From a virus, in IMG/VR virus record IMGVR_UViG_3300033997_000310, positions 1 to 64,000 of that record: a stretch of 64,000 nt of DNA; one strand, 5' to 3'. Position 1 is the stretch's first letter. Each line of letters starts with the position of its first letter. Made by a program: the position numbers and the translations under genes. Of the stretch, positions 1 to 64,000 are shown piece by piece. The notes below the pieces were generated by a model, which was given only the letters and a program-made list of their open reading frames with translations, was not told the origin of the DNA and searched no databases.

Positions 1-98
1 GGGTCCGGTGCCGGGGCGTGGTGGGCGATGGTATGGGCGCACGTTCACGGCATGTTCGAATATCATTGCCGATTATGAGTCGATGGCGCATATTCAAA

Positions 99-128
99 GG
101 GCGCCGCCGGGGAAACCCGGCGGCGCCC
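99..128 (-). terminator. Strong GNRA-loop terminator closing the leftward early operon
   Basis: A perfect 13-bp stem (99-111 with 116-128) is closed by a GAAA loop on the + strand. Read leftward, the stem is followed by TTTGAATA, so it looks like an intrinsic terminator for the minus-strand genes that end at 541. The U-tract is short. The stem itself is certain; termination is inferred. Confidence 0.65.
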
Positions 129-540
129 TGGACCGGGGCCGTTGGAAGCGGCTGGCCGGTTCTGGATCGGTCTGTAGCGGCAGCCCCGATCCACATTTAC
201 GGTTATGGACTATTGTCATAACGCCGTCAATGCCGATGTGCCGCTCACTGTTGCCGGTTCCAGAAAAAACCGGATTGCGCGTCGGGGCACTTCACCGGGA
301 AACCGGGCTTCCGACCCGGCTGCGTTGCGCCACAGCGGGCGCGGCTGAGACCAGGGCTTGAACGGTGGGCATTGCACCCAGTCTCCGGGGTTATAGGAGG
401 CGGCCGGCCGCGTGGCGAGCGGGGACAGCTTTCAAGGCTGGACAGATACGCACCCTGGGAAAAGACGCGCTTGATACTGTGGTCCTTATGCCGCTTGGAA
501 CCTTTACGGGGACAGGGATTAGCGGAAGGCGGAGTATTGC
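129..540. other. Non-coding stretch downstream of the leftward operon
   Basis: No ORF here has a convincing start, ribosome-binding site or family resemblance. The sequence is GC-rich with minor hairpins such as CCGGG/CCCGG repeats near 290-330. I see no tRNA and no promoter that I can defend. Confidence 0.5.
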
Positions 541-777
541 CTATTTCAATTCTTCCCTGAGATTGGAACGTTTCGCATCATCAAGCATGATCCAGGCCCG
601 CACAAAGGCAATGGCATAGGCCGGGGCCGGCGTCGCGTCATGCCGCCTGGACGGATCGGCAACCCAGCGGCTCACGGTCACGCCGTTGACGCCCAGCAGC
701 CGCGCCAACTCGCCCTGCTTTAGGCCGGCGGTCTTCAACAGGTCTGACAACTTGGGACGACTTAATTCAACTTTCAT
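541..777 (-). CDS. XRE/Cro-type helix-turn-helix regulator
   Basis: A 78-residue protein that is almost entirely one lambda-Cro/CI-type DNA-binding domain. The HTH is at about residues 18-40 (LKQGELARLLGVNGVTVSRW), and there is no ligand or peptidase domain. Small XRE proteins of this kind act as phage repressors or Cro-like switches. It lies at the 3' end of the leftward operon, separated from the previous gene by about 40 bp that are AT-rich and could carry its own promoter. Its operator is not proven; the dyads at 2240-2296, 6899-6949 and 16658-16716 are candidates. Confidence 0.8.
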   Translation of the reverse strand: MKVELSRPKLSDLLKTAGLKQGELARLLGVNGVTVSRWVADPSRRHDATPAPAYAIAFVRAWIMLDDAKRSNLREELK

Positions 778-817
778 GGCGTAACCTTTAATATGGGACA
801 GTTATCCACAGCTATAT

Positions 818-1240
818 TTAACCTTGTGCGCTTCGGCATGGAGCAAGGGCCGGTTCGTCGGCCGCCACGCCGTTCGCCTCGGCCATCTCGCGATAGCTGT
901 CGAACAGATCCACATCGCTGCTGACCTTGCTCATGTCGATGGCGCTCCGCATCAGTCCCAGCCGGACGGCCAGATTGTGTTCGGCACCTCTCAACAGGAA
1001 ACCGGCGCAGGTGGCCGGCTTCTCGCTGCCCGACATGTGGCAGGCGAATTTCCGCTGCGACATGTCATAGGCCGTGTTGGCGCTGTGACGATACGCTTCC
1101 GCCGGGAAGGCCCCGATGGGTGCGTCCCGTCGCCACGGGCACTCAGCGCACGGCTTGCGGCGATAAGCGTGGCCACCGCCATTCACTGTGACGACTTGGT
1201 GGTTCTTGTCGGCAGTGCGGATGTTGGTGATGCGGGTCAT
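818..1240 (-). CDS. DUF6283-like cysteine-rich protein
   Basis: 140 residues. The N-terminal part has the CAECPWRRDAPIGAFPAE signature followed by a C-H pair (FACHMSGS) and a further cysteine (ATCAGF), as in the DUF6283 family of actinophage and proteobacterial proteins. The conserved cysteines and histidine suggest a metal site or an iron-sulfur-like fold; the function is unknown. Its start codon overlaps the upstream stop (ATGA at 1237-1240), so it is translationally coupled to the preceding gene. Confidence 0.7.
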   Translation of the reverse strand: MTRITNIRTADKNHQVVTVNGGGHAYRRKPCAECPWRRDAPIGAFPAEAYRHSANTAYDMSQRKFACHMSGSEKPATCAGFLLRGAEHNLAVRLGLMRSAIDMSKVSSDVDLFDSYREMAEANGVAADEPALAPCRSAQG

Positions 1241-1446
1241 GCTGTGTCGGCCCTGCTGTTTGTGACGCGACCGCTCGCCGCGACGATATCCGACTGCCCG
1301 CCAGCACGCACCTTTGCGTATTCGAGCATCAGCCGATCCAGGCTGTTGGCGCCGTCCAGAGGATTGCCGTCGTCGTCCTCAATAATGCCGTCCCACCGGT
1401 TGGTGCCGGTGAGGTGGAGGATCATATCCAGCAGGTTGATCTTCAT
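1237..1446 (-). CDS. Small acidic phage protein of unknown function
   Basis: 69 residues starting MKINLLDM. The internal ATG at 1446 is preferred over the upstream in-frame start because a GGAG sits 9 nt before it. The middle is acidic (IIEDDDGNP). No domain is recognised. It is coupled to the next gene by an ATGA overlap. Confidence 0.6.
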   Translation of the reverse strand: MKINLLDMILHLTGTNRWDGIIEDDDGNPLDGANSLDRLMLEYAKVRAGGQSDIVAASGRVTNSRADTA

Positions 1447-1510
1447 GGCCTCTGACTCCAGCTTCCGCACAGCCCATCTGGCTTGGCGCGTTCATATCCA
1501 TGGAAATCGC

Positions 1511-1759
1511 TCACAGCCTCGCACCAGGGCCGCGCTTCTCCGGCCCATTGGCGCGATAGCTGCGGCATGTCGCGCACTTGGCGCCGGCGGCCCGCAACTC
1601 TTTCATCCGCTGTTCGGCTTCTGCCATCTGGCGAAGCTGATGACGCTTTTTGCTGGCGCCTGGCTTGTTGGCAACGGCTGCCCACTCGCGCGGGAGCAGA
1701 TTCGCGGCCAGTTGCGACCGTGGGTCGTCGGTGATGGGCGGTTGGTTGGCGATGGTCAT
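1511..1759 (-). CDS. Small CxxC phage protein
   Basis: 82 residues starting MTIANQPP. The C-terminal third has a basic helix followed by CATC, a possible half zinc knuckle. The longer in-frame ORF runs through the upstream gene and is rejected. The start is preceded by the dyad GCAA-N7-TTGCC, also found before three other starts in this operon (4112, 6252, 6841). Function unknown. Confidence 0.6.
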   Translation of the reverse strand: MTIANQPPITDDPRSQLAANLLPREWAAVANKPGASKKRHQLRQMAEAEQRMKELRAAGAKCATCRSYRANGPEKRGPGARL

Positions 1760-1776
1760 GGCAATTTTAACTTGCG

Positions 1777-1860
1777 TCAGGAGAGATAGGCCAGCACGAC
1801 AGCAAAGCCGATCCAGACGGCGACAGTGGTACAGGCGTAGTCGAGCGGGGTGCGAAGCAT
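1777..1860 (-). CDS. 27-residue single-span membrane micropeptide
   Basis: A short ORF starting MLRTPLDYACTTV that ends in one hydrophobic segment (about residues 10-26). It starts 11 nt downstream of the previous stop and has a near-ideal GGAGG five bases before the ATG, so it is probably translated. Small phage membrane peptides of this size can modulate holins or host membrane proteins, but nothing here points to a target. Confidence 0.55.
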   Translation of the reverse strand: MLRTPLDYACTTVAVWIGFAVVLAYLS

Positions 1861-1871
1861 GGTCGCCTCCA

Positions 1872-2204
1872 TCAAGCCGCAGAAGCGACGGCTTCCGCCG
1901 GCCGGAACACCCACAGCACGCCCATGCAGCACGTCTGACGCAGGAAGGCCGCAGCGCGGGCAATCTCAGCTTCGGACGGGCGGCCCAGGCCCAGAGCGCC
2001 GTGCGCATCGATCCAGGCATTCATGATCTGGTCAAAGCTGGCGCGCGGCACGCCGCGGTCGCTCTCGGAGCGGACGTTCGTCCAGCCAGCGGTATGCTCT
2101 CCCATCACGCCATCGCTGTGCTGCGTGACGATGATGCCGTCGCTGGTCTCGCACAGGAACGACGTCGGGAAGCGCTCGAACATGGGGTAGATGGCCTTGG
2201 GCAT
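1872..2204 (-). CDS. First gene of a leftward sub-operon, unknown function
   Basis: 110 residues from MPKAIYPM. This start is chosen because GGAG lies six bases upstream. The in-frame upstream ATGs overlap the promoter region. No family is recognised; there is a C-C pair near the C-terminus (RQTCCMG). It is the first gene after the promoter/operator at 2240-2296. Confidence 0.6.
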   Translation of the reverse strand: MPKAIYPMFERFPTSFLCETSDGIIVTQHSDGVMGEHTAGWTNVRSESDRGVPRASFDQIMNAWIDAHGALGLGRPSEAEIARAAAFLRQTCCMGVLWVFRPAEAVASAA

Positions 2205-2239
2205 GATGGACTCCATTTGCAGATGGCGCGTTGTTAATG

Positions 2240-2296
2240 ATGGGAATATCTCATAGATTGGTGCGAACCGCAATGGAAAATATGCATAACGCATAT
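2240..2296 (-). promoter_or_regulatory. Early promoter with two operator-like dyads (copy a)
   Basis: Reading leftward: -35 TTGCGG (2273-2268), 17 bp, then -10 GATATT (2250-2245) with an extended TG. The -10 lies inside the imperfect dyad ATGGGAATATCTCAT (2240-2254). Upstream of the -35 is a second dyad, ATATGC-N5-GCATAT (2280-2296). The same layout recurs at 6899-6949 and 16658-16716, which supports a shared regulator. Confidence 0.6.
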
Positions 2297-2308
2297 ATTC
2301 ATCGCCGC

Positions 2309-2944
2309 TTATTCCCAGGCCTTGGAAAACTCCCGGTCCTTGAAAAGCGCCGCGATCCCGGTGATCTGCTTCAGCCGCAGCAACTCGTCGGGATCCATGC
2401 CCAGCTCCTTAGCAATGCGCGCGTCGTCCCAGCCGATCTCGACCATCTGAGCGACGATCTGCGACATCGGGGAGACGCCATGCTCGCCGCGTGCCCGGTT
2501 GTGCCGGATAGTGGCCGCCATACGGTCGGCAACACCGGCCTGAGCGGCGCGAATTGACACCACAGGCAGGTGGCCGTGTACCCGCTTGCGGATGCGCGCC
2601 GATTCCTTGCCGACGCGGTTTCGGTGGAACCCGTCAACCACTTCTCGGCGCTCCTCCACCGGCATGGTCACCACTGGCTGCGTGTAACCATCTGCATCAA
2701 TGCTGCGCTCCAGCAGCCGCATCTCAGGCGGGGCGACCGCGTTCGGGTTGTAGGCGTTGGCATGCACCGCGTCGCCAGGCACCCACAGCACCAGATCGAC
2801 CGGCTCATCGCGGAACGGGCTGACCTCGTGCAGCAGGGTGCGCACCTGGTTCAGCGCCTGGATGCGCTCAGCCAACGGCAACGCGCCGATCTCGTCGGCA
2901 AGCGCGCGGGCCCGGTCCATGAAGCTGGTGGAAAACAGGTCCAT
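2309..2944 (-). CDS. IbrB-like ParB-fold protein
   Basis: 211 residues. Residues about 60-160 carry a ParB/sulfiredoxin-like domain with VDGFHR (about 103-108), the counterpart of the GxHR motif of ParB-type nucleotide-binding domains. The C-terminal part predicts an HTH (DDARIAKELGMDPDELLRL). In E. coli, IbrB is encoded beside IbrA and the pair raises expression of prophage eib genes. Here too the gene directly follows an IbrA-like gene (one base apart), so the pairing is conserved. The biochemical activity is unknown. Confidence 0.75.
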   Translation of the reverse strand: MDLFSTSFMDRARALADEIGALPLAERIQALNQVRTLLHEVSPFRDEPVDLVLWVPGDAVHANAYNPNAVAPPEMRLLERSIDADGYTQPVVTMPVEERREVVDGFHRNRVGKESARIRKRVHGHLPVVSIRAAQAGVADRMAATIRHNRARGEHGVSPMSQIVAQMVEIGWDDARIAKELGMDPDELLRLKQITGIAALFKDREFSKAWE

Positions 2945-2945
2945 C

Positions 2946-4133
2946 TCAAATCTCCGCGTATCTGCGGCGCACTTCGTCCTGTCGCTCCATTTCCCGCTTG
3001 GTCTGCGAGAAGGACAGGGACTTGCACCAGTAGTCGTTCTTGATCAGCGCCTTTGCGATCCGGCGCCAGCTCGGGGCCTTGCGCTGCGCCTCCAGATTCG
3101 GGTCGGCCGTATCCGGCACATCCAGCATGCCGTGGTCGGCCCACCAGCGCAGGAACACCTCGATCTTCTTCTGGAAGTGCGAACGGGTGACGGGCGGCAT
3201 GCTGTCAAGCAGGAATTGCGCGTAGCTGCGCCATGTGTGGCCCGCCGGCAGTTCCACGGTGCGGTTGCCCAGGATCGTGCCGCCGCAATACAGCGCCCCG
3301 AAATTCGCGCCGCTCACGCGGGCAACGACGCGGCCCCACGTCTCGGGCTCCAGCAGGTGGAACAGCCATAGGCCACGGCGCTGGTCATCGCCGTAGGGCT
3401 GGCAAATGCGCTGCTGGCTCAGCGGGACGCCGGCCATCTGCATCAAGTCGTAGATGCGGTTGTAGCTCCAGCCAAACCGGGCGTTGGCCGTCCAAATGTC
3501 CTCTGTCGCCCAGTCATAGATCGGGTAGGCGTTGAACAGGCCGGGTCGCACCTGCGTCGTCCACATCAGGTTATCCAACCTGGACTTCTTATCGTTCTTG
3601 AGGGTGCGGAACCGGTTCAGGCTTTCGTCGGCGCGGATGCCGACCAGACAGCATGTGCGCTGGCCGCCGGCGAACCACTCGCCAAAGGCGGGCACAAACT
3701 CCTCAAACTCCATGCCACGGCGGAAGAATGGATATGCGCTCTCGTCGCTGACGACGCCGGGCGCCGCCGGCAACTCCCGCACCCACATGTCCCGCGCACC
3801 AGGATCCCAGCACAGCCAATGCGGCTGGTGCGACGACGTCGCGTTGCGCAGGTGAATCGGCAGGCACACCCAATGGGCCCGGATTCCGGGCTGGGCCAGC
3901 ATCTCAGCTACATGGTCCATGGTGGACCGGTATTGCGCCTCAAGGTCAACAACCAGCACGTCCAACGGCAGCCGGCCGCGCTCGCGCGCCACCTTAAGGG
4001 CCAGATGCAGCATCACCGACGAATCCTTGCCGCCACTGAACGACAGATAGACCCGCTCGAAACGGTCGAACACGACCCGCAGCCTTTCCAGCGCTGCCTC
4101 GTAGACGTTCATAGGCAATTCACGCTTGCTCAT
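2946..4133 (-). CDS. IbrA-like PP-loop (PAPS reductase family) protein
   Basis: 395 residues from MSKRELP. This start overlaps the helicase stop (ATGA at 4130-4133) and follows GGGGA; MNVYE at 4112 is an alternative with the repeated GCAA-N7-TTGCC motif in front. The PP-loop SGGKDS at about residues 33-38 marks an ATP-pyrophosphatase of the phosphoadenylylsulfate reductase / DUF3440 type, which activates a substrate by adenylation. The large C-terminal half is typical of IbrA and longer than true PAPS reductases. Cysteines at QRTCCLVG and QRICQPYG could serve in sulfur or metal chemistry. A role with the adjacent IbrB-like protein and helicase is inferred. Confidence 0.75.
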   Translation of the reverse strand: MSKRELPMNVYEAALERLRVVFDRFERVYLSFSGGKDSSVMLHLALKVARERGRLPLDVLVVDLEAQYRSTMDHVAEMLAQPGIRAHWVCLPIHLRNATSSHQPHWLCWDPGARDMWVRELPAAPGVVSDESAYPFFRRGMEFEEFVPAFGEWFAGGQRTCCLVGIRADESLNRFRTLKNDKKSRLDNLMWTTQVRPGLFNAYPIYDWATEDIWTANARFGWSYNRIYDLMQMAGVPLSQQRICQPYGDDQRRGLWLFHLLEPETWGRVVARVSGANFGALYCGGTILGNRTVELPAGHTWRSYAQFLLDSMPPVTRSHFQKKIEVFLRWWADHGMLDVPDTADPNLEAQRKAPSWRRIAKALIKNDYWCKSLSFSQTKREMERQDEVRRRYAEI

Positions 4134-5623
4134 ATTGTCCCCATGAATTGCTTTAGCATGGCCTCGGCCTTGCGTTTCGACTTCTCGGCCCGGATCACCG
4201 CTAGTTGGTCGCGGAACGTCTTGGCCGCGTCCTGCTTGTTGCCCAGGCAGCGCTGTATCATCCCCTCGATGCTGTCGCGGGCGACAAGGTCGATATGGGC
4301 GACGCTGTGCTTCTGCGTCGGTGCCTGAGTGCGGGCCTCGCACTGCCGGCGGTCGCGGCCCTTGAACGTGGTCGAATAGTGGATGTGATAGTTGGCCGCC
4401 GACAGGTCGAGCGCCCGCGCCGCCGTGGCTTGGTTCAGCACCAGCCAGCGGAACCCGCCGGCCTGGAACCGCTGGCGACGCTCGGTGCGATCCGCATCGC
4501 CGACGCGGCCATCATAGGTCTCGACGGCATCGGCCCCGAACCTGGCCCGCAGCGTCGCGGCGGCAGTGTCGACGCAGCCGGCATACTTGCACCAGACCAG
4601 CACCTGGCGGTCTGGCTCTATGCGCTCCGCAACGCGCAACAGCAGTTGAGCACGAGGGTTCGTCTCAATGTCGTCAAACAGAGATGCTCCAGGCTCAAGC
4701 GTGTCGTTATCCATCTGGACGATGCTGCGCCAGTTCCACATGAACCCGCAGGCGATGCGCTGCAGGGCGCTGAACAGGCGATAGATCGTCGCGTCGCCCC
4801 AATCAAAAGCCTCAACGTGGCATAGTATTCGCTTCTTCGCTTCCTCGTAGATAGTGCGCTGCCAATTCGTCATACTGAAGTGCTCTTCCGACCACGTCTC
4901 CTTTGGCAGGTCGAAGCATTCTTCGCGGCGCACCTGGAACACGTATGGAGCAATCTTTGCCGTGATGACGCCAATGTTCTTTCGGTGCGTCACCCGGCGC
5001 CGGCGGCCCGGCTCGTCGCTGAACTCCAAGTGGCGCACAGCGAATTGCCGATATGACCAATAGCCAAGGATCTTCGGCGACAGCCATGTGATCGGGGCGT
5101 ACAGGTCTTCGATGCCGTTCCCGATGGGCGTGCCATCCAAAATTAGGCGATATGGCATCTTCTCAGCCATTTGCATCAGGCGGCGCGTGCGGATGGCTCT
5201 GTGATTGGCGCACATGCCGGCTTCATCGACGATCACAAAAGCGCCGTTGGTAAGCTCTCGGCATACCTGGAAAATGCGAAGGCTTGAGCTCAACCCCTCC
5301 AGGCCGACGATGTACCATGTCGCCTCCGGTATCGTCCCTGGCTTGGTCTTGTCACCCATGACATGCACGCTGCTGCCGGGCAGGTGCTTCTCAACCTCCT
5401 CAGCAATAGTCTCCATGCTGTCTGTCGGGCAGAACCAGACAACGCGCTTGGCCCGCCCGGTCATCAGCCTGGGGACGGCCAGCTCCATGGCTGTGCGGCT
5501 CTTGCCCGTGCGCATGTCCATGAACAGCGCGCCGACCTTGATTCGGGACAGCTTCTCAACCGCCCGACGCTGGTGATCCATCAGCGGGAACATCGTCGAG
5601 AAGGTCGGGGTGGATATCGACAT
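4130..5623 (-). CDS. SNF2-type superfamily 2 helicase/ATPase
   Basis: 497 residues. Walker A is a variant, DMRTGKS (about 36-42), followed by motif II VDEAG (132-136) and motif III DGTP (163-166). The C-terminal half has motif IV (VLVWCKY) and motifs V/VI (ARALDLSAANY...RDRRQCEAR). This is the layout of phage SNF2-like DNA translocases of about 500 residues. The start overlaps the preceding gene by 68 nt; MFPLM at 5593 is an alternative without a ribosome-binding site. It probably acts on DNA in replication, recombination or remodelling, in the same operon as the IbrAB-like pair. Confidence 0.85.
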   Translation of the reverse strand: MSISTPTFSTMFPLMDHQRRAVEKLSRIKVGALFMDMRTGKSRTAMELAVPRLMTGRAKRVVWFCPTDSMETIAEEVEKHLPGSSVHVMGDKTKPGTIPEATWYIVGLEGLSSSLRIFQVCRELTNGAFVIVDEAGMCANHRAIRTRRLMQMAEKMPYRLILDGTPIGNGIEDLYAPITWLSPKILGYWSYRQFAVRHLEFSDEPGRRRRVTHRKNIGVITAKIAPYVFQVRREECFDLPKETWSEEHFSMTNWQRTIYEEAKKRILCHVEAFDWGDATIYRLFSALQRIACGFMWNWRSIVQMDNDTLEPGASLFDDIETNPRAQLLLRVAERIEPDRQVLVWCKYAGCVDTAAATLRARFGADAVETYDGRVGDADRTERRQRFQAGGFRWLVLNQATAARALDLSAANYHIHYSTTFKGRDRRQCEARTQAPTQKHSVAHIDLVARDSIEGMIQRCLGNKQDAAKTFRDQLAVIRAEKSKRKAEAMLKQFMGTI

Positions 5624-5975
5624 TGTCTGGTATCTCGACCTGAAGATGCTCGTGCATCAGTCGTTCGGGGATGGCGACGCCGAACCGCTCGGCCAGCCAG
5701 GGAAGATCGGAGGAGGCGGGACTGTGCGCGCCGGCCCAGACGAAGCGTTCCCTGTCGTCCAGCACCTCCACCACCGCATAGACGGCATAATCGCGGCTCG
5801 AATAGCCATTGCGGGTGAACTGGAACAACTCGACCAGTTTCGTGTGCTGCTTTGGCGACATCCAGTAGCGGGTGATGGGCCGGTCCATATGTTCGATCGG
5901 CACCAATACCCGCTGGTTCTTGCTGTTGCCCCTGGCATCGTGGATGCAGTGGCAGTAGCGCAACTCCATAGCCAT
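5556..5975 (-). CDS. Phage protein of unknown function
   Basis: 139 residues starting MAMELRYCHCIHD. A C-H-C-H cluster at the N-terminus could bind metal. The rest is mixed alpha/beta with an acidic tail (DNVDIHPDLLDDVP). No family is recognised. It begins 17 bases after the previous stop and overlaps the helicase start. Confidence 0.6.
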   Translation of the reverse strand: MAMELRYCHCIHDARGNSKNQRVLVPIEHMDRPITRYWMSPKQHTKLVELFQFTRNGYSSRDYAVYAVVEVLDDRERFVWAGAHSPASSDLPWLAERFGVAIPERLMHEHLQVEIPDNVDIHPDLLDDVPADGSPASGG

Positions 5976-5991
5976 GGCGGCGCCCGCCGTG

Positions 5992-6252
5992 TCAGCGAAT
6001 AGCGACCAGACCGCCGGGGTTCAGCTTTTGGAAGGGCAGCATCCAGCCGTGGTTCTCGCCCAGGAAGACGAACCCAGTGGCCGACGCCATATCCAGCGCC
6101 GCGTCGTCGCTGACTTCCTCCGGCACGCCGGTCAGGGCCAGCCGAATGTTGTGGCAGTCGCCATTCGGTCCCAGACGTTCCGGCGCCTTGGTCATCTTCT
6201 GCATCACCGTGGAGTTGCTGGCCATAGTCACGTAGATCGTGCGGGCGTTCAT
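5992..6252 (-). CDS. Small phage protein of unknown function
   Basis: 86 residues starting MNARTIYVTM. The ATGA overlap with the preceding gene (6249-6252) indicates coupled translation, and the dyad GCAA-N7-TTGCC stands immediately before the ATG. No domain is recognised. Confidence 0.6.
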   Translation of the reverse strand: MNARTIYVTMASNSTVMQKMTKAPERLGPNGDCHNIRLALTGVPEEVSDDAALDMASATGFVFLGENHGWMLPFQKLNPGGLVAIR

Positions 6253-6473
6253 GGCAATTCTCGCTTGCTTTTGCGCATTGCCGCGGCCATGCGGCGTTTT
6301 TTACGCAGGTTGTCGTGATAGCGTCTTTTTCCGGTGGCATGAGCCTTTCCGCCCTTACCCTTGCGGCGACGCATCTTGGCCGCCATTATCTGTTCCGGGC
6401 CGCCGTCTTCCGCCGGCGCCCTGGCTGGAAACTCTGGCATATTCCGCCAGTCGTATCGGCGACGGTCCCGCAT
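6249..6473 (-). CDS. Small highly basic protein
   Basis: 74 residues with a lysine/arginine-rich C-terminal half (MRRRKGKGGKAHATGKRR), probably nucleic-acid binding or packed on RNA/DNA. The start codon overlaps the preceding stop (TGATG). MPEFPAR at 6440 is an alternative start. Its last codons (SKRELP) encode the repeated GCAA-N7-TTGCC motif; the same six residues begin the IbrA-like protein, so this segment is duplicated at DNA level. Confidence 0.55.
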   Translation of the reverse strand: MRDRRRYDWRNMPEFPARAPAEDGGPEQIMAAKMRRRKGKGGKAHATGKRRYHDNLRKKRRMAAAMRKSKRELP

Positions 6474-6841
6474 CAGGCGGCTACCAGCATTTCGTACGGC
6501 CGGACCTCCAGAGCCCGGTATGTCGAGTGCGACACGTCGCAGCCGGCATCGACGGCAGCCTTACGGGCCTCGCGCACCAGGTCCCGCAGCTTGGTCATTT
6601 CAGCGACGGCATCCTGATAAGCGTCGGCATCGCGGCGGGATCCGTTGAAGCTGAACTGCGTCAACCAACCACCGTTCTTGTCCTCCACCAGATAGGTGTA
6701 CAGGTCGCGCACGGCCTGATAGATGCGGCCGGCATCAGACGCCGCAGCGCAACGAGCGATGCGACGTAGCAGGCCGGAGTCCTCACCGCCGATCTTGGCG
6801 GAAATCTCGATGGCGGACAGGTTCATATTGAAGTTGGCCAT
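6473..6841 (-). CDS. First gene of the leftward early operon, unknown function
   Basis: 122 residues from MANFNMNLS, mostly alpha-helical. The start at 6841 follows GGGAATTGCC, about 50 bases after the predicted transcription start. The longer in-frame ORF runs back over the promoter dyads and is rejected. No family is recognised. Confidence 0.65.
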   Translation of the reverse strand: MANFNMNLSAIEISAKIGGEDSGLLRRIARCAAASDAGRIYQAVRDLYTYLVEDKNGGWLTQFSFNGSRRDADAYQDAVAEMTKLRDLVREARKAAVDAGCDVSHSTYRALEVRPYEMLVAA

Positions 6842-6898
6842 GTTGGCAATTCCCATTTGCAGATGGTGTCGGCGATGATCACCGCTCATGGGAAGATA

Positions 6899-6949
6899 AT
6901 GACAATTTCCCATTGCTGCGTCAAGAGGAAAAATATGCAATGTGCATAT
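6899..6949 (-). promoter_or_regulatory. Early promoter with two operator-like dyads (copy b)
   Basis: Leftward promoter: -35 TTGACG (6924-6919), 17 bp, -10 CATTAT (6901-6896). The dyad ATGACAATTTCCCAT (6899-6913) lies between the elements. Upstream is the best copy of the second dyad, ATATGCA-N3-TGCATAT (6933-6949), a perfect inverted repeat. It drives the 6841-to-2309 operon. Confidence 0.65.
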
Positions 6950-7522
6950 AAATTTCTGGGGAAAATCGGCGGTTTTTGACTGGCCAGATTTTGGTGATTC
7001 TCGCGGCGAAATCGGGGCAAAAAGTGGGATTTTTCAGCCAATTGCAGGAAGTCATACTAATAAGAAATGTTGCGTGAATTCAATGCGTTAATTGTATTTT
7101 TATGCCGCGACATACTCTGTCGTCACAGCCACAGAGGTCTGTGGGTTTTTCACAGAGAATCACAGTGACCGATCTGGGGCCGAAAAGTGCGTTGTTTCTT
7201 GCCGTTTCCGAAAACGGAGACGCATAGAAACTATGAGGCGTACTAATAAGAAAGTATGAGGCATTTCAGGAGTTTGCGGAGATTTTGGATTTTGAACGGC
7301 GACTAAGAGACAAGACAGAGAGATAGATAATAGATTCCTCACTACGTTCGGAATCCCTCCCAAGAAGATTCTATTCCGCTTCGCTCCATAGAATCTCCCA
7401 AGGGTTCCGTCCGCGATTTTCGGTTTCGAGTGTCGGCCGGGCCGAGAGCGCAGCGCGTCGTTCAGCATCAGCGCAAACCAATGCTGGCATCACGGTCAGG
7501 AAGCAGGTATCTGGGAATGACA
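6950..7522. other. AT-rich non-coding region with repeats and hairpins
   Basis: No supported gene. The region is clearly richer in A and T than its surroundings. It holds a 13-nt direct repeat TACTAATAAGAAA (7055-7067, 7241-7253), a hairpin CCACAG-AGGT-CTGTGG followed by GTTTTT (7129-7150, terminator-like rightward), several CACAG repeats, and a 9-bp inverted repeat AGATTCTAT/ATAGAATCT (7366-7374, 7388-7396) inside a longer stem (7350-7408). It separates divergent blocks and could contain a promoter region or replication origin. Confidence 0.5.
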
Positions 7523-7555
7523 AGGCCCGGCGTCGCTGGAACGACAACCGGGCCT
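7523..7555 (+). promoter_or_regulatory. Nested hairpin upstream of HNH gene (copy A)
   Basis: Outer stem AGGCCCGG/CCGGGCCT (7523-7530, 7548-7555), inner 4-bp stem GTCG/CGAC and loop CTGGAA. It ends 28 bases before the ATG at 7584. Same architecture but different stem sequence as the elements at 35666, 38414 and 47051. Confidence 0.6.
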
Positions 7556-7583
7556 CTGACCAACCGACGCATGAGACTGCGTG

Positions 7584-8189
7584 ATGGCTGCCCGAACCAT
7601 GAAGAAAAAATCCCCCTATCGCAAGCCGCTTCCCACCCAGGAGCGGTTGAGCGAACTGCTGCGCTATGAGCCGGACACTGGTCGGTTTTTCTGGAAGGTC
7701 GATAGGCGGCAGTTTGCCAAGGCTGGCGACATCGCCGGCGGCCTCGATGCGAACGGGTATTGGGCTATCTGCGTCGATGGCGAGCTGTATCGCGCCCACC
7801 GCCTGGCCTTCGTGATCATGACCGGGGAATGCCCGGTGGAGATCAGGCATCGGGACGGAGACAGGTCGGACAATCGCTGGGAGAACCTGAGGAGGGCGAG
7901 CAACGGCGCCGGCCTTCGCAGCGACAACACCTCCGGTCACCGCGGCATTACCTGGAGCAAGCGGCGCCGCGTCTGGTGCGTGAAGATCCAAACCAAAGGT
8001 CAGGTCCACAACGTCGGGTCATTCGCTCGGCCCGAGCACGCCATTGCGGCCTACCGCGAAGCCGCTGAGAAGCACTTCGGCCCGTTTGCGGCTCACCTGA
8101 ACGACGATGGGCTGGACGTCAGTGCACTGGCTGACCAGATGGCCGAGAAGGCGTACTCGCGCAAACGCCGCCCCATCGTCTCCCCGTAA
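7584..8189 (+). CDS. Free-standing HNH/AP2 homing endonuclease
   Basis: 201 residues from the ATG at 7584; MKKK at 7599 is an alternative that gives the same N-terminus as its sibling proteins. An N-terminal RLSELLRYEPDTG motif and a central HNH core (AHRLAF...EIRHRDGDRSDNRWENLR) are followed by a C-terminal AP2-like DNA-binding domain (SGHRGITW...WCVKIQ...VGSFARPEHAIAAYREAA). Such genes are selfish homing endonucleases that spread between phages. In the core HRDGD stands where the siblings have DHKDR, so the first catalytic position differs (R-H-R-D instead of I-D-H-K). Paralogues lie at 37858 and 47111. Confidence 0.85.
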   Translation: MAARTMKKKSPYRKPLPTQERLSELLRYEPDTGRFFWKVDRRQFAKAGDIAGGLDANGYWAICVDGELYRAHRLAFVIMTGECPVEIRHRDGDRSDNRWENLRRASNGAGLRSDNTSGHRGITWSKRRRVWCVKIQTKGQVHNVGSFARPEHAIAAYREAAEKHFGPFAAHLNDDGLDVSALADQMAEKAYSRKRRPIVSP

Positions 8190-8461
8190 AATCGACGCAG
8201 ACCCCGAAAATTTTGGCGCTGGTGAGTTCGAGGGCCTGAGAGTGCCACCCTGGTAGCTCAAAGACTGTCAAAGCCACTCCACGGTCAAAAAATCGAGGTC
8301 GTGCGAAATCGGGGATGAGGGTTTCTCTGGGCGAGGATGGAAAATAATCATGGTCAATGGCGGGGGCTTGGGGTAAATCTCGAATCGGCTCTCTGGGGGA
8401 GCCGGTGCGCGGGCAGGGAATGGTTTTCTGAACCGCATAAAAATCATCATGGGGTTTTCGC

Positions 8462-8938
8462 ATGAAGGGTGAAAAGCCGAAGCGGCTCAGGGGGCGGCCT
8501 CAGTTTGAACCTACAGATCAGCAGCGGGCCATGGTTCGTGCCAGTGTCGCCTATGGCATCCCGCATGACGATATCGCCGCGACCATCGGGAACGGCATCG
8601 GCAAGGCAACGCTGCACAAGCACTTTAAGACCGAGTTGGAGCGCGGACGCGCTGACTTCGTTCGCAGCGCCGGCAGCCGGCTTTTCGAGATCATGAACCA
8701 GCGAGAGAATCTGGCGGCAGCGACAACGGCGGCCATCTTCTTCCTCAAGACCCGTGGCGGGTGGAGCGAAAAACAGTCTGTCGAGCTGAGCGGGCCGGAG
8801 GGTGGCCCGATCCAGACGAGCGGCGTTCTGGCTGTTCCTGGCGTCACGGATATGGCCGCATGGTCGAAGCTGGCCACGGGCAGCGGCGCACCGAGCATCG
8901 TTGATGACACGCCTGACGGCGAAGCGAAGGGCGAATGA
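8462..8938 (+). CDS. Terminase small subunit
   Basis: 158 residues. An N-terminal HTH (residues about 18-55) is followed by a helical oligomerisation region and a flexible C-terminus. It sits four bases before the large terminase gene, which fixes the identity. It should recognise the packaging site and load the large subunit. It follows a 270-base spacer without supported genes. Confidence 0.8.
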   Translation: MKGEKPKRLRGRPQFEPTDQQRAMVRASVAYGIPHDDIAATIGNGIGKATLHKHFKTELERGRADFVRSAGSRLFEIMNQRENLAAATTAAIFFLKTRGGWSEKQSVELSGPEGGPIQTSGVLAVPGVTDMAAWSKLATGSGAPSIVDDTPDGEAKGE

Positions 8939-8941
8939 TGA

Positions 8942-10375
8942 ATGTCTGCGGCGGCCCGAAAAATTGCAGAGCCGATTGCATGGGCGCCGCAAGAGGGTGC
9001 GCAGGTTTCGTTTCTGACGTGCCCGATATTCGAGGTTTTGCTTGAAGGCAATCGGGGCGGCGGAAAGACCGATGCGCTACTGATGGACTTCGCCCAACAT
9101 GTCGGCCTTGGCTATGGCGCGGCATGGCGCGGCATCCTGTTCCGCCGGGAATACAAGGAGCTTGGCGATGTGGTTGCCAAGTCCAAGAAGTGGTTCCGGT
9201 TGATCTTCCCAACGGCGCGGTTTCTTGAAAGTCAGGCCGACTACAAATGGCGTTGGCCTACTGGCGAGGAGCTGCTGTTCAGGACTGCCAAGCGGCTTGA
9301 CGACTACTGGTCATATCACGGCCACGAATACCCATGGATTGGCTGGGAAGAACTCACGAATTGGGGTTCGCCGGACCTCTACGAGCAGATGAAGTCTGTA
9401 TGCCGCTCCTCATCGGCCAAGGTGCCGAGGAAGTATCGCGCAACGACTAATCCGTTTGGGCCTGGGCATTCGTGGGTGAAGAAGCGATTCATTGATCCGG
9501 GGCCGGCAGGCTGCATCATTCGAGATAAGCAGGGGAACCTTCGCACCAGGGTTCACAGCGATCTGAACCAAAACAGGGTTCTTCTCAGCGCCGACCCGAA
9601 CTACCGCTCCAACATCGCCGCCAACAGCAACGAGGCGCAGCGCAAGGCGTGGCTTGAAGGGTCATGGGACATCGTGTCCGGCGGCATGTTCACGGACATC
9701 TGGGACCGTGCCGTGCATGTGCTGCCGCGCTTCCAGGTTCCGTCTTCGTGGCGCATCGATCGGTCTTTCGACTGGGGTTCTTCTTCTCCGTTTGCGGTCA
9801 TCTGGTGGGCTGAAAGCGATGGCACCGATCTGAAAATGCCGAACGGCCAGACAATGCGAACCGTCCGTGGCGACCTATTCGCCATTCACGAGTGGTACGG
9901 CTGGAACGGCAAGCCCAACGAAGGCCTTCGATTGCTGGCAACTGAGGTCGCCAAGGGCATCCTGAAGCGCGAACAGGAAATGGGGCTGCTTGGTCGGGTG
10001 AAGGCCGGGCCGGCTGACAACCAGATTTACCAGCGCATGAATGGCATGTGCCTTGCCGACGACATGAAGGCCGCTGGCGTGACCTGGATTGAATCCGACA
10101 AGTCGCCCGGCTCCCGCGCGTCTGGCTGGGAAGCAATGCGAATCAGGTTGGCGCAATCCAAGCCAGAAAAGCCGGGACTGCCACGGGAACGGCCCGGCAT
10201 GTTCCTTTGCGACACCTGTCGTCACGGCATCAACCAAATCAGCACCACGGCCCTGCATGAAACCAAGCAGGATGAAATCCACGAGACTGCTGAAGACCAC
10301 TGGCTTGATGCGGCCAGGTATCGAATTTTTCGCCGCCGGAGCACTGCCGGCAATATGCAGATCAAAGGGCTCTGA
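8942..10375 (+). CDS. Terminase large subunit
   Basis: 477 residues. The N-terminal ATPase has Walker A GNRGGGKT (36-43) and a Walker B-like WIGWEEL (132-138). The C-terminal RNase H-like nuclease has FDWGSSSPFAV (about 276 on) and a late acidic cluster (AEDHWLDAARY). It drives DNA translocation into the prohead and cuts the concatemer. It is followed two bases later by the portal gene, a classical packaging module. Confidence 0.93.
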   Translation: MSAAARKIAEPIAWAPQEGAQVSFLTCPIFEVLLEGNRGGGKTDALLMDFAQHVGLGYGAAWRGILFRREYKELGDVVAKSKKWFRLIFPTARFLESQADYKWRWPTGEELLFRTAKRLDDYWSYHGHEYPWIGWEELTNWGSPDLYEQMKSVCRSSSAKVPRKYRATTNPFGPGHSWVKKRFIDPGPAGCIIRDKQGNLRTRVHSDLNQNRVLLSADPNYRSNIAANSNEAQRKAWLEGSWDIVSGGMFTDIWDRAVHVLPRFQVPSSWRIDRSFDWGSSSPFAVIWWAESDGTDLKMPNGQTMRTVRGDLFAIHEWYGWNGKPNEGLRLLATEVAKGILKREQEMGLLGRVKAGPADNQIYQRMNGMCLADDMKAAGVTWIESDKSPGSRASGWEAMRIRLAQSKPEKPGLPRERPGMFLCDTCRHGINQISTTALHETKQDEIHETAEDHWLDAARYRIFRRRSTAGNMQIKGL

Positions 10376-10377
10376 CC

Positions 10378-11784
10378 ATGCCATTGGAAACCGTACATCC
10401 AGACTACGCCGCGCATTTCCGCCAATGGCAGCGCATCAGGGACTGCATAGCCGGCGAAGACGCCGTGAAGGCGGCCAAGGAGCGATATCTGCCGCGGCCA
10501 TCCGGCATGGACGATCCGATGTTCGACGCCTATGTCGAGCGGGCCTGCTTCTTCGGGGCCACGCGCCGCACGGTGCAGGGCCTGCACGGTGCCATGTTCC
10601 GCAAGGCGCCAGAGGCAACGCTGCCGGCCGGCGAGCGCTACGCCGCCCTGGTCGACAACATCGACCTGCAGGGCACGCCGCTGGACGTGTTCGCGTCGAC
10701 GCTGTGCTGGGAACTGCTGGCCATGGGCCGGGTCGGAATTCTCACCGACATGACGGCGGCAGGTGATCCCTACCTGATCATGTACATCGCGGAGAACATC
10801 ACCAACTGGCGGGAGGCCGACGTCGGCAACGTCCCAGTGCCGGACCAGTTCATCCTCATGGAGACCTACACGATCCCGGCGCTCGACGGCTTCGGCAGCG
10901 AGATCAAGAAGCGATATCGCGTCCTGGAGCTTGACGAAAACGGCCTGTATCGCCAGCGCATCTTTCAGCGGCCCGACCAGGGCGGTGAGTGGGTCGTGAC
11001 GGTGGTTGAGCCGAAAGTTCGCGGCAATCGCCTGAACACGATTCCGTTCAGCGTCCTTTCCCCGACGCAATTGCAGCTTGCCATCGAGACCAGCCCCATC
11101 AAGGAGTTGGTCGACATGAACGTCAGCCACTATCGCACGTCGGCTGACTTGGAACACGGCGCGCACTGGACGGCAACTCCGACGCCGTGGGTTTCTGGTC
11201 CATTCTCGGACGTACCGCCAGCCCTGAGTGTTGGATCAATGGCGGCATTGGTGCTGCCTGAAGGCTCCCAGGTCGGCATGCTAACCCTGAAGGGAGACGA
11301 CCTGGGCGCGCTGTTCAAGCAGCTCGAACAGAAGCAGGCCAAGATGGCGCAGCTCGGCGCCCGCCTGCTGGAAGACCAGAAACGCGCCGCCGAGACCGCG
11401 GAATCGAAGCGCCTGCAATACAGTGGCGAAAACTCCGTGCTGGCCACCATCGCCAACACCGCGAGCCGGGCCCTGACCCGCAACATCGGCTGGGCGGTGG
11501 AATGGCTGGGCGGCAACCCGGCGGACGTCGCTATCCAGGTCAATACCGACTTCTTCGACGCAACCATCGACCCGACGCTGCTGTCTTCCATGCTCGCGGC
11601 GGTGCAGGGCGGCTACATGAGCACCGACACCTTCATTTGGAACCTGATCAAGGGCGAACTGACCCCGCCGGGCAGGACGGTGGAGGAGGAGAAGGAGTTG
11701 ATCGAGATGCAGGGGCCGTCGTTTACACCGAACGTCGATCCCCCGCCGGCCGACGCCGACGCTGAAACGCAGCAGGTGGCGTGA
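10378..11784 (+). CDS. Portal protein, DUF4055 family
   Basis: 468 residues with the DUF4055 signatures: the N-terminal FRQWQRIRDCIAGEDAVKAA, the ACFFGATRRTVQGLHGAMFRK segment and the central SPIKELVDMNVSHYRTSADL. It forms the dodecameric portal that connects head, terminase and tail. Length fits the family. The C-terminal tail is proline- and acid-rich and probably disordered. Confidence 0.9.
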   Translation: MPLETVHPDYAAHFRQWQRIRDCIAGEDAVKAAKERYLPRPSGMDDPMFDAYVERACFFGATRRTVQGLHGAMFRKAPEATLPAGERYAALVDNIDLQGTPLDVFASTLCWELLAMGRVGILTDMTAAGDPYLIMYIAENITNWREADVGNVPVPDQFILMETYTIPALDGFGSEIKKRYRVLELDENGLYRQRIFQRPDQGGEWVVTVVEPKVRGNRLNTIPFSVLSPTQLQLAIETSPIKELVDMNVSHYRTSADLEHGAHWTATPTPWVSGPFSDVPPALSVGSMAALVLPEGSQVGMLTLKGDDLGALFKQLEQKQAKMAQLGARLLEDQKRAAETAESKRLQYSGENSVLATIANTASRALTRNIGWAVEWLGGNPADVAIQVNTDFFDATIDPTLLSSMLAAVQGGYMSTDTFIWNLIKGELTPPGRTVEEEKELIEMQGPSFTPNVDPPPADADAETQQVA

Positions 11785-12104
11785 TGGAGGCGGCGACGGA
11801 AGCGCCAGACATCTCCGGCTTCGGTTGGTGGCCGGGCGGGTATCTGCATCGGCATTGCTCGGACTGCGACAAGGAGTTCATGGGCGGAAAGCGCGCCGTG
11901 CGGTGCCAGGACTGCGCCACGGCGGCCATGCAACGCTGGAGCGACAAGAGGCAAGCCAGGCCCGCGCAGCCCACGGAGACGGCTCTGGAGCGCATCCGGC
12001 GCAAGGTGGCGGGCCGAACCGACCTGCACGACCGGGACAGCGCGGGCGCCATCGGGATCAAGATGGGCGACCTGCGGGCGCTCTTGACGGAGATTGAACA
12101 ATGA
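11784..12104 (+). CDS. Zinc-ribbon phage protein
   Basis: 106 residues starting at the ATG that overlaps the portal stop (TGATG). CSDC...CQDC at about 26-46 forms a four-cysteine zinc ribbon, preceded by GFGWWPGGYLHR, a motif common in small phage proteins. The remainder is a charged helix. Function unknown. Confidence 0.65.
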   Translation: MEAATEAPDISGFGWWPGGYLHRHCSDCDKEFMGGKRAVRCQDCATAAMQRWSDKRQARPAQPTETALERIRRKVAGRTDLHDRDSAGAIGIKMGDLRALLTEIEQ

Positions 12105-12394
12105 CCACCGAACCCAACAAAATCCGCGTGTCCGTCGACAAGGACGATCCTGGCTATAGCCCGTTCGCGGTGTATTGCCCCGCATCTCTGGATGGGATGG
12201 AGCAGAAGCGGTGCATCACCGCTGACGAGGCTGCCGGCACCATTCGCCGCTATGTAACCGACGAGGACGGCAAGCCGGTGGTGGAGAACGACCACTTCGT
12301 GGCCGAGACCGTCACCGGCACCGTCGTCATCACGCTCCGCGAGAACGTCCCCAGCGTCGTCAAGGAGTGGTGGGCCAAGGTGCGGGGCATCTGA
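12101..12394 (+). CDS. Phage protein of unknown function
   Basis: 97 residues, predicted mostly beta, starting MTTEPNKIRVSVDKDDPGY. It overlaps the previous gene by ATGA. No domain is recognised. It lies between the portal and dihydrofolate reductase genes. Confidence 0.6.
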   Translation: MTTEPNKIRVSVDKDDPGYSPFAVYCPASLDGMEQKRCITADEAAGTIRRYVTDEDGKPVVENDHFVAETVTGTVVITLRENVPSVVKEWWAKVRGI

Positions 12395-12432
12395 CCAACA
12401 TCAACCGTCAACATCGCATCAGGAGAAAGCCA

Positions 12433-12675
12433 ATGACTACCAAGACCATGACCATCGGAATCAAGATCGACACCGCCGGCTTCAAGCTGCCGTTCCTGGC
12501 AACGGCCTGCCTCTACGGCGCGGCCGTGCTCAACTGGATCGGCTTCAAGCGCATCACGTCCAGCAACGCCGCTGAATGGGCGGTGCGCCGCTTCCTGAAG
12601 GTCGACATCAAGAGCGATGGCGACCGCATGACCGCTCGGTTCGTGAAGCGCCCGCTGTTCCGGAAGGCTGCATGA
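12433..12675 (+). CDS. Small basic protein with hydrophobic segment
   Basis: 80 residues from MTTKTMTIG, preceded by AGGAGA. A central hydrophobic run (LPFLATACLYGAAVLNWIG) is followed by a basic C-terminus. The hydrophobic run may be a membrane segment. Function unknown; it overlaps the dihydrofolate reductase start by ATGA. Confidence 0.6.
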   Translation: MTTKTMTIGIKIDTAGFKLPFLATACLYGAAVLNWIGFKRITSSNAAEWAVRRFLKVDIKSDGDRMTARFVKRPLFRKAA

Positions 12676-13196
12676 CGGCCCCGATCTCCATCATCGTCGC
12701 CGTCGGCCGCAACGGCATCATCGGAACCGGCAACCGCCTGCCCTGGCCCCGCATCCAGGCCGACATGGACTGGTTTCGCCGGCACACGCTCTCCACGCCC
12801 GGCCAGCCCGTCATCATGGGTCGCCGCACATGGGAGAGCCTGGGCGGGAAGGGGCTGCCTGACCGGTTCAACATCGTCGTTTCGCGCACCCTGAGTCGCG
12901 ACAGCCATGCCAACACCATCGTCTGTCGGACCATCAAGGACGCCCGCTGGGCGGCGCTGGACACGGCCAGACGGATTGGCGCGACTGGTGAGGCCTTCGT
13001 CATCGGCGGGGCCGAAATCTACCGGGCGTTCCTGCCGCTGGTGCAGACCATCTATTTGACCGAAGTGGACGCGGAGCCGGCCGGTGACGCGCGGTTCGAC
13101 TTTGACCGGGCAGGGTGGCGCGAGACGGTCGCTGAACAGCACGCGGCCGCCGGCGGGGCGCCTGCGTGCATCATGAAAGTGCTGGAGAGGGTTTGA
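12672..13196 (+). CDS. folA: Dihydrofolate reductase
   Basis: 174 residues. It has the DHFR order: IIVAVGRNGIIGTGNRLPW (substrate loop), MGRRTWESLG (NADPH site), an RTL box and the GGAEIYRAFL motif. It reduces dihydrofolate to tetrahydrofolate with NADPH, sustaining thymidylate synthesis during phage replication. The start overlaps the preceding stop (ATGA). The 3' end overlaps the converging gene by 26 bases. Confidence 0.92.
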   Translation: MTAPISIIVAVGRNGIIGTGNRLPWPRIQADMDWFRRHTLSTPGQPVIMGRRTWESLGGKGLPDRFNIVVSRTLSRDSHANTIVCRTIKDARWAALDTARRIGATGEAFVIGGAEIYRAFLPLVQTIYLTEVDAEPAGDARFDFDRAGWRETVAEQHAAAGGAPACIMKVLERV

Positions 13197-13437
13197 TTGG
13201 CGCCGCTTCCTCTTTGCCTATCTGCTGCGCCAATCGCATCCCGCTGAGGAACACCGTGGCGATGCACTGCTGAAACGGCAGACCGCCATTGGCCGCGTGG
13301 TTGAAGGCGTCCATGCTGAGGTTGGCCAGAATCTCCCGCGTCTCTGCATCAAACTGCACCGCGGTCAAACCGCCCGGCACCATGCCTGCGTCGATGCGGC
13401 ACCGGCTGGCTTGGGGCTCAAGGTGCTCTGGTTTCAT
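13171..13437 (-). CDS. Small phage protein of unknown function
   Basis: 88 residues, helical, starting MKPEHLEPQ. Last gene of the 16.6-to-13.2 kb leftward operon, converging on the DHFR gene with a 26-base overlap. ATGA overlap with the gene upstream. No family recognised. Confidence 0.55.
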   Translation of the reverse strand: MKPEHLEPQASRCRIDAGMVPGGLTAVQFDAETREILANLSMDAFNHAANGGLPFQQCIATVFLSGMRLAQQIGKEEAAPIKPSPALS

Positions 13438-13586
13438 GTCACGCCTTCAAGTTCAGCCATCATACCAACCACGCGGGAGCGGGCCTGCCTAAAGACCAGG
13501 GCGTCGGTAAAGAATTCCGCTTCCGCCTCCAGCTCCGTCAGGAGAATGGCGATGTCGTAAAGCTGGTCCATGATCGTGCCCATCAT
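13434..13586 (-). CDS. 50-residue helical protein
   Basis: A short ORF starting MMGTIMDQLYDIAILL that fills the space between two coupled neighbours: its start touches the upstream stop (TGAATG) and its stop overlaps the next start (ATGA). The sequence is amphipathic and acidic (TELEAEAEFF), suggesting a small helical or coiled-coil protein. Function unknown. Confidence 0.55.
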   Translation of the reverse strand: MMGTIMDQLYDIAILLTELEAEAEFFTDALVFRQARSRVVGMMAELEGVT

Positions 13587-13964
13587 TCACCGCCTGATCC
13601 AAATCAGAAACCGCTGCCAGAACCTGGAGAGCGGGCCTTGCCCTTGCATCTCTACCCGCAGCGCCGAATTCTCGCGCCGCGGCGCTTCCGGATTCTTGAT
13701 GCCGATGCTTTCTCCGATTTCCCACGACACCGATGTTTGGCCGCTGGCAATCATGCCACCCATCGGATGCTGCATCAGGACGCTATAGTTGATGGTGTCT
13801 GGGATCGTGTATCGCCGCAGGCCCGGCATGCGCCACTCTCTGATCGTTCCATCGGAGGATACCACCCTTATCGGCCCCTCATTGTCGGGAACAATCCTGA
13901 CGCCAATCTTGCTTACTTCAATGGTGATCGTGCCCAGGAAAGGGCCTTTGGCGCTAGTCATCAC
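13587..13964 (-). CDS. Phage protein of unknown function
   Basis: 125 residues, N-terminal half predicted beta, C-terminal hydrophobic/basic stretch (SRFWQRFLIWIRR) that may associate with membrane. It overlaps its upstream neighbour by ATGA. No family recognised. Confidence 0.55.
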   Translation of the reverse strand: MMTSAKGPFLGTITIEVSKIGVRIVPDNEGPIRVVSSDGTIREWRMPGLRRYTIPDTINYSVLMQHPMGGMIASGQTSVSWEIGESIGIKNPEAPRRENSALRVEMQGQGPLSRFWQRFLIWIRR

Positions 13965-14158
13965 TTCCCCCTATAGGCCGCGCGGACGGCGTTGGCGAGG
14001 CGCAGCAGCCGGAAGAAGCGGCTATTGGGCATCTTGACTGCCTGCGGCCAATGGCGCGCTTCGAACGGCCAAACCCCGGCATCTGAGCCGCGCCCACTGT
14101 CGATTGATACGACCTTCCTCAGCGTCTTGGCCCTTTTCACGTGGCTGCGGCGGCTCAT
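13961..14158 (-). CDS. Small basic protein
   Basis: 65 residues starting MSRRSHVKRAKTLRK. The start is fixed by GGAGG five bases upstream; a longer in-frame start lacks this. Strongly basic at both ends, so nucleic-acid binding is possible. ATGA overlap with the next gene upstream. Confidence 0.55.
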   Translation of the reverse strand: MSRRSHVKRAKTLRKVVSIDSGRGSDAGVWPFEARHWPQAVKMPNSRFFRLLRLANAVRAAYRGK

Positions 14159-14415
14159 ATCGACCTCCATTCGCATACCGGGTCAGATGCGACGCCTTCG
14201 GCGTTTTCCGCCCAGCACATCCCGTCGGTCCAGCAATCTGGCGGCCTGTTGCACTGGTCCTCAACGGCCACCCGCGCCCAATCGCAGTCATCAAAGCCAG
14301 GGTTGATGCGCTTTGCCAGGAAAGAATGACCGCCGGCCGTGGTGACCATGACGGCGATGCCCATCGGGGGGAGGAAGGCGCGTTTGATCCGACGGAGTTT
14401 GCTCTGGCGGCTCAT
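14155..14415 (-). CDS. Small cysteine-rich phage protein
   Basis: 86 residues. A basic N-terminus (SRQSKLRRIKRAF) is followed by a hydrophobic stretch and five cysteines in the second half (DDCDW, QCNRPPDCW, MCWAE, PVCEW). It may be a small metal-binding or disulfide-rich protein. Function unknown. Confidence 0.55.
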   Translation of the reverse strand: MSRQSKLRRIKRAFLPPMGIAVMVTTAGGHSFLAKRINPGFDDCDWARVAVEDQCNRPPDCWTDGMCWAENAEGVASDPVCEWRSI

Positions 14416-14855
14416 TGGCCACCTCGCGCTCGCGCAAGCACTTCACGCGCCTTTTCCATGGCCGCAAGCCGCGCATCGTCTCGCCCCTGATTACCATCTC
14501 CATCATCAATGATCTGCAACAATCCGTCTAATGCCTCATATAGGCATGGTGCCGCCGCAATCAGATAAGCGTCAGGCGCATCTACCCCACGGATATCGTA
14601 CCGGTAGACGCTGCCATCCGCTTTTGCCTGATCCATGCCGCGAACGCTTTTTTCACCGACCTCAAACATCAGGAGGTCTTTTGCATTTACCATCCTGTCA
14701 TGCGGCTGGAAAACCGGCTGCGCCCCGGTCATTCCCCATCGGCGGAACTTCATCACATACCGTCGGCCCCCGTGCCTTGTCGCCAGATACAGCGTGTTGC
14801 TTTGCGCATTGCCGAACCACTCCCACGGCCCGCGTGTAAATTCCGGTTCGCTCAT
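14412..14855 (-). CDS. Phage early accessory protein of the RGPW...AAAP type
   Basis: 147 residues starting MSEPEFTRGPWEWFGN. The start overlaps the upstream stop (TGATG). The mid-part DAYLIAAAPCLYEALDGLL followed by a helix ending in a run of Ala/Arg is a widespread signature of phage accessory proteins whose function is unknown. Confidence 0.6.
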   Translation of the reverse strand: MSEPEFTRGPWEWFGNAQSNTLYLATRHGGRRYVMKFRRWGMTGAQPVFQPHDRMVNAKDLLMFEVGEKSVRGMDQAKADGSVYRYDIRGVDAPDAYLIAAAPCLYEALDGLLQIIDDGDGNQGRDDARLAAMEKAREVLARARGGQ

Positions 14856-15199
14856 CACGCACCCCCCTTTCCCAGCTTGGCGATTGCGGCGCGGGCGCGG
14901 CGAAAATCGCTGGGTCCAAACCAATCAACGATGCGGGTGTGGCTCATAGGGCCGGTCCATCCATCATCATCGACGTTGTTGGTTCCATACTCGGCAAACG
15001 GTTCCAGCGCCTCCCGCATCTCCCGGACCACGTTGAGCTGGGGGACGGGCGCGATCCAGTCCAGCTTGTCCTTGTCCTGCGCAATCTCGCTTCCGGCAAT
15101 CCAGACATCGCCGCGATTGTCAATTTCCGCTGTATTGGGGCCGTTGACGTCCTGAAACCAATACAGCCCCGGCTCCGTGGGCACAAAACGGTCGGTCAT
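14855..15199 (-). CDS. Phage accessory protein of unknown function
   Basis: 114 residues from MTDRFVPTEPGLYWFQD. The C-terminal half (REMREALEPFAEYG...DFRRARAAIAKL) resembles common phage accessory proteins. The N-terminal half is predicted beta. Start overlaps the upstream gene by ATGA. Confidence 0.6.
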   Translation of the reverse strand: MTDRFVPTEPGLYWFQDVNGPNTAEIDNRGDVWIAGSEIAQDKDKLDWIAPVPQLNVVREMREALEPFAEYGTNNVDDDGWTGPMSHTRIVDWFGPSDFRRARAAIAKLGKGGA

Positions 15200-15396
15200 G
15201 ATGCTTCCCCTTGCAAATGGACGGATACCCAGATCGGGCCAATGTTGAGCACGCGGAACCATCCGCTATGTCGCTCGCTGAACAGCACGATTGGGGCCTG
15301 TCGCTGCACCCGCGCCTTGATCAGCAGGCGGCCAATACGGACGGTCACGCCCCAGCGCCATGGCCGGATTAGAAACATCGGACGGGCGTAGGTCAT
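15196..15396 (-). CDS. Small basic beta-rich protein
   Basis: 66 residues starting MTYARPMFLIRPWRWG, with alternating hydrophobic and basic residues. No recognised family. ATGA overlap with the preceding gene supports it being translated. Confidence 0.5.
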   Translation of the reverse strand: MTYARPMFLIRPWRWGVTVRIGRLLIKARVQRQAPIVLFSERHSGWFRVLNIGPIWVSVHLQGEAS

Positions 15397-15677
15397 GATG
15401 CTTCTCCGTTCGGAAGAGCGCGAATACGGTCAATTGTGGGCTGCACAGCCTCAGCACAGCCATCCCATTTGGCGTCATAGCGGTTGGCATGGCGGGCGTT
15501 GACTTGGTACGCGACCAAATCTTTTTCGGCCTCCAAGAGAGCCTCCCGCATCTCCGCGTTCTCGCGGATCAGTTCGGCCATCCTACCGGGCGTCAGGTCG
15601 GCGGTCGGGACGCCAGCGCAGGCCAAATGCGCGGCGGCGGCTTCCTCCATCCATTCTGAAAGCTGTTCCCTGTCCAT
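15393..15677 (-). CDS. Small helical phage protein
   Basis: 94 residues from MDREQLSEWMEEAAAAH; GGAGG lies seven bases before this ATG (a GTG two codons earlier is possible). The middle (RENAEMREALLEAEKDLVAY) predicts a coiled coil. Function unknown. Confidence 0.55.
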   Translation of the reverse strand: MDREQLSEWMEEAAAAHLACAGVPTADLTPGRMAELIRENAEMREALLEAEKDLVAYQVNARHANRYDAKWDGCAEAVQPTIDRIRALPNGEAS

Positions 15678-15679
15678 AA

Positions 15680-15898
15680 TCACCCCTCCCCGGCCTGGGC
15701 CGGCTTGTCATCAGTCTCAGCAGCTCCGCGCATAGCGAAATAGGCCAGCGGAACCGGCAGCCCAACAATGCCTGCCACAAACGCTCCAAGCCCCATCCAT
15801 CGGGCTATGTGTTCGTGACCCAAAGCCAGCGCAAACAGCAGGCAGATGGCCAGCGATGCCGAAATTCCACCGATTACAAGGCTCCAGATCAATCGCAT
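15680..15898 (-). CDS. Small two-span membrane protein
   Basis: 72 residues with two hydrophobic helices (about 2-24 and 34-56) joined by a short loop with His residues. Start set by GGAGG six bases upstream; the adjacent ATG at 15901 is the alternative. A role in the envelope is likely, but it is not recognisable as a known holin. Confidence 0.55.
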   Translation of the reverse strand: MRLIWSLVIGGISASLAICLLFALALGHEHIARWMGLGAFVAGIVGLPVPLAYFAMRGAAETDDKPAQAGEG

Positions 15899-15910
15899 CA
15901 TCTCCCTCCA

Positions 15911-16417
15911 TCAGAACGGGCGGGCGTATCGCACGCCGGCCAATTGCTCCATTTCCAGACGCCGCACGTCCGATGCGGCAGCGGTGGTGTCCTGACCGTG
16001 CCATTCGGCATCGCGAAGCCGCTGGCGCGCCTCCCGCAACGCGTCTTCTATGAGCGGCCATGACAGGTGGGCGCGGTTCATCGTTGCTGTTGCCCGCGCC
16101 ACGTCGTGCTTGTGCTTGGACAGCGCACGGGCAAAGCGCGGCGTGCCCGGCTCGCCCCACGGCACCGGGATAGCCATCAGCCGCTCAACGGCCTCCACAG
16201 CTTCACGACGGCTGTAATAGACCGCATCGCGCCGCACCACCTTGCCGGTGGCGCGGATTGTCACGATCCAGGTGCGGCGGTGCGGGCTTATCTTCAGGTC
16301 CGCGCTGGGGCTATCGGCAAACGGCTGAACGAAGCGGACGCGCATTGTGCCCGGCGCCCGCTTGGGGCGCACGTTTGGCACGATGGACCATGACGTGTTC
16401 CAGCCGATGTCGATCAT
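15911..16417 (-). CDS. Phage protein of unknown function
   Basis: 168 residues. The N-terminal half is basic and beta-rich; the C-terminal half is helical (EDALREARQRLRDAEWHG). No family recognised. ATGA overlap with the preceding gene at 16414-16417. Confidence 0.55.
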   Translation of the reverse strand: MIDIGWNTSWSIVPNVRPKRAPGTMRVRFVQPFADSPSADLKISPHRRTWIVTIRATGKVVRRDAVYYSRREAVEAVERLMAIPVPWGEPGTPRFARALSKHKHDVARATATMNRAHLSWPLIEDALREARQRLRDAEWHGQDTTAAASDVRRLEMEQLAGVRYARPF

Positions 16418-16626
16418 TCCGCCTCCACGTAGCCATAAGCCACGATCCGTTGCCCAGCCAGCAGGTCGGCAATCGACTGAAGTTCGCCGCTAGACAGCGC
16501 CTCCGTGATTACGGAAAACTGTTCTTGCTGGCGGCCGGCGCGCAGGTATTCCACGGCAATTTCGCGCTTTTCATCATCGTTAAGATCAAGATCGTTCAAG
16601 CTAAAATCCGAAATTAGCTTTGCCAT
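16414..16626 (-). CDS. First gene of the 16.6-to-13.2 kb leftward operon
   Basis: 70 residues starting MAKLISDFSLNDLDLND; GGAGG sits five bases before the second of two adjacent ATGs. Acidic and helical. Unknown function. It lies about 30 bases downstream of the predicted start of transcription from the copy-c promoter. Confidence 0.55.
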   Translation of the reverse strand: MAKLISDFSLNDLDLNDDEKREIAVEYLRAGRQQEQFSVITEALSSGELQSIADLLAGQRIVAYGYVEAE

Positions 16627-16657
16627 CATCCCCTCCTGCGGCGCGCCGCTGTTGATA

Positions 16658-16716
16658 ATGAAAATATCTCATAAAACACCGCGCACCGCAACGGCAATTA
16701 TATGCAATCTGCATAT
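16658..16716 (-). promoter_or_regulatory. Early promoter with two operator-like dyads (copy c)
   Basis: -35 TTGCGG (16691-16686), 17 bp, -10 GATATT (16668-16663) with an extended TG, overlapped by the dyad ATGAAAATATCTCAT (16658-16672). The upstream dyad ATATGCA-N3-TGCATAT (16700-16716) is perfect and centred about 52 bases before the predicted transcription start. Nearly identical in layout to copy a. Confidence 0.65.
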
Positions 16717-16717
16717 T

Positions 16718-17716
16718 TCAGAACGGCATGTCGGACTCGTGGATTTCCACGCCGTTAAACGCGGAGTCCAGGCCGTTGGGCCGGCCAACACCGCGCGGTC
16801 CGGTGGGCTTGTGATCGTCGTAAGCGCCTTCCATGAGCTTCACGAAGCTGGATTGCTGGCATAGGAAATCGAGGTTGGCCCGCCACTCGGTTTTCAGCCC
16901 GCGGCAGAACGAGCTGGCCTCCACCTTCTCCAGGGCGCACCGCCAGCCATCCAGGCCGCCGCACTCGCTCAGACGCTTGCGCAGGGCTATCCGGCGGGCC
17001 GGTGTTATCTTCTGCGCCTTGGCCAGTCCGCAACGCTCCGCGGTGGCGTTGTAGAGGCGCACGGCTTCTTCGACTGGATCTTCGCCCGGTTCGATCAACT
17101 GGCCGGTGGGTGTCAGGTCGAGCGGCGGATGGTCGCCACCATGTCCACTGGACGTCCGCTGGATATCCTCGGGACGCGATTCTGACGCCTCGTGGCGCGA
17201 TTCTGACGAGAGAGCATTTATGCTCTCTGATTCATGTTGGTTGTTAGTTGGTGGTTGGTAGTTGTTAGTTAGCTTAAGCGACCCTTCAAGCTCTGCTTGA
17301 GCGTTCGCTTTACCGGACGCTTGATCATCGCTTAAGCGATCGCTTGACGAATTGTCCTTATCAGTCAGCGACTTACGAGATTGCGTCTTTTTTCCGCCAG
17401 CGCGACCAGCGGCTTTTGCCTTTTCAATTCGGCTGGAAGCGCGATTCAATTCCGCCTCACATCTTTCGTTCGTGAGACGTCCGCGCACGCGCTTTATCTT
17501 CCCGCGCTGCTCCAGGTCGGAGAGAATGGGCACCAACTCATCGACCGTCATTCGGCATTCGTGCGCAAGGTCTTCATCGCTGTAATCCAGCGGCCGGCCC
17601 TCGCTATAGATCAGGGCGCAGATCGTGATGTAGACGCCGCGTGCCGCTGCGCTCAGGCGCTTGGTGCCGGCCAGCCATTCATCTGGATAAAAATCAATCC
17701 GGCGGATTTTGCTCAT
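16718..17716 (-). CDS. DUF1376-type replication-associated protein
   Basis: 332 residues from MSKIRRIDFYPDEW. The start is set by AGGAG five bases upstream. Residues 1-75 match the DUF1376 (YdaU-like) winged-helix module found in phage replication-initiation or helicase-loader proteins. A low-complexity linker rich in Ser, Asn and Gln follows (residues about 115-195), then a helical C-terminal domain (EEAVRLYNATAERCGL...GWRCALEKVEASSFCRG), as in DnaT/gpO-like loaders. It is preceded by the structured leader RNA at 17731-17841. Confidence 0.75.
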   Translation of the reverse strand: MSKIRRIDFYPDEWLAGTKRLSAAARGVYITICALIYSEGRPLDYSDEDLAHECRMTVDELVPILSDLEQRGKIKRVRGRLTNERCEAELNRASSRIEKAKAAGRAGGKKTQSRKSLTDKDNSSSDRLSDDQASGKANAQAELEGSLKLTNNYQPPTNNQHESESINALSSESRHEASESRPEDIQRTSSGHGGDHPPLDLTPTGQLIEPGEDPVEEAVRLYNATAERCGLAKAQKITPARRIALRKRLSECGGLDGWRCALEKVEASSFCRGLKTEWRANLDFLCQQSSFVKLMEGAYDDHKPTGPRGVGRPNGLDSAFNGVEIHESDMPF

Positions 17717-17730
17717 GATGACTCCTATGC

Positions 17731-17841
17731 GGAGCCTGATGGCCATGCTGTCGCCCTTGGCCTCACCGCAGGGTGAGGGCGGGAGTACGCCCTAAATTCG
17801 GTGGCTCTTTCGAGCGAGCGACAGCATGACGATCAGGCTCC
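17731..17841 (-). ncRNA. Cloverleaf-like structured 5' leader RNA
   Basis: Two 24-nt arms (17731-17754 and 17818-17841) pair at 23 of 24 positions in the minus-strand RNA, counting one G-U that would be a C-A mismatch in the + strand RNA. Inside are three hairpins: GCTC-GAAA-GAGC (GNRA loop), GGGCG-N6-CGCCC and CTCACC-CTGC-GGTGAG. A TATAGG box lies just before the 5' arm, so the transcript may begin with it. The 3' arm ends four bases before the AGGAG of the DUF1376 gene. I do not recognise it as a known riboswitch class. Confidence 0.6.
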
Positions 17842-17848
17842 TATACCT

Positions 17849-17931
17849 ACCCTGTCCCGAGGCCAATCGGGCAGTAACAGGATAGCCAAAGCCGCGCCGC
17901 ATAACAATATCTGCTCATGATCGCCATGAGC
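17849..17931. promoter_or_regulatory. Divergent control region with two dyads
   Basis: Between the leftward DUF1376 gene and the rightward antirepressor operon. CCTGT-CCCGA pairs with TCGGG-ACAGG (about 17849-17880) with a bulge. A perfect 7-bp dyad GCTCATG-N5-CATGAGC spans 17913-17931. Both are candidate operators for a repressor controlling the divergent promoters. Confidence 0.45.
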
Positions 17932-17983
17932 GAAAACCATGAATCGCGTTGTGGGGATGCCGCTTCTGCGGTACAAAGAAAAA

Positions 17984-18013
17984 GGCCCACCCGGATTGCC
18001 GTCCAGGTGGGCC
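17984..18013 (-). terminator. Nested hairpin, terminator-like leftward (copy E)
   Basis: Outer stem GGCCCACC/GGTGGGCC with an inner CGG-ATTG-CCG. Read leftward it ends in TTTTTCTTTG, a good U-tract, so it may stop antisense transcripts before the control region. The A-rich flank GGTACAAAGAAAAAG recurs with one change before the hairpin at 47051. Confidence 0.5.
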
Positions 18014-18137
18014 AACTGGATCGAAGGAGTCAGCTTCGTGACCCAGCGCAGACATGATGGATTTACTCCATGCCGTGTCCAGCCGCAAACGAATTTTGCT
18101 CGTTCGACTCCTGAACCGCAGACCCGGAGTCCATGTC

Positions 18138-18899
18138 ATGAGCCTCAACATCGCCATCACCCAGCGCCAGGTCGGCGCCGAAACCGTCCAGACCGTCAAC
18201 GCGCGCGACTTGCATGCGTTTCTGCAAGTGCAGTCCGCATTCAAGGACTGGATCGCCCGCCGCATCGCCGACTATGGTTTCCAGGATGGGCGGGACTTTT
18301 GCTCATTTCTGAGCGAAAGCCAGGGCGGCCGCCCGGCCAAGGAATACGCGATCACCATCGACATGGCCAAGGAACTGTCGATGGTCGAGCGCAACGAGCG
18401 CGGCAAGCAGGCGCGTCAGTACTTCATCGAGTGCGAGCGCCGAGCCAAGGCCGCGCCGCAGATCGACCCGCTTCAGATGCTCAATGACCCTGCGGCCATG
18501 CGTGGCCTGCTGCTGAGCTACACCGAGAAGGTCATCGCTCTCCAGGGGCAGGTCGCCGCGATGCAGCCGACCGTTGAAGCCTATGACCGCATCGCCAAGG
18601 CCAAGGAAGGCGCCTGCTCCATCACTCAGGCGGCGAAGGACTTGCAGATGCAGCCGAGCAAGCTGTTCACCTGGCTTGAGGCCAATCGGTGGATCTACAA
18701 GCGCTCCAACAATTCGCGCTGGACGGCGTTTCAGGACAAAATCCAGAACGGGTTCCTTGAGCACAAGGTCACTGAGGTGAACCTGCGTGACGGTGACACG
18801 AAGATCGTCTCTGACGTGCATGTCACGCCGAAGGGGCTGGCCCGGCTTGGTCTGGCCATGGGCATCAAGCTGTCCGCTGTCTCTGGGGGTGCCTCATGA
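18138..18899 (+). CDS. Phage antirepressor, AntA and KilAC domains
   Basis: 253 residues from MSLNIAITQRQ (GGAG upstream). The N-terminal AntA/AntB domain has VNARDLHAFLQV...FKDWIARRI and the FIECER end (about residues 15-100). The C-terminal KilAC domain has ITQAAKDLQMQPSKLFTWL and TPKGLARLGLAMG (about 160-250). Such proteins inactivate a phage repressor and promote lytic development. It is the first gene of a short rightward operon opposite the DUF1376 gene. Confidence 0.9.
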   Translation: MSLNIAITQRQVGAETVQTVNARDLHAFLQVQSAFKDWIARRIADYGFQDGRDFCSFLSESQGGRPAKEYAITIDMAKELSMVERNERGKQARQYFIECERRAKAAPQIDPLQMLNDPAAMRGLLLSYTEKVIALQGQVAAMQPTVEAYDRIAKAKEGACSITQAAKDLQMQPSKLFTWLEANRWIYKRSNNSRWTAFQDKIQNGFLEHKVTEVNLRDGDTKIVSDVHVTPKGLARLGLAMGIKLSAVSGGAS

Positions 18900-19171
18900 A
18901 AGAAGAAGCATGGATCGACCTTCTCCCGCCGGCGGGCAGGGAATGGCGCGAAGCTTATGACCGCATCAAGGCGGCCATGGATACCGCTGCCGGTTCTGGG
19001 ATCGATTCCGACATTGTCGCGGATGCCGCCATGGCAGCGTTGGTGGGCTTTCTGGTCGATCAACATCACCTGGAGTCCGAGGTGGTGCGTCGCATTGAGG
19101 TTCTGCTGTCCGAATATCAGGAACTGCAGGGGCAGGGCGGGTTCGGCGGCGTGATAGATGAAGACGTCTGA
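18896..19171 (+). CDS. Small acidic helical protein
   Basis: 91 residues starting MKEEAWIDLLPPAGREW; coupled to the antirepressor by ATGA. Predicted helical with an acidic C-terminus. No family recognised; it may belong functionally with the antirepressor. Confidence 0.6.
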   Translation: MKEEAWIDLLPPAGREWREAYDRIKAAMDTAAGSGIDSDIVADAAMAALVGFLVDQHHLESEVVRRIEVLLSEYQELQGQGGFGGVIDEDV

Positions 19172-19172
19172 C

Positions 19173-19340
19173 ATGTCAGAAGACGACACAAATATCCGCA
19201 TCCGGGCGGCGATTGCAAGCTACACCGCAGCGGCAACAGCCTCACCAGAAGCGGCGCGGGCCACGCTGGTGCGCGAGGGGATCTATCTGGAGGACGGCCG
19301 GCTGGCGCCGGAATATGGCGGACCTGAGCGGTCTTCCTGA
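19173..19340 (+). CDS. Small phage protein of unknown function
   Basis: 55 residues starting MSEDDTNIRIRAAIASY, one base after the previous stop. MKTSDM at 19158 is an alternative start inside the preceding gene; neither has a clear ribosome-binding site. Last gene of the antirepressor operon. Confidence 0.45.
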   Translation: MSEDDTNIRIRAAIASYTAAATASPEAARATLVREGIYLEDGRLAPEYGGPERSS

Positions 19341-19411
19341 CCCACATTCCCGCATTACGGCGGCCATCTCTTTCCAGCGATGGATACGGGGCCGTTTTCC
19401 ATTTCAGCCAG

Positions 19412-20170
19412 TTACCACCGCCCGGCTCGCCCCAACTCCCGCCACTTGGGCCGGAACTCCTCTGTGACACGGCAGTGGGCCGACCAATCGCCAGCGCACG
19501 CTTTCAGCGCCGCAGCCTCCTCTTGGGCCAGCAAGGCAATGCGGCCCGCCTTGGTGATTTCCAACTCAGTGGAGACCGCATAGCCTCTGGTCACGAACTG
19601 ACCGTCGGGTCCGATGGTGATCCCCGCTGCGGCCTGGCATGCGTCGCGCAGCTCTGCCCATGACCGATGTCCGACGCTGGTGATCTCGTTCCCATGCGGA
19701 CCCGTCAGCACAATCAGCGCCGCGTGCGCGGGCTGTTCCAGGGCATCGCCAGAAACCAATGTGGACAATTGCATCAGAAACTTCGCCAGCCGGGCGCGCG
19801 GGGTCTCCTGGGGTCGGCGGAAGTTGATGGCCACCACGTTGCTGCAGGTGACCGCCGGCGGCCGATCCAGATCGAGCTCGTCAGCCTGCACCGCTGGTGC
19901 GACCAATTGATGATCCAGCAGGGCGCGCATCGTCGGCTTCTTCACGCTGATTGGCACAGGGCCGAATGGGGACGTCCAGTGGCAACTCCAGCCGCAGTTC
20001 CAGACGCCCTTGCCGCCGTTTCTCAGGGAAAGCCTTCCGGGGCCATTTTTGGGGTCGCTGGGATTTATCTCCCGCATCGCCCACAGGATCGCTGCTTGGG
20101 CATCTGTAATCCGCTGCGGCTTGTAGAAGGGGCGCTCGGTGATATCGGCACGGTCAATGGTTACACCCAT
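19412..20170 (-). CDS. Phage protein of unknown function
   Basis: 252 residues. N-terminal YKPQRITDAQAAILWAMREI and a C-terminal half rich in Ala and helices (SWAELRDACQAAAGITIG, LAQEEAAALKACAGDW). No motif identifies it. Last gene of the 22.7-to-19.4 kb leftward block. Confidence 0.6.
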   Translation of the reverse strand: MGVTIDRADITERPFYKPQRITDAQAAILWAMREINPSDPKNGPGRLSLRNGGKGVWNCGWSCHWTSPFGPVPISVKKPTMRALLDHQLVAPAVQADELDLDRPPAVTCSNVVAINFRRPQETPRARLAKFLMQLSTLVSGDALEQPAHAALIVLTGPHGNEITSVGHRSWAELRDACQAAAGITIGPDGQFVTRGYAVSTELEITKAGRIALLAQEEAAALKACAGDWSAHCRVTEEFRPKWRELGRAGRW

Positions 20171-20174
20171 GTCG

Positions 20175-20471
20175 TCACCATTTCGGCCTTGTGATCTCGT
20201 TGCACCAGGCGATGGAGGTGCATGGCTTCTTGTCGGTCGGCACCATCTGGCGGCAGTGCGGGCACTCGACCTGGGTGGGCTCCGCCGGCGCTGGCGTTCC
20301 CAAGTTGATGGGGTAGGGAGGGGTTGGAAAGGCCGCGATGGGCTCGTCCAGCACCGACAGCTTTACCGACGCCACCTGACCGGCCGGCGGGCGCTGAATG
20401 CCACCACACAGCCCGCCGTCTTGCATCTCCGCGTAGGCCGCATCGAATGGCCGTTCCAGATCGTCAGCCAT
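20175..20471 (-). CDS. Small protein with C-terminal zinc ribbon
   Basis: 98 residues from MADDLERPF; the start is set by GAGGAGGAAGG upstream. The C-terminus has CPHC and a second pair of cysteines (KPCTSIAWC), a likely zinc site. Overlaps the preceding gene by 8 bases. Confidence 0.6.
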   Translation of the reverse strand: MADDLERPFDAAYAEMQDGGLCGGIQRPPAGQVASVKLSVLDEPIAAFPTPPYPINLGTPAPAEPTQVECPHCRQMVPTDKKPCTSIAWCNEITRPKW

Positions 20472-20715
20472 CGCCTTCCTCCTCGTCTTCAAAGTCGCCC
20501 ATGCAGCCGTCGTTGTCCTCCAGCTTGATGGTCAACGGGTCGCCTTCGTCACCAGCCAACACCAGCCGATCAGCCCATTCGTGCGCGCTGAAACCAGCTT
20601 CCCATCCGGGCCGGTGGTTGTCGTCCATCGCGTAGTGGTGCCCCTCGTCAAAGCCGACCGCCGCCAGTTCGCGCCGCACGTCCTCTAACCAACTCGGGAA
20701 TCCGGGGTCTGCCAT
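20464..20715 (-). CDS. Small acidic phage protein
   Basis: 83 residues starting MADPGFPSWLEDVRREL, ending in a run of acidic residues (DFEDEEEGDG). No recognised family. Its start lies inside the end of the preceding gene. Confidence 0.55.
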   Translation of the reverse strand: MADPGFPSWLEDVRRELAAVGFDEGHHYAMDDNHRPGWEAGFSAHEWADRLVLAGDEGDPLTIKLEDNDGCMGDFEDEEEGDG

Positions 20716-20996
20716 TTCACTCTCCTCATCAACGCTCGCGCACTGGTCATGGTGCGGCCGCGCAGGCCAGCCTCAATCCGTGCCTCAAATGCCATCTGGT
20801 TCAACCTTTGGAACGTCTCCGACCAATCGTCATCACCGCAGCATGTGCAGGTGAATGTCCTTCTGAACGTCGTCGGCAGATCATGCGGCCGGAACGACGG
20901 ATCCGAATCGGGAAGGGGCGGCGACACGATGCGCAGATCGGTGACGTCTGACACCGGCTCCACGCCCACGAACAATCGGCCCTTCATCGGCAGCAT
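20685..20996 (-). CDS. Small protein with CxCC motif
   Basis: 103 residues from MLPMKGRLF. GGAGG six bases before this ATG fixes the start, although it lies 116 bases inside the preceding gene. CTCCGDDDW at the middle suggests a metal or redox site. The C-terminal part is helical and basic. Function unknown. Confidence 0.55.
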   Translation of the reverse strand: MLPMKGRLFVGVEPVSDVTDLRIVSPPLPDSDPSFRPHDLPTTFRRTFTCTCCGDDDWSETFQRLNQMAFEARIEAGLRGRTMTSARALMRRVKWQTPDSRVG

Positions 20997-21273
20997 CTTC
21001 GTCCTCCACATCGACAATCTCGTACATGGTCCGACTGCGGCCCCTGGCCCGCAGCACGCGCAAGCGCACTGACCAGCCGCATTGCACCAGGTCATGCACA
21101 AGCTGGTTAATGGCCCTGGAAATGCACTGCTCAGCATCGACAGGCTCGTTGTCGTCGTAAACAGCCGATATCAGCTCGTCGATCGACACAGCCCGGCCGC
21201 GGCACTGGCACATCTTGCGCCAGATGGCCGCCTTCACGCGCCTGATGCGGCCGTTGTCGGAATACCGCGCCAT
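20881..21273 (-). CDS. Winged-helix DNA-binding protein
   Basis: 130 residues from MARYSDNGRIRRVKAAI (TGATG overlap with the gene upstream). Residues about 10-90 fit a winged helix of the OmpR C-terminal type (ISRAINQLVHDLVQCGWSVRL). The last 35 residues overlap the next gene in another frame and look unstructured, so the true protein may effectively end near DVEDEDAADEG. Confidence 0.6.
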   Translation of the reverse strand: MARYSDNGRIRRVKAAIWRKMCQCRGRAVSIDELISAVYDDNEPVDAEQCISRAINQLVHDLVQCGWSVRLRVLRARGRSRTMYEIVDVEDEDAADEGPIVRGRGAGVRRHRSAHRVAAPSRFGSVVPAA

Positions 21274-21437
21274 CACCGCACATCCATCGGGCAGTCGCAG
21301 AACGGACAATGGATCCGCTTCAGGCACGTCTCCTCGTCGTCGCCGCAGACTTTGCATCGCGGGCCGCCCAGCAGCCGCTTGTGGAAGATCAACAGCAGCA
21401 CGACCGATATCAGACCGGCCCAGCCCATCCAGCCCAT
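21273..21437 (-). CDS. Small membrane-anchored zinc-ribbon protein
   Basis: 54 residues starting MGWMGWAGLISVVLLL: one hydrophobic helix (about 3-18) then a basic turn and a cysteine-rich tail (CKVCGDDEETC...CPFCDCP). GAGGAGGAAG lies upstream. The tail probably faces the cytoplasm and binds zinc. Confidence 0.55.
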   Translation of the reverse strand: MGWMGWAGLISVVLLLIFHKRLLGGPRCKVCGDDEETCLKRIHCPFCDCPMDVR

Positions 21438-21447
21438 GACTTCCTCC

Positions 21448-21612
21448 TCATTGCAGGTATTGCGACTCGCCGTCGTCCTCAAAGGCGCCAGCGTCGTCCA
21501 GTTCTTCAGTGTGGTCGGCCAGATCGCGCTTGATGGCTTCGTCCAGTATGGCGTCAAACGCGGGCCCAAGGCGGGTTTCATCAAAGCATTCGGGTTCATC
21601 GGCGCTGGTCAT
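21448..21612 (-). CDS. Small acidic protein
   Basis: 54 residues from MTSADEPECFDETRLG with a clear GAGAGGAAG upstream. Strongly acidic (HTEELDDAGAFEDDGE), which is seen in DNA-mimic and antirestriction proteins, but no family match can be claimed. Confidence 0.5.
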   Translation of the reverse strand: MTSADEPECFDETRLGPAFDAILDEAIKRDLADHTEELDDAGAFEDDGESQYLQ

Positions 21613-21793
21613 ACTTCCTCTCCCATTCTTCAATGGCAGTGCGCATGTCGCCGCCAACTGCCCGCCAGTCTCCCCGCAGAGCCCTGGCATCGTCGCGGAA
21701 ATCACCCAGGCGCGGCGGCCTATTATCGTGTGATGGCCACCAGTTGAAGGCGGCAGCGAACCCCCGCAGGAAGTCCAGCAGTGCGCGCTTCAT
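21596..21793 (-). CDS. Small phage protein of unknown function
   Basis: 65 residues from MKRALLDFLRGFAAAF; amphipathic N-terminal helix and charged C-terminus. Coupled to the preceding membrane-protein gene by ATGA. Confidence 0.5.
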   Translation of the reverse strand: MKRALLDFLRGFAAAFNWWPSHDNRPPRLGDFRDDARALRGDWRAVGGDMRTAIEEWERKYDQRR

Positions 21794-22272
21794 GATGCAC
21801 CAGCATGCGCAAGCCTGAATTGCCGAACCTCTTTCGGTGGCGGGTCGGCGCAGGCCATGGCGTAGAGGCAAATCACATCAATCGTGATTTTCAGGTCAGG
21901 CCAGCCAAGGCTCTGAAAGCCATTCAGGGCCGCATCAACAGGGATCATAACAAAAGGAACACTGGCAAAAAGCACGCGCAAAAACACGTGCGTCAGACGG
22001 AACCGAGATGCCCCATCTTTCATCGAGCTATGGCGCCACAACTTGATGGTGATAACGACAAACCACAGCATGTAAATGCCAAGAGATATAGCGATCCAGA
22101 TGGTGCCGACACCACTCAGCAGGCGCATGCCGTTGAAGATGATCACGCAAGCCAGCGCCGCATAATTGGCCTGGCGCGCGATTCCCCACTGCGTCCAGCC
22201 GAACATGCGTCCGCACCAGTTCACCGCCGGCTGGAACACGCGGTCGATCAGGAAGTCGTCAACGGCGCGCAT
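21790..22272 (-). CDS. Multi-span membrane protein
   Basis: 160 residues with about three hydrophobic helices (residues roughly 35-52, 55-76 and 95-112) separated by short basic loops. No holin or transporter signature that I recognise. Overlaps the preceding membrane-protein gene by 14 bases. Confidence 0.6.
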   Translation of the reverse strand: MRAVDDFLIDRVFQPAVNWCGRMFGWTQWGIARQANYAALACVIIFNGMRLLSGVGTIWIAISLGIYMLWFVVITIKLWRHSSMKDGASRFRLTHVFLRVLFASVPFVMIPVDAALNGFQSLGWPDLKITIDVICLYAMACADPPPKEVRQFRLAHAGAS

Positions 22273-22477
22273 GGATCATGGCCTCCATGATCGCCACCAC
22301 GGGCAGCAGCACCACCGCAAGCAGCACGGCCGCAATGAAGAAAGCGACGAGATAGACCGGCCATAGCACCGGCAGCAGGATCAGCCACCACGAGACGTTG
22401 ATGACGCCGCTGATCTGTAAGGCGACCAGGGCGACCGTCACGGCGATGCACGGGATGATGAGGTTTATCGTCTTCAT
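22259..22477 (-). CDS. Small hydrophobic membrane protein
   Basis: 72 residues with two long hydrophobic helices and a short charged C-terminus (MIHARR). Two-span topology and size would fit a class II holin, but neither lysis genes nor an antiholin are adjacent, so this is only a possibility. Confidence 0.55.
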   Translation of the reverse strand: MKTINLIIPCIAVTVALVALQISGVINVSWWLILLPVLWPVYLVAFFIAAVLLAVVLLPVVAIMEAMIHARR

Positions 22478-22483
22478 GATGCT

Positions 22484-22696
22484 TCACAGCTTTTCGATGG
22501 TGTATCGCTCGATCTTGGCATCGGTGAAGTAGCGAACGTAAGTTCCGCCGACTTCGCAATGTTCGCGCGTCTCCAGGCCAACGTACAGGCCCCGGCCCTC
22601 TGCCTCGCCAACGGCGTCATAGAGGGCCTTGTGCCGGGCGCGGATTTCGGCGGCCAGTTCGGCGTCGGACAGCTTGGTCAGGTCGGTGGTGGTCAT
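22484..22696 (-). CDS. Small phage protein of unknown function
   Basis: 70 residues starting MTTTDLTKLSDAELAAEIRAR. N-terminal helix resembling the LTDAEL...IRAR pattern common in small phage proteins, then a beta-rich end with one cysteine. First gene downstream of the tRNA. Confidence 0.55.
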   Translation of the reverse strand: MTTTDLTKLSDAELAAEIRARHKALYDAVGEAEGRGLYVGLETREHCEVGGTYVRYFTDAKIERYTIEKL

Positions 22697-22718
22697 CTGG
22701 TGATTCCGTGCAGGTGGT

Positions 22719-22796
22719 TGGTGGGCGCGGCTGGATTTGAACCAGCGACCTAGGGGCTAGAAAACCCTTGCTCTAATCCTGCTGAGCTACGCGCCC
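22719..22796 (-). tRNA. tRNA-Arg (anticodon TCT)
   Basis: Cloverleaf on the minus strand: acceptor GGGCGCG/CGCGCCC, D stem GCTC/GAGC, anticodon loop TTTCTAG with anticodon TCT reading AGA, T arm GCTGG-TTCAAAT-CCAGC, discriminator A and encoded CCA. The anticodon stem has a T-C mismatch at 31/39. AGA is a rare codon in GC-rich hosts, so it may help the AT-richer phage genes. Confidence 0.88.
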
Positions 22797-22827
22797 GTGG
22801 CCAGCGGCTTGCGCCGCCGGCTGCTGA

Positions 22828-23100
22828 TCAGTTCAAGGCGCCCTTCAACGTGGTCGACGGCTTGAAGTGTGGCTTCTTGTGGGCATCGACCTGCACACTT
22901 TCGCCAGTGCGCGGATTGCGGCGCTCGCCGGCGGGGACGTCCTTGACGGAGAAGGTGCCGAACGTCGAAATGCTGATGCTGCCGGAGCGGCGCAGCTCCG
23001 CGACGATACCGTCGAACACCGCATCCACCGCCTTCTTCGAGTCGGCCTTCGTCAGGCCGGTCTGCCCGGCCACATAGTTGACCAGATCGGTCTTGCTCAT
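22828..23100 (-). CDS. HU/IHF-family DNA-binding protein
   Basis: 90 residues, the normal size of HU. It has the N-terminal helices (MSKTDLVNYVAGQTGLTKADSKKAVDAVF) and the beta-arm with the family motif GERRNPRTGE. It bends and compacts DNA as a dimer. The gene has its own upstream region with an 18-bp AT palindrome at 23183-23200 and a TTGACG box. Confidence 0.92.
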   Translation of the reverse strand: MSKTDLVNYVAGQTGLTKADSKKAVDAVFDGIVAELRRSGSISISTFGTFSVKDVPAGERRNPRTGESVQVDAHKKPHFKPSTTLKGALN

Positions 23101-23182
23101 CTCAGATTTCCTTGTGGGGTGGGCATTTCTGCCCCGTTGGGTGTGATTTCGACGCTATGCCCGTTCGCTCATTGCGTCAATG

Positions 23183-23200
23183 AAAAATATCCATATTTTT
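23183..23200. promoter_or_regulatory. AT-rich palindrome between divergent genes
   Basis: AAAAATAT-CC-ATATTTTT is a perfect 8-bp inverted repeat, two bases upstream of a TTGACG -35-like box (23175-23180) for the HU gene. It could be an operator or UP-type element for either divergent promoter. Confidence 0.45.
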
Positions 23201-23264
23201 GTTGCGGGCACCGAAATTCTGTGCGCACCATCGGCCAACCCAACACCCAACATCGAGACTCAAT

Positions 23265-24956
23265 ATGAGCGACAATTCCAAGGACAAGGCGGACATCGCG
23301 GTCAAGTTTGAGCGCGAAGTTCTGCGCTGCGTGGACGGCCTGGCCGGCGCTGCGATTGACGGGCAGGGGGCCGCTGACCGGATCGGGTTCATCGACCATG
23401 TGATGAACCTGCGCAACACGGCTCGGCATACGGTTATCAACTACCCGATGCGGGACACGGACAGCGCCGCTCGCATCGCTGACCTGGAAACCCAGATCGC
23501 CAACAAGGACAAAGCGATTGCTACGGCGACTTCTGCGCTGCTGGCAGTGAAAACACCGGTAGACCAGCGCATCGAAACCCTGGCCCGCGAGAAGATGCAG
23601 GTCACGACGGTGCTGCGGGTGCTGGCCGACGAGGTTTTCGCGTCGGGACTGGTGCTGCCTGCCGACATTGAACAGCCGCGCGACGGCCTGTCACGCGCCT
23701 ACCACGATGCGCGGGAGATGCTGAATGGCCAGCCCGCTCACCCCGACGACATCGCCATCGACCGCTTCGCCGCCGCCATGAAGACGAAGATGGCCAAGAA
23801 GCGCGCCGATGGTCGCGGGGGCTGGGATGATCCGGCGCAATGCAGCACGGGCAGGCTGGCCGAGATGCTGGTCGATCACCTGCCAAAGGGCGACCCGGTC
23901 GATATTGCCAACTTCGCCATGATGCTTTTCCACCGCGATGGTGGAGGTCGGGCCCTGGAGCTGGCTGGCGATGCTGTTTGCATGGCTATCCAGCATGCAA
24001 AGAATTCGATCCACCTCTTCGTCCCCAACAGCGACTACCAGGATTTCCTGAAGCTGCGCGGGTGGGCGCAGGACAACGGCTGGCGCGGCTTCGGGATAAG
24101 CGGCTGCACCGCCCTGCAATACTGCCTGCGCGAGCTGACGGCGCGCGTCCGGCTGGAGGATGTGCCGAACCGGGCCGAGCAGCCCATGGCCATCATTCAC
24201 GACGACACGAAGGTCACGCTGGCCAGCTACTCCGACGGCCTGGACAGCATCGACCTGCATATCGTGGGCGTGGACGGAAAGTCACGCCGGCGCCGGTATA
24301 CGGCCGATGATATGAAGCCGGCCATCAACGACTTCACCAAGCCCATCCTGACCTGGAGCGATGGCGCCAAGGTCTTCGTCAGCAGCGTCAACAACGATCT
24401 GACGGACCTGCGGCTGCGCATTGTCTACCAGGATGGCGGCACGTCGATCCGGCGCTTTTTGATGGCCGACGACGCGGAGCGCGACACGGTTCCCGCCACC
24501 GCCATGCCGGCTGAAACCATCGCCTCCGCGCCCAAGCACATGACGCAGCAGGAATTCGGAAGTCTACGTCCTGGCGATGTAGTGCGGCGGGTCAAGGACG
24601 GGAAGACCGTCCGTATTCACAGCAGAAATTCGTGGAACGGATTCAGCGGGCACGCGGTTGATGATGGCTCGCCCTACGGCGTCAACCTGTATATCGGTTG
24701 GGCCTTGGTAAGTCGGGCCCGTGATGCTCAGCCTCACATGACCGAGAAGGAGTTCGACAACCTCCAGCCTGGGGATGTGGTTCTGGGTCTTCACAGCGGC
24801 AATGGCTATGTGATTGAGGCGCCAATCGAAGGTCCAAACGGCATCTACTACAGGGCTGTGCGCCGCACGCATGTGTCTAATCACCTGGAATGGGCCCTGG
24901 TCAGCAAGGCCACCCAGCCCCAGCCGCCGGTCTCCGGCACCAGCGACAACCTCTGA
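23265..24956 (+). CDS. Large phage protein with tandem GDVV modules
   Basis: 563 residues from MSDNSKDKAD. The N-terminal third is helical with a coiled coil (ADLETQIANKDKAIATAT). The middle contains AIDRFAAAMKTKMAKKRADGRGGW...LAEMLVDHLPKGDPVDIANFAMML, a segment seen in many phage proteins of unknown function. The C-terminus carries two related modules, each beginning EFxxLxPGDVV and ending IGWALVS or LEWALVS. First gene of the long rightward accessory operon. Function unknown. Confidence 0.6.
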   Translation: MSDNSKDKADIAVKFEREVLRCVDGLAGAAIDGQGAADRIGFIDHVMNLRNTARHTVINYPMRDTDSAARIADLETQIANKDKAIATATSALLAVKTPVDQRIETLAREKMQVTTVLRVLADEVFASGLVLPADIEQPRDGLSRAYHDAREMLNGQPAHPDDIAIDRFAAAMKTKMAKKRADGRGGWDDPAQCSTGRLAEMLVDHLPKGDPVDIANFAMMLFHRDGGGRALELAGDAVCMAIQHAKNSIHLFVPNSDYQDFLKLRGWAQDNGWRGFGISGCTALQYCLRELTARVRLEDVPNRAEQPMAIIHDDTKVTLASYSDGLDSIDLHIVGVDGKSRRRRYTADDMKPAINDFTKPILTWSDGAKVFVSSVNNDLTDLRLRIVYQDGGTSIRRFLMADDAERDTVPATAMPAETIASAPKHMTQQEFGSLRPGDVVRRVKDGKTVRIHSRNSWNGFSGHAVDDGSPYGVNLYIGWALVSRARDAQPHMTEKEFDNLQPGDVVLGLHSGNGYVIEAPIEGPNGIYYRAVRRTHVSNHLEWALVSKATQPQPPVSGTSDNL

Positions 24957-24970
24957 CCGGAGCGCAAAGC

Positions 24971-25837
24971 ATGACCGACAAGAACCGTCGCCGCTATGGC
25001 GACAACGACAAGCATTTCGGCCCATTCACCTTCTGTCGCCACGACAAGCACTGGACGATCAAAGGAATCGAACTGAATTCCGGTGGACAGGACGATGATG
25101 AAGATGATGGCCGCAACGGCTGTCACCTTCTTCTGCACACCGCATGGTGGACACTGATCCTGGAACTGCCGCGCATCGTGCGTCCGAAACGCAAGTGGGT
25201 CGATTGCTCGAAATGGAACGGTGCTGGCTCCGGATATTGGGCTGAGAACGGCCGCGTGTATGGCTTCACCGTCAGCGATGGCTATTTGTCCGTTAAGTAC
25301 GGCGTGCAGACCAACGACAGCAGCACGGATCAGTCATGGGGATGGCTCCTGCCATGGACGCAGTGGCGGTTCGTCCGACACAGCCTGTATGGCCTGTTGG
25401 GCGAGCATGTGTGGACCGAACTGGAGAAGGGTGCCAAGCGCGGCATTGACCGGTACGAAGCGCGGCGCGCGGCGGAAGACGCCGTGCCCAAGGCCCTTTT
25501 CTCCATCATCGACTTCGATGGCCAGAAGATCACCGCCACCACCCATATCGAGGAACGTGAATGGCGCTTCGGTGAGGGCTGGTTCAAGTGGCTCTCGCTG
25601 TTCCGCCGCCCAAAGATTCGCCGTAGCCTGTCCATCTCGTTCGACAAGGAAGTCGGTAAGTCCAAAGGTTCATGGAAGGGAGGGATGGTCGGCACCAGCA
25701 TCGACATGCTGCGTGGCGAACTGCATGAGGCTGCCTTCAGGCGCTTCTGTGCAGAGGAGCATCGCTCCAAGGAAGGTCGCTACAGGGTAACATTCGCCGG
25801 GCCGATATCACCGATGCCAGCCCCTGTAACCGCCTAA
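24971..25837 (+). CDS. Phage protein of unknown function
   Basis: 288 residues from MTDKNRRRYGDNDKHFG with GGAG upstream. Tryptophan-rich, with alternating basic and aromatic stretches (LLHTAWWTLILELPR, WGWLLPWTQWRFV). No enzymatic motif found. Probably a defined globular protein; no family recognised. Confidence 0.55.
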   Translation: MTDKNRRRYGDNDKHFGPFTFCRHDKHWTIKGIELNSGGQDDDEDDGRNGCHLLLHTAWWTLILELPRIVRPKRKWVDCSKWNGAGSGYWAENGRVYGFTVSDGYLSVKYGVQTNDSSTDQSWGWLLPWTQWRFVRHSLYGLLGEHVWTELEKGAKRGIDRYEARRAAEDAVPKALFSIIDFDGQKITATTHIEEREWRFGEGWFKWLSLFRRPKIRRSLSISFDKEVGKSKGSWKGGMVGTSIDMLRGELHEAAFRRFCAEEHRSKEGRYRVTFAGPISPMPAPVTA

Positions 25838-25849
25838 TCGGAGCGCACC

Positions 25850-26089
25850 ATGGACATCCTGATCATCGCCATCCAGATCGCCATATGGATTGGGTGCTAC
25901 TTCCTGGCCGGGAGTGTCGTAACCACTCTCATCCTGATTTTGTCCGATCAGTTCAATGGGCCGGACGTTTTATCGCCACTGAATATTCTGGTCACTATGG
26001 CTTTGTGGCCGCTGGCGTTCATCCTCGTGCTTGCTGGCCTTCACGATCACCTGATTGCCGCAATCAAACAACGCCACGGGTGGGCATGA
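25850..26089 (+). CDS. Small two-span membrane protein
   Basis: 79 residues with two hydrophobic helices (about 2-32 and 46-66) and a short basic C-terminus. GGAG upstream. Function unknown. Confidence 0.55.
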   Translation: MDILIIAIQIAIWIGCYFLAGSVVTTLILILSDQFNGPDVLSPLNILVTMALWPLAFILVLAGLHDHLIAAIKQRHGWA

Positions 26090-26208
26090 TGCACGCCTAC
26101 ATCTCCACCCGCCGGGCCGAAGCCCGCGCCATCCTCCGCAACCCGGCCAGCAGCGACAGCCTGCGCGCACTGGCCGCCCGGTTCCTCTTGCAATGGGGTG
26201 TTTTCTGA
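26086..26208 (+). CDS. 40-residue basic peptide
   Basis: Starts MMHAYISTRRAEARAIL; the ATGA overlap upstream and TGATG overlap downstream show it occupies a coupled slot in the operon. Amphipathic helix likely. Function unknown. Confidence 0.45.
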   Translation: MMHAYISTRRAEARAILRNPASSDSLRALAARFLLQWGVF

Positions 26209-26459
26209 TGCGCATGATAATGATCGCGGCCATGGCCGTTCTGCTGGCCGCATGCGGCGACCAGGACGTCGTCAGCAGACAAGTCGAGCCATTCGGTTTC
26301 CACGACGTAAAGTTCTCCAGCCTTCGTCAAGTATATGTCGATGGACAGCGGCGTATCTGTCGAGGCTTCACTGCGAAGTCAACCGCAGGAAAGGAGGTTT
26401 CCGGAGCTGCCTGTGCATCGGCGGGTGGGAATGGATTCTATCTTCACTTGGATGCATAG
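26208..26459 (+). CDS. Small lipoprotein
   Basis: 83 residues. N-terminal MRMIMIAAMAVLLAACGD is a lipoprotein signal with lipobox LAAC at about residues 18-21. The mature part has three more cysteines. It should be anchored in the host envelope. It could be an Rz1-like spanin or a superinfection-exclusion lipoprotein, but there is no Rz-like partner beside it. Confidence 0.6.
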   Translation: MRMIMIAAMAVLLAACGDQDVVSRQVEPFGFHDVKFSSLRQVYVDGQRRICRGFTAKSTAGKEVSGAACASAGGNGFYLHLDA

Positions 26460-26461
26460 AA

Positions 26462-26650
26462 ATGCCCACCGTCGCATCCCAGACCCAGGACATCATCGCC
26501 GCCATCGCCCGCCGCGCCGACACCCTGGAGCGGCTGGGATGCGATGAGACCATTGACCGGGCCGGCGGTCGCGCCACGTGCCCAACCCCCACCTTCTGCG
26601 CCGAAATCGGATGCTCCCGCGTCCGCACCCAACGAGACCGCAATGACTGA
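26462..26650 (+). CDS. Small phage protein of unknown function
   Basis: 62 residues starting MPTVASQTQDIIAAIARR, two bases after the previous stop and overlapping the next start. The C-terminal half has cysteines (ATCPTPTFCAEIGC) that could bind metal. No clear ribosome-binding site. Confidence 0.4.
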   Translation: MPTVASQTQDIIAAIARRADTLERLGCDETIDRAGGRATCPTPTFCAEIGCSRVRTQRDRND

Positions 26651-27884
26651 CATCTTCCCCGATCACTGGTCACCTATTCAGCTTCAGCGCGCCACCAAGA
26701 TCCTCAACTTTCTGGTCGCCGCTTGCCACGAAAAGCGCCGCTGCCCGCCAAACGTTGAAATGGCGTCCACGCTGGTCATGCCGGAAATCGCAGTAGGGCG
26801 AGTCCTGCGCGATATGAGCGATGCAGGCATCATTGAAGTGCTGATGTACGGCACCAACTGGCGCCAGATCATCATCAAGGCTGGATCAAATGCCGGGCAG
26901 AAGACCGCCTCTCCGCCGTCTGGTAATGGGCAGCCGCGGCCCTATTATGCGACCCCGGCTGACAAATCCGTCATCAATCTCGAAGCCGTCATGAAGGCCA
27001 CTTGTGAGGCGTTCAGCGTTGAAGACGCCGCGCTTGCCGGCCGCGATCGACAGCCGCCGCTGGTCATGGCCCGCAACGTGGCATGCTGGGTGGCGTATCG
27101 CGGGTTGGGCGTGCCTGCCGCGATGGTGGGAAAGCGTCTCAACCGCGACCAGACCACAATCATGATGACGGCAAAGGCTGGCGCCGAGGCTTCGCTCACT
27201 GACGACGGGTTCCGCGACATGCTGGAGCGTGTGTCGGTTGCGGCCTGCAGGGCCATCGGCACCGTGCCGCCGGCATTGCCAACCGCTGACAGTCGCGGCC
27301 AACCGGCGCCTTCACACCAGGGCACGCCGACGGCCGATCAGATCGTCAACGTCATCCGTCGCTGTGCTGCACGCGGGCATGCGCTCCCGGCCCTTAAGGA
27401 CTTCGCCAAGATTGCCGAGACTTCCGTCGGCTACACCAAGATCGTGCTGCTGCGAATGCTGTCCAATGGCGAGGCGTCGCTGCGGCACGATCCGGGGGAC
27501 AGCTTCTATCGCCTGAAGGACGGCACCGAGGCCCGCGTCACCAAGGACACGATCCCCTTTGAGCGGCCGAACATGGAGCCGCGCCCGATCCCTCAGGTTC
27601 GAGGTGTGACGCCGCTGTCACCAAAGACGGCGCCTGAAATCACCACCATTCGCCGCATCCAGGCGGACCAGGGCCCACTGCCGCCGGCTCGCACCTGCCA
27701 GTGGCTCGATGGCGAGCCGCGTGATCGGAACTTCTGCGGTGAGCCAAGCCAGCCGGGCAGCAGCTATTGCGCAGAGCATCACGCCCGGTGCTGGTACAAG
27801 GCGCCGGGCAAGGCAACGGGCAGCGTGGAGACCTTCCACCTGTTCAAGCAGCACAAGCCGTCAGGGAAAGACGCGCGGTTCTGA
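26643..27884 (+). CDS. DnaA-domain IV / winged-helix / GcrA-like fusion regulator
   Basis: 413 residues. Residues about 15-80 and 230-290 look like two winged helices. Residues about 112-180 (VMARNVACWVAYRGL...VGKRLNRDQTTIMMT) resemble the C-terminal DNA-binding domain of DnaA, with the RDQTT position matching DnaA RDHST. The C-terminus (CQWLDGEPRDRNFCGEP...YCAEHHARCWYK, about 352-385) has the Cys/His pattern of the cell-cycle regulator GcrA. It probably binds DNA and may modulate host or phage replication and cell-cycle transcription. Its exact job is inferred. Confidence 0.65.
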   Translation: MTDIFPDHWSPIQLQRATKILNFLVAACHEKRRCPPNVEMASTLVMPEIAVGRVLRDMSDAGIIEVLMYGTNWRQIIIKAGSNAGQKTASPPSGNGQPRPYYATPADKSVINLEAVMKATCEAFSVEDAALAGRDRQPPLVMARNVACWVAYRGLGVPAAMVGKRLNRDQTTIMMTAKAGAEASLTDDGFRDMLERVSVAACRAIGTVPPALPTADSRGQPAPSHQGTPTADQIVNVIRRCAARGHALPALKDFAKIAETSVGYTKIVLLRMLSNGEASLRHDPGDSFYRLKDGTEARVTKDTIPFERPNMEPRPIPQVRGVTPLSPKTAPEITTIRRIQADQGPLPPARTCQWLDGEPRDRNFCGEPSQPGSSYCAEHHARCWYKAPGKATGSVETFHLFKQHKPSGKDARF

Positions 27885-27920
27885 CATTGTCGGCGGAATG
27901 TCGTTGCTGCGTCGGCGGCA

Positions 27921-27955
27921 ATGAGATAATCTCATAATCGTTACGGCTATATGCA
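27921..27955 (+). promoter_or_regulatory. Operator-like dyad with extended -10 (copy d)
   Basis: A perfect dyad ATGAGAT-A-ATCTCAT (27921-27935) contains TGA-GATAAT, an extended -10. A half-site ATATGCA follows at 27949-27955. It matches the early promoter set at 2240, 6899 and 16658 and may give the RNA ligase gene an additional promoter. Confidence 0.5.
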
Positions 27956-27972
27956 ATTGGGGGGGCAGCGCT

Positions 27973-28680
27973 ATGGCGCATGAACGCAACAAGCCGCTTG
28001 GGCGCAAAGCCTATGGATCAATCGCCCACCTTCCCGGCAGTCGCATGGGGCCGGCAGACCATCACTGTCACGCGGGACAAGAGGCGATCTGCTTGATGAA
28101 GGCCCGCGACAAGCATGATCGGATTATCGTCACCGAAAAGCTGGACGGCAGCAATGTTGCTGTCGCCAAGGTCAATGGGGAAATCATGGCCCTTGGCCGC
28201 GCTGGCTTCCTGGCATCGTCATCGCCGTATGAGCAGCATCATTTTTTCGCGGCATGGGTTGATCGCAACCGCGACATTTTTTCTTCCCTGCTGAAGAATG
28301 GCGAGCGCGTCAACGGCGAATGGCTGGCCCTTGCACACGGCACCAGATACCAGCTTCCGCACGAGCCCTTTGTAGCTTTCGACATGATGGTCGGGGCTGT
28401 GCGGCTGCCCTGGGATGAAACCGCCAATCGGTGCCGTGAGCATGACATCGTGCTGCCCAGAGTCCTGAGCGATGGGCCGCCCTTCAACATGGATCAAATG
28501 CTGTCCGTGCTCGACGACAGCCCGCATGGCCCTCTCGACCCTGTTGAGGGCGCCGTATGGCGCGTCGAGCGCAAGGGTGCATTCGACTTCATGGCGAAGT
28601 GGGTGCGGCCTGACAAGCAAGACGGCAAGTACCTCACCGACATCACTGGCCACGAGCCGATCTGGCATTGGAGGCCGTAA
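27973..28680 (+). CDS. RNA ligase-family nucleotidyltransferase
   Basis: 235 residues. Motif I is EKLDGSN with the adenylated lysine at about residue 56. Later motifs are FVAFDMM (IIIa), EGAVWRVER (IV) and AKWVRPD (V). This is the catalytic core of Rnl2-type RNA ligases, which seal nicks via an enzyme-AMP intermediate. It lacks an obvious extra domain. With phage tRNA genes in the same genome, repair of tRNAs cut by host defence nucleases is a reasonable role, but that is inferred. Confidence 0.82.
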   Translation: MAHERNKPLGRKAYGSIAHLPGSRMGPADHHCHAGQEAICLMKARDKHDRIIVTEKLDGSNVAVAKVNGEIMALGRAGFLASSSPYEQHHFFAAWVDRNRDIFSSLLKNGERVNGEWLALAHGTRYQLPHEPFVAFDMMVGAVRLPWDETANRCREHDIVLPRVLSDGPPFNMDQMLSVLDDSPHGPLDPVEGAVWRVERKGAFDFMAKWVRPDKQDGKYLTDITGHEPIWHWRP

Positions 28681-29426
28681 TGTCCTTCACCGTCCACTGC
28701 GGCGACTGCCGAACCATCATGCCACAGCATGGCCCGTTCGACATGATCGTCGCCGACCCGCCCTATGGCGACACCAGCCTGGAATGGGACCGTCACGTTG
28801 ATGGCTGGGAGGCGGTCGCCGCCTCTTGCCTCAAGCCAACTGGTTCCATGTGGGTGTTTGGCTCCATGCGGTTCTTCATGGCGACAGCGGACAGGTTCCG
28901 CGCCGCCGGGTTCCGCATGGCGCAGGACATCGTGTGGGAGAAGCAGAACGGCAGTGGATTTGCCGCCGACCGGTTCAAGCGCGTGCATGAACATGCGGTG
29001 CAATTCTATCTTGCCAATGCAGCATGGGGTGATGTGTTCAACGAGGTGCAGAGGCAGAAATACAGCGGACCTGACAAGCATGTTCGCCGTCGGCTTGCTC
29101 ACAGGGGTGACCATGTGGGCGCCATTGGACAGACTGGATATATTGATGACGGCACCAGGATTGTTCGCTCAGTGGTTCACGCGAGCAACCTTCAGGGGAA
29201 GGCTATCCACCCCACCGAGAAGCCATCTCCGCTGCTGGAAATCCTGATTCGGACCTCATGCCCGCCCGGCGGGCTGGTGGGCGATTTCTTCGCTGGAAGT
29301 GGTGCCGCTGGCGAAGCGTGCGCCATCTCTGGCCGCAACTACATTGGAACCGAAATCGATCCAGAGATGGCTGAGAAAGCGCGTGCGAGGCTTTCGCAGA
29401 ACCTGTTCTCAAGGGCTGCTGAATAG
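28680..29426 (+). CDS. DNA methyltransferase, beta class
   Basis: 248 residues. Catalytic motif IV DPPYGD near residue 30 precedes the AdoMet motif FFAGSGAAGE near residue 205, the order of beta-class N6-adenine or N4-cytosine methyltransferases. The typical HPTEKP segment is present. No restriction enzyme partner adjoins it, so it is an orphan methylase that probably protects phage DNA or mimics a host methylase. The ATG overlaps the preceding TAA by one base. Confidence 0.88.
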   Translation: MSFTVHCGDCRTIMPQHGPFDMIVADPPYGDTSLEWDRHVDGWEAVAASCLKPTGSMWVFGSMRFFMATADRFRAAGFRMAQDIVWEKQNGSGFAADRFKRVHEHAVQFYLANAAWGDVFNEVQRQKYSGPDKHVRRRLAHRGDHVGAIGQTGYIDDGTRIVRSVVHASNLQGKAIHPTEKPSPLLEILIRTSCPPGGLVGDFFAGSGAAGEACAISGRNYIGTEIDPEMAEKARARLSQNLFSRAAE

Positions 29427-29435
29427 GGGGAGTTG

Positions 29436-29789
29436 ATGGGAGACTCGGTTTTCATCATCCAGCGCACGGACTATCGCGACGCCTTCAATGCGGCTGAAAA
29501 GGCACTCGCGGCTTGCGGCATGAGCCTCGGTGCCATGCAGGCTGGCGATCCGGCCGGCATCATGTTCGGCGACTGGTCAATCCAGAAGTGGCGCAACCTG
29601 CGCCAGCATCATCGCCGCGATCTTCACGGCGTGCTGACCGGTGCTCGTGGCAGCAATACCATGACCATCACGATCAGGGGCGATGCCATTGCGTCGGTAA
29701 AGGGCCTGCGCGAAGCCGTGGATGCGCTTCGTGTCCTGTTGCTCACGAGCGATGCGAACCGGCGGGGTGAGCATCATGACGCCGCATAA
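29436..29789 (+). CDS. Phage protein of unknown function
   Basis: 117 residues from MGDSVFIIQRTDYRD; GGGGGAG precedes the start. N-terminal mixed region and a C-terminal segment with beta strand plus helix (TMTITIRGDAIASVKGLREAVDALRVLL). No family recognised. Confidence 0.55.
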   Translation: MGDSVFIIQRTDYRDAFNAAEKALAACGMSLGAMQAGDPAGIMFGDWSIQKWRNLRQHHRRDLHGVLTGARGSNTMTITIRGDAIASVKGLREAVDALRVLLLTSDANRRGEHHDAA

Positions 29790-30207
29790 ACAGCGCCTCG
29801 CCCACCGACCATCGCAGGGCCTCTATGGCGACTGCCACCGGACTTGCATTGCGTGCCTGCTGGACGTCGATCCGGCGGATGTGCCGCATCCATATGCCGG
29901 CGGCATGCTTGATGCGGACGAAGCCAACGCCGTCATCGACTCATGGCTGGGCAGCCTGTACGGCCTGCGACAAGTCCATTTCGCCTACCACGGAGAAATG
30001 GACCGCCAGCAAGTTCTGGACACCGTGAAGCACTTCAATCCGGGGCTGGCATTCATCCTGGGCGGAAGCAGCCGCAACGGCGTCGGTCACCTCGTCATCG
30101 CCCGCGACGGAGAGATCATTCACGACCCATCGCAGGACGATTCCGGGATCGTCGGACCGGCTCCGGATGGCTTCTGGTGGGTCACCATTCTGGCGAGGGC
30201 AACATGA
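29776..30207 (+). CDS. Papain-like-fold phage protein (GDCHRTC type)
   Basis: 143 residues. YGDCHRTCIACLLDVDPADVPH at the N-terminus and GVGHLVIARDGEIIHDPS in the second half form a cysteine/histidine pair in the order of C39/papain-like folds. Many phages encode such proteins, annotated as hypothetical. Peptidase activity is possible, not shown. It overlaps the preceding gene by 14 bases. Confidence 0.6.
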   Translation: MTPHKQRLAHRPSQGLYGDCHRTCIACLLDVDPADVPHPYAGGMLDADEANAVIDSWLGSLYGLRQVHFAYHGEMDRQQVLDTVKHFNPGLAFILGGSSRNGVGHLVIARDGEIIHDPSQDDSGIVGPAPDGFWWVTILARAT

Positions 30208-30740
30208 ACCGCGCCGATATCGCCCTGCGCACGGCCCTGATGCGCAACGCCTACGCAGTGCCATTCATCGAGGCCGCTTTCCTGCCGCGACTGTGCTGGG
30301 GAATCGTGCGGTCCATAAAGCTGCATCCTGGCATTGATCCGGAGACTGCGAATACAGCCAGCCACATCATGGCATGCTTGGAACCGGCATGGATCGTGCC
30401 TATGGCCGCTATGGACCAGCGGCGCGCGAAACAGGCATTCAGCCTCTTGGTCGACACGATCAAGATTACCACCGATCAGTTCGCCGTCGGCGAGCATCGC
30501 AAGCTGGCGACGTGGGGCGCCACCATGGTCTTCCACCTGGGGGCAGCGCTGATCGACGCCGGCTATATGGCGCCGCTGGAGAAGGGCACTCCGCTCCAAG
30601 CTGGCATCGACGGCACGCTGCTGTGCGTGTCGGAGGCGGATCAGGAATTGTTCATGGCCCCGGCCCGCAAGCATGCGCGGCGGGTGCTGCTCCACCTCCA
30701 GGCGTTGGGCCTCTACAAGACACCGAGGTTCACGGCATGA
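30204..30740 (+). CDS. Helical phage protein of unknown function
   Basis: 178 residues from MNRADIALRTALMRN; strongly helical throughout, ending in a basic segment (APARKHARRVLLHLQAL). ATGA overlap at both ends. No family recognised. Confidence 0.55.
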   Translation: MNRADIALRTALMRNAYAVPFIEAAFLPRLCWGIVRSIKLHPGIDPETANTASHIMACLEPAWIVPMAAMDQRRAKQAFSLLVDTIKITTDQFAVGEHRKLATWGATMVFHLGAALIDAGYMAPLEKGTPLQAGIDGTLLCVSEADQELFMAPARKHARRVLLHLQALGLYKTPRFTA

Positions 30741-31519
30741 CCAAGGCAGCCCGCACCAAGGACATTGACCTGCGTCTGTTCATCACGCACCAGCTACTGG
30801 CCTCCGGGATCAAGCGCGAGGACATCCGCCACGAGATTACCCTGGATCAGGCCAGCAGCGATGGCCGCGCCGACATGGTCGTGCTCGATGATCGCTGGCT
30901 GACCGGGATCGAACTGAAGTCGGGCAGCGACAAGCTGGATCGGTGTGCGACGCAGGCGGGCCAGTACGCGGCGCGGTTTGATCAGTCCATCTTGGTGGCT
31001 GATGTTCGTTTGAGGCCGCCAATGGTTGAATATCAGTCGACAGCATGGGATCGCGCTGAAAGGCGAAACGTTGACGTGGTGCGGCAGCGAAACCCGAGCA
31101 ACGATACCGGATTTCCCAGCTTGTATGCGGTCGAGCGCAACGCTGAGACTGGCGCGATTGAGTTTGTGCGTGACCAGAAATGGGGATGCGGCCTCAATGT
31201 AGGCGCGCCATGGCAAGAAAATGCTAAATTGGAGCGCGAGCAACGCCGTGGTCATGCGCCTATCGTGCTTGGCTCCATGATGTCACTGCTTTGGGCGGAT
31301 GAGGTCCGCGCCGTTGCATGTCAACTGGTCGCAGATGGCAAGATACCACCCGCTCCCGGGCCGCAACGCTGCGTCGTCATCCCGCATTTGCAAGAGCGTG
31401 CCAGCGTCGCCATGGTGCGCCCGCTGATCGTGCAGCGGCTCCGCACGCGGCGACTCAACAAATGGGAGGAGGCCTTCTGGCGCACCTTCGACGCACAGGT
31501 CCAGGGGGAAGCGGCATGA
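30737..31519 (+). CDS. PD-(D/E)XK-family nuclease-like protein
   Basis: 260 residues. GRADMVVLDDRWLTGIELKSGSDKL (around residues 38-62) gives the D...ExK core of PD-(D/E)XK nucleases, followed by a helix with Q (CATQAGQYAARF) as in sce7726-like and resolvase-like members. The rest is a helical extension without a known domain. It could be a DNA repair, recombination or anti-host nuclease. It is neighboured by two DNA methyltransferase genes but not directly paired with either. Confidence 0.65.
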   Translation: MTKAARTKDIDLRLFITHQLLASGIKREDIRHEITLDQASSDGRADMVVLDDRWLTGIELKSGSDKLDRCATQAGQYAARFDQSILVADVRLRPPMVEYQSTAWDRAERRNVDVVRQRNPSNDTGFPSLYAVERNAETGAIEFVRDQKWGCGLNVGAPWQENAKLEREQRRGHAPIVLGSMMSLLWADEVRAVACQLVADGKIPPAPGPQRCVVIPHLQERASVAMVRPLIVQRLRTRRLNKWEEAFWRTFDAQVQGEAA

Positions 31520-31725
31520 CCGAAGATTCCATCTCCGTAATCCCAGCACCCAGCGGTTGGTCAGTCCGCCGCCGCGGTGCTGCCCGCGCCATCCGGACCT
31601 TCAAGCGAAACGAGCGCGTGCTGGCCATCGTCTTTGCTGCCCGGCTATCGGAGCGGATGAAGCTGGACCTGTACGTCTTTACGACGGACGGGCAGATTGA
31701 GGCGAAGGTGCCGGCCGATGCGTGA
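31516..31725 (+). CDS. Small basic protein
   Basis: 69 residues from MTEDSISVIPAPSGWSV; basic in the middle (RRRGAARAIRTFKRNER), then a hydrophobic strand. ATGA coupled to the nuclease gene. Function unknown. Confidence 0.5.
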   Translation: MTEDSISVIPAPSGWSVRRRGAARAIRTFKRNERVLAIVFAARLSERMKLDLYVFTTDGQIEAKVPADA

Positions 31726-31924
31726 CAAGACGCATCACCCAGAAACCATTCACCGCCTGCGAACGATGCTCGCGGCTTGGTGCGGCGGCCCGCTGTCCGT
31801 GAAGCAGATGGCGCGGCTTACCGGCCTGACCGTCACCCATCCATTCCAGAACGCGGTCATTTCGCTGTACCGTACCGGAGAAATCGAGCGCGTGGCGCGC
31901 GGGGAATATCGGAGGAAGCTGTGA
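31718..31924 (+). CDS. Small winged-helix protein
   Basis: 68 residues from MRDKTHHPETIHRLRTML. The segment GPLSVKQMARLTGLTVTHPFQNAVISLYRTGEIERV fits a compact winged helix that could act as a small transcription factor. Overlaps its neighbours by 8 and 4 bases. Confidence 0.55.
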   Translation: MRDKTHHPETIHRLRTMLAAWCGGPLSVKQMARLTGLTVTHPFQNAVISLYRTGEIERVARGEYRRKL

Positions 31925-32115
31925 AGGTTGGAGATCGCCTGACCTATGTGGATCCACACCGACCGGACGACGCCACGTCTGGTGAGATCACCGACATCTT
32001 CGACGGGCCGGACGGCCAGCCCGCGTCATGCGTCGTGAAGGGCGATGACGGCCTGTGGCACGCCATCAACCTCACGCTCTGCACCATCAAGGACGGCAAG
32101 GAGGCCCTGCATTGA
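31921..32115 (+). CDS. Small beta-rich protein with GTG start
   Basis: 64 residues starting with GTG in a GTGA overlap; GGAGGAAG lies upstream, confirming it. Sequence VGDRLTYVDPHRPDDATSG...GEITDIFDGPDG looks like a small SH3-type or KOW-like barrel. Function unknown. Confidence 0.55.
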   Translation: MKVGDRLTYVDPHRPDDATSGEITDIFDGPDGQPASCVVKGDDGLWHAINLTLCTIKDGKEALH

Positions 32116-32510
32116 GCGCCGAAATCATCATCCCTGCCATTCGCCCATCGTGGCAAGACTGGATTGCGCAGACCTTCGGCGCGGCCCCGGCCATCACCTG
32201 CGCCGGAGGCATTGACCGCCGCATGATCGCTGAACGGATGGACAAGGGCGGGCCCTACATCGTGACCCGCTGCGTGTTTATCGTGCGCGGCCGGGCCTGG
32301 TGCTTTGTGCTGGGTGGCGATCTCGACCTGACCGCCGCCTACAACGTGGGTTGCGCGGTTGAGGTGCGCGACCCGCCGGTGGCCATTCAGAGGCGGCTGG
32401 CATCCATGACCGGCTCGCAGCGGGAAGCGAGCCTCATCAACGACGCGCCGTTCCCGTGGCGCTATATCGGCGCCGGGCAGAAGGTGGCGGAACTTGCGAG
32501 GATGAACTAA
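32112..32510 (+). CDS. Phage protein with TTG start
   Basis: 132 residues from TTG in a TTGA overlap, with AAGGAGG seven bases upstream. N-terminal hydrophobic-aromatic run (IIIPAIRPSWQDWIAQTFG), central strand pair (IVTRCVFIVRGRAWCFVLGG). No family recognised. Confidence 0.5.
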   Translation: MSAEIIIPAIRPSWQDWIAQTFGAAPAITCAGGIDRRMIAERMDKGGPYIVTRCVFIVRGRAWCFVLGGDLDLTAAYNVGCAVEVRDPPVAIQRRLASMTGSQREASLINDAPFPWRYIGAGQKVAELARMN

Positions 32511-33140
32511 ATGCAAATGCAGTTTAAGGCAGATCATGCCGATGCACTCGATTGGCTTCCGACAATCCAATCCCAATCAGCGAAGATTGTTGTTTTTGAT
32601 CCACCATATGCGGTTGGAACTCCTGTTCGCGGAAAAGAGGATGGGGCCGCTGGCAGTGTGTTTGGTCCACTATCATTTATGTCCAAGGCTCTAACGCAGT
32701 GCAGTCGTATCGTTATGCCTGGAGGTGTCGTTGTAATATTTGCCGATTGGAGAAGAATGCCGGATTTAGCATATGTTGCTACGACTGTTGGCTTGCGTGC
32801 ATCAACATGCATAGCATGGACAAGAAAGCGGCCTGGAACGGGCGGAATGTTTAGATCGGCATGGGACCCAATCCTGATCGCTTCCCGCGGTGTTGCTGAC
32901 GCTATTGATCGTGCGGCGATACGGAATGTAATTGAGGCAGACTACCCAACAAAACGCATTCATCCATATGAGAAGCCAGCAGAAGTCTTCCGGCACATTT
33001 TTCCCAGGATTTCTGTGCCAGGAGACCTTGTGGTTGATCCGTTTGCTGGATCTGGAGTGTCGGCAAGGGTGGCCAGAGAATTGGGGCTAAATTGGATCGG
33101 CTGTGATGTTGATCCACAGTTTGCGCAAGAGGCATCATGA
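32511..33140 (+). CDS. DNA methyltransferase, beta class, AT-rich
   Basis: 209 residues. DPPYAVGTP (about 30) and VVDPFAGSGVSARVA (about 175) show the beta-class order, with HPYEKP before the AdoMet motif. Codons are visibly AT-richer than in all neighbouring genes, so it was probably acquired recently. No cognate nuclease adjoins. Predicted to methylate adenine-N6 or cytosine-N4. Starts directly at the previous stop (TAAATG). Confidence 0.85.
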   Translation: MQMQFKADHADALDWLPTIQSQSAKIVVFDPPYAVGTPVRGKEDGAAGSVFGPLSFMSKALTQCSRIVMPGGVVVIFADWRRMPDLAYVATTVGLRASTCIAWTRKRPGTGGMFRSAWDPILIASRGVADAIDRAAIRNVIEADYPTKRIHPYEKPAEVFRHIFPRISVPGDLVVDPFAGSGVSARVARELGLNWIGCDVDPQFAQEAS

Positions 33141-34412
33141 ACCAGAACGTCCAGGCCACGACGCTGCCCAATGGCGTCACTGTCATCACCGACGAAATGC
33201 CGGGCAGCGGGATCGTGGCCATCAGTTGCGGCGTCGACGTCGGCAGCCGCGACGAATGCGACCGGCTGGCCGGGGCGAGCCACCTGCTGGAACACATGGT
33301 GTTCAAAGGCACGGCGCGCTATGCCGGCTCCGAGATCGCAGACATCATCGAGCGCGATGGCGGCTCGCTGAATGCCTGCACTGGCGAGGAAGGCACCGAA
33401 TACTCCGCCGAGGTGCTGGCGGAACCGGTCCCGGTCGAGAAAGCCATTGCCGTGCTCTCGGACATGATCTTCGCCCCGCGCCTGGATAAGGACGACCTGG
33501 AGATGGAGCGGGAAGTCGTCGTGCGCGAAATCCTGGAGGCGCAGGACGATGCGGATCGTCGCATGCACGATCTCGTAAAGCGATCCATGTTCGACGGCCA
33601 GTCCATTGGCCGCAGCGTCGCCGGCAGCGTCGAGACTGTGCGCGGCATCACCCAGGGCGACCTTCAGCGATTTCACAGCGCCCACTATCGCCCGCACCAC
33701 GTCATCTACTCCCTGGCCGGCGGGATAGACCATGCGACCGCTGTGGCACTGGTGGAGCGCGAGACGCGAAACGCGACCGGCCAGCACCAGATCAAGCGCC
33801 CGCCGGACCGGTTCAATCCGCAGTTCGTCACGGAGCCGGAAGGCCGGGATCAGATCAGCGTCAACGTGTCCTGGCCAGCACCGCACGCCACGCACCCCGA
33901 CTATCAGACGGTATTCACGATCAGTAACTATCTGGCATCGGGCTTCTCCGCGCCGCTGTGGAGGGCGCTGCGTGAAGATCGCAGCCTGTGCTACCACTTC
34001 TCCGCCCGGTATCGGCCGCACAGCGACGCGGGGTTCTTCAGATTCCATGCGCTGACGAGCGACGACTCCCTGGACGAACTGCTGCAGGTGGCTTCCGGCG
34101 AGATCATGGCCATGCTGGAGCGCGTTGATCCAGAGCGCCTGCGTCGCCAGTGCCAAGATGGAGATGTTCGGTCATCTCCAGTCCGCCTATGGCCGGGCCT
34201 ACTACACCGGGTCGCGCTATGCGGAAACCGGTCGCATCGTCACCTGCGCCGACATCATCGCTGACACGGAGGCAGTGACCCAGGACGCCATCCTGCGCGT
34301 GGCAGCCGAGATGTTTACGCAGCGCCCGGCCATGGCAGTGCAGGGGCCCTTCCGGCATGATCAGTATGCCACCGTCGAGGCGGCGTTTGGCGGGTGGAGG
34401 AAAGCGGCGTGA
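33137..34412 (+). pseudogene. M16-family zinc peptidase, frameshifted near 34141-34150
   Basis: The first 33137-34140 encode the M16 (pitrilysin/MPP-like) N-terminal and part of the C-terminal domain, with the inverted zinc motif HLLEH (residues 49-53) and a later EREVVVREI acidic stretch. Near GCGTCGCCAG the reading frame breaks. The remaining family-like sequence (SAKMEMFGHLQSAY...RVAAEMFTQRPAMAVQGP) continues in another frame to 34412. Skipping one C would restore a protein of about 425 residues, the normal family size. It may be a mutation, a sequencing error or a frameshift site. Being just upstream of the head gene, it is a candidate maturation protease. Confidence 0.65.
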
Positions 34413-34729
34413 CCAGGGTGGAATTCCCCATTCTCAAGCCAGTTGCCGGTGGATCCAAGAGCGTTCCATGGGCGTGGATCGAGCAATATCGGTCTGTCGC
34501 CATGCGCAACCATTATCAGACGCTCGAACGGCTGGCGGAAAGAGGTGGCCTAAGTCCGGGCGAAATATGGTTGCTCATCGCTGGTGTCCGTCCGTCCAGA
34601 ATGCCAAGAGATGTTTCTGCGGTACGTTTTCAGAACGTGATTGACCGGACCATAGAACGCTGGCGTCAAGATGCCAGCAGCGGTGAGCAAGGAGGCGACG
34701 ATGGCCAGCACGAACGAGCAAATTCTTGA
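34409..34729 (+). CDS. Phage protein of unknown function with GTG start
   Basis: 106 residues from GTG at 34409 (GTGA overlap, GGAGG eight bases upstream). Helical centre (YQTLERLAERGGLSPGEIWLLI) and basic mid-part. Overlaps the head protein gene start by 29 bases. Unknown function. Confidence 0.5.
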   Translation: MTRVEFPILKPVAGGSKSVPWAWIEQYRSVAMRNHYQTLERLAERGGLSPGEIWLLIAGVRPSRMPRDVSAVRFQNVIDRTIERWRQDASSGEQGGDDGQHERANS

Positions 34730-35660
34730 AGAGCAGGTAAGGCACTCCATCGGCCTCCAGCGACTGGCCGGCGGCACCGTCAAGGACATCCTGGCCCTGC
34801 TGGCAAAGGTAGACACCGACATCGTTGCCAAGATGCGCGAGTACGAGATCGAGGGCCGCAGCGAGGCCGCCCGACGGCGGCTGCAACGCATGCTGGAGGC
34901 CGTGCGCGAGATCATTCAGGAAGGCCACTCCGAGCTTTACCCGCGCCTGCGTGACGACATGTTCGAGCTGGCCAAGTACGAGGCTGAGTACCAGCAGAAC
35001 CTCTTGAGCAGCACCGTGCCGGTGGCCATTGACGTCATCAAGCCGTCTGTCGAGCAACTGACGGCCATCGTCACGCAGCGCCCGATGCAGGGCCTGCTGC
35101 TGAAGGATTGGGCCGCCGGCCTGGAATCCGACAAGCTGAAGCGCGTGGAGCAGGCCATCAACATCGGGTTTGCGGAAGGCGAGACGATTGACGACATGGT
35201 CCGGCGCGTCCGCGGCACTCGGGCGAAGCAATTTCGGGATGGCGTGCTGGATATCAGCCGGCGGAATGCGGAAGCCGTGGTTAGGACGGCTGTGGCCCAC
35301 ACGGCGCAGTCGGCGCGGGATGACTTGTTCGCGGCGAATGCAGACCTCATCAAGGCGGTGGCCTGGAACAGCACCATTGACAACAGAACCTGCGTCGTCG
35401 CGGGAACGATGGTGATGACGCCAGATGGTGAAACCCCCATCGAAAGCCTCACGCCCGGTGACAAAGTGATCGGAGGATCTGGAGTTATTCGCTCCGTCCT
35501 GCATACCGACACAAAGAAGGTTTCCGAACTGATGAGGGTCAAGCTATCGAACGGCGTCACGATACTGTGCACACCTGATCATATGTTCAGAACCGAATCA
35601 GGAAATTGGCTTCCGGCACATATGATGATGTCTGGTACGAAGTTGTCAGCCAAGCTATAA
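34701..35660 (+). CDS. MuF-like minor head protein, N-terminal half, with split-intein N-fragment
   Basis: 319 residues from MASTNEQ (GGAGG five bases upstream). Residues 1-230 are the helical N-extein of an SPP1 gp7/Mu gpF-type head-morphogenesis protein and stop inside its conserved motif at WNSTIDNRT. Residue 231 is Cys1 of an intein N-fragment of 89 residues: block A CVVAGTMVMTPDGETPIESL and block B TILCTPDHMFRTESGNW with the TxxH motif. The ORF ends with TAA at 35658. The partner C-fragment is at 36800. The mature head protein can only be made by trans-splicing. Confidence 0.85.
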   Translation: MASTNEQILEEQVRHSIGLQRLAGGTVKDILALLAKVDTDIVAKMREYEIEGRSEAARRRLQRMLEAVREIIQEGHSELYPRLRDDMFELAKYEAEYQQNLLSSTVPVAIDVIKPSVEQLTAIVTQRPMQGLLLKDWAAGLESDKLKRVEQAINIGFAEGETIDDMVRRVRGTRAKQFRDGVLDISRRNAEAVVRTAVAHTAQSARDDLFAANADLIKAVAWNSTIDNRTCVVAGTMVMTPDGETPIESLTPGDKVIGGSGVIRSVLHTDTKKVSELMRVKLSNGVTILCTPDHMFRTESGNWLPAHMMMSGTKLSAKL

Positions 35661-35665
35661 TGGCC

Positions 35666-35700
35666 GAACCCCCACGGCGCTGGTAACGCCATGGGGGTTC
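35666..35700 (+). promoter_or_regulatory. Nested hairpin upstream of HNH gene (copy C)
   Basis: Outer stem GAACCCCC/GGGGGTTC (35666-35673, 35693-35700), inner GGCG/CGCC with loop CTGGTAA. It starts five bases after the intein N-fragment stop and ends about 29 bases before the HNH start codon. Confidence 0.6.
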
Positions 35701-35729
35701 ATACCAACCACGCTTTGTAGGAGCGAGGA

Positions 35730-36836
35730 ATGGCGGGACAAATAGTATCAATCTGCGCCACATGCGCAAATGAATTTGTCCGGAGTGGCGGCAAATCCGG
35801 GAAATTCTGCTCTGTTGATTGTTACAGGAAATCCCAAAGGTCTGGGGATTATAAGCGCGGCCCAGGTCCATTGAGGACGAGAAGGCCATGCGCGACCTGC
35901 GGTGAAATTACCGTAAGAAACCCTGCCACCGACAGGCACGGAAACAAGTGTGACAAGGTTTTCTGCTCTCGCGCCTGCTATGATCAGCATAGGTCCAATG
36001 CGATCAAGGCCAGAAAAGTAAACTGCGCTCATTGTGGTGTCGCATTCTCCCCAGGATCTGGCAATGGATTTAAGTATTGCTCTCATGAATGCAGGGTTGA
36101 GCACAAGCGTCCAAAGACTGTCATCTGCATAAATTGCGGGTGTGAATTTTGCGCAATAAAGCGCATGAAGAGACCAAATAACAGAATTGAGTTTATTTCT
36201 GTATCAGGCGCAAAAACCTGCTCGAAAGAATGTAATTTGGCGTGGATCAGCAACAATGAAGAGAGAAAGAAAAAGATTGGCGATGCGTTCCGTGGGCCAA
36301 ATCATCCGAACTGGCAGGGCGGGAAATCGTCACTTAACAACGTATCTAAAAGAGGTGCTAGTTGGGAGAAGATAAGGAAAAAGGCACTGAAGAGAGACAG
36401 GCACAAATGCGTTGACTGTGGCATCAGCAACGACCAGTGCATTGAAAAGTTTGGTCGCGGCCTTGATGTAGATCATGTCGTTCCATTCCACAACTTTTCA
36501 AAGTTCAAGGAAGCAAATAGATTATCCAATCTGCAATGCAGATGCAGTTCATGTCACAAGCGCGCCGAAGCCAAGCGAAAAAACGTACAAATGGTGCTAC
36601 CATTCCAGGACAGTGCGAAACGCAGACACAAGGGCGGGCATCGTATGGGCGAAAAGCATCCTAAAGCGAAACTTACATCTGCCCAGGTCATGCAAATCAG
36701 GAAAGAGCACGCTGATGGAGTTTCAGCGCAAGAGCTTTCGCAGAGTTACGGCATCAAAAAGTCAAATGTGCACGCTATAATTAAGGGGAAGACCTGGAAA
36801 TGCCTACCAATATCACCGTCGAACACGCCGAATTGA
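35730..36836 (+). CDS. HNH homing endonuclease inserted in the fractured head gene
   Basis: 368 residues with AGGAG before the start. The N-terminal half has four to five CxxC...CxxxC zinc modules (CATC, CATC, CAHC, CINC). The HNH domain follows (CVDC...LDVDHVVPFHNF...LSNLQCRCSSCHKRAEAK, about residues 222-285). A C-terminal HTH (KLTSAQVMQIRKEHADGVSAQELS...KGKTWK) is typical of phage HNH enzymes. The gene is AT-richer than its surroundings. Free-standing endonucleases lying between split-intein halves are the hallmark of fractured genes. The last 37 bases overlap the intein C-fragment ORF. Confidence 0.88.
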   Translation: MAGQIVSICATCANEFVRSGGKSGKFCSVDCYRKSQRSGDYKRGPGPLRTRRPCATCGEITVRNPATDRHGNKCDKVFCSRACYDQHRSNAIKARKVNCAHCGVAFSPGSGNGFKYCSHECRVEHKRPKTVICINCGCEFCAIKRMKRPNNRIEFISVSGAKTCSKECNLAWISNNEERKKKIGDAFRGPNHPNWQGGKSSLNNVSKRGASWEKIRKKALKRDRHKCVDCGISNDQCIEKFGRGLDVDHVVPFHNFSKFKEANRLSNLQCRCSSCHKRAEAKRKNVQMVLPFQDSAKRRHKGGHRMGEKHPKAKLTSAQVMQIRKEHADGVSAQELSQSYGIKKSNVHAIIKGKTWKCLPISPSNTPN

Positions 36837-37336
36837 TAACGCTCGATGAGCCTGTTGATGTTTTCGACATCCAGGTTGATGTTGATGAAAGCTTTGTCTG
36901 TGGCGGCATTGTTCTAAGCAACTCGTCCATTTGCAGGACTCGTGACAGCCTGCAATACACACCTGTGGAGCATAAGCCAATAGGTCACAGCGTTCCCTGG
37001 CTCCAAGGCCCGGGTCGGTCTCACTGGAATTGCCGATCCAGCAGCGTCCCGATCACCAAGTCATGGCGCGAACTCGGCATAGACGAAGACGAATTGCCGA
37101 TCACCACGCGCGCCTCAATGGACGGCCAAGTGCCAGCCGACATGACCTACAGCGACTGGCTCAAAAAGCAGCCGCGCTCCGTGGTTGACGAAATCCTGGG
37201 TGAGAAAAAGGCCAAGCTGTTCCTCGACGGCGGCGTCACCCTGGATCGGTTCGAGGATCGCGCCGGGAATGAACTCTCGCTCAAGGAATTGCGCGCCCGC
37301 GAGGCTGAAGCCTTCCGCAAAGTCGGCCTGTCCTGA
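36800..37336 (+). CDS. Split-intein C-fragment plus C-terminal half of MuF-like head protein
   Basis: 178 residues. Residues 1-41 are the intein C-fragment with block F VFDIQVDVDESFVCGGIV and the terminal Asn of LSN; the usual penultimate His is Ser here. The C-extein begins with Ser at residue 42 (SSICRTRDSLQY) and has WNCRSSSVP and MTYSDWLKKQP, both typical of the C-terminal half of MuF proteins. Joined to residue 230 of the 34701 product it restores the motif TIDNRT-SSICRTRD. Confidence 0.85.
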   Translation: MPTNITVEHAELITLDEPVDVFDIQVDVDESFVCGGIVLSNSSICRTRDSLQYTPVEHKPIGHSVPWLQGPGRSHWNCRSSSVPITKSWRELGIDEDELPITTRASMDGQVPADMTYSDWLKKQPRSVVDEILGEKKAKLFLDGGVTLDRFEDRAGNELSLKELRAREAEAFRKVGLS

Positions 37337-37409
37337 AAGCGCGCGTTTTTGGACAAGACAGAGCAATGGATTTCTTCCATGGTTGGTTCATCAACCACGG
37401 GAGATTTCC

Positions 37410-37703
37410 ATGCTCAATCGCATCGCCGCCTGCATCATTGCCGTCACCATCGCCGGGCCCGCCCTGGCACAGAGCGTCCAGCCGGTCACCAGCATCGGGA
37501 TCAACCAAGTCGTGGCCCCGCTGGACATGGAGACGGCCCGCCAGCTCGTGACCTACGTGCGCCTGAATGGCCTGCAATGCCGCGTGCCGGACATGATCCG
37601 GCGCTGCCTGCTGGAAAGGTGCTTTGAGGTCAGATGCGATCTGCAGTGGACTTATACACTCCGCGCTACGCCCACGGGCGGGATCAGCATCCAGGCTGAG
37701 TGA
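37410..37703 (+). CDS. Small secreted protein
   Basis: 97 residues. Signal peptide MLNRIAACIIAVTIAGPALA with cleavage after ALA-Q. The mature part has four cysteines in a short stretch (QCRVPDMIRRCLLERCFEVRC), suggesting disulfides in the periplasm. GGGAG precedes the start. Function unknown. Confidence 0.6.
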   Translation: MLNRIAACIIAVTIAGPALAQSVQPVTSIGINQVVAPLDMETARQLVTYVRLNGLQCRVPDMIRRCLLERCFEVRCDLQWTYTLRATPTGGISIQAE

Positions 37704-37814
37704 TCGCGGCGCCGTCAAATATGGACGCAGCGCCCACACTGTCTGAACAATGTGTTGTTGCGATATGTGCAGTGCGCGGTTAATGGCATTAAACCGCAGG
37801 CATTGTCCATATAA

Positions 37815-37850
37815 ACCGGCGGTGATTTGGTTTATTCAGTCACCACCGGT
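37815..37850 (-). terminator. Terminator-like hairpin after the HNH/AP2 gene
   Basis: In the leftward RNA, ACCGGTGGTGA pairs with TCACCGCCGGT (one G-U), followed by TTATAT. It lies 8 bases beyond the stop of the HNH gene at 37858. Confidence 0.55.
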
Positions 37851-37857
37851 CAGGCTA

Positions 37858-38385
37858 TCAGGCGGCCAAATCAAGGTTAACGTATTCGCTCCACTGAGCC
37901 ACGGCGGCTTGCCGATAGGCTTCAGCGGCATCATTGATGTCGGAAAAACAGCCAAGCTCTTTGACGCGCTTACCAATTGTAATTTGTGCGCGCCATTTAC
38001 CACTCTTTTTGTGCCAGCTAACGCCTTTGATCCCTGATTTATTTCTACTGCTTAACGTCTTATTTACCTCATTCTCTGCCCTGGACGCTGGACGAAGATT
38101 TGACCAAGCGTTGTTGCTGGGGTTACGGTCCTTATGATCAATTTCATATGGGCACGATCCAGTCATCCAGACGAAGGCCAATCTATGGGCCGAATACATC
38201 GCATCACCAATACCGATAAGCCGATAGCCGTCCGGCCTGTTATACCCGGCCACGTCGCCAGCGCTGACACGTCGACCATTGCCAGCCAGCCACCGGAACA
38301 TTCCTGTATCTGGATCGTAATGCATCAGTTTCCGCAAGTGCTCTTGCGTAGGAAGCTGGGCAGGCGTATTTCTGCGCTTAGTCAT
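37858..38385 (-). CDS. Free-standing HNH/AP2 homing endonuclease
   Basis: 175 residues. TQEHLRKLMHYDPDTGMFRW at the N-terminus, HNH core SAHRLAFVW...EIDHKDRNPSNNAWSNLR, and C-terminal AP2 domain (SGIKGVSWHKKSGKWRAQITIGKRVKELGCF...AAEAYRQAA). AGGAG precedes the start. Same family as the genes at 7584 and 47111. It lies between head genes and the leftward accessory block and is likely a mobile insertion. Confidence 0.88.
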   Translation of the reverse strand: MTKRRNTPAQLPTQEHLRKLMHYDPDTGMFRWLAGNGRRVSAGDVAGYNRPDGYRLIGIGDAMYSAHRLAFVWMTGSCPYEIDHKDRNPSNNAWSNLRPASRAENEVNKTLSSRNKSGIKGVSWHKKSGKWRAQITIGKRVKELGCFSDINDAAEAYRQAAVAQWSEYVNLDLAA

Positions 38386-38413
38386 TTGCGGCTCCTATAA
38401 GCCCGGTGATCAG

Positions 38414-38448
38414 AAAGGCCGGACACCGCAGCAACGGTTCCGGCCTTT
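38414..38448 (-). promoter_or_regulatory. Nested hairpin upstream of HNH gene (copy D)
   Basis: Outer stem AAAGGCCGG/CCGGCCTTT, inner ACCG/CGGT, loop of six. It ends 28 bases before the start codon of the HNH gene at 38385. It may double as a bidirectional terminator. Confidence 0.6.
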
Positions 38449-38507
38449 CGCCATTGTGCCACATGCACATAGCATCATCAACACCACGAACGAACTTACC
38501 TGCTTCT

Positions 38508-39401
38508 CTACAGCCGATAAGCCCTATCGCTGAACTTGTCCTTGCCTCCGATGCTCACCACCTGCGCACGGCACCGGCTGGCAGCCAGGAACGCTGACTC
38601 GGCCTCAGCAGCTTCAGCGGTTGTCATATCTCGGAACCACGCCTTGGGCCTTCCCGCCTCACCAGCAGACCAGCGATATCCGCGAGCCTTCAGCGCATCC
38701 TTCATCTCAAACGGGGAATGCACCGACCACACCCGATAGGAAGGCCGCCGGGCTGCGTCCAGCAGCGCCTGCATCACCGGACGGCCCGAGACGGGTAGCG
38801 TCTGCGCCAACGCATGCACGACCGCCTGGCAGTCGTTCCCGGCCCGGTGCGCATCGAAGAAAAAACCCAACCGATAGGCGATGAAGGCCAGCTTCTGCGA
38901 CTCGATGCCTTCCGCTTTCCAATCCACATCGCTGACGCTGCATGACCAGTGCTTGGCTGCGAAGCATGGAAAGCGCCGCTCTACCTTAGGCCTGTCGAAA
39001 TCGGCGTTGTGGGCGATCACCAGATCGGCGGCGGCGCACAGCGATTCCACCAAGCAGTCATCGAACCCCAGACCGCGCACCATATCGTCCGTGATGCCGG
39101 TGATGGAGACGATTTCCGGCGACAGTGGCACGCCTGGATCCTCGAACATTGATAGCGGCGTGCCCACCTCAAAGATGCGACCCGTCGTCGGACAGAACGA
39201 AAAGGGCAGGGCGCCGAACTCGATGATGGAGGCGTTTTCCTCCAGGCCGGTGGTCTCGGTGTCGATCACGAGGCCGGTCTTGAACGGTTCGCCGTCGCCG
39301 CGCTCGTGATAGCGGTCAACAGGCCGGAACCGGCGGACGACGCGGAAGTCGCCGGTCTGTTCCAGAAGGTCGATGCACTGCGGGATCGTGATGCTGGTCA
39401 T
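38508..39401 (-). CDS. DnaQ-like 3'-5' exonuclease
   Basis: 297 residues from MTSITIPQ (ATGA overlap). The DEDDh motifs are VIDTETTG (D,E), HNADFDRPKVE (D) and H-RAGNDCQA (H..D) in order, about residues 45-205. The C-terminal 90 residues are an extra domain also found on such phage exonucleases (SPFEMKDALKARGYRWSAG...RPKAWFRDM). Likely proofreading or RNA/DNA trimming. Confidence 0.85.
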   Translation of the reverse strand: MTSITIPQCIDLLEQTGDFRVVRRFRPVDRYHERGDGEPFKTGLVIDTETTGLEENASIIEFGALPFSFCPTTGRIFEVGTPLSMFEDPGVPLSPEIVSITGITDDMVRGLGFDDCLVESLCAAADLVIAHNADFDRPKVERRFPCFAAKHWSCSVSDVDWKAEGIESQKLAFIAYRLGFFFDAHRAGNDCQAVVHALAQTLPVSGRPVMQALLDAARRPSYRVWSVHSPFEMKDALKARGYRWSAGEAGRPKAWFRDMTTAEAAEAESAFLAASRCRAQVVSIGGKDKFSDRAYRL

Positions 39402-39568
39402 GAGTCTTGATATCCCTGCCACTTGCCCTGTTCCCAGGCGCGAAATTGCGATTCCGAATAGCCGCTCGGAATTTTTGGCGATTGCCCGTCGCCAAGCTCA
39501 TGGTTCGTCGCTTGGCGATACCCATTCCAGAACGCCTCGTGTTCAGGGCTTCCGTGTTCGTAGTCCAT
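39398..39568 (-). CDS. Small phage protein of unknown function
   Basis: 56 residues from MDYEHGSPEHEAFWNGY; AAGGA eight bases upstream. Aromatic and polar (SESQFRAWEQGKWQGY). ATGA overlap with the exonuclease gene, 26-base overlap with the upstream gene. Confidence 0.5.
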   Translation of the reverse strand: MDYEHGSPEHEAFWNGYRQATNHELGDGQSPKIPSGYSESQFRAWEQGKWQGYQDS

Positions 39569-39734
39569 CGCTGGTGTCCTTGATTTGATCCCATGCATCT
39601 TGCCACGACACCTCGCCGCGCCTGACCTCGCATGGTTGTTCGATATCGCCGCCGCTGAAACAGCCGGCCCCAGCATGAGAGGCAATATAGAGCGGGCAGT
39701 GGTGCATTTCAGCGTGTGGGCAGCCAATGGCCAT
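39543..39734 (-). CDS. Small His/Cys-rich phage protein
   Basis: 63 residues. MAIGCPHAEMHHCPLYIASHAGAGC at the N-terminus is a recurrent pattern in small phage proteins and has five potential metal ligands. GAGGA lies upstream. Function unknown. Confidence 0.55.
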   Translation of the reverse strand: MAIGCPHAEMHHCPLYIASHAGAGCFSGGDIEQPCEVRRGEVSWQDAWDQIKDTSDGLRTRKP

Positions 39735-39743
39735 GACTAATCC

Positions 39744-40130
39744 TCAGAATGCCGGCGCTTCGCCATTGGCGATGGCAAGCAGGGTTTCCGCGTGGCACGG
39801 AAGGCCGGGGGCGCACCAGCAGGCCAGATCGCGCCCGCGAAGATGCTTCCACACGTCGGCCGGTGTCGGAACCGGATCAATCATACGCGAGTGGTGGGGG
39901 CCGGGCGTGGTGAGATCCAGCCGATACAGCTCCACGGCCTTGGCATTGGCTTCCGCCTTGCTGGTGAATGGCCCATGGTGGCCGCTGCTGGATACCCACC
40001 ATGTCCCATCCCAGACATCTCGCCAGACCTTCCACGGGTTTCCCCATCGGCTGCCCCGCCCGACATAGATCGCATCTTCCGGCATCTGCCAACCCTTGGT
40101 GCGGCGACGCTGTATGCGTTTAGGCTGCAT
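39744..40130 (-). CDS. DUF4326-family protein
   Basis: 128 residues from MQPKRIQRRR. VGRGSRWGNPWKV in the first third and LRGRDLACWCAPGLPCHAETLLAIAN near the end are the two signatures of DUF4326, a common phage family of unknown function with a Cys-x-Cys...Cys-His cluster. Confidence 0.8.
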   Translation of the reverse strand: MQPKRIQRRRTKGWQMPEDAIYVGRGSRWGNPWKVWRDVWDGTWWVSSSGHHGPFTSKAEANAKAVELYRLDLTTPGPHHSRMIDPVPTPADVWKHLRGRDLACWCAPGLPCHAETLLAIANGEAPAF

Positions 40131-40362
40131 TGGTAGCTCCCGTCTTGATCGACGGCAACGGCTCCACCCGCTGAAAGAACACGGCCAGCGCATGCTCTGC
40201 CCGGCTGCATCCGTCGCACCCAGGCGTGTGGTGGAGATTTGCTTTCCATGCGTCCGGATCAGCGGCGTTTCCGCACCCGCGAGCTTGATCGTATGCCCAT
40301 GACACGCGCGGCGTGGCCGGTCCTTCGGTAAAGCAGGCTGGGCTAGATGTCGGAATGTGCAT
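40120..40362 (-). CDS. Small phage protein of unknown function
   Basis: 80 residues from MHIPTSSPACFTEG; AAGGAG five bases before the second of two ATGs. Scattered cysteines and histidines (NLHHTPGCDGC) may bind metal. Overlaps the DUF4326 gene by 11 bases. Confidence 0.5.
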   Translation of the reverse strand: MHIPTSSPACFTEGPATPRVSWAYDQARGCGNAADPDAWKANLHHTPGCDGCSRAEHALAVFFQRVEPLPSIKTGATNAA

Positions 40363-40364
40363 CA

Positions 40365-40514
40365 TCACTCCTTGCACGCGGCCGCCCAGATCATTATGGG
40401 CACGCAGAACCAGAGGCCGGCATAGAAAAAGGCGCGCACGCCTGTGACGGCGCCGGCCAGGATCAGCAGAACAGCGACCACGACCATGATCGTCAGGATG
40501 GTGACGCGGTTCAC
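40365..40514 (-). CDS. 49-residue membrane protein with GTG start
   Basis: A short ORF starting with GTG inside a GTGA overlap with the preceding gene, with GGAAGG upstream. Two hydrophobic segments (about 4-24 and 28-45) around a short basic loop. Its stop touches the next start. Function unknown. Confidence 0.55.
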   Translation of the reverse strand: MNRVTILTIMVVVAVLLILAGAVTGVRAFFYAGLWFCVPIMIWAAACKE

Positions 40515-41215
40515 GATTTACCTTCCAGGCGGTCGGCTTCGGCGTTGATGGCCTCCTCAATTTCTTCCCACTCGCCGACGGTTTCATCGCCGTTGCCTGG
40601 ATAGACGGTTTGCCCTGTATCCCACTCAACGTGTCCGAATTCCTCCTGATAATCTTCACGTCGCTTGGTCACGATGGCGGCGGCGAGGCGCATGCCTGCT
40701 GCTTTGGCTTGCACTTCGGTCATCATCGGGGCCGGCGGGGCGGCGGCAATCATGGCGGCACACGCCGCGCTGTCGCTCATGTCCGTAGGCCGTGGCTCGT
40801 CGTGAAAATGATGCCCGTTTTTTACCCGCCAGAATGCGCCGATCATTTCCGGCGGGATTCGCGCCGGCACCAACCTCCACCCCGCCGGCAGGACCGCGAT
40901 TGGCGCGGGCTGGGGTTCGATGGCGGACAGGATGCGGCGCTCGTAGTTGGCCTGGGCGGCGGCTTTGGCTGCGTCTTGGCTTTCGCATTCCGTGATCTTG
41001 AAATCCTTCCCATATTCCAAAACCCAGACGATTGGACTTGCCCGCACTGCGCCGTAGGCATAGACCCGATAGCCCAGACCGCTGCCAGCAGCGTATTCGT
41101 ATGATCCAAAGTTTTCCCACACCAGCGACTTGACCCGAACGGCCCCGGCAAGCGCCGCGTCCCGTTCGGCCGTCAGCCGGGCAACATCTGCCCGCAGACT
41201 CTCCATCGTCTCCAT
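40511..41215 (-). CDS. Phage accessory protein with N-terminal coiled coil
   Basis: 234 residues from METMESLRADV. Short coiled coil (residues 1-25), then SLVWENFGSYEYAAGSGLGYRVYAYG, a recurrent phage accessory motif, and a helical C-terminal half (MTEVQAKAAGMRLAAAIVTKRRED) ending in acidic residues. Function unknown. Confidence 0.55.
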   Translation of the reverse strand: METMESLRADVARLTAERDAALAGAVRVKSLVWENFGSYEYAAGSGLGYRVYAYGAVRASPIVWVLEYGKDFKITECESQDAAKAAAQANYERRILSAIEPQPAPIAVLPAGWRLVPARIPPEMIGAFWRVKNGHHFHDEPRPTDMSDSAACAAMIAAAPPAPMMTEVQAKAAGMRLAAAIVTKRREDYQEEFGHVEWDTGQTVYPGNGDETVGEWEEIEEAINAEADRLEGKS

Positions 41216-41217
41216 AA

Positions 41218-41493
41218 TCAATCCCTTTCCTGTCGAGCCCAACTTTGCCGCTGGGCGTGCATCATCTTGGCGGCCTCGAAACGATCTTCGGACCAGCCGT
41301 TGCCGACCGGCGGGTTGAGCGCGTCGATTGCCAGTTGCCTGGCCGCATCCCGTTCGGCGGTCAGACCCTCGACCTGGGCGCGCAGGGCGTCGATGGTGGA
41401 TCGCAAGCGGAATAGATCATTGGAGAACGTCGGGGCAGGCCGGGAAAAGATTTCGTCCAGTTCTTCCGCCGTCAGGGGCTTGTGGTCAGACAT
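41218..41493 (-). CDS. Small coiled-coil protein
   Basis: 91 residues. MSDHKPLTAEELDEIFSRP start, then heptads (LFRLRSTIDALRAQVEGLTAERDAAR). AGGAGGGTTCGCT precedes the start. Function unknown. Confidence 0.55.
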   Translation of the reverse strand: MSDHKPLTAEELDEIFSRPAPTFSNDLFRLRSTIDALRAQVEGLTAERDAARQLAIDALNPPVGNGWSEDRFEAAKMMHAQRQSWARQERD

Positions 41494-41659
41494 AGCGAAC
41501 CCTCCTATGAGGTGAAAGGCTCAACATGCACTCCAGGAAAGTCGCCAGCATCAACAGCGCGGCAACGCCTGCAATCTCCACCGCGTTGGGGGCGGCGAAG
41601 TACAGGCCGGTGAAGATCAGGAGTAAGATCCTGACGATCATGAACATGATGCGCATCAT
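41486..41659 (-). CDS. Small membrane protein
   Basis: 57 residues from MMRIMFMIVRILLLIFTG, two hydrophobic helices and a short basic tail. AAGGAG precedes the start. Overlaps the next start by 8 bases. Function unknown. Confidence 0.5.
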   Translation of the reverse strand: MMRIMFMIVRILLLIFTGLYFAAPNAVEIAGVAALLMLATFLECMLSLSPHRRVRYV

Positions 41660-41685
41660 TGCTCTCCTTCGGTGATGGTGGACGA

Positions 41686-42087
41686 TCAATTGGGCTCAGG
41701 CTCGCGGCCACGTATCCCGGCAGCCCCGGCAGCGGCGATGGCGTTACGAGCTATTCCCTGCAAGTGATCTGCGCTGTTCGCTATTGAGTACGCCATCCCA
41801 GACAGCCTGTGGCCCTGCGCTTCCGCACGCCGTTTCATTGCGGTAAGCGGATTGGCGATTTCTTCCAACGCCTCCAGCGGCCCCGCCGCCGCCTTCTCGC
41901 GCTCGGCAAACAGGGCGATTACGGCGCGGGCCATGTCCTGAAACGTTGCGATGTATGAAACCGGAAATACCGAAATCGGATGATCCGGCTCCTTTGTCCG
42001 AAATGTCGAAAGCATCACTTCCGTCACCAGTTCCACCAGATCGGCGGGCGGCACCATTTTGGTGGCGTCAACAATATGGTCAGTCAT
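41686..42087 (-). CDS. Phage protein of unknown function
   Basis: 133 residues from MTDHIVDATKMVPPADL. Predicted helical, with EALEEIANPLTAMKRRAEAQG in the second half. ATGA overlap with the regulator gene upstream. No family recognised. Confidence 0.5.
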   Translation of the reverse strand: MTDHIVDATKMVPPADLVELVTEVMLSTFRTKEPDHPISVFPVSYIATFQDMARAVIALFAEREKAAAGPLEALEEIANPLTAMKRRAEAQGHRLSGMAYSIANSADHLQGIARNAIAAAGAAGIRGREPEPN

Positions 42088-42725
42088 TGCTTGAACTCCG
42101 GCCATGCGCCGATTTCGGCTGCGGTGAGAAGGCGATACGATCCGTCGCTGAAACGAACCGCATCGGGCGAATCGGTGATGGTGACGTCCGGCCATACGGT
42201 GGAGACGCGGATATCGGATCCCGTTGCATCGTCGCGGTTCATCGCCCAGATCGGACTGGAGACATATTCGCCACGGCGGTCACAGTGGTCGGCGTAAAAC
42301 CGGAAGCCGATGGGCACCGGCTTTATGTCAGCAGCCGGCGGGAACTTCGCCAAATACCACGCGGCCAGGCCGGTGGCGTTCTTGACGCCGACCTTGGCGT
42401 AGGCCCGCTGTGCCGCCTGCTTCACGGTGAAGATGTTGGCGCCCAATTCCCTCGCTATCTCGTCCATATACTTGCCCTCCGCCAAAAGGCGGGCAATATG
42501 CAGGTCGCGGTCGGAAAGCTGGACGTCGGGGGCGTCTTCCATCGGCATGCTCATGATCCTGGGCAGGCAAGTGCGGCGATCGATCCCCAATTTGGCCATG
42601 GCGTTCTTCATGACCGTTTTTGCCGTGCGGACGGACCAGCCCATGCGTCGGGCGATCTCCTTGTCCATCAGGCCCCGGGCACCGAGGATTGCGACTTGGT
42701 GTTCGCTAGGCTGGAGGCGCTTCAT
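42084..42725 (-). CDS. Double GerE/LuxR-type helix-turn-helix protein
   Basis: 213 residues with two tandem GerE-like HTH modules: residues about 5-55 (HQVAILGARGLMDKEIARRM...VMKNAMAKLGI) and about 70-125 (DRDLHIARLLAEGKYMDEIA...AAQRAYAKVGV). A beta-rich C-terminal domain follows. No receiver or ligand domain. Probably a phage transcription factor binding DNA as a pseudo-dimer; targets unknown. Confidence 0.75.
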   Translation of the reverse strand: MKRLQPSEHQVAILGARGLMDKEIARRMGWSVRTAKTVMKNAMAKLGIDRRTCLPRIMSMPMEDAPDVQLSDRDLHIARLLAEGKYMDEIARELGANIFTVKQAAQRAYAKVGVKNATGLAAWYLAKFPPAADIKPVPIGFRFYADHCDRRGEYVSSPIWAMNRDDATGSDIRVSTVWPDVTITDSPDAVRFSDGSYRLLTAAEIGAWPEFKQ

Positions 42726-43081
42726 GTCGGCACCTTCAGATATACCGCTTCCCAGGCAGCAATCAGGCGGATCTCAAAATCCTTGATCGCGCCGTCAGCC
42801 AGAAGCTGGTCTCGGGTTATGCCGTAGAATTCCAGGCTCACCCAATTATCGGCATCTGCTTGGCCAACCATCTCAACGCTGATCGACTCAATGCGGAGAT
42901 CGCCATCAATGTGGTCGTATGCCCAGACGTTGATGTAAGTCTTGTCATTGCAGTGGCATGGGCTGGCGTCTACGCTGCGCTGGAAAAGCATCGGATGAAG
43001 GTCGAAACCTTTCGTGCGGCGACCGTGATTCCGATAGCCGGCGTTGGTCAGAATGGCGGTGATTTGGTCAATGGTCGTCAT
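42722..43081 (-). CDS. Phage protein of unknown function
   Basis: 119 residues starting MTTIDQITAILTNAGY. Alpha/beta pattern with a C-H-C trio (SPCHCND). ATGA overlaps on both sides. Family not recognised. Confidence 0.55.
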   Translation of the reverse strand: MTTIDQITAILTNAGYRNHGRRTKGFDLHPMLFQRSVDASPCHCNDKTYINVWAYDHIDGDLRIESISVEMVGQADADNWVSLEFYGITRDQLLADGAIKDFEIRLIAAWEAVYLKVPT

Positions 43082-43557
43082 GTCGGCACCTCAAAGCCCT
43101 CCGGCGGCGTCCAGTTCCAGATGCGCTGGAAACCCTTGGCGGGAATTGGGGTGGTCAGTTGTTGCACATCGCGCAACAACCAGCCAAACCGGCCATCATC
43201 CCAGTCGCCGACCGCCAATTCTTCGGCGGACAGGGTGGAGCGGATGTCTTCAGCACGATGGACGATGTCGATGATGGCGGTGGCGACCACGGCGCCGCGC
43301 GGAAGGCGATTCCAGTTCTCCAGCGCCTCAACCTCACCAAATCCAGCAGAGAGCAAGGCGTTGCCGATCACCTCAACGACTTCTGACGGCAATCGTTTCG
43401 CTCCTTTCAGAAGGTCGTCGGCGTCCCGAAGTGCCGCATGGATGGCAATCCGCTTACCGATCATGGCCTGGGGAGGCTTCCAGCCGCGCGTCTCGTAATG
43501 CTTCACGCCAGCGGCGATCAGTGAGGCGTAGGGCTGCCAGAGGGTGATTGCTCGCAT
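43078..43557 (-). CDS. ASCH-domain protein
   Basis: 159 residues from MRAITLWQPYASLIAAGVKHYETRGW, the N-terminal signature of the ASCH superfamily (a PUA-like RNA-binding barrel). GKRIAIHA and ATAIIDIVH are the following strands. Phage ASCH proteins are thought to bind or modify RNA; the substrate here is unknown. Confidence 0.82.
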   Translation of the reverse strand: MRAITLWQPYASLIAAGVKHYETRGWKPPQAMIGKRIAIHAALRDADDLLKGAKRLPSEVVEVIGNALLSAGFGEVEALENWNRLPRGAVVATAIIDIVHRAEDIRSTLSAEELAVGDWDDGRFGWLLRDVQQLTTPIPAKGFQRIWNWTPPEGFEVPT

Positions 43558-43564
43558 ATCGCCC

Positions 43565-43792
43565 TCAATGCAGCAGAAAGTCAGCAGGCGTCGGCGGGCG
43601 TGGCGACAGCCGATCCGGTGAGACGTTCGTCTCGACACGACGGTCGGCCAGCAACACGTCGTAGAATTCCTTGCCATTGCCGATGGTCCTGGCGCGAACC
43701 TGGCCCGCGTGCTTGCCGTCCACCATGGTGTCGATGCACCATTCCGGCATCGCATCGAGAACCCGCATGTTTCCGTGAGTGCGCGTCTTCAT
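43565..43792 (-). CDS. Small phage protein of unknown function
   Basis: 75 residues from MKTRTHGNMRVLDAMPEW; GGAG six bases upstream. Central beta segment (VRARTIGNGKEFYDVLLADRRV) and a proline-rich tail. Function unknown. Confidence 0.5.
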   Translation of the reverse strand: MKTRTHGNMRVLDAMPEWCIDTMVDGKHAGQVRARTIGNGKEFYDVLLADRRVETNVSPDRLSPRPPTPADFLLH

Positions 43793-43803
43793 CATTTTCT
43801 CCT

Positions 43804-44061
43804 TCACGCGGCCTGCCGGCCAGCGCCGTGCTTGACCGCGATGTCGATCAACTGCTTCACCGTCATCTCGGGGAAGCTCTCCATATCGCAGTCCGGGATT
43901 TCGATCCCGAACTCCACCTCCAAGGCGATGGCCAGCTCAACCGCATCCAGGCTGTCGCAGCCCAGATCGTCCACCAGCGTGTCATCGTCTTCCACGGGAC
44001 GGCGGTCGAACCCAAGTTGGGTGGAAATGACGTTCTTGATGTCGCTGGCGACGTCGGACAT
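43804..44061 (-). CDS. Acyl carrier protein
   Basis: 85 residues, normal ACP length. The phosphopantetheine site DLGCDSLDAVEL (Ser37) is intact, and FGIEIPD in helix III is conserved. Host holo-ACP synthase should convert it to holo-ACP. It stands alone, without fatty-acid or polyketide genes, at the head of a leftward phage operon, so it may redirect host lipid or tRNA-related metabolism. That role is inferred. Confidence 0.9.
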   Translation of the reverse strand: MSDVASDIKNVISTQLGFDRRPVEDDDTLVDDLGCDSLDAVELAIALEVEFGIEIPDCDMESFPEMTVKQLIDIAVKHGAGRQAA

Positions 44062-44102
44062 TGGCTGCTCCCCGTTCGTGCGTGATGATGGAAATCAGGT
44101 TA

Positions 44103-44121
44103 TGATAAAAATCCATTATCA
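44103..44121 (-). promoter_or_regulatory. Dyad overlapping a possible -10 of the ACP operon
   Basis: TGATAA-N7-TTATCA. Read leftward it contains GATAAT, a good -10, with TTTCTT 17 bp upstream as a weak -35. Likely promoter/operator of the 44.06-to-38.5 kb block. Confidence 0.4.
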
Positions 44122-44257
44122 GCAACACGAATAATGCAAGAAATCCATAAAATTTAACGCGCGGCGCGCCTGCCTTGATGATACGCAGGACGCGCGCTTG
44201 GCTGCACAGTCAGCCTATCTCTTGAAATAAGCTTCTGTCGGCTATATACTGCCCACC

Positions 44258-44656
44258 ATGATCAGACGCTACGCCAAGAACGCAGGGGCCGTATTTTCGT
44301 TGAAGTACCACATTGTGTGGTGCCCGAAGTACAGACGCTCCGTACTCACGCCGCCTATTGATGGTCGGTTGAAAGACGTGCTCGGCGAAATAGCGTCCGA
44401 ACACGGCATGACGCTTCACGCAATGGAAGTTATGCCCGATCATGTAAGCATCTTCGTGGACGCCGACCATACTCTTAGCGTCGCCGAGATCGTCAATAGG
44501 TTTAAGGGACGATCCAGCCGCGTTCTTCGCGGCGAGTTTCCTTCGCTGCGGTCCAGACTCCCAACGCTCTGGTCTCGCAACTATTTTGCGGCAACAGTTG
44601 GCGGCGTGTCGGAAGAAACTATTCGCCGCTACATCGACAACCAAAAGGGCAAGTGA
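44258..44656 (+). CDS. tnpA: IS200/IS605 TnpA transposase with altered HUH motif
   Basis: 132 residues. LKYHIVWCPKYRR and LWSRNYFAATVGGVSEETIRRYIDNQ mark the Y1 HUH transposase family, with the catalytic Tyr in RRYIDNQ. The metal-binding HUH motif, normally HVH, reads HVS here (MPDHVSIFV), so the second histidine is lost. Single-strand cleavage may be impaired. Expected to act as a dimer on the left- and right-end hairpins. Confidence 0.88.
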   Translation: MIRRYAKNAGAVFSLKYHIVWCPKYRRSVLTPPIDGRLKDVLGEIASEHGMTLHAMEVMPDHVSIFVDADHTLSVAEIVNRFKGRSSRVLRGEFPSLRSRLPTLWSRNYFAATVGGVSEETIRRYIDNQKGK

Positions 44657-44659
44657 CGA

Positions 44660-45805
44660 ATGCCGGTTCTGAGTTACAAGTATCGCCTGTATCCGACACG
44701 CGCCCAAGGTGATGCGTTGACGGCGATGCTCGGCTCTTTCTGCGAATTGTACAATGCGGCCTTGCAGCAACGCATAGAAGCATACCGCCGTCAGGGAAAA
44801 ACGCTTCGTTATATTGACCAGGCCGGCGAGTTGAAGTCAGTGCGCGCCGTTGACGAACAGATGGCTGGCTACAGTTACAGTGCGGAGCAGCAGGTATTGC
44901 GCCGGCTAGACAAGGCATTTTCTGCTTTTTTTGGACGGATAAAAAAGGGAAAGGCTGGCTTCCCACGCTTTCGCGCCAAGAGCATGTTTGACAGTGCCGA
45001 ATTTAGGTTCGGTGACGGACTGACGATTCGGAAGACTGGAAAGCTTAGGGTTGCCGGAATTGACGGAGAAATAAAGGTAAAATGGCACAGAGATATTCCT
45101 GTTCGAGCAAAGATTGGCGCGGCAGTAATATCCAGATCATGCGGCAAATGGTACATATGCTTTCAGATCACCATGCCAGACGCTTATGGACCTTGGCCCG
45201 ACAAGGGAGCGGTCGGCATCGACATGGGTCTGTCGAACCTGATCGCCACATCGGACGGCGAGACGGTGCGGACGCCGCAATTCACCAAGGATGCGGTCAA
45301 GAAGCAGCGCAGGCTTCAGCGTAGTCTCGCGCGCTGCAAGCGGGGCTCCAAGGGGCGGGCAAAGGCCCGGCGTAACCTTGCGCGGCACAGCGCCAAAACG
45401 GCTAATCGCCGCAGGGACTTTGCGCACAAACTTTCCCGCTCCTTGGTAGAACGCCACAGCACCATAGCGGTTGAGGACCTGAACATCACCGTATTGGCCC
45501 GTGCGATACTTGCCAAGTCGGTCCATAATGCCGCGTGGGCGCAGTTGCTGGGGATGATCGGATACAAAGCCGCAAATGCTGGTGTTCGGGTGATCGCCGT
45601 CAACCCACGGGGAACAAGCCAAACGTGCCCGGAGTGCGGAGCTTTGGCCGTCAAAAAGCTTGCGACCAGAGTTCATAACTGCGCAAATTGCGGCTGTGTT
45701 ATGGATCGAGATGTTGCGGCGGCCATGGTTATACTTAAACGGGCGCTTTCTGAAATGGGGCCGGGACACGGCCTTGAGACGATAAGTGGGCGGATTGCCG
45801 CGTAA
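44660..45805 (+). CDS. tnpB: TnpB RNA-guided nuclease
   Basis: 381 residues, a full-length TnpB. The split RuvC residues are in GIDMGLSNL, VEDLNI and DRDVAAA; the four-cysteine zinc finger is CPECG...CANCG. TnpB is guided by an omega RNA from the element right end to cut sites next to the target motif, favouring element retention. All catalytic residues seen are intact, unlike TnpA. Starts four bases after tnpA stops. Confidence 0.92.
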   Translation: MPVLSYKYRLYPTRAQGDALTAMLGSFCELYNAALQQRIEAYRRQGKTLRYIDQAGELKSVRAVDEQMAGYSYSAEQQVLRRLDKAFSAFFGRIKKGKAGFPRFRAKSMFDSAEFRFGDGLTIRKTGKLRVAGIDGEIKVKWHRDIPVRAKIGAAVISRSCGKWYICFQITMPDAYGPWPDKGAVGIDMGLSNLIATSDGETVRTPQFTKDAVKKQRRLQRSLARCKRGSKGRAKARRNLARHSAKTANRRRDFAHKLSRSLVERHSTIAVEDLNITVLARAILAKSVHNAAWAQLLGMIGYKAANAGVRVIAVNPRGTSQTCPECGALAVKKLATRVHNCANCGCVMDRDVAAAMVILKRALSEMGPGHGLETISGRIAA

Positions 45806-45847
45806 CTTGTCTCAGAAGCCGCTTGCTTAGGCGGGCGGAGTTGTCAC
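45690..45847 (+). ncRNA. Candidate omega RNA at the IS right end
   Basis: By analogy with other TnpB elements, the guide scaffold covers the 3' end of tnpB and the right end. The stretch has hairpins such as GCCGCTTGCTTAGGCGG just before the boundary. The guide would start in the flank at about 45848. Position is inferred, not measured. Confidence 0.4.
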
Positions 45848-45886
45848 GGCATGGCGCATTTTTTCGGGCGCGGCTATCATCGTGTC

Positions 45887-46132
45887 ATGACGAAACGATT
45901 CACGGTCATTGATGGGGGAGATCAGCCGCTCGCGGGAACGCGGCGGGACCGGAAAAATGATGCTGTCATGGTGCTGTGCCGCGTGTGCGAGGCTGACACC
46001 GGAGTCGCCACCGCCGTTTGGCTGCCGGCCAGGATGGGCGTCATGGAGCGCAAGGGCGTCACCGAGGGTGGCACCGACGCGCTGGTGTGCGCGCACTGTC
46101 TTTCAAGAGGCAAGGTCAGCATCGCGCCATAG
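45887..46132 (+). CDS. Small zinc-binding phage protein
   Basis: 81 residues from MTKRFTVIDGGDQ. CRVCEADTGVATAVWLPARMG and CAHCLSRGKV form a four-cysteine pattern found in many small phage proteins. An upstream in-frame ATG at 45851 lies at the IS boundary and is less likely. No clear ribosome-binding site. Function unknown. Confidence 0.6.
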   Translation: MTKRFTVIDGGDQPLAGTRRDRKNDAVMVLCRVCEADTGVATAVWLPARMGVMERKGVTEGGTDALVCAHCLSRGKVSIAP

Positions 46133-46219
46133 ATTTGCTGTCCAATTTTCGGCAATATCTGGACAACCATAGCGCGCCCCAACCGTGCATCATGGGATTT
46201 CCTCATTACGGAGATTCAC

Positions 46220-47020
46220 ATGCTGTCCACTTTGCTCCAGACTGAATTTCGCTGGCCAGCCGTGCCGACAACGGTGACTGTCGCCTTCATGGATGCGTCC
46301 GGACCAGACTATCCCATGGCCGGGTTTTCGCCGTTCACGGCGGCTGAGCGCGCCGCGGCGGTCAGCGCGATCGAGTATGTCGGATCTGTTTCCGGCATCA
46401 AGGTGCAACTGCTGGCCGATGGCGCCAACGCTGACATCGAAATCGGCTGGGCCACCCTGAATCAAAACGAGTGGGGCGTGACGCACCTCGACGAAACGAC
46501 GCAGCAGTCGGAAATATTCCTGTCGGCAGGCATGCGCGGCGGCCTCCAGATCGGGCCAGACCTGATGGGGACGCGCATTTTAATTCATGAGCTTGGACAT
46601 GCTGTATTTCGGTTGGCGGACATGCCTGGTGATGGAGTGTCAAACCCGCCGGCCACGCACCTTGATTATAATTGGTTGGACAGCACCAAGTTCACGCTCG
46701 GCGACCGCATGGTCATCACCAACGCCTATGGGGCACCTACGCCTGGTGCCGCGTGGTTCGATGCGGAATGGTATGTCGCCAAGTATGCAGACGTGCGCGC
46801 CGCTGTGCAGGCCGGCTACTTGACCGCTCAGGATCACTGGAACGCCTATGGCTGGGCTGAGGGCAGAGATCCGAGCGCGTTCTTTGATGCGTCGGAATAT
46901 CTTGACGATAATCCTGATGTCGCGGCGGCGCACGTCAATCCGTTGAACCACTATTTGCAGTACGGCCAATACGAAGATCGCGCGCCTATCATTGCCGCAG
47001 GATGGGACGGAATTTTCTAA
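46220..47020 (+). CDS. Metzincin-like zinc metallopeptidase with C-terminal repeats
   Basis: 266 residues. HELGH (123-127) followed by an Asp six residues on is a zinc site of the matrixin/serralysin-like type. The C-terminal third has two or three copies of a repeat (WFDAEWYVAKYADVRAAV, HWNAYGWAEGRDPSAFFD, SEYLDDNPDVAAAHVNP) also found in secreted alphaproteobacterial proteins, probably for surface attachment. No signal peptide is evident. It could degrade envelope or capsule material or act in lysis or adsorption. Confidence 0.7.
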   Translation: MLSTLLQTEFRWPAVPTTVTVAFMDASGPDYPMAGFSPFTAAERAAAVSAIEYVGSVSGIKVQLLADGANADIEIGWATLNQNEWGVTHLDETTQQSEIFLSAGMRGGLQIGPDLMGTRILIHELGHAVFRLADMPGDGVSNPPATHLDYNWLDSTKFTLGDRMVITNAYGAPTPGAAWFDAEWYVAKYADVRAAVQAGYLTAQDHWNAYGWAEGRDPSAFFDASEYLDDNPDVAAAHVNPLNHYLQYGQYEDRAPIIAAGWDGIF

Positions 47021-47050
47021 TCCATGCACAATTGATATGGTACAAAGAAC

Positions 47051-47083
47051 AAGCCGGGCGGCGCGCTAACGCCGACCCGGCTT
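47051..47083 (+). promoter_or_regulatory. Nested hairpin upstream of HNH gene (copy B)
   Basis: Outer stem AAGCCGGG/CCCGGCTT, inner GGCG/CGCC, loop CGCTAA. It ends 27 bases before the HNH start. Preceded by GGTACAAAGAACAAG, nearly the same as at 17970. Confidence 0.6.
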
Positions 47084-47110
47084 CACTGCAACGGCATTCG
47101 GGGCCGCACA

Positions 47111-47638
47111 ATGTCCAAAGATGCTATACGTGCGTCAGGAATTACACAAGAGAAGCTTAAACAGATTATTTCATACGACCCGTCAACCGGACATTTCACT
47201 TGGCTTGTCCGCAGGTCGTGGCGCGTATTGCCTGGAATGAGAGCCGGCACGATCAATTCATCTGGTCATAGACAGATTAATATCGGGAAGTGTTTGGTAT
47301 TGGCTCACAGGCTTGCCTGGTTCTACATGACTGGAAAAATTCCAAATGGGGAAATTGACCATAAAAATAGAAACAGAGATGACAATAGGTGGGATAATAT
47401 TAGAGAGTCCACTAGATCGACAAATTGCGCAAATAAGGAAAAGCCTGCAACAAACACAAGCGGCTTCAAAGGTGTCAGCCTACATAAACGAACAGGAAAA
47501 TGGCAGGCGACAGTAAAGGTAAACGGAAAAGTGAAATATATTGGCATGTTTGCGGACAAAGTAGAAGCCGCTGCCGCTTACGCTAAAGCCGCAAATGAAG
47601 CGTTCGGCGAATTCGCATGCACTGACTCTGCCGCTTAA
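47111..47638 (+). CDS. Free-standing HNH/AP2 homing endonuclease
   Basis: 175 residues. TQEKLKQIISYDPSTGHFTW, HNH core LAHRLAWFYMTGKIPNGEIDHKNRNRDDNRWDNIR and C-terminal AP2 domain (SGFKGVSLHKRTGKWQATVKVNGKVKYIGMF...AAAAYAKAA). Markedly AT-rich codons compared with its surroundings, a sign of recent arrival. It sits between the metallopeptidase gene and the tRNA region. Confidence 0.88.
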   Translation: MSKDAIRASGITQEKLKQIISYDPSTGHFTWLVRRSWRVLPGMRAGTINSSGHRQINIGKCLVLAHRLAWFYMTGKIPNGEIDHKNRNRDDNRWDNIRESTRSTNCANKEKPATNTSGFKGVSLHKRTGKWQATVKVNGKVKYIGMFADKVEAAAAYAKAANEAFGEFACTDSAA

Positions 47639-47841
47639 ATCTTCGACTCAACCAGCTTGGCCTTGCTGAACCACTCGTCATCGCAGATCGGGGCTGCGTC
47701 CGGGTCTGCGTCAATGCCGGCCTGGATTTGCTCGTCGGTGATGGCGTCAATAGCACGCAGGCGCTGCTCGCGCGTGGCCAGTTCGTCGGGCGTCATCTCG
47801 GATTGCGGCTTCAGCGTGCGGCGGATGATGGTCTCGGACAT
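47635..47841 (-). CDS. BrnA-antitoxin-like small protein
   Basis: 68 residues from MSETIIRRTLKPQSE with GGAG upstream. AIDAITDEQIQAGIDADPDAAPICDDEWFSKA resembles the middle of BrnA-type antitoxins. No BrnT toxin gene is next to it. It may be a solitary antitoxin that counters a host toxin, or just a related phage protein. Confidence 0.5.
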   Translation of the reverse strand: MSETIIRRTLKPQSEMTPDELATREQRLRAIDAITDEQIQAGIDADPDAAPICDDEWFSKAKLVESKI

Positions 47842-47963
47842 AGTGTTCTCCGGTAACTGAGTGGTGCCGGGATGCAATCCCCGATCTCTTTCGCCTTGCG
47901 GCTACTCTACCGGTGAGCCGGGTGCGTGAGGTAGCTGTTCTCACCTTCACCGCTCACCCCAAA

Positions 47964-47992
47964 AGCCCCAGCCGGCGAACCGGTCTGGGGCT
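47964..47992 (-). terminator. Nested hairpin, terminator-like leftward (copy F)
   Basis: Outer stem AGCCCCAG/CTGGGGCT, inner CCGG-CGAA-CCGG. Leftward it is followed by TTTT. It lies downstream of tRNA-Pro and the element at 48258. Confidence 0.5.
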
Positions 47993-48257
47993 GGTGCTGA
48001 TCCCGTCCGACGCCAGCGACGCCGATGGTGCGGTCAGTTGGGATTTGACATGCGCGAGTTCCGACAGGGGGTAATCTCTCGGCCTTTTTGCTCTGCACTC
48101 AAACCATGCGCCGTGTCGACCCGACGACTTCCGGCCTTTCGCGCCCGGCAGCGTCCTGTCTTGCCCCAGGCGGGTTGATGCTTTTGCCCAAAGGCACCAG
48201 CGCATCTACTGGCTCAGCCACCTCACGGTGACCTCGTAGGCTATGCCTGACCCGAAA
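47993..48257. other. Region without supported gene between two nested hairpins
   Basis: An 83-residue leftward ORF (47954-48205) runs through the copy-F hairpin and has no ribosome-binding site; I do not accept it. Some pieces resemble tRNA D-arms in reverse but do not fold. Nothing else recognised. Confidence 0.45.
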
Positions 48258-48288
48258 GGCCCAGCCACGGCTTTACGTGGTCTGGGCC
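48258..48288 (-). terminator. Nested hairpin downstream of tRNA-Pro (copy G)
   Basis: Outer stem GGCCCAG/CTGGGCC, inner CCACG/CGTGG with loop GCTTTA. Leftward it is followed by TTTCGGG. Probably processes or ends the tRNA transcript. Confidence 0.5.
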
Positions 48289-48359
48289 TGGGGCCGGCGT
48301 GGCGGGGGCTTCCGCCGGCTGCAACGCGGCGCCGGGGCAGGGCGTGTACCGCGTTGTAT

Positions 48360-48437
48360 TGGTCTGTGCGAAGGGATTCGAACCCCCGGCCTCTTGCGCC
48401 CAAGGCAAGCGCTCTACGCTGGCTGAGCTACGCACAG
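48360..48437 (-). tRNA. tRNA-Pro (anticodon TGG)
   Basis: Minus-strand cloverleaf: acceptor CTGTGCG/CGCACAG, D arm GCTC/GAGC, anticodon stem CTTGC/GCAAG with loop CTTGGGC (anticodon TGG, codon CCA), T loop TTCGAAT, discriminator A and encoded CCA. Two G-T pairs occur in the T stem. Confidence 0.9.
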
Positions 48438-48920
48438 AAACTGAATTGGTCGGGCCGGCACTGTCCGCCGTGCGCTGCCTCAGGTTGCTCTGGAATTCAT
48501 TTATCCGGCCATACAGCCGAACCCAGCCAGTGCGTCCCCGTGAACAGATTTTCCCGCCGACCAAACTCTTGCCCGAAGGCAAAACCGTTGCAGGGCTTCC
48601 ACCTGCTGCTCGGCAACTCCTTGCCTATCTGAGGGGTTCTTTCCGTACCACCCAACAAGACGGCATCTGCGTCCGACTGCCCGACCCGGATTCCGTCACC
48701 ATTAATACCAGCGGATTGGATACCGCATGAATGGGCCGTGCTATCCCCCGGCGAGGATGCGAGTTGCCCATGCGGGCGAAAACAGAAGGCATTTTACCGT
48801 CATACCCAGGACGTTAGAGAAGCGCGGGTAGCTACTGAGACCGCCAGCCATTCTCTATTTGTTGTGGCCGTTCCCGAGAGGTAATTGCCACTTGCCATAG
48901 ATAGCGCTCCATGGCGGCGT
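48438..48920. other. Non-coding stretch between two tRNA genes
   Basis: ORFs that cross this region run through the tRNA genes and are shadows. I see no promoter, repeat or tRNA that I can support here. Confidence 0.45.
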
Positions 48921-48997
48921 TGGTAGCAGGGGCCAGATTTGAACTGGCGGTCTCGTGGTTATGAGCCACGCGAGATGGGCCGCTTCTCTACCCTGCT
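48921..48997 (-). tRNA. tRNA-Met (anticodon CAT)
   Basis: Minus-strand cloverleaf: acceptor AGCAGGG/CCCTGCT, short D stem GAG/CTC, anticodon stem CGTGG/CCACG with loop CTCATAA (anticodon CAT), T arm GCCAG-TTCAAAT-CTGGC, discriminator A, encoded CCA. Elongator Met is most likely; an Ile (lysidine) type cannot be excluded from sequence alone. Confidence 0.88.
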
Positions 48998-49413
48998 TCA
49001 GACCTAAAAGACCGGTCGACGACCTGTCGAGCGCCGACCGGTAAGTTTTAGGGAGGAACGTCCAAAGACGCTACGCAACGGAAGGTATGAAATGACCACA
49101 TAAAGCGCAAGGATAAAAATTCATCACGGCGCGATTTTTTGGGATGGACGCTCGAGGCCGGCTGTGATCGCGGATTTCTTGCCGCCGCTCACGCCATGCG
49201 CACAACCTTCCCGTAATGAACAAAGTCAATATAGCCGAACGTCAACAAAATCGAGTTGTAATTGGCGAAATTTGCACTAGAGTTTGCGTGAGTTCCGAGT
49301 CGCGCCCAACTTGCGGCAAGGATAATGATAAATACTCATGACGCTTTCGGGGTGGCCCCGGCGTCAATTCAGGCTCCGGCAGGGCCGGCGCTCAACCGAA
49401 CCAGAGGTTCCTG
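48998..49413. other. Leader region of the virion operon
   Basis: AT-richer, with no supported ORF. It holds a hairpin around GACCGGTCGACGACCTGTCG-type repeats just after the tRNA, and several weak promoter-like boxes (for example TTGTAA and TTGGCG near 49253-49270, GATAAT at about 49321). Probably contains the late promoter for the rightward structural genes; I cannot place it exactly. Confidence 0.4.
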
Positions 49414-50325
49414 ATGCTCGCTCCCAACACCACGATCTCGAAGACCAATGCTCTGCGCCACGGGGTGGCTCGGATGGCCCTGGTCACTGGCAATCCTCAC
49501 TTGCGCGCTGCGTTCTTCGATGGTGGCGACGGTGGGGAGGGCGACAAGAAGGCCGATCCGACGAACGATCCGGTCGTCCAGGCACTGATCGCCAAGGCCG
49601 TCGAGGATGCGACGAAGGGTCTGAAGGGCAGCAAGGAAGAAATCCTCACCGAGAAGAAGCAGCTCAAGAGCGAATATGATCGCATCATGGGGCTGGTCGG
49701 CGGTGATGACGGCCTGAAGCGCCTGGAGGACCTGCGCAAGAAGGCCGAGCAGGATGAAGAGTCCAAGCTGATCGCCGACGGCAAGGTTGATCTGGTCATT
49801 GAGCGCCGCACGAACGGCATGCGCGAGAAGCATGGGCAGCAAATCCAGCAACTCGAAAAGCGCGTGAAGGACGTGGAGGCCGAGCGTGACCAGGCCGTCC
49901 AGAAGCTGATTGGCTACAAGACGAACCAGCAGTTGCTGGTGGGTGCGGACGAGGCCGGCGTGAAGCCCGAATATCGGGCAGCGCTGATCTCGCTGGTTCG
50001 CGACCGCGTCAAGCTGGCCGACGAGGGCGGGTCCGATGTTTTCGAGGTCTATGGCGAAGACGGCATCAAGGCGTACAGCCCGAACAACAGCGCCAAGCCG
50101 ATGAGCGTCACCGAGTTGTTCGACAGCCTGCGCGACAAGATGAAGGACGCCTTCCATCCGTCAAGCGGTGGCGGTGCTGGCGGCGGGAGCAAGGCTGCTG
50201 TTGATGGTGCCAAGAACCCGTGGATAAAGGGCCAGCATTTCAATCTCTCTGAGCAGGCTCGCATCATCAAGCAAGACCCGGCGGCGGCAAATCGCCTGAA
50301 GGCAGAAGCCGGCATCCGGGGCTGA
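49414..50325 (+). CDS. Capsid scaffolding protein
   Basis: 303 residues. Highly charged, long coiled coil in the centre (EEILTEKKQLKSEYDR, KHGQQIQQLEKRVKDVEAERDQAVQKL), glycine-rich linker and a C-terminal basic tail. This is the pattern of phage scaffold proteins, and it directly precedes the capsid gene. AGAGG before the start. MALVTGN at 49474 is an alternative start. Confidence 0.75.
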   Translation: MLAPNTTISKTNALRHGVARMALVTGNPHLRAAFFDGGDGGEGDKKADPTNDPVVQALIAKAVEDATKGLKGSKEEILTEKKQLKSEYDRIMGLVGGDDGLKRLEDLRKKAEQDEESKLIADGKVDLVIERRTNGMREKHGQQIQQLEKRVKDVEAERDQAVQKLIGYKTNQQLLVGADEAGVKPEYRAALISLVRDRVKLADEGGSDVFEVYGEDGIKAYSPNNSAKPMSVTELFDSLRDKMKDAFHPSSGGGAGGGSKAAVDGAKNPWIKGQHFNLSEQARIIKQDPAAANRLKAEAGIRG

Positions 50326-50425
50326 GTTTCGAGGGTCGCGGGGCGGCTCTCATCAAGACCACCAATTCCGGTCCCCTGGGGGGTCCGGGCAGTAGCAACC
50401 CAAAACCCCCTTTGTGGAGACCAAG

Positions 50426-51412
50426 ATGTCCGTCACGCGCATCTCGGACGTGATCGTCCCGGAAGTGTTCACCCCGTACATGATCGAGCGCACCGCCGAG
50501 CTGTCCGCCCTGTGGCAGTCCGGTATCGTCGATCCCAACCCCGAGTTCACCTCCCTGGCCCAGGGCGGCGGCAATGACGTCAATCTTCCTTTCTGGAAGG
50601 ATCTGACCGGCGACTCCGAATCGGACGATGACGATCCGTCGAACCCGGCCAACCCCGCCAACATCGGCTCCAGCTCCGAAGTCGCCCGCAAGCACTTCAA
50701 GCGCAAGGCCTGGGGTAGCGCCGACCTGGCTGCGTCGCTGGCCGGCGATGATCCGATGCGCGCCATCGCTGATTTCGTGGCCGAATGGTGGACGCGCGAC
50801 ATGCAGCGCAACGCCCTGCTGCCCGCCCTGACCGGTATCTTCGCCGGCCCGCTGGCCAGCACCCATGTGCTGACCAAGGCGACGGAAGACGCCAATACGG
50901 CGCCGGACAGCGCCTTCATCGGCAGCGACAACGTGATCGACTGCGCCAACCTGCTGGGCGACCATTGGGAGCGCGTGACCACCCTGGTCATGCACTCCAA
51001 GCCGTTCTCGCGCCTGCAGAAGCTGAAGCTGATCGAGTATGTTCCGCTGTCTGAGCAGAACATCCAGGTTCCGTTCTTCCTTGGCCGCCGCGTGATCGTC
51101 GATGACGGCTGCCCGGCCGTGAATGGCAGCGCCAGCGGCAAGAAGTACACGACCTACCTGTTTGGCGCGGGAACCATCGCCTATGGCGAGGGCACGCCGA
51201 AGGTGCCGACCGAGACCGACCGCGACTCCCTGGCCGGTATCGATTATCTGGTCACCCGTCGTCACTTCTTCCTGCATCCGCGCGGCCTGAAGTGGGTCGG
51301 CGCCGTCGCCGGCAAGACCCCGACCAATGCCGAGCTGGAATCCGGTTCGTCCTGGAGCCTCGTCTACGAGGCCAAGAACGTGCCGATCCTCAAGCTGGTC
51401 ACCAACGGCTAA
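50426..51412 (+). CDS. Major capsid protein
   Basis: 328 residues from MSVTRISDVIVPEVF (GGAG upstream). N-terminal FTPYMIERTAELSALWQSGIV and the central HWERVTTLVMHSKPFSRLQKLKLIEY match phage coat proteins of the HK97-fold type found with DUF4055 portals. Length and position after the scaffold fit. No N-terminal cleavage domain is obvious. Confidence 0.88.
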   Translation: MSVTRISDVIVPEVFTPYMIERTAELSALWQSGIVDPNPEFTSLAQGGGNDVNLPFWKDLTGDSESDDDDPSNPANPANIGSSSEVARKHFKRKAWGSADLAASLAGDDPMRAIADFVAEWWTRDMQRNALLPALTGIFAGPLASTHVLTKATEDANTAPDSAFIGSDNVIDCANLLGDHWERVTTLVMHSKPFSRLQKLKLIEYVPLSEQNIQVPFFLGRRVIVDDGCPAVNGSASGKKYTTYLFGAGTIAYGEGTPKVPTETDRDSLAGIDYLVTRRHFFLHPRGLKWVGAVAGKTPTNAELESGSSWSLVYEAKNVPILKLVTNG

Positions 51413-51469
51413 GGGCCTGACGGCTCGCTTCGGCGGGCCGTCTCCTTATCGGCACAAGGAAGTCTCGCC

Positions 51470-52012
51470 ATGACGTACCGCAACAAGACCCTGTCCGAGC
51501 GCCAGCTTGCCAATATCGAGCTGCTGACGGACTCCTCCGGTGGCACCGAGGTGACTGAAATCACCTCCAAGGTCGGCATTTATGTCGTGCCGCTGTTCAT
51601 CAACCTTGCCGAAGTTACCGGCAACGGCGACGTACTGACGACATACACGCCTGGACACAAGTTCAAGATCCTGGCCGTGGACTTTGCCGTTGCAAAGGCC
51701 GTCACCACCGCCTCCAAGCGCGCCGACTTCAATCTGGAGATCGGCACGACGAACGTGACCGGTGGTGTCGTCAGCGTCACCAGCGCCGCTGCAACGCCGA
51801 TGGGCAAGGTCATCGCCGGCACGGCGGTCACTGCCGCCAACACCGGCAGCGCCACCGATACGATCTCGGTCGAATCGGCCAGCGTCACCGCGCACGCTGA
51901 AGGCAATGGCTGGATCCTGATCAAGCTCCAGAACATGGACACGGTCGATGCCGTCGCTGCGCTGTGCGGCAAGCTGAACGACGTGATCTACGGCGCGCAG
52001 AAGACGGCGTAA
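51470..52012 (+). CDS. Virion protein, possibly capsid decoration
   Basis: 180 residues, rich in Thr, Val and Ala, predicted beta. Immediately follows the capsid gene, a usual place for decoration or cement proteins. The region AVTAANTGSATDTISVESASVTAHAEGNGWILIKLQ predicts a beta-sandwich. Preceded by a UUCG-loop hairpin at about 51419-51442. Function inferred from position. Confidence 0.5.
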   Translation: MTYRNKTLSERQLANIELLTDSSGGTEVTEITSKVGIYVVPLFINLAEVTGNGDVLTTYTPGHKFKILAVDFAVAKAVTTASKRADFNLEIGTTNVTGGVVSVTSAAATPMGKVIAGTAVTAANTGSATDTISVESASVTAHAEGNGWILIKLQNMDTVDAVAALCGKLNDVIYGAQKTA

Positions 52013-52048
52013 CCCACGCCTCCACCTCTTTCAGAAGGATACCGGGCC

Positions 52049-52456
52049 ATGGCCCTCGAAACCGAAGCCTCCCTCACCCAGGACATGCCCTACACCAACG
52101 GCGCCCACGAGCGGGCCCTGGTGCAGTTGGCGGGGTACGAGGATGTCACCGCGACCACGACCACCCAGGCGCTGCGTGTCGATATCTATCAGACGCGCAT
52201 CACCGCTGCTGCCGTGTCCAGCGTCGCCACGCTGCCCGCCGGCACGTTCCCCGGCCAGCGCAAGGTCGTGACCATGCCGGCCCGCGCCGGCAGCGTCACA
52301 TTTATCCTGACCCCGAGCGTTGGTGTGACCTGGAAGCAGGCGAACGGCACCGACGACAGCGCCAGCGTCACCTTCGACGCTGCCGGTGAGTATCTGGTGG
52401 TGCTGTGGGATGGCGCTAAGTGGGTGAACCAGTCCACCAACGCCACCGTCGCCTGA
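52049..52456 (+). CDS. Virion protein of unknown function
   Basis: 135 residues, Thr/Ala/Val-rich, predicted beta throughout with a terminal WDGAKWVNQSTNA. In the capsid cluster, so probably a head-surface or head-fibre-type protein. A perfect 9-bp hairpin follows at 52467-52492. Confidence 0.5.
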   Translation: MALETEASLTQDMPYTNGAHERALVQLAGYEDVTATTTTQALRVDIYQTRITAAAVSSVATLPAGTFPGQRKVVTMPARAGSVTFILTPSVGVTWKQANGTDDSASVTFDAAGEYLVVLWDGAKWVNQSTNATVA

Positions 52457-52466
52457 CCCTGAACAA

Positions 52467-52492
52467 GGGGCGCCACCCCAACATGGCGCCCC
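52467..52492 (+). terminator. Perfect hairpin between virion genes
   Basis: GGGGCGCCA-N8-TGGCGCCCC, nine perfect pairs. No U-tract follows, so it may be an attenuator or an RNA-processing or stability element rather than a full terminator. Confidence 0.4.
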
Positions 52493-52516
52493 TGAATCCC
52501 AACGGAGCGGAAAGCC

Positions 52517-52882
52517 ATGTCTGCCACCGGCCATAACTATCGCCGCATCATGCTCATGCGTCGTGCGGAGCAGGAGCGCCAGCGCTTGGCGCAGGAAGCT
52601 GCCGCTGCCCAGGAAACGGAGGCGAGCGACGAAGGTGCCGGCGCTCAAGGCATTCCATTGGAGGGCGCTGATCCAGGCGTGATCCCCTCTGCGCCCGTAC
52701 AAAACAGCGGCGAGATTCAGGCCGCCGATGCTCCGCCATCCGTCAACTACGCCGAGTTCACGAAGGTCGAACTGAAGAAGATGGCAGACGAGCGCTTTGG
52801 CCTGAAGCTGGAGCCGGCGATGTCGAAGGGCGACATGATCGCCGCCATTGAGGCCGCGGCCTCGAAGTCTGAAGGCAACTGA
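52517..52882 (+). CDS. Virion protein with C-terminal SAP/Rho-N-like domain
   Basis: 121 residues. A charged N-terminal helix (MLMRRAEQERQRLAQEAAAAQ), a flexible middle, and a C-terminal YAEFTKVELKKMADERFGLKL...SKGDMIAAIEAA that resembles HeH/Rho-N-like nucleic-acid-binding folds seen in phage head genes. GGAGCGGA before the start. Confidence 0.55.
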   Translation: MSATGHNYRRIMLMRRAEQERQRLAQEAAAAQETEASDEGAGAQGIPLEGADPGVIPSAPVQNSGEIQAADAPPSVNYAEFTKVELKKMADERFGLKLEPAMSKGDMIAAIEAAASKSEGN

Positions 52883-52884
52883 TC

Positions 52885-53184
52885 ATGCCTACCGCCTACA
52901 TCGAGGAATTCGATGCCGCCTACCGGGTGAATGGGGACGTCATTCCGACCGTCCCCGGCACCCTCATGGCCAAGCAGAAGGTCGCCATCGCCGGCACGTC
53001 TGCACAGTCATCCGCGCTGGCCGCCGGCACGCGCATCGTGCATCTGTGCGCCGATACCGATTGCCTGTTCCTGGTGGGCGCCAACCCGACCGCAGACGCC
53101 AACAGCCGCTATCTGCCGGCCAAGGTTCCGCGCCTGATCTCCGTCGCTGGCGGCGAGAAGATCGCCGTTATCAGCATCTCGTAA
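52885..53184 (+). CDS. Small virion protein
   Basis: 99 residues starting MPTAYIEEFDAAYRVNG, predicted beta (VAIAGTSAQSSALAAGTRIVHLCADTDCLFLVG). Two bases after the previous stop. Probably a structural component; exact role unknown. Confidence 0.55.
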   Translation: MPTAYIEEFDAAYRVNGDVIPTVPGTLMAKQKVAIAGTSAQSSALAAGTRIVHLCADTDCLFLVGANPTADANSRYLPAKVPRLISVAGGEKIAVISIS

Positions 53185-53198
53185 CCTGGGAGGCCAGC

Positions 53199-53708
53199 GT
53201 GGCGTTCACCGCGGAAGACGGCACCGGAGTCACGGGAAGCAATTCCCTCGTGAGCGTTTCCGCTGCCGACACGTACTTCAGCGACCGGAACAACACGACT
53301 TGGGCCGCCAAGACGACGGCGCAGAAGCAGGCTGCACTTCTCGAAGGCACCGCCTACCTTGAAGGCACCTATGTCGGCCAATGGCCTGGCACGATCCTGA
53401 AAGAGACCCAGGGACTCTCCTGGCCGCGTGAATACGCCTATGACCGCGACCGCCGCGAACTGACCGGCGTCCCTGTTGATGTGCAGGCGGCTGTGTGCGA
53501 GTTGGCGTTCCAGTCCTTCTCCGGTGCGCTCGCACCCTCCACCAACGGCGCCAAGCGCGTGAAGCGCATCAAGGGCGGTTCGGCTGAGATCGAGTACGAG
53601 ACCAGCAGGGGCGGCACGGCCCGCGAATATCCGTTCGTGACGCGGCTGCTGTCGCGCATCCTGTCCGGTCCCGGCGGCACCTACAACATCGCGCTGCGGA
53701 GGGTCTGA
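53199..53708 (+). CDS. Head-tail connector-like protein (DnaT-like family)
   Basis: 169 residues from GTG, with GGGAGG five bases upstream. VTGSNSLVSVSAADTYFSDRNNTTWAA...LLEGTAYLEGTYVGQWPG...LSWPREYAYDRDRREL matches the phage family annotated as DnaT-like ssDNA binding, which by position acts as the first head-tail adaptor (gp6-like). C-terminus is predicted to contact the portal ring. Confidence 0.75.
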   Translation: MAFTAEDGTGVTGSNSLVSVSAADTYFSDRNNTTWAAKTTAQKQAALLEGTAYLEGTYVGQWPGTILKETQGLSWPREYAYDRDRRELTGVPVDVQAAVCELAFQSFSGALAPSTNGAKRVKRIKGGSAEIEYETSRGGTAREYPFVTRLLSRILSGPGGTYNIALRRV

Positions 53709-54097
53709 TGGGCTTGCTTGCTGACTTCTCCGACGGCATGGCCGAACTGTTCACCGCGCTGGAAGACCTGGCATTCGTCGGCACGGTCACGCGCACGGTC
53801 CCTGGCACCTATGACCCGGACACCGGCCCGACCAGCACCACACTGACGTCGTCGTGCAAGATCGTCTTCGATACCAAGCCGGACACGAACGACACTCGCC
53901 TCGTTGGCCTGGAGATCCTTCCGACCGACGAAAAAATGCTGCTGCAGGGCCTGACCTTCAAGCCGAACGAAGGCGATACCGTCACCATCACGGCGCGCGG
54001 TGACGGCACCTCAGTCAGTGACCAGCCGGTGCGGCGCATCATCTTCGTCGATGACGTCATTCAGAGCGGCGCGCTCTATTCCGTGGTGGGGCGCTGA
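53708..54097 (+). CDS. Head-closure / stopper-like protein
   Basis: 129 residues, predicted beta-barrel (TRTVPGTYDPDTGPTSTTLTSSCKIVFD, DTVTITARGDGTSV, VQSGALYSVVGR). Position after the adaptor fits a head-completion (gp16-like) protein. Starts inside the previous stop. Confidence 0.6.
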   Translation: MGLLADFSDGMAELFTALEDLAFVGTVTRTVPGTYDPDTGPTSTTLTSSCKIVFDTKPDTNDTRLVGLEILPTDEKMLLQGLTFKPNEGDTVTITARGDGTSVSDQPVRRIIFVDDVIQSGALYSVVGR

Positions 54098-54558
54098 TGC
54101 CGGGACTGGACTTCGCATATCGCCTCGGATGGAAGGCCTACATCACCCTGGTCTGGGAAATCGTCTGGGACCGGTTCTGCTTCATGTGGTGGCGTACCGA
54201 GACGAGGTCGGCAGAAATCGTGTTCGGGTCCGTCGCCGCGCTATGGGCTGCCCTACTGTTTCACGCGGATACCGCGTCCGCCAAGCATCTGTCGTCCTAT
54301 CTGGAGACCATCGCACCGGCCGGCGTCTGGCAATGGCTGCTGTTTGTCCTGGGTGGTGCGCAGTGCGCCATCGCCTGGTTCAAGCAGCGCTCGCTGATTC
54401 CGCTGCGGCTGTTGATCTGGATGGCCAGCTTCGCGACGTGGTCCTACGTCATGCTCATCAGCTTCCTCGCTGTACCGCCAGCGCTGATTACTGCTGCCGT
54501 CGCTGCTGTGCTGGTCTTCGGCTCTTTCTGGGCTGTCACTCGAACGGGGCGTGGGTGA
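54097..54558 (+). CDS. Membrane protein in the tail cluster
   Basis: 153 residues with about four hydrophobic helices (around 40-55, 75-92, 100-120 and 125-145). Together with the next gene it may form a lysis unit (holin-like), or it may be a tail-associated membrane protein. No signature decides. Confidence 0.5.
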   Translation: MPGLDFAYRLGWKAYITLVWEIVWDRFCFMWWRTETRSAEIVFGSVAALWAALLFHADTASAKHLSSYLETIAPAGVWQWLLFVLGGAQCAIAWFKQRSLIPLRLLIWMASFATWSYVMLISFLAVPPALITAAVAAVLVFGSFWAVTRTGRG

Positions 54559-54561
54559 TGC

Positions 54562-54900
54562 ATGGAAATCCTGTCGCTCTTTCAGAAGCTCGGCCCGGAA
54601 TGGCTCACCGGCGGCCTGTTCGCGGGCGTGGCCATCTTCGCCCTGGTGCTGCAACTGAAGCGCATGAGGCAGGACGACAGCCGGAACGACGCAGAGGTGC
54701 AGTTTCGGGGCGACCTGTTCAAGCAAATCGCGGAGCAACGGGCGGAAATCAAGGAACTGAAGGAGCGCGCCGATCGGTTCGCAGACGAGCGCAACAAGGC
54801 CTTGCTGGCCGCGGCCGCCATGGAAGCATCCAACAAGGAACTGGCGGCACAGGTCGGCGGCTTGCAGGCGCTGCACGACATCCGGCGGGGAGATAAGTGA
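54562..54900 (+). CDS. Single-span protein with coiled coil, possible spanin or holin partner
   Basis: 112 residues: N-terminal hydrophobic helix (about 14-32) then a long charged coiled coil (RGDLFKQIAEQRAEIKELKERADRF...AAQVGGL). The shape matches Rz-type inner-membrane spanins, though an Rz1 partner is not seen. Role inferred. Confidence 0.5.
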   Translation: MEILSLFQKLGPEWLTGGLFAGVAIFALVLQLKRMRQDDSRNDAEVQFRGDLFKQIAEQRAEIKELKERADRFADERNKALLAAAAMEASNKELAAQVGGLQALHDIRRGDK

Positions 54901-55307
54901 TGCCGTCCGGTACTTTCGCGCTTGATGTATCTCGCTGGGTCGCCAAGGCCAATGGCAACACCGATCTGGTGTTGCGCAAGATCACTTTGGACTTGACGCG
55001 GTCGGTCGTGATGAAAACGCCTGTCGACACCGGCCGTGCCAGAGGTGCGTGGTCCGTGTCCATCGCGACCATTCCGCCATATGAGGTTAAGCCGGAAGAC
55101 AAGAGCGGCGGCAACGTGCTGAGCAAGGCTGCCGGCACAATCAACAGCGAGGTGAAGGCTGGCCAGGTCATTTACCTCACCAACACGCTGCCGTACATCC
55201 TGCGCCTTGAGGAAGGCTACTCAAAGCAGGCCCCGGCCGGCATGGTTGGGCTCACGCTGCGTGAATGGCCCGGCATCGTCCGCACCAGCACGGCGGGGCT
55301 GCCATGA
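54900..55307 (+). CDS. HK97 gp10-like neck protein
   Basis: 135 residues from an ATG overlapping the previous stop (TGATG). KITLDLTRSVVMKTPVDTGRARGAWSVSI and LTNTLPYILRLEEGYSKQAPAGMV are the hallmarks of the HK97 gp10 family, a head-tail joining or neck component. Confidence 0.85.
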   Translation: MPSGTFALDVSRWVAKANGNTDLVLRKITLDLTRSVVMKTPVDTGRARGAWSVSIATIPPYEVKPEDKSGGNVLSKAAGTINSEVKAGQVIYLTNTLPYILRLEEGYSKQAPAGMVGLTLREWPGIVRTSTAGLP

Positions 55308-55735
55308 CCGCGCTTCGCATCGCATCCGCCATGGAAAAGCGCCTCAAGAGCCTATCGCCCGCACTGCCGACGAAGTGGGAGGGCGCGCAATACACAGCGA
55401 CCGCAGGCACCGCATGGCAGCGCGCCACCGTGATGTTCTCCGACACGCGGGCCTTGGGTGTGTTCGGCGAAGCGCCTGAGGAATGGACCGGGTATCTGCA
55501 CATCTCGCTCAACTACCCGAACGGGCAGGGCGCACAGCCGGCGCGCACGCGTGCAACGCTTCTCTGCGGAGACCGGGACAATGGCGTTCAAGGCCACTTC
55601 TATCGCGGTCAAGTGCTGATTGAGGGCAACACCAAGGTCACGATCTATCAGCCGATCATCAAGACGGGCGATGACTCTGACCCGCTCTGGTACTCGCTGC
55701 CCGTACACATCCCTTTCCTCGCTCACACGATCTGA
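55304..55735 (+). CDS. Tail terminator protein (DUF4128-like)
   Basis: 143 residues from MTALRIASAMEKRLKSL (ATGA overlap). The pattern ALPTKWEGAQY...GYLHISLNYPNGQG...GQVLIEGNTKVTIYQPIIKTGDDSDPLWYSLPVHIPF fits tail-terminator proteins that cap the tail tube. Position agrees. Confidence 0.75.
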   Translation: MTALRIASAMEKRLKSLSPALPTKWEGAQYTATAGTAWQRATVMFSDTRALGVFGEAPEEWTGYLHISLNYPNGQGAQPARTRATLLCGDRDNGVQGHFYRGQVLIEGNTKVTIYQPIIKTGDDSDPLWYSLPVHIPFLAHTI

Positions 55736-55747
55736 CGGAAGGAAATC

Positions 55748-56041
55748 ATGGCCACCAAGCGCAAGCCCGTCGAGCCCGCCACCGAGATCGTCGCGCCGCC
55801 CGCCGATGTCAACATCGTCGTGAGCGCACTGAACGCTCTGTCCGAAGCGGCATCCTCCGGCAGTGCATGGACACCAGATGTAGCATCGCTGTATCAAGAT
55901 GCGGTGCAACTTGCGCAGAAGCAGGCGAAGGCGCTGGAGCGTATCGCAGGTTTCGAATTTGCATCCGACGCGCCACCGGGCCCAGCCCACGCTGCGTTGA
56001 ATGCAGTCCGCAAGATCGCCAGCGACGCCCTGGGGGCGTAA
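55748..56041 (+). CDS. Small tail-cluster protein of unknown function
   Basis: 97 residues from MATKRKPVEPATEIVA, helical C-terminal two thirds. Lies between tail terminator and tail tube genes. No family recognised. Confidence 0.5.
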   Translation: MATKRKPVEPATEIVAPPADVNIVVSALNALSEAASSGSAWTPDVASLYQDAVQLAQKQAKALERIAGFEFASDAPPGPAHAALNAVRKIASDALGA

Positions 56042-56108
56042 CGGCAACCCAACCCGCCGGTGGCAGGGCCATCGGCAGCCAACACCCCCAATCTGAAGGA
56101 CGTTCGCC

Positions 56109-57320
56109 ATGACGATCGCAAAGGGCATTGCCAAGCAGCTCATCTACAAGAAGGAAACCACGTTCGGCACGCTGGCCGGCGCGTCCAGTGCGCAGCGCCT
56201 GCGCCGCACGGAATCGACGCTGAACCTGCAGAAGGACACCTACCAGTCGGCCGAAATCCGCAGCGATTATCAGATCGCCGATTTCCGCCACGGTGTGCGT
56301 CGCGTCGCCGGCAACGTGAATGGCGAGTTGAGCCTGGGGACCTATAAGGACTTCATCGCCCATGTCCTGCGCCAGGATTGGGTGGCCGGTGTCTCCAAGA
56401 CCAACAGCGATTTCACCAGCGTGACCAGCGACAGCGGCACGAAGACCTTCACTTTCGCCAGCGGCAACCCCATCACCGAGGGCTTCCGCGTGGGCGACGT
56501 GATCCGGTGGACGGGGCTGGCGGCGACCGCCAACAACAGCCGCAACATGCGGATCACCGCGCTGACCAGCACGGCCATCACCGTGGCCGAAAGCATCACG
56601 ACCGATGCCAGCCCGGACAGCAGCTTCACGGTTGCGGTGGTCGGCAGCAAGGTCATGGTGCCTTCGACCGGCCACACCGACACCAGCTTCACGTTCGAGC
56701 ATTACTTCTCTGACCTGGACAAGACCGAGGTCTTCACGGGCGTCAAGGTCAACACCATGGAGATCGGCCTGCCGGCAACCGGCATGGCGACCATCAACAT
56801 GGCGATGATGGGCCAGAACCGCACGCTGGATCCCAATGGTGACGGCTCCGCGCCGTACTTCACCAGCCCGACCTCCGAAACGACCACGGCTATCCTGGCA
56901 GCGGTTAGCGGCGTGCTGCGTGTCAACGGCGCCGACAACGCCGTCGTGACCGGCATCACCATCAACATCTCTGGCAACATCACGGGCGATCCGGTGGTCG
57001 GCTCCAACCTGATCCCGAACATGTTCACCGGTCGCGTGAACGTCACCGGCAGCTTCACCGCCTATTTCGATGGGCAGTCGCTGGACGAGGCTTTCGACGA
57101 CGAGTCCGAGGTCTCGCTGCACTTCATGCTGACCACCGCCGATGGCGAGCCGAAGCCGTTCCTGGCTGTACATCTGCCGCGAATCAAGTTGGGCGGAAAC
57201 GACAAGAACGACGGTGAGGGCGGCCTGATCCAGACCATCCCGTTCCAGGCGCTTCTGAAGCCGACGACGAGCGGTTTCGACTCTTCAACGATAATTTTCC
57301 AGGACAGCAGCGTGTCCTAA
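56109..57320 (+). CDS. Major tail tube protein
   Basis: 403 residues. MTIAKGIAKQLIYKKETTFGT N-terminus, repeated beta structure, a central Ig-like insertion (ALTSTAITVAESITTDASPD) and the C-terminal FDGQSLDEAFDDESEVSLHFMLTT typical of siphophage tail-tube proteins of this type. Forms the hexameric rings of the tail. Confidence 0.85.
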   Translation: MTIAKGIAKQLIYKKETTFGTLAGASSAQRLRRTESTLNLQKDTYQSAEIRSDYQIADFRHGVRRVAGNVNGELSLGTYKDFIAHVLRQDWVAGVSKTNSDFTSVTSDSGTKTFTFASGNPITEGFRVGDVIRWTGLAATANNSRNMRITALTSTAITVAESITTDASPDSSFTVAVVGSKVMVPSTGHTDTSFTFEHYFSDLDKTEVFTGVKVNTMEIGLPATGMATINMAMMGQNRTLDPNGDGSAPYFTSPTSETTTAILAAVSGVLRVNGADNAVVTGITINISGNITGDPVVGSNLIPNMFTGRVNVTGSFTAYFDGQSLDEAFDDESEVSLHFMLTTADGEPKPFLAVHLPRIKLGGNDKNDGEGGLIQTIPFQALLKPTTSGFDSSTIIFQDSSVS

Positions 57321-57325
57321 CCGAG

Positions 57326-57391
57326 ATGCCGGCCCCAACCCGGCATGAGTGTCTGCGCAGACTTGGGGGCGGGGAGTTGGGCCCCGCCCCC
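57326..57391 (+). terminator. Three consecutive hairpins after the tail tube gene
   Basis: ATGCCGG-N7-CCGGCAT (57326-57346), the palindrome GTCTGCGCAGAC (57351-57362) and GGGGGCGGGG-N7-CCCCGCCCCC (57365-57391). No U-tract. Likely reduces read-through or protects the abundant tail-tube mRNA. Confidence 0.5.
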
Positions 57392-57417
57392 TTCAACCCA
57401 CCCAACGGGAAATCATC

Positions 57418-57804
57418 ATGGCCTTCGACATTTCCGCTGCCAAGCAGCTCGACACCGCTGAATACACCGTCATCCACCCGGCGACGAAGGATGAGACGGA
57501 ATGGAAGATCACTTTCGCCGGCCCGAGCCATCCCAAGGCCGTCTCGCAGCGCAACGCCATGCTCCGCAAGGGCCTGGTGCGCAGCAAGAACGGCGGGCGC
57601 GATCTGAAGCCGAACGTGGTCGATGAGGAAGCCGTCGACTTCATCGTCGATCGCATCATCGGCTGGACCGGCGCGTCGCAGGAGTTCGAAGAGGAATACG
57701 CCAAGTCGCTGCTGATGAAGCCGGAATATAGCTGGCTGCGTGGCCAGTTGAACGTGTTCCTGAACGACGACGCGTCTTTTATCGGCAGCTCCGCGACGAA
57801 CTGA
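57418..57804 (+). CDS. Tail assembly chaperone G
   Basis: 128 residues from MAFDISAAKQLDTAEY. Between tail tube and tape measure, as in lambda gpG. VVDEEAVDFIVDRIIGWTG is a typical segment. Near its 3' end TCT-TTT-AT (57775-57782) permits a -1 shift into the T frame. Confidence 0.78.
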   Translation: MAFDISAAKQLDTAEYTVIHPATKDETEWKITFAGPSHPKAVSQRNAMLRKGLVRSKNGGRDLKPNVVDEEAVDFIVDRIIGWTGASQEFEEEYAKSLLMKPEYSWLRGQLNVFLNDDASFIGSSATN

Positions 57805-58175
57805 TCGCCTACGCGGAGCACGAGTTTGCCCTGTCGGTGGAAACCGATGGGGCAACCCTCCGGAAGCACCTGGAGAGCGTGGAAGCGCAGACAGGCAAGC
57901 GACCGGCACAGTTGGATGGCCCCGAGTTCCCAACCGGGGTGGAGTATCTGTGGGAGTGGTACTGGCAGCTGCGTCGCCACAACGGCGGCAATGGTTTCGG
58001 GCCCGGCCCGATATCGTGGAGTGAAATCGACGCTTGGGCGAGAAGAACCGGGGCAGACCCGGCCCCCTGGGAGTTGGAAGTGATCTCTGAACTGGACGCC
58101 GCCTATCTGAAACAGCAGGCGGTTGAACGGAAAAAGAATGACGACCGACATCGCAACGCTCGGGATCAAGGTTGA
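57777..58175 (+). CDS. Tail assembly chaperone T extension (made by -1 frameshift)
   Basis: The -1 frame runs from TTT-TAT-CGG at 57777 through FYRQLRDELIAYAEHEFAL to 58175 with no stop and no good start of its own. EYLWEWYWQLRRHN...ISWSEIDAWARRTG...PWELEVISELDAAYL matches tail assembly chaperones that lie before tape-measure genes. A fused G-T product of about 250 residues is expected. Overlaps the tape measure start. Confidence 0.72.
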   Translation, partial: FYRQLRDELIAYAEHEFALSVETDGATLRKHLESVEAQTGKRPAQLDGPEFPTGVEYLWEWYWQLRRHNGGNGFGPGPISWSEIDAWARRTGADPAPWELEVISELDAAYLKQQAVERKKNDDRHRNARDQG

Positions 58176-61100
58176 CACCACGCAAGCGGCACGCGGGGCC
58201 AGTGACCTTGAGCGCTTCGAGGAAAGCGCCGGGAAAGCCGGTCGGGCGGTCGACAAGATGGAGAACGAGGTCAACTCCATTCTGGGTCCGCTGCGTGCGC
58301 TCCAGGGCTTGTTGGCTGGTGTCACTGCGGCGCTTGGTATCCAGAAGCTGATCGAATATGCCGACACATGGAACCTGCTGAACGCGCGCATCAAGATCGT
58401 CAGCCGCTCAACGCAGGAGTTTGTCACGGCGCAGCGAGAACTGTTCCGCATCTCGCAGGAAACCAGAACGGCACTGGAGGGCACGGTCTCGCTCTATACC
58501 CGCGTCGCTGGCGTTGCGCAGCGAGCAGGTCGGTCGCAGGTCGAGGTGCTGAAGTTCACCGAGACCGTCAGCAAGGGACTCCAGGTCTCTGGCGCATCTG
58601 CGGCCGAGGCGCAGAACACCATTATCCAGCTTGGCCAAGCGCTGGCCAGCGGTGCCCTGCGTGGCGACGAGTTCAACTCCCTGCGTGAGAATGCGGGAGC
58701 CCTGGTGCAGGTGCTGGCTGATAACATCAAGGGCGTCGACGGCAACATGGGAAAGCTCCGTGAGTTCGCGGAGCAGGGCAAGCTGACGTTCGACGTGATT
58801 TTCAATGCGGCGCTGGGTGCTTCGGCCAAGATCAATGCCGACTATGCACAGCTTCCGGTAACTGTTGGCGCGGCTTTTACGGTTCTAGAAAACGCCTTCA
58901 TGAAGTTCGTCGGTGAGGTGGACAAGTCCACCGGCATCACGGCGGCTCTGTCGTCTGGACTGGTCTCGCTGTCAAAGAACCTGGATCTTGTTGCCGCATC
59001 CCTGGCAGGCTTGGCCGCCGCCGGCATCGTCGCCAGCCTGGGCACAATTATCGGCCTTATCCGGACAGCCACCACGGCCACCATCGCATGGACGGCGGCG
59101 CTGGCAACGAATCCAATTGGACTGCTGGCCGTGGCAATCTCAAGTGCTGTCGCGGCGCTGGTCTACTATCGAAATGAACTGGTGAATATCGGCAACCAGA
59201 CCGTTCGTGTCGGCAATGTGATCTCTGCCGTGTGGACGACCATTGCCGCCCCGATCGAGGCCGCTGTGAAGTGGCTGGCCGCAATGGTGCGCACACTTGC
59301 AGCGCTTGCGGCTTTCGACTTCAGCTCTGTTGGTCGCGGCCTTGGCGATGGCGCACAGGCCATGAAGGGCGCGGTATCAGATATCGAAAAGGCGTGGTCC
59401 CGTATGAACCTGCGGCCTGGACGCGATATGGGCCGCGACTCGGTCAACAACACGCCGACACCGGTCGCTGGTGTCGATCCTGCGGAGGTGAATGACAAAG
59501 AGCAACTGGTCAACGCCATCGAACGCATCATCGGCGCCTACGACAGGGAAAAGAAGATTGCCTTCGAGGTGGCCGACGCGCGCAAGCATCTGAACGCGGC
59601 GATGGAGGCCGGTTCCCAGGCACTGAAGGACCAGATCGCGGCGGCCGGGGGCGTCGATTCCATCCTGAAGCGGTACGAGGCGCAGCTTCGTAGCAACACG
59701 ACTGCGGTCAAGCAGGCCGACGCCGTCACGCAGGCATTCAAGGACCAGATCGATGACGTCAATCGTTTCTTGGCGGATCAGGCCGGCGGACTGACCGAAG
59801 CCGAGAAGGCCTACCAGCCCTATGCGGCTCAGATCGAGAAGCTGAACGACCTGCTGGCCAAGAAGGGCGTCACCGACCAACAGCGCATCGCTATCCAGGA
59901 GACGATCAACAAGCTGGAGTTGGCCGGCCGCGTCGCCATGGAAGATGCCAACGCCAAACTCCAGCGCCAGATCGATCTGCGCACCCTGGAACTGAATAGA
60001 CTGAAAGAGCGCAACGGGCTCATGTCTCGCGTCGTCGCCGGCGGCTCCGATGGACTGAAGGCTGGCGTGGAGTTGGAGGCTAAGGTCACGCAGTGGCAGA
60101 TCGACGATGCCATCCGTGGCCTCACCGATAGCCTGCGTGATGCGCGTGGGCAGATCAGCGAGACCAATCAGGCCATCATCGACGCCACCGAGGCGGAGAT
60201 GAAGCGCAATGCCGTCCTTGAGCGGCAGGCGCAGATCAACGGCCTTGCACAGACCGCAGCCGACAGCCTGGGCAACATCTTCACGCGCATCCAGTCCGGC
60301 GATTGGGGTAGCGTGGCCGAGGGCGTCGGCAAGTTCGTCACCGATTTCCAAACGCTTGAGAAGAAGACGGGCTCAACTGCCGGTGCCTTTAAGGAGTTGG
60401 GCGAAAACCTGCTGAAGTCGGCAGAGGCTGGCAACGCGCTGGGCAACATGCTGGGCAGCCTGTTCGGCCGGTCGGCGGCGGAGCAGAAGAACGCGCAGAA
60501 GGGCGGCGCCATCGGCGGCACCGTTGGCAGCTTCTTCGGAATGAAGGGGGCCGGCGCCTTCGTTGGCAACATCATCGGCGGCTTCTTCGGTACTTCCAAG
60601 GCCATGGAGCGCGCTGCGCAGAAGGCTGCCGACGTCGCCAAGCTCAACGAACAGATCGACAGCTTCCTCCAGGCCGCGTCGTCGGCCACCGATATGCAGA
60701 AGCAGCTCACGGCTTTGGATGCTCAATTCCAGTCGTTGCGGCGCGAAGCCGAGCGCTTGAAGCAGCCGGTCGACCTGCTGACGAAGGCCTATGAGGCCCA
60801 GCGCAAGAAAATCCTGGACGCCTTCGGCTCCGGCATCGACGAGCTGATCGACAAGTATTCCGGCCGGCAGGCGATGGCTGACCTGCGGGCCCTGCTGAAA
60901 GTGCAGGAGCAGCGCATCAAGGACGCGTTGGTGGCGGAATACGATCTGGGCAAGGTGCGTCGGGCCAATGCGCTGGAACTGGCTGATTTCTTCTCCAACC
61001 TGACCGAGGATCAGCTTGCCGCTTTCGGCGATCTGGTCTCCGCGCTCGACCGGGTGAAGGCCCGCATCCGCGACCTGACCACCACCATCACGGATCAACT

Positions 61101-63186
61101 CGACAAGCAGATCGACACCGCCAAGGAACTGGCGTCGGCCGCGCGCCAACAGGCGTCCGCCTTCCGTCAGCTTGCCGTGTCCCTGCGCGAACAGATCCTG
61201 GCCAACAAGACTGGTGACTTGTCGCCTCTGTCTCCGGGCGACCGCTTCTCTGCGCTCAACACCGAATTCCAGCGCCTGTTCGGCCTGGCAATGGGCGGTG
61301 ATCAGGACGCGGCCGGCAAGCTCGGTGACGCCGGGACAAGCCTTTTGGAGGCTGCCAAGGCAATGTATGCGACCGGGCCCGAGTATGTCGCCATCTTCAA
61401 CCAAGTGCAGGAAGCGCTGGCCAAGACGGCTGAGGTGGCCGATGTGCGCGCCACGGCCCTGGAGCGCATTGCCGATCTGGCGGATACGCAGGTGGTGATT
61501 CTTGAGGCCATCCGTGATGTCCTTAATACCGACCTTGGGCAGCCAACGGCCGACGCCATCGCCGCGGCGATCGCCGACGGCGTGCTGACGGTAGGGGAAA
61601 TCCAGGGTATCAACACCAAGCTGGACGAGCTTGGCCTGAAATTTGCTAACGTGACCGGCCCGGCCGCCGACGCGGTCAAGTCCGCGATCGAGACCCTGCG
61701 GCAGCAGTTGGCGCCCGGCGTGCTCACCGATGCGCAGAAGGCGGCTCTCACGACAGGTCAGCAGGCTATCGCCGACGCGCTGAACGGGTTCAAGGCCCAG
61801 CAGATCGACGAATACCGCAAGGCACTCATTGCAGCCGGCGACGCCATCGGGAAGATGCAGAACTTCCTCCTTGATCCGAACGGCAAGATCCCGGCTGCAA
61901 TCGAGGCCGCGTTCAAAGGCGCAGATATTCAAGCATCGCTGGCTACCGGCATCGAAACCCTGTTCAACGACGCCCTGGGCGATGCCTGGGAGGCGACGCC
62001 CCTCGTTGTTCGCGCCGATCAGACCTTGGCCCAGGCCGTTGGCCAGTGGACGGCGGAAAACCTGTCGACCCGCATCACCAGCCAGTTCGGGGAGGCCATC
62101 GCCAACTGGGCGACGGGTAGCGATCCGCGCACCCTGGTGCAGCGCGTGGACGAGGTATTCTCGCAGGCTATTGGTGACGAGACCGGAAATTGGCAGGGCA
62201 CGCTGAAGTCCCTGCTGGATCAACAGTCTCCGCTCGTGCTGAACCTTCAGGCGCTGACCGCACAAATTCCGCTGTTGATCGATGCCCTGAAGAATCAGGC
62301 CGCGAACGACAATGCTTCCGGCGCCTATGACGCTGCGATGCAGGCGTTCGTCAACCCGATCAAGAACGCGGCCGTCGGGGCGGTGAACAGCATCGCCAGC
62401 GTGCCGATCGACAAGCCTTCAGGCGGCAAGAACAACCGCACGGATCTGAGCGTCAATATCGCTTCCGGGCTCCAGCAGAATATCGGCGGGAACGCACAGA
62501 ACGAGGGCAGCCGCCAGCGCGCAGCAGAGCTTGGCAGCATCATGCAGACGCTTGGCCAGCAACTCGAGATGCTGACTGGCGGCACGCTGGGGACGATCCA
62601 GGTTCGCGCGGGCGAGGACACGTCCGGCTATCGCGTCGGATCGATCGACCGCATGGACGCCTATGACGGCAACGCCCATGCCCAGATCATCTCGGGGTTC
62701 ATCAACGATGCGATCAAGTCGCTGTCGGGCGGCAACGTCGAGGCGATCAAGATCCTTCAGGGCACGGACTTTACCGACATCACCGCCGGCTTCACGAACG
62801 CGGCTGCTGAAATCTACAAGCTTTTGAATCCACCAGCTTTTGCCGCTGGCGGTATGCATGCTGGCGGACTGCGTTTGGTCGGTGAAAATGGGCCCGAGTT
62901 GGAAGTCACTGGCCCTGCCCGTTATTTCAGTGCGTCGCAAACGGCATCGATGATTGATGGAGCATATGGCGCCGTAGCCGGCCGCAGCCGTGGGCAGGCG
63001 GTTACCGATCCGGCCCTGCTGTCCGAGCTGCGGGCCCTGCGCGCAAGCAACGAGGCCATGGCGGCGGAACTGTCCGCCTACCGGAAGGAGCAGGCGGAGC
63101 GAGACGGCCGGATCATCCGGAGCAACGAGGCAATGGCGGCGGACAGCAAGCGCCAAGCAGGCCAGGCAGGGGAGCGTCGCCGCTGA
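58138..63186 (+). CDS. Tail tape measure protein
   Basis: 1682 residues from MTTDIATLGIKVDT (GGAAAAAGA upstream). Residues about 50-240 are the conserved tape-measure N-terminal domain (FVTAQRELFRISQETRTALEGTVSLYTRVAG...). Hydrophobic segments lie near 285-350 and a Gly-rich hydrophobic stretch near 790-830 (GGAIGGTVGSFFGMKGAG). The rest is long coiled coil. The length predicts a tail of roughly 250 nm, since each residue contributes about 0.15 nm. Confidence 0.95.
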   Translation: MTTDIATLGIKVDTTQAARGASDLERFEESAGKAGRAVDKMENEVNSILGPLRALQGLLAGVTAALGIQKLIEYADTWNLLNARIKIVSRSTQEFVTAQRELFRISQETRTALEGTVSLYTRVAGVAQRAGRSQVEVLKFTETVSKGLQVSGASAAEAQNTIIQLGQALASGALRGDEFNSLRENAGALVQVLADNIKGVDGNMGKLREFAEQGKLTFDVIFNAALGASAKINADYAQLPVTVGAAFTVLENAFMKFVGEVDKSTGITAALSSGLVSLSKNLDLVAASLAGLAAAGIVASLGTIIGLIRTATTATIAWTAALATNPIGLLAVAISSAVAALVYYRNELVNIGNQTVRVGNVISAVWTTIAAPIEAAVKWLAAMVRTLAALAAFDFSSVGRGLGDGAQAMKGAVSDIEKAWSRMNLRPGRDMGRDSVNNTPTPVAGVDPAEVNDKEQLVNAIERIIGAYDREKKIAFEVADARKHLNAAMEAGSQALKDQIAAAGGVDSILKRYEAQLRSNTTAVKQADAVTQAFKDQIDDVNRFLADQAGGLTEAEKAYQPYAAQIEKLNDLLAKKGVTDQQRIAIQETINKLELAGRVAMEDANAKLQRQIDLRTLELNRLKERNGLMSRVVAGGSDGLKAGVELEAKVTQWQIDDAIRGLTDSLRDARGQISETNQAIIDATEAEMKRNAVLERQAQINGLAQTAADSLGNIFTRIQSGDWGSVAEGVGKFVTDFQTLEKKTGSTAGAFKELGENLLKSAEAGNALGNMLGSLFGRSAAEQKNAQKGGAIGGTVGSFFGMKGAGAFVGNIIGGFFGTSKAMERAAQKAADVAKLNEQIDSFLQAASSATDMQKQLTALDAQFQSLRREAERLKQPVDLLTKAYEAQRKKILDAFGSGIDELIDKYSGRQAMADLRALLKVQEQRIKDALVAEYDLGKVRRANALELADFFSNLTEDQLAAFGDLVSALDRVKARIRDLTTTITDQLDKQIDTAKELASAARQQASAFRQLAVSLREQILANKTGDLSPLSPGDRFSALNTEFQRLFGLAMGGDQDAAGKLGDAGTSLLEAAKAMYATGPEYVAIFNQVQEALAKTAEVADVRATALERIADLADTQVVILEAIRDVLNTDLGQPTADAIAAAIADGVLTVGEIQGINTKLDELGLKFANVTGPAADAVKSAIETLRQQLAPGVLTDAQKAALTTGQQAIADALNGFKAQQIDEYRKALIAAGDAIGKMQNFLLDPNGKIPAAIEAAFKGADIQASLATGIETLFNDALGDAWEATPLVVRADQTLAQAVGQWTAENLSTRITSQFGEAIANWATGSDPRTLVQRVDEVFSQAIGDETGNWQGTLKSLLDQQSPLVLNLQALTAQIPLLIDALKNQAANDNASGAYDAAMQAFVNPIKNAAVGAVNSIASVPIDKPSGGKNNRTDLSVNIASGLQQNIGGNAQNEGSRQRAAELGSIMQTLGQQLEMLTGGTLGTIQVRAGEDTSGYRVGSIDRMDAYDGNAHAQIISGFINDAIKSLSGGNVEAIKILQGTDFTDITAGFTNAAAEIYKLLNPPAFAAGGMHAGGLRLVGENGPELEVTGPARYFSASQTASMIDGAYGAVAGRSRGQAVTDPALLSELRALRASNEAMAAELSAYRKEQAERDGRIIRSNEAMAADSKRQAGQAGERRR

Positions 63187-64000
63187 TGGCCTTCTCCCCC
63201 GCCTTCCTCGACCTCATCGCCCAGCCGAACGCCGTCCGCTCCTATCTGGTGACGGTGCAGCCCTATGCAGTCGTGCGGGCCAGCATGGCGCAGGTGGCCA
63301 GCGGCAACCGCCTGACGGCCGCTGCCGGCACCTTCAGCACGATGAAGCCATGGGACACCGGCCTGACCCTCAGCCGGCCCGCGACAGGCGATGTGACCAT
63401 CGGCATCAGCGACGTGGCGGACGACGGCTCATGGGTGCAGGTCACCGGGGTGACGCTGAGCAATGTCGCCGCAGCCACCTGCACCATCAGCGGGCTGGTC
63501 GACCGGTACTTCAGCACGGGCGGCTACAACACGACGCCCACGGACACGCCGGCCAACCGCCATTACGAGGATGGCGTTGAGAACGCGCTGTCCTTCACGC
63601 GGACGATGTACGACGGCACCAAGATCGGCGGACGCTCTATCCCCGGCCGTGGCGACATTGTTCTGCATAACCTGAATGGCCGGTTTGATGGCTATCGCTC
63701 GTGGGGCTGGGCAGGGCGCCGCGTCACGGTAGAGCTTGGCGCCACCAGCTTCGCGCGCAACGAATTTGGCGTCATCTTTGTCGGCGTGACGGCCGGCGTA
63801 TCGCTCTCCGACGATCGGTTCTCCATTTCCGTCCGCGATCTGACCGAACTGCTTAACCAGGCGCTCTATGCCCCCCGCTATCGCGGGACCGGCGGGTACG
63901 AGGGCGGCATCGACCTGCTGGATCAGGTCAAGCCGATCTGCATCGGGAAGTGCCAGAACATCGAGCCCGTGCCGCTGGGCATCATCGACGGGCGGTTTAC
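63186..64000 (+). CDS. Distal tail protein, truncated by window end
   Basis: At least 271 residues from MAFSPAFLDLIAQPNAVRSYLV; start overlaps the tape measure stop (TGATG). Beta-rich, with NLNGRFDGYRSWGWAGRRVTVELG and SLSDDRFSISVRDLTELLNQ. Located where distal tail or baseplate hub genes follow the tape measure. The 3' end lies outside the window. Confidence 0.7.
   Translation, partial: MAFSPAFLDLIAQPNAVRSYLVTVQPYAVVRASMAQVASGNRLTAAAGTFSTMKPWDTGLTLSRPATGDVTIGISDVADDGSWVQVTGVTLSNVAAATCTISGLVDRYFSTGGYNTTPTDTPANRHYEDGVENALSFTRTMYDGTKIGGRSIPGRGDIVLHNLNGRFDGYRSWGWAGRRVTVELGATSFARNEFGVIFVGVTAGVSLSDDRFSISVRDLTELLNQALYAPRYRGTGGYEGGIDLLDQVKPICIGKCQNIEPVPLGIIDGRF

What the first reader, a model, noticed from the sequence alone, without database searches (positions are those of the whole stretch)
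34701..37336. Fractured head-protein gene: split intein with an HNH endonuclease between the halves
Seen directly: ORF 1 (34701-35660) ends in 89 residues that begin with Cys at the DNRT/C boundary and carry intein blocks A and B (TPDH motif). ORF 3 (36800-37336) begins with 41 residues of block F ending in Asn, then SSICRTRD. Between them is a 368-residue HNH ORF with its own start. ORF 1 and ORF 3 are in different frames and ORF 1 has its own stop, so only protein trans-splicing can rebuild the MuF-type minor head protein. The joint falls inside the conserved DxRT-SxICxxxD motif, a typical intein site. Established: fractured genes with a free-standing endonuclease are known for gp41-1, NrdJ-1 and IMPDH-1 split inteins. 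I know of none in a MuF-like head protein. The penultimate residue is Ser instead of His, so splicing chemistry may be unusual.
Basis: partly seen in the sequence, partly recalled or inferred. Interest (0 to 1): 0.93.

Follow-up and report, generated by a model that had tools for sequence, protein, structure and literature searches.

The report
Split intein with endonuclease in head gene
In this uncultivated phage the gene for a capsid-assembly protein is cut in two by a split intein with a DNA-cutting homing gene between the halves, so the protein can be rebuilt only by joining two polypeptides; the same insertion recurs in other phages, and sister copies of the cutting gene sit next to uncut versions of the head gene.

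Summary
ORF1 is the MuF N-part plus an 89-residue intein N-half. A 368-residue zinc-finger HNH ORF follows, then a 41-residue intein C-half plus the MuF C-part in another frame. In 82 uninterrupted relatives the alignment crosses the joint DNRT|SSIC without a gap. The halves together match the gp41-1 split intein end to end. Protein trans-splicing is the best-supported reading; it is inferred, not shown.

A continuous intein in a Mu F protein was published in 2004, and a split intein with an HNH gene between its halves is described in phage MIJ3 PolB. The penultimate Ser is unusual but occurs in one other family member.

Beyond the finding, eight further phages carry the same arrangement at the same MuF site, plus one with a degenerate endonuclease. 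All 25 assessable contigs with the same HNH family carry it at MuF: eight inside split inteins, one overprinted out of frame in a continuous intein, sixteen just downstream of intact MuF. Most copies share a covarying leader RNA. This fits a homing cassette that targets MuF. It is a new variant of the known "fractured gene" kind.

The parts
34701..35390 (+). N-extein: MuF/SPP1 gp7-type head-morphogenesis protein, residues 1-230, ending ...WNSTIDNRT
   Evidence: phrog_241 E=8e-76; aligned to the joint in 82 uninterrupted relatives
35391..35660 (+). Intein N-half (89 aa, Cys1, block B TPDH) with stop codon TAA
   Evidence: Hint_2, TIGR01445; AF2 model pLDDT 90.5, Foldseek best hits gp41-1 and Npu DnaE split inteins
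35656..35661 (+). TATAAT, promoter -10-like hexamer overlapping the IN stop codon
   Evidence: Same or one-mismatch hexamer at the same place before most related HNH genes; promoter function inferred
35666..35700 (+). P1 nested hairpin of the HNH leader RNA
   Evidence: z=-3.8 alone; pooled z about -10; covariation in 12 leaders, 9 of 11 pairs with compensatory changes
35708..35728 (+). P2 small hairpin that encloses the Shine-Dalgarno sequence of the HNH gene
   Evidence: Predicted; a stem of at least 4 bp in 8/8 relatives against about 50% of control genes, so weak
35730..36836 (+). Free-standing HNH endonuclease: four CxxC...CxxxC zinc-finger-like pairs, weak NUMOD3-like motif, HNH core at about 36408-36569, HTH-like C-terminus
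   Evidence: PF01844, PHROG HNH families, homologs at MuF in 25 of 25 assessable contigs
36800..36922 (+). Intein C-half (41 aa) with own ATG; block F ..VFDIQVDVDESF, block G GGIVLSN (penultimate Ser, terminal Asn)
   Evidence: PF14890 128-155 weak; family alignment; family model E=6e-17
36923..37336 (+). C-extein: rest of the MuF head protein, begins Ser+1 (SSICRTRD...HWNCRSS)
   Evidence: phrog_241 E=9e-52; joined exteins pass PF04233 cut-off

Best explanation
The locus is a fractured MuF head-morphogenesis gene. Three proteins are translated from it: MuF N-part + IN, an HNH homing endonuclease with its own leader and ribosome-binding site, and IC + MuF C-part. IN and IC associate into a gp41-1-like Hint fold. 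Cys1 attacks the Thr-Cys bond, the chain passes to Ser+1, and the terminal Asn cyclises, leaving intact MuF joined as DNRT-SSIC (inferred from conserved residues). The HNH protein cuts MuF genes that lack the insertion, at or near the DxRT|S codons, so repair copies the cassette into them (inferred from genomic association). Because relatives carry the same HNH cassette beside intact MuF, the HNH gene probably began as a free-standing homing gene aimed at MuF and became lodged between the halves of an intein at its own target site.
For: Exact joint: 82 uninterrupted relatives align across T230|S231 without gap, with W, D, T and C invariant around it. Joining the exteins raises PF04233 from 20.1 to 34.4 bits, over cut-off. 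Only one MuF copy exists in the 114.8 kb record. IN is intein-like, with an AF2 model at pLDDT 90.5 whose best fold matches are gp41-1 and Npu DnaE split inteins. The joined-halves profile matches gp41-1 end to end, E=8e-18, and gp41-1 is a natural split intein. Nucleophiles and the TxxH, block F and Asn positions are conserved in all seven split members aligned at 27-48% identity. Eight other phages have the same three-part layout and one more has a degenerate HNH. HNH homologs found without reference to MuF lie at MuF in 25/25 assessable contigs. Embedded and free-standing HNH interleave in the HNH tree. Intein identity exceeds extein identity in 14 of 15 pairs, and split loci are scattered in the MuF tree. 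No Rfam intron.
Against: No splicing or cleavage data exist. The penultimate residue is Ser (the other split members aligned have His, apart from L177) and block F lacks the common His at F:13. IC scores below model cut-offs on its own. The contig is a metagenomic virus record with an apparent frameshift in a nearby M16 peptidase gene, so base errors are possible. HNH specificity is inferred from position only. Stronger constraint on inteins than on exteins could mimic part of the horizontal-transfer signal, and the MuF tree has sampling bias and long branches.
Confidence: 0.87

Rival explanations
1. Genes in pieces without splicing: the two MuF fragments associate and work as separate polypeptides, and the intein pieces are inert remnants.
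For: Functional genes-in-pieces created by a homing endonuclease are known for a phage ribonucleotide reductase (cited in PMC10448857). The penultimate His is lost here.
Against: Cys1, TxxH, block F Asp and terminal Asn stay invariant across seven split members at 27-48% identity to the window. Inert remnants would not keep them in this many phages.
Confidence: 0.07
2. Hint-type cleavage rather than splicing: IN and IC only release the flanking parts, as in bacterial intein-like or PT-HINT domains.
For: PT-HINT and a bacterial intein-like domain (2lwy) are among the matches.
Against: The downstream flank is the rest of MuF, starting exactly at the residue that follows Thr230 in uninterrupted relatives, with a Ser+1 nucleophile. 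The best match is gp41-1.
Confidence: 0.03
3. Sequencing or assembly error split a continuous intein with an in-frame HNH domain.
For: An apparent frameshift lies in the neighbouring M16 peptidase gene. One relative, L164, does have a continuous intein.
Against: Two in-frame stops, a separate RBS and leader, and an overlapping ORF3 start in another frame would need several errors. The same layout recurs in other assemblies. In L164 the HNH lies out of frame, not fused.
Confidence: 0.02
4. An RNA intron or programmed ribosomal event, not an intein, restores MuF.
For: HNH genes often live in group I introns (own knowledge).
Against: No Rfam intron in the region. The inserted coding ends encode intein blocks.
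Confidence: 0.01

Closest known systems
Fractured genes with split inteins (Dassa et al. 2009, doi 10.1093/nar/gkp095; gp41-1, NrdJ-1, IMPDH-1)
   Same: Host gene broken into two ORFs by split-intein halves, with a free-standing endonuclease gene between them; intein closest to gp41-1 in sequence and fold
   Different: Host gene is a MuF capsid protein; endonuclease is a zinc-finger HNH, not the new family of that paper (paper not held; its content is from my own knowledge)
Split PolB intein with HNH orf154 in Pseudomonas phage vB_PaeM_MIJ3 (PMC6892783)
   Different: Host gene is DNA polymerase B; no family of related loci or free-standing sister copies in the passages read
Intein in F (Mu gp30) of the Methylococcus capsulatus Mu-like prophage (PMC517821)
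   Same: Intein in a Mu F-type head protein
   Different: Continuous, no recognisable endonuclease; insertion site not compared here
Collaborative homing and HEG leader hairpins of T4-type phages (PMC2988022; PMC10448857)
   Same: Free-standing endonuclease that targets an insertion site; own promoter and RNA hairpin before the endonuclease gene
   Different: Described for introns and free-standing HEGs; here the partner is a split intein
[quoted passage not shown]
   Same: Endonuclease overprinted in another frame of the host gene, as in relatives L164, L113, L119, L122, L124
   Different: ShiLan has no splicing domain; the relatives here have complete intein halves on both sides

Membership tests
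Split intein | N-terminal nucleophile Cys/Ser and block B TxxH in the N-half | tested here: met
   Cys1, TPDH; TIGR01445 over cut-off; alignment
Split intein | Block F and terminal Asn in the C-half, Ser/Thr/Cys at +1 | tested here: met
   VFDIQVDVDESF...VLSN|S
Split intein | Penultimate His (usual, not universal, so not strictly defining) | tested here: not met
   Ser here and in L177, His in the other split members aligned. Inteins lacking it are known
Split intein | Halves encoded by separate ORFs, exteins rejoining into a known protein at a conserved site | tested here: met
Split intein | Trans-splicing activity | not testable with these tools
   Needs expression of both halves
Fractured gene with split intein | Free-standing endonuclease gene between the two parts | tested here: met
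   HNH ORF with own start and RBS
Fractured gene with split intein | Endonuclease of the family described in 2009 (not needed for the arrangement) | tested here: not met
   Matches HNH families. The HNH type is shared with MIJ3
HNH homing endonuclease | HNH catalytic core with DNA-binding modules | tested here: met
   PF01844 over cut-off; NUMOD3 only sub-threshold; most zinc-finger Cys pairs invariant among homologs
HNH homing endonuclease | Cuts the allele lacking the insertion near the insertion site | not testable with these tools
   Only association: 25/25 assessable homologs at MuF
MuF / SPP1 gp7-type head protein | Family profile over cut-off | tested here: met
   PF04233 34.4 bits (cut-off 29.6) once exteins are joined; TIGR01641 33.3, below its 39.65

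The most novel reading that the evidence does not exclude
One HNH cassette (promoter-like box, leader RNA, zinc-finger HNH gene) that targets MuF has repeatedly moved between three states: free-standing beside intact MuF, lodged between the halves of a split intein, and overprinted out of frame inside a continuous intein. Split inteins here would then be born when a homing gene invades the loop of a mini-intein at its own target site.
Probability: 0.45. Interest if true: 0.82.

Novelty: new variant of a known kind. Interest (0 to 1): 0.67.

Why it matters
It makes production of a head-assembly protein depend on protein trans-splicing, and shows that this is recurrent rather than a freak. Having the same endonuclease in free, split-intein and overprinted settings at one site gives a natural series for testing how split inteins and fractured genes arise. 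The compact gp41-1-like halves (about 88+38 residues), two of them without the penultimate His, are also candidates for protein engineering.

Tried and rejected
A single-sequence search with the 89-residue IN found no relatives in viral contigs; a back-translated junction pattern did. The same kind of pattern in bacterial genome contigs gave only chance hits. MuF hits in isolate phages initially looked as if they ran past the joint next to GIY-YIG genes; the two examined (Yuavirus LKO4, Enterobacter phage ATCEA23) are uninterrupted, and the LKO4 GIY-YIG gene is upstream. RNAalifold on a poor first alignment of eight leaders gave nothing; 12 better leaders gave clear covariation. The SD-enclosing hairpin is only weakly supported against control genes. 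A second Rfam check of the leader gave only sub-threshold hits. The Dassa 2009 paper is not held.

Full report
What is there. ORF1 and the HNH ORF share a frame but are separated by two in-frame stops. ORF3 is in another frame, has its own ATG and overlaps the end of the HNH gene by 37 bases. The window is part of a 114,801-base uncultivated virus record. That record holds one MuF-type gene, this one.

The host protein. The N-part hits phrog_241 (head morphogenesis) at positions 10-240 and the C-part at 239-365. Joined at DNRT|SSIC they pass the Phage_Mu_F cut-off (34.4 bits, model positions 2-110), whereas ORF1 alone gives 20.1 bits. In 82 relatives the protein is continuous, and the alignment crosses the joint without any gap in a motif W-x-[SA]-T-L-D-x-[RK]-T | [ST]-x-x-C-x-x-R-D. 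The insertion point is therefore exact to the residue.

The intein. The N-half matches Hint_2 and the intein N-terminal model above cut-off. An AlphaFold2 model of it (11-row alignment) has mean pLDDT 90.5. Its best PDB matches are gp41-1, Npu DnaE split intein and other inteins. The C-half is weak by itself. A profile of joined halves from seven phages aligns with gp41-1 over its whole length (E=8e-18). gp41-1 is naturally split at a similar point (own knowledge). Cys1, the TxxH Thr and His, the block F Asp and the terminal Asn are invariant in the seven. The penultimate residue is Ser here and in L177, and His in the other members aligned. Literature titles cited in PMC4031507 report splicing without that His, so this lowers but does not remove the expectation of activity.

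The family. A degenerate DNA pattern for W..TLD.RTC[LVI] in viral contigs returned ten loci, all of them inteins in MuF at this site. Three were split (L098, L099, L100). Searching with the HNH protein alone added L126, L128, L130, L163, L170 and L177. L098 and L100 were re-fetched under other ids (L107 and L106), which later calls use. In each the order is MuF N-part, IN, stop, HNH, IC, MuF C-part. In L099 the HNH has lost most of its core.

The endonuclease. At profile E<=1e-40 the HNH homologs occupy 25 contigs whose neighbourhood can be judged, besides the window; a 26th, L160, starts inside the gene. All 25 are at MuF. Eight lie inside split inteins and one inside a continuous intein (L164). 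Sixteen lie downstream of an intact MuF gene, mostly within 100 bases. L170 was called MuF by eye at the DQRT|C site. Some contigs are near-copies (L133/L173; L166/L169/L174), so independent cases number about 22. The search was not conditioned on MuF. The window's closest HNH homologs are free-standing: L125 (51% identity) and L157 (49%). In the HNH tree the free and embedded copies interleave (three changes forced by well-supported branches). Intein identity exceeds extein identity in 14 of 15 pairs of split loci, and the split label is scattered in the MuF tree. That tree is biased by how loci were sampled and has long branches. Together this fits a mobile endonuclease whose target is MuF. 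Cleavage is not shown.

The leader. Between the IN stop (or the MuF stop) and the HNH start most copies carry TATAAT or a one-mismatch variant, then a nested hairpin, then CTAACCA or similar, then a small hairpin around the Shine-Dalgarno sequence. The large hairpin covaries: 87% of cells pair against 69% in shuffles, nine of eleven pairs have double changes, and the covariation score is 0.48 against 0.19 (0 of 500 shuffles). Model R1 scores the window leader at 62 bits (a training member). It also finds leaders outside the training set at the right place (L166, L169, L174, weakly L159, L175). Two weak further hits in the window lie just before two AP2-type HNH genes (7581 and 47111). A third such gene (38385, minus strand) has a similar leader by folding. 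Rfam has no match above threshold. This parallels T4 homing genes, where a promoter and an RBS-sequestering hairpin time the endonuclease (PMC2988022). The function here is inferred.

Overprinted relatives. In five continuous MuF inteins (L164, L113, L119, L122, L124) an endonuclease ORF lies between IN and IC in another frame: HNH of this family in L164, GIY-YIG in L113 and L119, and by similarity (below cut-off) in L122; L124 is a close relative of L119. The intein frame has no stop across 265-288 codons, where synonymous-codon shuffles give 8-16 stops on average and never zero in 2000. Selection therefore seems to keep both frames open. An out-of-frame HNH is known from ShiLan, but without an intein (PMC11855218).

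Verdict. [quoted passage not shown] Novelty is reduced by MIJ3 PolB (PMC6892783) and by the Mu F intein of M. capsulatus (PMC517821). It is raised by the recurrent family, the free-standing sister genes at intact MuF, and the shared leader. I rate it a new variant of a known kind. Shown: the sequence anatomy, exact joint, homologies, association and covariation. Inferred: splicing, homing, and promoter and leader function.

Noticed in passing
L164:3652-4890; L113:3830-5083; L119:5037-6224; L122:1934-3112; L124:1494-2700: Continuous MuF inteins carrying an endonuclease ORF (HNH or GIY-YIG) in another reading frame between the splicing halves; the intein frame is kept open against expectation (0 stops versus 8-16 expected).
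   Followed up: partly
35656-35732; also 7513-7585, 47040-47113 and 38383-38470 (minus): A leader RNA (box, nested hairpin, SD hairpin) precedes this HNH gene and, less surely, three AP2-type HNH genes of another family in the same window; not in Rfam.
   Followed up: partly
L115:5966-6736, L114:3987-4805, L113:5159 on, L117, L123: A second intein insertion site in MuF at the H.NC|RC motif, sometimes occupied together with the DxRT|S site.
   Followed up: partly
33137-34412: M16 zinc peptidase gene (PF00675, PF05193) that appears frameshifted near 34110-34130; sequencing error or real.
   Followed up: no
8942-11784 versus 34701-37336: Terminase and portal genes lie about 23 kb upstream of MuF, although MuF follows portal directly in related phages; the gap holds cargo, including the gene below.
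   Followed up: no
24890-25837: Strong match to CBASS inhibitor Acb3 (PF25187, E=4e-71).
   Followed up: no
44660-45805: Transposase-like gene (phrog_506) within the phage region.
   Followed up: no
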